Origin: an uncultured Bacteroidales bacterium
GTDB taxonomy: Bacteria > Bacteroidota > Bacteroidia > Bacteroidales > Paludibacteraceae
Length of the DNA stretch: 10,664 nt
Assembly: GCA_945787425.1 (NCBI GenBank)
Contig: CALZHO010000022.1
Span: 1 to 10,664, forward strand
Direction of reading: 5' to 3'
Each line of letters begins with the position of its first letter. Position 1 is the stretch's first letter. The notes below the pieces were generated by a model, which saw only the letters and a list, made by a program, of their open reading frames with translations, did not search any database and had not been told where the DNA came from. The position numbers and the translations under genes were made by a program. Positions 1 through 10,664 of the stretch are shown here, piece by piece.

Positions 1-2156
1 TGGTGCATGACATCAGGCACACAGGATGGCACCATACCGAGGTCCTCGCCGCAGCAGAGCATGTCGGTAGCAGCGATGAGCGTAGGGAGTTTCTTCATAG
101 CTGAATCGCGCCAGAAAGAAGTGTGGCGGTGGTAGAAATAGTCGTTGTGGATGTCCATGAGGAGTTGGCGTTGGTCGGCATACAACTCGCTGAAGTTATG
201 CGACTGATACATGGCGATACGTGGGTGGAGCATAGAAGGGTTCTTCTGGTCACGCACGAAGAGAATCTCACAATGGAGATAGAGCAAGCCATTGAGGACA
301 TTATCGATATTGCACTTGCCCTCCAGCGCAGCACGGTGCTCAGGGTCGAGGAAGTACTGCTGAACCTTGCGTTGGGTGTCAAGGTGCTCAGGGAAGTAGT
401 AGATATTACCGTCGTTGGTGAGGAGGAAGTTTTGCTTCACAAACTCGGTATCATAGCCAAAGACTTCGCCGAGGAAGTGAGCGCGGATATATGGTTTGGT
501 GAGGCGGTCCTCATCAAGCTTCACACCCATGTTCCACAGGTCTTGGAGCGAATAAGGCATAGCAGGAGAGAAGTGTCCGCAAAGTCCCCAAACATCGGAT
601 TTGCGCATCTGCCAGATACGGAAGAAGCCAAGGATATGGTCGATACGATAGGCATCGAAGTAGTCCGCCATCTTGGTGAAACGGAACTTCCACCAGTGGT
701 AGTCGTCTTGAGCCATAACATCCCAATTGTAGGTTGGGAAACCCCAGTTCTGACCACGTGCATCGAAGTCATCGGGTGGCGCACCCGCCGAAGCAGAGAG
801 GTTGAAGAGTTGTGGGTCGGTGGCAGCATCCACAGAGTCAGGAGAGATACCGATAGGTATATCGCCCTTGATAGCCACGCCTACAGAGTGTGCGTAGTCC
901 ACTGCCTCACGGAGTTGTTTGTCGGCGTGGAACTGGAGGTAGCAGTAGAAATCCTTAGGTTGTTTGTCGCGCTTAGAGAGGAACTCTGCGTAAGGCAAGA
1001 GCCAGCCCTCGTTGGCAGCGAGGAAAGTCTTATATTCGTCGGAAGCGAAGAGAGTAGCTTTGTCGGCCTTGTAGAGCGCTTTGAAGTACTTCATCTTCTC
1101 GTCATACACGCATTGGTAGTCTGCGATAGTCTTGGCATTGAACTCCTCTTGGGTCTTGCGGTACTTCTTGAGTTGAGCAGGAGTGAGGGTGCCCATCTTC
1201 TCGATATTGAGGTAGATTGGGTGGAGGGCAAAGACACTGACTGCGTTGTATGGATACGAGTCAAGGTTGTTATGACGGAGGGTGGTGTCGTTGATTGGGA
1301 GGGTCTGGATCATCTTTTGACCTGTAGCAACAGCCCAGTCAGCGAGGAGCTTGAGGTCTTGATACTCACCAATACCAAAGCCGTTCTCCGAGCGGAGAGA
1401 GAAGACTGGCACCGCTACGCCTGCGCCCTTCCAGTTGGCTTGTGTGTAGCGGAAAGGAGAGTCGGAGATGACATAATGCTTAGCACGTTGAACGTCCCAA
1501 ATCTTGCGATTCTCGCCCCACTCCATGTCCACGATGTCGCCCGATTGGAGGTCGTAGATGACATACTTGTACTCCACTACAGAGCCGAGTTTAGCGTGGA
1601 AAGTGGCGGTCCATTCTGCATTATATGCAGAGGTTAAAGGCGAAAGGTTAGAGGTTAAAGGCTGGTTACTCATAGGGAGTTTTTTGGTGCGATCCCATTC
1701 GCCGAGAGCGGCGATGTTACCCATGATAGCCACACCCTGATGACGTTCGAGGCGAGGTACGGAGACCTTGAGGGTGATGTTGCCAGTAGCTTTCTTAGCG
1801 GCTACAGGCGCACGGTGTGCGAAGAGCACTTGGCTGAAGACCTTAGAAGCGAAGAGAGAACGGTCCTTGTCTTGCCAGAGGTCGCGCAGCACGATATTGC
1901 CCGGTTGGCACTCGAGGAGGTGAGGCATAAACTCGCGGCGGAGGATGTTGCCTTGTTCGTCAAGGACTACATAGCAGTAAGAGATGTACTTATGGATGTC
2001 GCTGAGGGTGACTTGAGTTGACCACTCAGAGTTGCCGTGGCAGTCCATAGGGAGAGTCACAGGCGATGCGGTAGTGATGTCCGCATCCGCAGCGTAGAGA
2101 ACAGCGAGCTGTTGTCCCCATTGCGCTTGGTAGTTGATTGAAAAGGATAGATTCAT
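1..2156 (-). CDS. malQ: 4-alpha-glucanotransferase (GH77), DPE2-like with two CBM20 domains; 3' end outside window
   Basis: Cytoplasmic enzyme that transfers glucan segments between alpha-1,4-glucans and maltose/glucose in starch, maltodextrin or glycogen metabolism. No stop codon is present, so the C-terminus lies beyond the left edge; 718 full codons are visible and, from memory, Bacteroides relatives are near 900 residues. The first ~240 residues look like two starch-binding CBM20 modules; the second shows the typical GN..ALGEWD, VEYKYVIYD and EWGENR signatures. The GH77 domain follows: FPTYNWDVMA, then YRIDH with the expected nucleophile at D506, then GEDLG with the expected acid/base at E704. 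The ~200-residue gap between these residues, against ~48 in E. coli MalQ, and the tandem CBM20 are hallmarks of plant DPE2-type enzymes. The start is ATG at 2156 (MNLSFSINYQ). An in-frame repeat encodes residues 166-176. It lies 52 bases downstream of the flippase-like gene and is probably cotranscribed with it. Confidence 0.95.
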   Translation of the reverse strand, partial: MNLSFSINYQAQWGQQLAVLYAADADITTASPVTLPMDCHGNSEWSTQVTLSDIHKYISYCYVVLDEQGNILRREFMPHLLECQPGNIVLRDLWQDKDRSLFASKVFSQVLFAHRAPVAAKKATGNITLKVSVPRLERHQGVAIMGNIAALGEWDRTKKLPMSNQPLTSNLSPLTSAYNAEWTATFHAKLGSVVEYKYVIYDLQSGDIVDMEWGENRKIWDVQRAKHYVISDSPFRYTQANWKGAGVAVPVFSLRSENGFGIGEYQDLKLLADWAVATGQKMIQTLPINDTTLRHNNLDSYPYNAVSVFALHPIYLNIEKMGTLTPAQLKKYRKTQEEFNAKTIADYQCVYDEKMKYFKALYKADKATLFASDEYKTFLAANEGWLLPYAEFLSKRDKQPKDFYCYLQFHADKQLREAVDYAHSVGVAIKGDIPIGISPDSVDAATDPQLFNLSASAGAPPDDFDARGQNWGFPTYNWDVMAQDDYHWWKFRFTKMADYFDAYRIDHILGFFRIWQMRKSDVWGLCGHFSPAMPYSLQDLWNMGVKLDEDRLTKPYIRAHFLGEVFGYDTEFVKQNFLLTNDGNIYYFPEHLDTQRKVQQYFLDPEHRAALEGKCNIDNVLNGLLYLHCEILFVRDQKNPSMLHPRIAMYQSHNFSELYADQRQLLMDIHNDYFYHRHTSFWRDSAMKKLPTLIAATDMLCCGEDLGMVPSCVPDVMH
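1630..1662. repeat. 33-base heptamer-type interspersed repeat, in frame in malQ
   Basis: On the plus strand this is a run of degenerate heptamers (GAGGTTA, AAGGCGA, AAGGTTA, GAGGTTA, AAGGC). It matches 4404-4436 at 30 of 33 positions. In malQ it encodes PLTSNLSPLTS (residues 166-176) in the second CBM20 domain, between LGEWDRTKKLPMS and NAEWTATF, where these domains have a surface loop. Its length is exactly 11 codons. That it is a mobile or expanding element is inference. Confidence 0.8.
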
Positions 2157-2165
2157 ATGATTGGG

Positions 2166-2213
2166 TTGTTTAATATTGTTTAGCGTTGTTAGTGTTGTGT
2201 AGAATTGTTTATT
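2166..2213. repeat. Degenerate ~10-base tandem repeat in the flippase-malQ gap
   Basis: Five copies of a TTGTTTA-like word (TTGTTTAA, TTGTTTAG, TTGTTAG, TTGTGTAG, TTGTTTAT) begin at 2166, 2176, 2186, 2195 and 2206. They fill almost all of the 52-base gap and run into the flippase stop codon. On the coding strand the leader reads as C/A-rich CTAAACAA-type units, which should be largely unstructured. I see no TAnnTTTG promoter for malQ here. Confidence 0.65.
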
Positions 2214-3144
2214 TGGTTTTGCCGTTGCGGTAGAGAATGGAACCGATAAGCATTGGCAGGACGGTGTTGATGAGCCAGATGAGTGCGACGGCAAGGGCTA
2301 TGCCGGCTGTGTTGGAGCTGAAGACACCGAAGATGATGAGCGACCAAGTGCCACGGATGGCGATATTAGCCGCAGGTATGGATGGGAAGATGGCCACCAC
2401 CATGTAGTAGAATGGGATGGCGATCATGTATTGCACGAGGGTCATGTCCACGCCGCAGAAATGGAGCGTGAGGGCGAGTTGGAGTGCCCAGATGATATAG
2501 CGAAGCATGGACCAAGCGATGGTCTTCATGAAGAGCGGATAGGATATATGCGAGAGCGCAAGGGAGAGCTGGCGCATCTGGGTGTTGTGCCACTCGTGGC
2601 GAGAGAGATAGCGCACGATGTGAGGCAAGAAACTGAGCAGGAGCACCAAGATGATGAACGCTACAGCGAAATACTGCATGGGGATAGCAGGATGGTAGCT
2701 GACAAAGAGCCATGTGGCAGGAATACCGAAGATGAGTTCGACGACGAGCAGAGCCACTGTACCGACGAGACCAAGGCCGACGGCTGCGGAGAAATTGCCC
2801 TTGTCCTTGAGGAGCATAGCACGAGCGGGATAATCGCCTGCGTGGTATGGCGTGATGAAAGCGCCGACATAGCCGTAATAGACTTGGCGCTGAGCACCCC
2901 AGATGGTCATGGGTTCGGTTTTGCGAAGCAGCAGACGCCATTTGCCCGCTTCCGCTATAACATTGAGGGGCATGAGCAGAAGGGTGGTGAGGAGGGTGAG
3001 CCAGAGACCGATGTTGCTGGTGCGAAAGGCATCGAGAAAGGATGAATAATCGTCGAAAATGATGAGACGATATGCCAAATAACCATACGCAGCAAGGATG
3101 AGCAGCGTATTGAAAATACGAAGGTATGGTTTGTTTGGTTTCAT
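2209..3144 (-). CDS. Flippase-like / LPG-synthase transmembrane-domain protein (UPF0104 type)
   Basis: A 311-residue polytopic inner-membrane protein of the lysylphosphatidylglycerol-synthase TM-region family (flippase-like domain). Family members without a catalytic domain are thought to move lipids or lipid-linked glycans; no substrate can be read here. Hydrophobic segments lie near residues 10-30, 45-63, 118-148, 157-174, 208-228, 236-253 and 278-304. Family-like motifs are EAGKWRLLL (65-73) and TPYHAGDYPARAMLL (98-112), matching the usual TP..AGE..R..LL pattern. I chose ATG at 3144 (MKPNKPYLRI). The frame stays open upstream to 3441, but that extension would cross the promoter and antisense the next gene. 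The promoter at 3165-3196 gives a leader of roughly 16 bases. malQ follows in the same direction. Confidence 0.85.
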   Translation of the reverse strand: MKPNKPYLRIFNTLLILAAYGYLAYRLIIFDDYSSFLDAFRTSNIGLWLTLLTTLLLMPLNVIAEAGKWRLLLRKTEPMTIWGAQRQVYYGYVGAFITPYHAGDYPARAMLLKDKGNFSAAVGLGLVGTVALLVVELIFGIPATWLFVSYHPAIPMQYFAVAFIILVLLLSFLPHIVRYLSRHEWHNTQMRQLSLALSHISYPLFMKTIAWSMLRYIIWALQLALTLHFCGVDMTLVQYMIAIPFYYMVVAIFPSIPAANIAIRGTWSLIIFGVFSSNTAGIALAVALIWLINTVLPMLIGSILYRNGKTK

Positions 3145-3164
3145 GGATAAATACAAATCGCCCG

Positions 3165-3196
3165 CAAAGGTACAAAAAAAATATGTAATTAGCAAA
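3165..3196 (-). promoter_or_regulatory. Bacteroidota sigma-ABfr promoter for the flippase-malQ unit
   Basis: On the minus strand TTTG (3196-3193), 20 bases, then TACCTTTG (3172-3165) match the Bacteroidota consensus TTTG-N19-21-TAnnTTTG exactly. Transcription should start near 3160, about 16 bases before the ATG. Confidence 0.8.
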
Positions 3197-3211
3197 TAAA
3201 TGGCTAAGAGT

Positions 3212-3243
3212 TTTGCGTATTTGCGTAAAATACTGTATCTTTG
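3212..3243 (+). promoter_or_regulatory. Bacteroidota sigma-ABfr promoter for the barrel/HhH operon
   Basis: TTTG (3212-3215), 20 bases, then TATCTTTG (3236-3243) match the consensus exactly. The expected transcript start is about 3247-3250, only a few bases before the TTG start at 3253, so the mRNA would be essentially leaderless. Confidence 0.8.
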
Positions 3244-3252
3244 TGGGCGATT

Positions 3253-4068
3253 TTGAGGACAAAACTCGTCATATTGTTTTTTCTTCTGTGCTTGGTAGGT
3301 GTAGTAAGCGGTCAGGTGAGCAATGTGTTGCCCACTTCGGCGAATATTGCCAATATGCAAACTGCGCGAACCGACAACTGGACTTGTTTTCATAACCCTG
3401 CTTCGCTGGTACAAGACGTAGGGTGGCAGTTGGCAGCGCAATATGAGAACAGGTATTTTTTGCCCTCGCTAAACACGGCTATGCTGCAAGTGGGATATAC
3501 GAATGAGTATGTGAATGTGGGTGTGGGATACGCGTTTTTCGGATATGCGAAGTATCAGGAGATGATGGCGGGTGTGGCATTGGCGCGATCGTTTGGTAGG
3601 TTTTCTATAGGATTGCAAGCCAACTACTTGACGCTGTATTGTGGCGATGAATTGGGGTACAGAGGTACGTTTATTCCGCAAATAGGTGTGGCAGTGAATG
3701 TGTTGCCAGAACTGACGATTGGTGTGCATGGTTTTAATCCGTTTATGCAGACGATAGCGATAGATGATCAGGTGCGGCGTAGATTGCCTGCCATCTATTC
3801 GTTGGGCTTGGATTATCGATGGAAAGAGGTTTTGCACTGGTCGGTGCAGGCAGACTATGATGTGAACAATACCTATCGTATCGCTACGGGTGTGGAATGG
3901 CAGGCGATTGAGCGATTGGTGGTGAAAGTGGGCGTGTATTATCAGCAGCAGTTGGTGGGTTGCATGGGTGTGGCTGTTACTTGGGATAGACTGCGATTGG
4001 ATGCGAACTTTGAGTTGCACCCATTGTTGGGCGTGACGTGTCAAGGAAGGATAGGAGTGAAGATATGA
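3253..4068 (+). CDS. PorV/PorQ-like outer-membrane beta-barrel protein
   Basis: A 271-residue predicted exported protein. The proposed TTG start at 3253 yields a classic signal peptide (MRTKLVILFFLLCLVGVVSG, cleavage before QVSN). A TTG at 3241 is in frame but lies inside the -7 box, so it cannot be used from this promoter; the first in-frame ATG (near 3355) would remove the signal peptide. The mature part begins with a segment containing CFHNPASL, like the conserved NPA motif of PorV/PorQ/FadL-type proteins. It continues as alternating amphipathic strands rich in Tyr, Gly and Val (VGYTNEYVNVGVGYAFFGY and similar). PorV/PorQ relatives serve type IX secretion or small-molecule passage, but nothing here fixes a substrate and no other T9SS gene is in view. 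Its stop overlaps the next ATG as ATGA, suggesting translational coupling. Confidence 0.7.
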   Translation: MRTKLVILFFLLCLVGVVSGQVSNVLPTSANIANMQTARTDNWTCFHNPASLVQDVGWQLAAQYENRYFLPSLNTAMLQVGYTNEYVNVGVGYAFFGYAKYQEMMAGVALARSFGRFSIGLQANYLTLYCGDELGYRGTFIPQIGVAVNVLPELTIGVHGFNPFMQTIAIDDQVRRRLPAIYSLGLDYRWKEVLHWSVQADYDVNNTYRIATGVEWQAIERLVVKVGVYYQQQLVGCMGVAVTWDRLRLDANFELHPLLGVTCQGRIGVKI

Positions 4069-5825
4069 GATGGAGAGTGGTTGGCATAGTATGGTTGGTA
4101 TGCATGAGCAGTTGGGCGCAGCAGTATCAGTTGGCAGATATATTGGAAGATATATATGGTCAGTTGGCGGAATATGGAATAGCGATGGATGATGTGGCAG
4201 AGCAACTGATGGAGATAGCAGAAAACCCTATTGATTTGAATCAGACTAATGCGGAGGAATTGGGTCAGTTGTGTTGGTTGACGGATGAGCAGATTGATGA
4301 TATTTTGCTATACCAATACCAGCATGCGTTTGTGAGTGTGTATGACCTGCAATTGATTCATAGTTTGAAAGACTACGATATCCGCAATTTGCTGCCGTTT
4401 GTAGAGGTGAAAGGTGATAGGTTAGAGGTTAAAGGCAAGGATATGTATTTTCGGGAGGTTTTTCACTATGCAAAGCATGAGATAACGCTGCGCGCAGATG
4501 CACGAAATATAGAGGATTATGAGAATGATCCGATGTATGGCAAACTAAGGTATCGATTTGATTATCAAAAGAAAGTGCAGGCAGGACTGACAATATGTCG
4601 CCCAACAGGCGGGGCATGGGAGCAGATGCAGTATGGTGCTTTTGTGCAGTTGCAAGACATCGGGTGTATCAAGAACCTGTCGGTTGGTAATTTTCAGGCG
4701 AATTTTGGTCAGGGATTGGTGATTGGTTCGCCCTTTAAGATGGGCAAAAATAGGTGGATGAGTTCGGGTATGAATGCACGAGAAGGCGTGCGTAAGTTTA
4801 CCTCTGTGAGCGATGATTATCAGGCGTTTCACGGCATAGGAACGACCTTGCGTTGGGGTTGGGCAGAGGTGTCGGCGATGTACTCGATAGACCAACAAAA
4901 GGATAGCGTATGGCATCACTTGGTGGGTGTGAATGCGACGGCCAAATGGAAAAAACTAAAAGTAGGCGTGACGGCGATAGAAAATATATATAGTGATAGT
5001 ACAGATGCACAGTCGGTGGTAGGTGTAAATGCGCGGTATAATTGGGGGAAAGTGGATTTGTGGGGTGAAATAGCTGCAACGCAGGGTAAGCGTTGGGGAT
5101 GGGGCGGAATAGTGGGAATGAATTTTACACCCATATCGGATGTGAATATATTGGCTCTATACCGCTATTATTCGCCTTATTTTGACAACCCATATGCTTA
5201 TGCTTTTTCAGAGAAAAGCCGATTGAATGATGAAAATGGATTTTACTTGGGTGTAGATGTACGGACATTTGCCAAATGGCGATTGGCGGCATATGTGGAT
5301 GCTTTTCGCGAGGGGTATGATGTGATGGCCCAGGCGGATTTTATACCGAACATGACCTATGACATGAACTGGCGCGTGCGGGCAAGGCGACAAGTGGACA
5401 AGGATACGTATGCGCTACGGTATCGGTTGGTTTATCGCCTACACGGCTGGGTTTTTCGCACGCAGATAAATGCGAATATAGTGAAAACAGATGGGTGGAA
5501 TTATGGAATATCGTTGCTGCAAGATGTGGAATACCATGTTCCTACCCTACCTATTGTATTGCAAATGCGCGCGCAGGCCTTCGATGCGCGCGAGTGGAAC
5601 AACCGCATTTATGCTTACGAAAATGACGTGCTGTATGCCTACTCTATTCCCAATGTCTATGGGTTGGGCGGACGGTTTTGGCTGAATGCACAGTATAAGA
5701 ATAATGATACGTTTTCGCTTTATCTGCGCGTGAGCGAGACCATCTATCAACAAGCATGGGCAGTAGAGCACAATAAAAATAGTACGCGCACGGACGTGCA
5801 CGCACTATTGAGGGTGAAACTGTAA
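4065..5825 (+). CDS. Exported helix-hairpin-helix protein with C-terminal beta-barrel
   Basis: 586 residues, starting at the ATG inside the ATGA overlap; a GTG at 4038 is in frame but would place hydrophilic residues before the signal peptide (MRWRVVGIVWLVCMSSWA, then QQYQ). AGGAAGG and AGGAG lie upstream. Residues ~54-113 resemble tandem ComEA/T2SK-type HhH motifs: NPIDLNQTNAEELGQL, an arginine-less YQYQH turn, then VYDLQLIHSL and NLLPFVEV. The glycines of the DNA-contacting hairpin (GIG) are absent, so DNA binding is doubtful. Residues ~130-586 are a long series of aromatic-rich strands ending in ALLRVKL, consistent with an outer-membrane barrel. An in-frame repeat supplies residues 114-124 at the HhH/barrel junction. 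Such HhH-barrel proteins occur in Bacteroidota genomes, but I know of no established function. It is probably in an operon with the preceding barrel protein. Confidence 0.8.
   Translation: MRWRVVGIVWLVCMSSWAQQYQLADILEDIYGQLAEYGIAMDDVAEQLMEIAENPIDLNQTNAEELGQLCWLTDEQIDDILLYQYQHAFVSVYDLQLIHSLKDYDIRNLLPFVEVKGDRLEVKGKDMYFREVFHYAKHEITLRADARNIEDYENDPMYGKLRYRFDYQKKVQAGLTICRPTGGAWEQMQYGAFVQLQDIGCIKNLSVGNFQANFGQGLVIGSPFKMGKNRWMSSGMNAREGVRKFTSVSDDYQAFHGIGTTLRWGWAEVSAMYSIDQQKDSVWHHLVGVNATAKWKKLKVGVTAIENIYSDSTDAQSVVGVNARYNWGKVDLWGEIAATQGKRWGWGGIVGMNFTPISDVNILALYRYYSPYFDNPYAYAFSEKSRLNDENGFYLGVDVRTFAKWRLAAYVDAFREGYDVMAQADFIPNMTYDMNWRVRARRQVDKDTYALRYRLVYRLHGWVFRTQINANIVKTDGWNYGISLLQDVEYHVPTLPIVLQMRAQAFDAREWNNRIYAYENDVLYAYSIPNVYGLGGRFWLNAQYKNNDTFSLYLRVSETIYQQAWAVEHNKNSTRTDVHALLRVKL
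4404..4436. repeat. 33-base heptamer-type repeat, in frame in the HhH gene
   Basis: Differs from 1630-1662 at three positions and is in the same plus-strand orientation, but here the plus strand is coding, so it reads EVKGDRLEVKG (residues 114-124). It sits immediately after the HhH segment and before the barrel, a likely linker. A perfect AAGGTTA array would create an in-frame TAA; the degenerate GGTGAT at that point avoids it. Confidence 0.8.
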
Positions 5826-5840
5826 CCGATTAGAAGGTTA
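5823..5840. terminator. Possible short bidirectional hairpin at convergent gene ends
   Basis: TAACC (5823-5827) and GGTTA (5836-5840) form a 5-bp inverted repeat spanning both stop codons of the convergent genes, which are separated by four bases. There is no GC-rich stem or T-tract, so this is a weak candidate only. Confidence 0.2.
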
Positions 5841-8121
5841 TAGAGAATCCTGCATGGACATTGATGCCAGCTTGGGCGTAGTACCAGCAACAACGACTGC
5901 CGTCCATGAATCGACTGGCCTCCGCACCACCGTTATTGGCATACTTGGCATTGAAGATATTGTTAATCTGGCACAAAAGGCGGATTTCGGGGTATCGGCG
6001 AGCCTCTCCTAAATCCTCCCCTGAAGGGAAGGACTTCTTTATTGGCAATAGGTATTGGAGATTGAGGTTCGTGGTAGAATATGCACGGAGCATGGCGTTC
6101 TCGTCCTGGGTATTGTCAAGATACTGCTTGCTCACCACATTGGTTTGCACCGTAGCTGTGAAACCTGCTATATCAAAAGTAAAGAGAGAGGAAGCAGTAA
6201 TCGTAGGCGAGAAAGCAATGGTAGTAGTGCCTACCACAGAATCCTGCCCGAGCCAGTTGTCTTGGTCGTCGTAGAGGTTGATATACTGGTGGTAGTTGAG
6301 AATCTTATTACGCGATGCCACGAGATTAGCGTCCCAACGCAGCCAATTGGTGATTTTCACGCCCGCCGTGATTTCTGCTCCCATACGATACGAGTCCTTG
6401 ACATTCTTGGTCTTATACGCTCCCACATCGTTGTACTCGCCTGTGAGCACGAGTTGGTTGTCGTAGTCCATGAAATAGAGGTTGGCGCCAATAGCAAAGC
6501 GCGGATGCGAGTAGGTGTACCCCAGTTCGTAGTCATAAAGGCGTTCGGCATGAGGCAGGCCTGTGTATTCGCCCGTGGAGGCATCATAAAGGACATTCTC
6601 CTTGTAGTTGTTGCGACTTGGTTCTCGGTTGGCGATGGCGAAGGAAGCAGCGAGCAAGTGACCGCGATTTTGGTACGTCAAGCCCGCCTTGGGGTTGAAG
6701 AAATGGAAGTCCACTTTGAGCGGGAGGTTGGTCATGTCTTCATCGTTGAGACCATTGCGCTCATAGCGCACATAGCGGTATTGTAGGTCGGCATAGAGCG
6801 AGAGTTGCTCTTGTGCGCGATTGATAATACGCCAGTTGGCTTTGGCATAGATATTGGCGTCGGTCTTGCGGGCGTTGTTGCGGTAGTATTCGTAGTTGAT
6901 GGGGATGATGAGCGAGTCCTCAAGGTAGTGGAGCGTGCCAAAGTGGTCACCCATATAGTAATTGGCTGCGCCACCAAACTGCACATCTACTGGCTCAGAA
7001 ATATACTTAGCCGCCACTACGCCGCCAAAGAAATGGTTGTCGAGCTGCTTGCGGTACATGCCGTAAGCTTCGTGCGAATAAGGGAGACCCCAATAGGATA
7101 GTTTTTTGCGTTTGTATTGCTCGCAGTAGCCCGCGCCATGAGTGTAGTGGGCAGTAGCGGAGAGTGACCATTGGGGCGTGAAGCGATGATGGATAGATAA
7201 TTGAGCATGCTGCTGGGCATAGTTGTCGGTTTGGTTGGGGTAGTAGGCAGTAGAGTCGGAGCCGTCTGCGGCAGTTGTGGTGTATTCGCCTGCAGAGTTG
7301 TAGCGACGGTCGGAGCCGTTGATGCCATAGGCAGTGTTATAATCCACGCCATCCCAACCCATGCCTGTCTTCTCGCTTCCGCCAAAGAAGCGACCAACGA
7401 CTTCTGTCTTAGCGCCATACCAACCGAGGTCGCCGTAGTAGGAGTAGAGGTCGGAGGCAGTGCGGTAGAGGAAGCCATCGGAGTTGACCTTGGAGAATCG
7501 AGCATTAGCACGCCAACGGTTCGGCAGTACGATATGGGCATCGACCATCTCGCGAAAGGTGTTGTACATACCGCCGTTGAAGGAGATGGTAGCGGAGCTA
7601 CGGTCGTGTGCGCTTTGCGCAGATTGAGCGCCTTCGGCGAGTTGAGTCGGCTTTGCCGAGGTGGACATGTTGATGCTGGCACCGAAGGAGGCGCTACCGT
7701 TGGTGGATGTGCCTACACCGCGTTGGACATTGAGCGAGGTTATACTGCTGGCCATGTCGGTCATATTGACCCAAAAGACAGTTTGGCTCTCGCTGTCGTT
7801 GAGTGGCACATCATTGAGGGTCATGTTGATACGGGTGTGATCGGTTCCACGGATACGGAAATAGGTGTAGCCAATACCCAATCCGTCATCGCTGGTGGCA
7901 ACGAGCGCAGGCGTGGAAGAAAGCAAGAAGGGGAGGTTTTGCCCTGTGTTGCTCTGGTTGAGTTGCTCACGAGTGAGAGCAGTGTGATTGTTAGTGACTT
8001 GCGCTACAGGCGCGTTAACTACTACTTCGTCCAATTCGCGAACGAAAGTGAGTGTGTCGGTGTTGGCAAATGCAACACTACAAGCAGCTACGTAAGCCGC
8101 CAAAAAGATAGATTTTTTCAT
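5830..8121 (-). CDS. TonB-dependent outer-membrane receptor, predicted thiamine importer
   Basis: A 763-residue receptor for energy-dependent uptake across the outer membrane. Signal peptide MKKSIFLAAYVAACSVAFA is followed by a TonB-box-like LDEVVVNA (30-37). A plug domain runs to about residue 155 and contains FRIRGTDHTRINMTLNDVP and VQRGVGTSTNGSASFGASINM. The rest is a 22-strand-type barrel ending in aromatic GFSITF. It has no N-terminal carboxypeptidase-like domain and no SusD partner, so it is not a SusC-type glycan receptor. The substrate assignment rests on the TPP riboswitch directly upstream; TPP-controlled receptors for thiamine are known in Bacteroides. No pnuT or thi gene is adjacent. 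Two in-frame repeats encode residues ~156-172 and 697-707. The ATG at 8121 is part of the riboswitch P1 stem. I found no convincing promoter directly upstream, so readthrough from the gtrA-like gene is possible. Confidence 0.92.
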   Translation of the reverse strand: MKKSIFLAAYVAACSVAFANTDTLTFVRELDEVVVNAPVAQVTNNHTALTREQLNQSNTGQNLPFLLSSTPALVATSDDGLGIGYTYFRIRGTDHTRINMTLNDVPLNDSESQTVFWVNMTDMASSITSLNVQRGVGTSTNGSASFGASINMSTSAKPTQLAEGAQSAQSAHDRSSATISFNGGMYNTFREMVDAHIVLPNRWRANARFSKVNSDGFLYRTASDLYSYYGDLGWYGAKTEVVGRFFGGSEKTGMGWDGVDYNTAYGINGSDRRYNSAGEYTTTAADGSDSTAYYPNQTDNYAQQHAQLSIHHRFTPQWSLSATAHYTHGAGYCEQYKRKKLSYWGLPYSHEAYGMYRKQLDNHFFGGVVAAKYISEPVDVQFGGAANYYMGDHFGTLHYLEDSLIIPINYEYYRNNARKTDANIYAKANWRIINRAQEQLSLYADLQYRYVRYERNGLNDEDMTNLPLKVDFHFFNPKAGLTYQNRGHLLAASFAIANREPSRNNYKENVLYDASTGEYTGLPHAERLYDYELGYTYSHPRFAIGANLYFMDYDNQLVLTGEYNDVGAYKTKNVKDSYRMGAEITAGVKITNWLRWDANLVASRNKILNYHQYINLYDDQDNWLGQDSVVGTTTIAFSPTITASSLFTFDIAGFTATVQTNVVSKQYLDNTQDENAMLRAYSTTNLNLQYLLPIKKSFPSGEDLGEARRYPEIRLLCQINNIFNAKYANNGGAEASRFMDGSRCCWYYAQAGINVHAGFSITF
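6001..6033. repeat. 33-base near-palindromic repeat, in frame in the TonB receptor
   Basis: TCCTCCCCT (6014-6022) and AGGGAAGGA (6025-6033) are inverted, with one G-U-type mismatch across a two-base centre; an AGCCTCTCCTAAA flank follows on the left. In the receptor it encodes SFPSGEDLGEA (697-707), between barrel strand LQYLLPIKK and RRYPEIRLL, where a loop is expected. I recall similar CCTCCCCT..AGGGGAGG elements scattered in Bacteroidota genomes; that link is from memory. Confidence 0.65.
7610..7659. repeat. Triple mini-hairpin repeat, in frame in the TonB receptor
   Basis: Three perfect inverted repeats stand in a row: GCGC-TTT-GCGC (7610-7620), CGCC-TTC-GGCG (7629-7639) and TCGGC-TTT-GCCGA (7647-7659). 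Their centres are 19 bases apart and they are joined by AGATTGAG and AGTTGAG linkers. On the coding strand they read roughly as AKPTQLAEGAQSAQSAH (156-172), a low-complexity stretch between the end of the plug domain (ASINMSTS) and the first barrel strand (SSATISFNGG). Confidence 0.7.
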
Positions 8122-8197
8122 TTGTTCCCTCTACAGAATTACCTGTGCAGGTTCTATGGGTATGATCTCAGCCTAAAGAAGTGAGGCACCCCAAATG
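8119..8197 (-). promoter_or_regulatory. TPP riboswitch (THI element) overlapping the receptor start codon
   Basis: Read on the minus strand, the conserved TPP-aptamer blocks occur in order: GGGGTGCC (8192-8185), GGCTGAGATCATACCC, GAACCTG, CAGGTAAT and AGGGAA. P2 forms from GCCT/AGGC, and P5 from CCTG/CAGG. CATTTG (8197-8192) pairs perfectly with CAAATG (8124-8119), giving a six-base-pair P1. The last three bases of this stem are the ATG of the receptor gene. TPP binding should stabilise P1 and hide the start codon, repressing translation. Aptamer identity is nearly certain; the mechanism is inferred. Confidence 0.95.
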
Positions 8198-8215
8198 TTA
8201 ATAATTATGTTTACT

Positions 8216-8728
8216 TTACTTCTTAAATGAGAAGTATTTTTGTCCAAAAAAACTTATTGCAACTGTGATAATAGTCACGATCATCTTGGATGGCGTAGGA
8301 TAAATACCACAAACTTCTACAAAAAGTTTTAATCCAAAATAATTCACCAACAGATTGATTATTACAATCAATATATATCGCCAGAGTTGTTTATATCCAC
8401 GGAGTGAAGATTGGGTGAAAGTCACATATTTATTCAGCCAAAAACCAGTCAGCAGTGTGATTGGAAATACAATCAGCAGCGACATGATGTGGGGTGTGAG
8501 GCAGATTTGAGAACTGAAAGGTGAAAAGTTAAAACTAAAAGGTAAGGAGATATACACCAATTCATGCCCTACTACAAAATTGTAAATGAAAAAATACAAT
8601 ACCCAGTCCAGCACCATGTTTCCACCGCCGCAGGCAGCATAGCGAAATAGCTGATGAGGTATGTAATTACGAAATGGTCGATAGAAAAAATCGACTATTT
8701 TGGTAATTATTTGGGCTAATGTTTGCAT
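8216..8728 (-). CDS. GtrA-like integral membrane protein
   Basis: 170 residues matching the GtrA family, small four-helix membrane proteins linked to movement or modification of polyprenyl-linked sugars for surface polysaccharides. Hydrophobic segments lie near residues 27-52, 78-97, 115-138 and 146-164. Family features include LFRYAACGGGNMVLDW in the first helix and FPITLLTGFWLNKYVTF after the second. The loop between helices one and two carries an in-frame repeat (PFSFNFSPFSS, 63-73). The start is ATG at 8728, about 45 bases after the promoter at 8780-8811. The TPP-controlled receptor lies 94 bases downstream on the same strand. A 6-bp inverted repeat (ACTTCT/AGAAGT, 8218-8235) overlaps the last codons but lacks a T-tract. 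Specific substrate unknown; no glycosyltransferase partner is in the window. Confidence 0.85.
   Translation of the reverse strand: MQTLAQIITKIVDFFYRPFRNYIPHQLFRYAACGGGNMVLDWVLYFFIYNFVVGHELVYISLPFSFNFSPFSSQICLTPHIMSLLIVFPITLLTGFWLNKYVTFTQSSLRGYKQLWRYILIVIINLLVNYFGLKLFVEVCGIYPTPSKMIVTIITVAISFFGQKYFSFKK
8511..8543. repeat. Diverged 33-base heptamer-type repeat, in frame in the gtrA-like gene
   Basis: Same orientation as the malQ copy and 23 of 33 positions identical to it. The coding phase is the same, so PFSFNFSPFSS (residues 63-73) parallels PLTSNLSPLTS in MalQ. It falls in the loop between the first two predicted membrane helices. Confidence 0.65.
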
Positions 8729-8753
8729 TTATGAAATAAAATTTGTAATTTTG
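8722..8753 (+). promoter_or_regulatory. Bacteroidota promoter for ksgA-corA
   Basis: TTTG (8722-8725), 20 bases, TAATTTTG (8746-8753): exact consensus spacing. The predicted start near 8758-8760 leaves a leader of about 110 bases before ksgA. The -33 element overlaps the first codons of the gtrA-like gene. Confidence 0.65.
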
Positions 8754-8755
8754 CA

Positions 8756-8776
8756 GCCGAAAATAAACAAATCGGC
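8756..8776. promoter_or_regulatory. Palindrome centred between two face-to-face promoters
   Basis: GCCGA (8756-8760) and TCGGC (8772-8776) form an inverted repeat around an 11-base centre. Its midpoint (8766) coincides with the midpoint between the two opposing -7 boxes (8746-8753 and 8780-8787). The symmetry extends outward as TTTGC/GCAAA. It could be an operator, or simply a hairpin in both leader RNAs. Confidence 0.4.
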
Positions 8777-8779
8777 GTG

Positions 8780-8811
8780 CAAAGGTACTCAAAAATTTGC
8801 GACTATGCAAA
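8780..8811 (-). promoter_or_regulatory. Bacteroidota promoter for the gtrA-like gene
   Basis: On the minus strand TTTG (8811-8808), 20 bases, TACCTTTG (8787-8780): an exact consensus match with the same -7 box as the flippase promoter. Start expected near 8775, about 45 bases before the ATG at 8728. Confidence 0.8.
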
Positions 8812-8868
8812 TTTTGCCGAATATTATTAACCAAAAATAACCATTTATGGACGACTATCACCAGCAAA

Positions 8869-9633
8869 ATGCAACAAGTAAGAGCCAAGAAATTTTTGGG
8901 TCAGCATTTCTTGAAGGACCTGAGTGTCGCCCAACGAATTGCTGAAACCATTACAGCAGGCCGTGTCTTAGAGATTGGTCCTGGCATGGGTGTGCTGACG
9001 CAGTATCTCCTGAAGAATCCTAAATTGCAGACTACCGCTATCGAAATCGATAGGGAGAGTGTGGCGTACCTCAAAGAATGGTACCCTGAGTTGCATTTGA
9101 TAGAGGGCGATTTCTTGAAATTGGACCTGAATGTGATTTACCCTGATGGAGAATTCTGTGTAATCGGCAATTATCCGTATAATATCAGTAGTCAAATTTT
9201 CTTCAAAGTGCTTGTATATAAGGATCGTATCCCTATTTGCTCAGGTATGATTCAGAAGGAAGTAGCCGAGCGTATCGCCAGTAAGCCAGGTAAAAAAGCA
9301 TATGGTATTCTCAGCGTACTGCTGCAAGCGTACTACGATATAGAATATCTTTTCACCGTGGATGAGCATGTGTTTAACCCTCCGCCGAAAGTAAAGTCGG
9401 CGGTTATTCGCATGACTCGCAACAACCGCCAAGGATTGGGCTGCGACGAGGCGCTGTTTAAAAACGTAGTTAAGACAGCATTTAACCAACGCCGAAAGCA
9501 GATGCGCAATTCGTTGATGGGAATAGTCGGCAAAGATAATCCTATCCTCAACGAACCCATCTTCACGAAGCGCCCCGAACAACTGAGTGTAGAGGAATTT
9601 ATCGCACTCACAAAAAAAATTGAAAGTTTATAG
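8869..9633 (+). CDS. ksgA: 16S rRNA (adenine(1518)-N(6)/adenine(1519)-N(6))-dimethyltransferase
   Basis: Dimethylates two adjacent adenines in the 3'-terminal helix 45 of 16S rRNA using S-adenosylmethionine, a late step of small-subunit assembly. 254 residues, close to the family norm. Visible motifs: [11 protein letters not shown] (5-15), SAM-binding [10 protein letters not shown] (35-44), acidic EID (59-61), GDF (80-82), and the catalytic-site motif NYPY (101-104; NLPY in many species). [12 protein letters not shown] and [12 protein letters not shown] follow in the C-terminal half. I chose ATG at 8869 because conserved residues begin at once ([14 protein letters not shown]); the frame is open to 8797 but encodes nothing recognisable. 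The stop codon lies inside a heptamer-type repeat. corA follows after 23 bases. Confidence 0.97.
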
Positions 9634-9649
9634 TTTAAAGTTTAAAGGC
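9622..9649. repeat. Heptamer-type repeat across the ksgA stop codon
   Basis: A 28-base run (GAAAGTTTATAG followed by TTTAAAG-type heptamers and ending TTTAAAGGC) supplies the last codons of ksgA (ESL) and its TAG. It fills most of the gap to corA. The terminal TTAAAGGCAAG matches the end of the 4404-4436 copy and its flank. It is more AT-rich than the other copies. Confidence 0.6.
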
Positions 9650-9656
9650 AAGAATT

Positions 9657-10613
9657 ATGGCAGAATTCAAGATATTCTATAGAGACATAGATAAACAAGA
9701 TAAAATCAAGGTAGGCCGCAGCGTCAATATCCTCAGTAGTCTTGATAAGAAAGATATTATTTGGATTGATTTGCTGGATGTTAGTGACAAGACAGAGGGT
9801 GTGTTGGAGGACTTCCTTAAAATTGACATTCAGGATGACGAAGAAATGGAAGAGATTGAGATGTCGTCTCGTTATATACAGACGGACGATTCCATCGTAG
9901 CCAACTCCAACTTCCTCCGCGATAATTTTGAGACAGAACCAGTCAACTTTATCCTCAAAAATAGTATTCTTGTCACCACTCGCGACGTTGAACTTGCCAG
10001 TTTCAACGAGACGGTCAAGAAAATGCTGATGAATACGCGCAATTTCCCTACGGGCTACCATGTGCTTGTATCACTTATGGAGACGCGTGTTGAAAAAGAT
10101 GCGGATATGATCGAGGATACCACAGACCTCATCACCAAACTTTCTGGTGAAATCAATGCTTCCGGCCAAGTGGACGAAGAGGTACTTATCCAAATCAAGG
10201 ACCTTCAGGAAAAAGTCACTATTATCCGTCAGAACATCATGGATAAACAACGCGTGATTAGCAACTTCCTCAAGTGCGACTTCTTCCCAACGGAACTACA
10301 ACCACGCCTCACAATGATTATCAAGGATATTAATTCACTTTTCGAATATACGCGTTTTGGTTTCGACCGTCTGGACTACTTACAGGATACTTTCCTTGGT
10401 CTTGTTAATATTGAACAAAACAAGATTATCAAAATCTTCACCGTTGTGAATGTGGTGTTCCTTCCACCTACGCTGATTGCCAGTATGTATGGTATGAACT
10501 TCGACTTTATGCCTGAATTGCATTGGAAGTTAGGTTATCCATTTGCCTTTATGATGATGATAGTTTTTACCTTGGCTATCTTGATGATTTTCAAACTGAA
10601 AAAGTGGTTATAA
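9657..10613 (+). CDS. corA: CorA-type magnesium/cobalt transporter
   Basis: 318 residues, a normal CorA length. CorA forms a pentameric inner-membrane channel for Mg2+ (also Co2+/Ni2+). The large acidic cytoplasmic domain occupies residues 1 to ~250, including long helices such as DEEVLIQIKDLQEKVTIIRQ. It is followed by TM1 (~257-277), the signature YGMNF (278-282) that forms the selectivity filter, an acidic periplasmic loop (MPELHWKLGYP) and TM2 (~294-313), with a basic C-terminus (KLKKWL). The start is ATG at 9657, 23 bases after ksgA and directly after the heptamer-type repeat. No separate promoter is evident, so it is probably cotranscribed with ksgA. Other 2-TM-GxN families (ZntB) share the fold, but GMN and length favour CorA. 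Confidence 0.95.
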   Translation: MAEFKIFYRDIDKQDKIKVGRSVNILSSLDKKDIIWIDLLDVSDKTEGVLEDFLKIDIQDDEEMEEIEMSSRYIQTDDSIVANSNFLRDNFETEPVNFILKNSILVTTRDVELASFNETVKKMLMNTRNFPTGYHVLVSLMETRVEKDADMIEDTTDLITKLSGEINASGQVDEEVLIQIKDLQEKVTIIRQNIMDKQRVISNFLKCDFFPTELQPRLTMIIKDINSLFEYTRFGFDRLDYLQDTFLGLVNIEQNKIIKIFTVVNVVFLPPTLIASMYGMNFDFMPELHWKLGYPFAFMMMIVFTLAILMIFKLKKWL

Positions 10614-10621
10614 ACAAGTTT

Positions 10622-10648
10622 TCAACAACGGCTAATTTATATTGTTGA
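10622..10648 (+). terminator. Possible weak hairpin after corA
   Basis: TCAACAA (10622-10628) and TTGTTGA (10642-10648) are perfectly complementary around a 13-base loop, nine bases after the corA stop. The stem is AT-rich and no T-tract follows, so a role as terminator is uncertain. Nothing else is visible in 10614-10664. Confidence 0.25.
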
Positions 10649-10664
10649 TGAGATTTGATAACCC

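What the first reader, a model, noticed from the sequence alone, without database searches (positions are those of the whole stretch)
1630..1662. 33-base heptamer repeat inserted in frame into the CBM20 loop of MalQ
The stretch is 30/33 identical to one in an unrelated gene (4404-4436), far beyond chance for two coding regions on opposite strands. It adds exactly 11 codons (PLTSNLSPLTS) in a CBM20 loop. This suggests a frame-neutral interspersed element that colonises genes at sites tolerant of extra residues.
Basis: partly seen in the sequence, partly recalled or inferred. Interest (0 to 1): 0.75.

Follow-up and report, generated by a model that had tools for sequence, protein, structure and literature searches.

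The report
Swappable repeat arrays inside conserved genes
In these uncultured gut Bacteroidales, short tandem repeats are scattered through the genome and sit in frame in conserved enzymes, and related species often carry a different repeat word at the same place, so protein segments seem to be rewritten by interchangeable DNA repeats.

Summary
In detail: the MalQ stretch matches 4404-4436 at 30/33; 200 codon shuffles gave at most 24. It belongs to a genome-wide family of degenerate 7-nt tandem arrays (166 pattern hits, 21 for the reversed control), beside families with units of 8 to 11 nt. Words are shared between places far above a random-word null. The interpretation needs changing. In 13 of 13 near relatives (MalQ 90-92% identical) the same CBM20 loop already holds repeat units, but of other words: CCAATNN in 11, CAACTGT in 1, an 8-nt TCGCCTCA in 1; 6 distant MalQ aligned lack them. 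So this is an occupied, rewritten slot, not a clean 11-codon insertion. GH149 phosphorylase, Asd, MnmA and RimO behave alike, with one 7-nt to 10-nt swap. Best reading: words spread by copying between arrays, change length by slippage, and survive in genes where in frame and stop-free. The agent is unknown; Y1 transposase has no match in array-rich, 98% complete G014. The arrays are of the known heptanucleotide-repeat kind (STRR/LSSR); in-frame word switching at fixed slots looks like a new variant.

The parts
1629..1661 (-). Heptad array (word CCTTTAA / AGGTTAA) coding PLTSNLSPLTS in the CBM20 region of MalQ; the third unit is the stop-avoiding variant TTTCGCC
3..2156 (-). MalQ, 4-alpha-glucanotransferase (GH77) with CBM20, cut by the window end
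4404..4436 (+). Second copy of the heptad array, in frame (EVKGDRLEVKGK), 30/33 to the first; same word at the orthologous slot in L099, L092 and L103, 8-nt AGTTCAGG in L096, no array in the other 9 of 13
4065..5825 (+). Gene holding the second copy; no Pfam or NCBIfam match
8508..8549 (-). Degenerate heptad array in frame in a GtrA-family membrane protein; 21 nt longer than in L091, L093, L094, L102 and L103; L092 carries CTTTACA units and L099 CCTTTCG/CCTCTAA units at the same place
9621..9655 (+). Heptad array (AAAGTTT) over the stop codon of rsmA and the gap before corA; 21 nt longer with partly different units in L099; AATTCAAA-type sequence in L091, L094, L102, L103
2165..2211 (.). 10-nt array (GTTGTTTAGT) between the LPG_synthase_TM gene and malQ; by eye, the same gap holds 9-nt or 7-nt repeats in L091, L093, L095 and L098

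Best explanation
The stretch is one copy of a dispersed degenerate heptanucleotide array. Shown here: (1) this genome holds families of short tandem words (7 nt most, then 11, 10, 8 and 9), and words are shared by unrelated places; (2) arrays lie in frame inside conserved proteins; (3) at a given orthologous slot, related species carry different words and in one gene even a different unit length; (4) of 10 own-sister length differences at same-word arrays, 5 are multiples of the unit. Inferred: new words reach a slot by copying from another array in the same genome (template switching or gap repair primed by a few matching bases), or arrive inside an allele by recombination with a related species. 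Arrays then grow and shrink by slippage. Selection removes copies that break the frame or carry a stop, so survivors collect where extra residues are tolerated and, in MalQ, carry a variant unit exactly where the pure word would give a stop. The arrays are most likely near-neutral passengers that now and then become part of the protein (loop, what look like signal-peptide cores) or of a leader upstream of a start codon.
For: Word sharing between places: own genome, 52 seven-nt arrays, 46 same-word pairs against a null mean of 1.45 (maximum 6 in 60 draws); 8, 9, 10 and 11 nt gave 6, 2, 4 and 3 pairs against 0 in all draws; sister alike at 7 nt (33 against 1.1, maximum 5). Word switching at slots: MalQ, four word classes in 14; GH149 in 6 genomes: CCTTTAA 2, CCATACA 1, 10-nt 2, TCGCCTAA/CCCCAATAG mix 1; Asd, 14 genomes: CAACTGT 1, AATTCAA 2, a degenerate GGAAAAGTG-type insert 3, empty 8; MnmA, 13 placed: CCAATNN 2, CAACTGN 3, GAATTAN-type 2, none clear 6; RimO, 14 genomes: six kinds of content. 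Indels: 4 of 5 gaps of 3 nt or more between the window and sister L099 lie in arrays. Unit steps at same-word own-sister slots: +21, -28 and -35 (7 nt), -11 (11 nt), -9 (9 nt). Copying: MalQ and GH149 arrays match 37/38 including non-repeat edges; the tail GGCTGG follows five of 44 own arrays and GGCAAG five. Stop avoidance: with the sequences.
Against: No single donor-to-slot copying event is pinned down, and the 37/38 match was not tested against a simulation of same-word arrays. The null draws words from the whole sequence, so a composition bias of array words is not excluded. Five of the 10 own-sister length differences at same-word arrays are not unit multiples: -6, +19, -15, -1, -3. Some slot differences come with allele exchange between species: own GH149 is 95% identical to G073 and 90% to the sister, and the MalQ tree groups own with L093, L094, L101, L102 and L103 (100/100) rather than with sister L099. 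Most own-sister slots keep the same word (own to sister 17 of 24, 5 empty, 2 other; sister to own 21 of 24, 2 empty, 1 other), so switching is not the rule at short distance. The 4404 slot and the three signal-peptide-like slots show mainly presence or absence of one word. Genes for the slot comparison were chosen because own carried an array there.
Confidence: 0.5

Rival explanations
1. Independent local slippage: each array grew at its own place from a chance seed, with no copying between places (slippage is the origin that MacGregor 2015 reports was proposed for long heptanucleotide repeats).
For: Unit-step length changes at half of the differing same-word slots. Some slots without a long array already resemble the word, for example CCTTTCGCGTCTGAG in gtrA of L093, L094 and L102.
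Against: Words are shared between unrelated places far above the null. Non-repeat tails GGCTGG and GGCAAG recur. Slots change word class rather than only length.
Confidence: 0.15
2. A dedicated mobile element or enzyme inserts the arrays, for example a Y1 (IS200/IS605 or RAYT) transposase, or an RNA-templated polymerase that adds repeats at breaks.
For: Dispersal; repeated occupation of the same slot; small hairpins next to or inside some arrays.
Against: Y1_Tnp PF01797 has no match in own (62% complete), G006 (84%), G014 (98%), G015 (78%) or G034 (97%), all rich in the word; G025, also rich, has one match below the cut-off and G003 one above it. Target-site duplications were not tested systematically, and no other enzyme was tested.
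Confidence: 0.2
3. The arrays are maintained for a function, such as binding sites for a regulator near start codons.
For: An ATG lies within 18 nt after the array in 23 of 44 (own) and 18 of 37 (sister) AGGTTAA arrays, against a background of 0.29. Beggiatoaceae heptamers lie upstream of start codons (PMC4679880, abstract).
Against: On the other strand and side the count is 12 of 44 and 6 of 37; only 13 and 12 of the ATGs open a frame of 60 codons or more; the few near-relative arrays show 0 of 3. Words differ between close species at the same place, and 20 of 52 seven-nt arrays lie inside open frames.
Confidence: 0.1
4. The differences at slots come only from homologous recombination between species that each fixed one word, with no switching within a genome.
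For: GH149 and MalQ show mosaic kinship.
Against: It moves words between species but does not explain how different words came to occupy one slot in the first place.
Confidence: 0.05

Closest known systems
Heptanucleotide long simple sequence repeats and TAACTGA repeats (MacGregor 2015, PMC4679880: abstract and sections 3, 10 and 15 read; Mrazek 2007 known only through it)
   Same: 7-nt tandem units, many dispersed sets, patchy between species, other heptamers mixed in; some sets inside open frames; unit-step indels in Cyanothece; five Bacteroidetes including Paludibacter propionicigenes were reported
   Different: There mostly intergenic just before start codons. Here 20 of 52 seven-nt arrays lie inside open frames, several in conserved enzymes, and the word changes at fixed slots
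Cyanobacterial STRR and the Nostoc tRNA-Leu intron P6b heptanucleotide repeats (PMC3488679 and PMC2670836: passages seen; Mazel 1990 and Costa 2002 only as cited there)
   Same: Degenerate 7-nt repeats at one fixed place with two motif classes between genotypes: the nearest precedent I found for word switching
   Different: A structural RNA hairpin, not a protein-coding slot; two classes of one unit length
GGGNATC heptamers of Xanthomonas and Nostoc (PMC4692102: abstract and passages seen)
   Same: Dispersed heptamers, variable copy number
   Different: G-rich quadruplex formers, under-represented in coding regions
Rickettsia palindromic elements (recalled; one search listed no paper on them)
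   Same: Repeats inserted in frame in unrelated genes (recalled)
   Different: Those are palindromic (recalled); the word here is not palindromic and the unit is 7 nt

Membership tests
Heptanucleotide tandem repeats (STRR / LSSR) | Tandem units of 7 nt | tested here: met
Heptanucleotide tandem repeats (STRR / LSSR) | Many dispersed sets in one genome | tested here: met
Heptanucleotide tandem repeats (STRR / LSSR) | Length changes in unit steps | tested here: inconclusive
   of 10 own-sister length differences at same-word arrays, 5 are unit multiples and 5 are not
Heptanucleotide tandem repeats (STRR / LSSR) | Mainly intergenic (typical, not defining) | tested here: not met
   of 52 seven-nt arrays 20 inside open frames, 12 at 3' ends, 4 at 5' ends, 16 intergenic (mechanical open frames of 90 aa or more)
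REP/RAYT or IS200/IS605 elements | Y1 transposase in the genome | tested here: not met
   no match in own, G006, G014, G015 or G034; one below the cut-off in G025
REP/RAYT or IS200/IS605 elements | Hairpin unit | tested here: inconclusive
   hairpins adjoin or split some arrays, but the array word itself is not palindromic
Rickettsia palindromic elements | Palindromic sequence (recalled) | tested here: not met
   the word AGGTTAA is not self-complementary (sequence)
Phase-variable contingency repeats | Reversible on/off frame switching in a population | not testable with these tools
   needs population reads

The most novel reading that the evidence does not exclude
These bacteria run an active repeat-exchange process, possibly with its own template-driven enzyme, that keeps rewriting fixed slots in genes with words drawn from a species-specific vocabulary, so that protein loops and signal peptides are built from genome-wide repeat words.
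Probability: 0.12. Interest if true: 0.9.

Novelty: new variant of a known kind. Interest (0 to 1): 0.6.

Why it matters
It shows repeats whose unit is not a multiple of three living in frame in conserved enzymes (MalQ, Asd, RimO, MnmA) and being replaced by other repeats at the same place between related species. It offers a natural set, several slots in many species, for testing how short words spread in bacterial genomes, and it points to a route by which proteins acquire new segments.

Tried and rejected
Y1 transposase as mobiliser: unlikely. Closest donor search for the MalQ array: GH149 on C4 at 36/39, suggestive only; I did not simulate same-word arrays. Start-codon targeting: a moderate excess with a weak control. 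Ten paper searches for a prior report (open-licence PMC only) showed none on Bacteroidales slots; MacGregor 2015 is the nearest. No structure was predicted, so 'loop' rests on alignments. Signal-peptide-like slots (L035, L037, L077) show presence or absence of one word rather than clear switching. The MalQ array itself lies below the threshold of my de novo scan, so those counts miss short degenerate arrays. Slot tallies count only arrays with both flanks found: 24 of 107 own and 24 of 117 sister arrays, from 575 kb and 649 kb. The near relatives are the 13 with MalQ at about 90% or more among the 80 loci kept of 111; of the 67 more distant loci only 6 were aligned at the slot. My note put the GGCAAG tails at about 13; the recount gives 5 of 44. 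A first full-window Rfam search found nothing at the gathering score.

Full report
What was checked. The 33-base stretch at 1630-1662 matches 4404-4436 at 30 of 33 bases; the best match between codon-shuffled versions of the two genes was 20 to 24 in 200 trials. It codes PLTSNLSPLTS, MalQ residues 166-176, inside the CBM20 match. The repeat finder gives two further, weaker copies in the window at 8515-8549 and 9621-9655. Tandem Repeats Finder lists the array as period 7, 4.4 copies.

The genome. The window is contig C22 of a fragmented assembly (1.34 Mb, 268 contigs, 62% complete). The pattern AGGTTAGAGGTTAAAGG with up to 3 mismatches occurs 166 times, its reversed control 21 times. In 575 kb (61 contigs, the window included) a scan for self-similarity at a fixed distance finds period 7 most (44 stretches), then 11 (25), 10 (13), 8 and 9 (12 each), against 0 at 5, 6 at 6, 8 at 12 and 1 at 13; higher values at 14, 18, 20, 21 and 22 can be read as multiples of the short periods. 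There are several words at each period. Words are shared between places: 46 same-word pairs among 52 seven-nt arrays against a null mean of 1.45, maximum 6 in 60 draws. The null draws words from the sequence at large, so a composition effect is not fully excluded. The phenomenon is wider than this species: 60 of 67 loci with more distant MalQ hold at least one array of unit 7 to 11, and these 1.2 Mb show 18 seven-nt stretches per 100 kb (own 7.7), often with other words. The exact word of the window is patchy in the genus but in excess in all 13 near relatives.

Where arrays lie. With mechanical open frames of 90 aa or more, the 52 seven-nt arrays are 20 inside, 12 at 3' ends, 4 at 5' ends and 16 intergenic; 22 of 24 eleven-nt arrays are intergenic. 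Hosts include aspartate-semialdehyde dehydrogenase, RimO, MnmA, PriA, GldG, a PPIC-type peptidyl-prolyl isomerase and a GH149-type glucan phosphorylase (the GH149 piece is cut by its contig end and scores 933 bits, below that model's cut-off of 1150). Four arrays fall in N-terminal stretches that read like signal-peptide cores, for example LVIGYWLLAIG and CSLLLVLCSL (judged by eye).

The slot, not the word, is conserved. In 13 of 13 near relatives the MalQ loop holds repeat units at the same place: CCAATNN units in 11, CAACTGT in L096, and the 8-nt TCGCCTCA in L093. Of the 11, L094, L101 and L102 end in TAGCGAAGCGT, and L094 and L101 have only about two units plus a GGCGGAACGCCG segment. The 6 more distant MalQ sequences aligned have none. 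On a MalQ tree made from 1290 nt after the slot, four word classes need 3 changes, the fewest possible; only 3 of 11 inner branches are strongly supported, and these force at least 2 for the CCAATNN label. In the GH149 gene (found in 5 of 13 relatives) own and L241 carry CCTTTAA, L243 CCATACA, L244 and L245 a 10-nt ACAACTCTAC word, and L242 a mix of TCGCCTAA and CCCCAATAG (open frames). In Asd, 8 of 14 genomes have a short empty segment, own carries CAACTGT units, L292 and L295 carry AATTCAA units, and three carry a degenerate GGAAAAGTG-type insert. phmmer against a solved Asd (8juo) also leaves out residues 279-300 of own. In MnmA, own and L259 carry CCAATNN, L260, L261 and L264 CAACTGN, L262 and L267 GAATTAN-type units, 6 nothing clear, and L271 could not be placed. 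In RimO the slot holds AGGTGAA units (own, L282), AGGTTAA split by a hairpin (L272, L274, L279), GGCGATTA (L275), AGTTCAGG (L283), hairpins plus AGTTTAG-type units (6 genomes) and a duplicated NPSLKGREF segment (L280). These genes were picked because own had an array in them. The second window copy (4404-4436) is quieter: same word in L099, L092 and L103, 8-nt in L096, none in 9.

Change between sisters. Window against L099: 4 of the 5 gaps of 3 nt or more fall in arrays. For arrays with both flanks found, own to sister gives 17 same word, 5 no array, 2 other array (of 24); sister to own gives 21, 2 and 1 (of 24). Of the 17 own arrays with the same word, 7 have the same length, 5 differ by unit multiples (+21, -28, -35 at 7 nt; -11 at 11 nt; -9 at 9 nt) and 5 by other lengths (-6, +19, -15, -1, -3).

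Frame. The pure word has a stop every seven codons in all frames: PLTFNL* for CCTTTAA and PIANSQ* for CCAATAG. In MalQ the unit in the stop phase is a variant in both cases looked at: TTTCGCC (LSP) in own, CCAATTG or CCAATCG in CCAATAG-bearing relatives.

Copying. The array closest to MalQ's in the sequence held is in GH149: 37 of 38 bases including non-repeat edges. Tails recur after arrays at unrelated places: GGCTGG in five and GGCAAG in five of 44 own arrays. This favours copying over independent growth, without proof of direction. Y1 transposases have no match in G014, which is 98% complete and rich in the word, nor in own, G006, G015 and G034; G025 has one match below the cut-off. REP/RAYT mobilisation is therefore unlikely.

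Literature. Heptanucleotide repeats are a known kind: MacGregor 2015 (PMC4679880; [quoted passage not shown] The nearest precedent I found for switching at one place is the Nostoc tRNA-Leu intron P6b, with two classes of heptanucleotide repeat (PMC3488679, passages). I found no report of in-frame word switching at fixed slots of conserved proteins in the ten searches listed in Tried and rejected; the library lacks most subscription papers.

Judgement. Known kind of repeat, unusual behaviour. The best-supported mechanism is dispersal and replacement by copying between arrays, with slippage and purifying selection, at about even odds; the enzyme, if any, is unknown.

Noticed in passing
window 8106-8203 (-): TPP riboswitch upstream of the TonB-dependent receptor gene: 51.1 bits, E 9.9e-10, just below the Rfam gathering score of 54.3 (no match at the gathering score); suggests a thiamine-related receptor.
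   Followed up: partly
L078 near 4383-4470, L041 near 1230-1310, L050 (- strand) near 266-340; variants at L078 5637 and L015 1493: Compound repeat: heptad array followed by GGCTGG...ATGCGGCAAAGCCGC, a small hairpin element, at several unrelated places.
   Followed up: partly
L280 (RimO slot): A duplicated segment reading KPTPNPSLKGREFG sits in the RimO slot, so other repeat kinds use the same slot.
   Followed up: no
G060 (same order, other family): 185 hits of the window's heptad pattern against 20 control hits, although most other families of the order show few.
   Followed up: no
L034 15486-15502 (L022): The same GH149 gene carries a second, earlier array (PPLASNLSPLTYLTSS) besides the one compared.
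   Followed up: no
own genome, 24 eleven-nt arrays: Eleven-nt arrays are nearly all intergenic (22 of 24) whereas seven-nt arrays are often genic.
   Followed up: no
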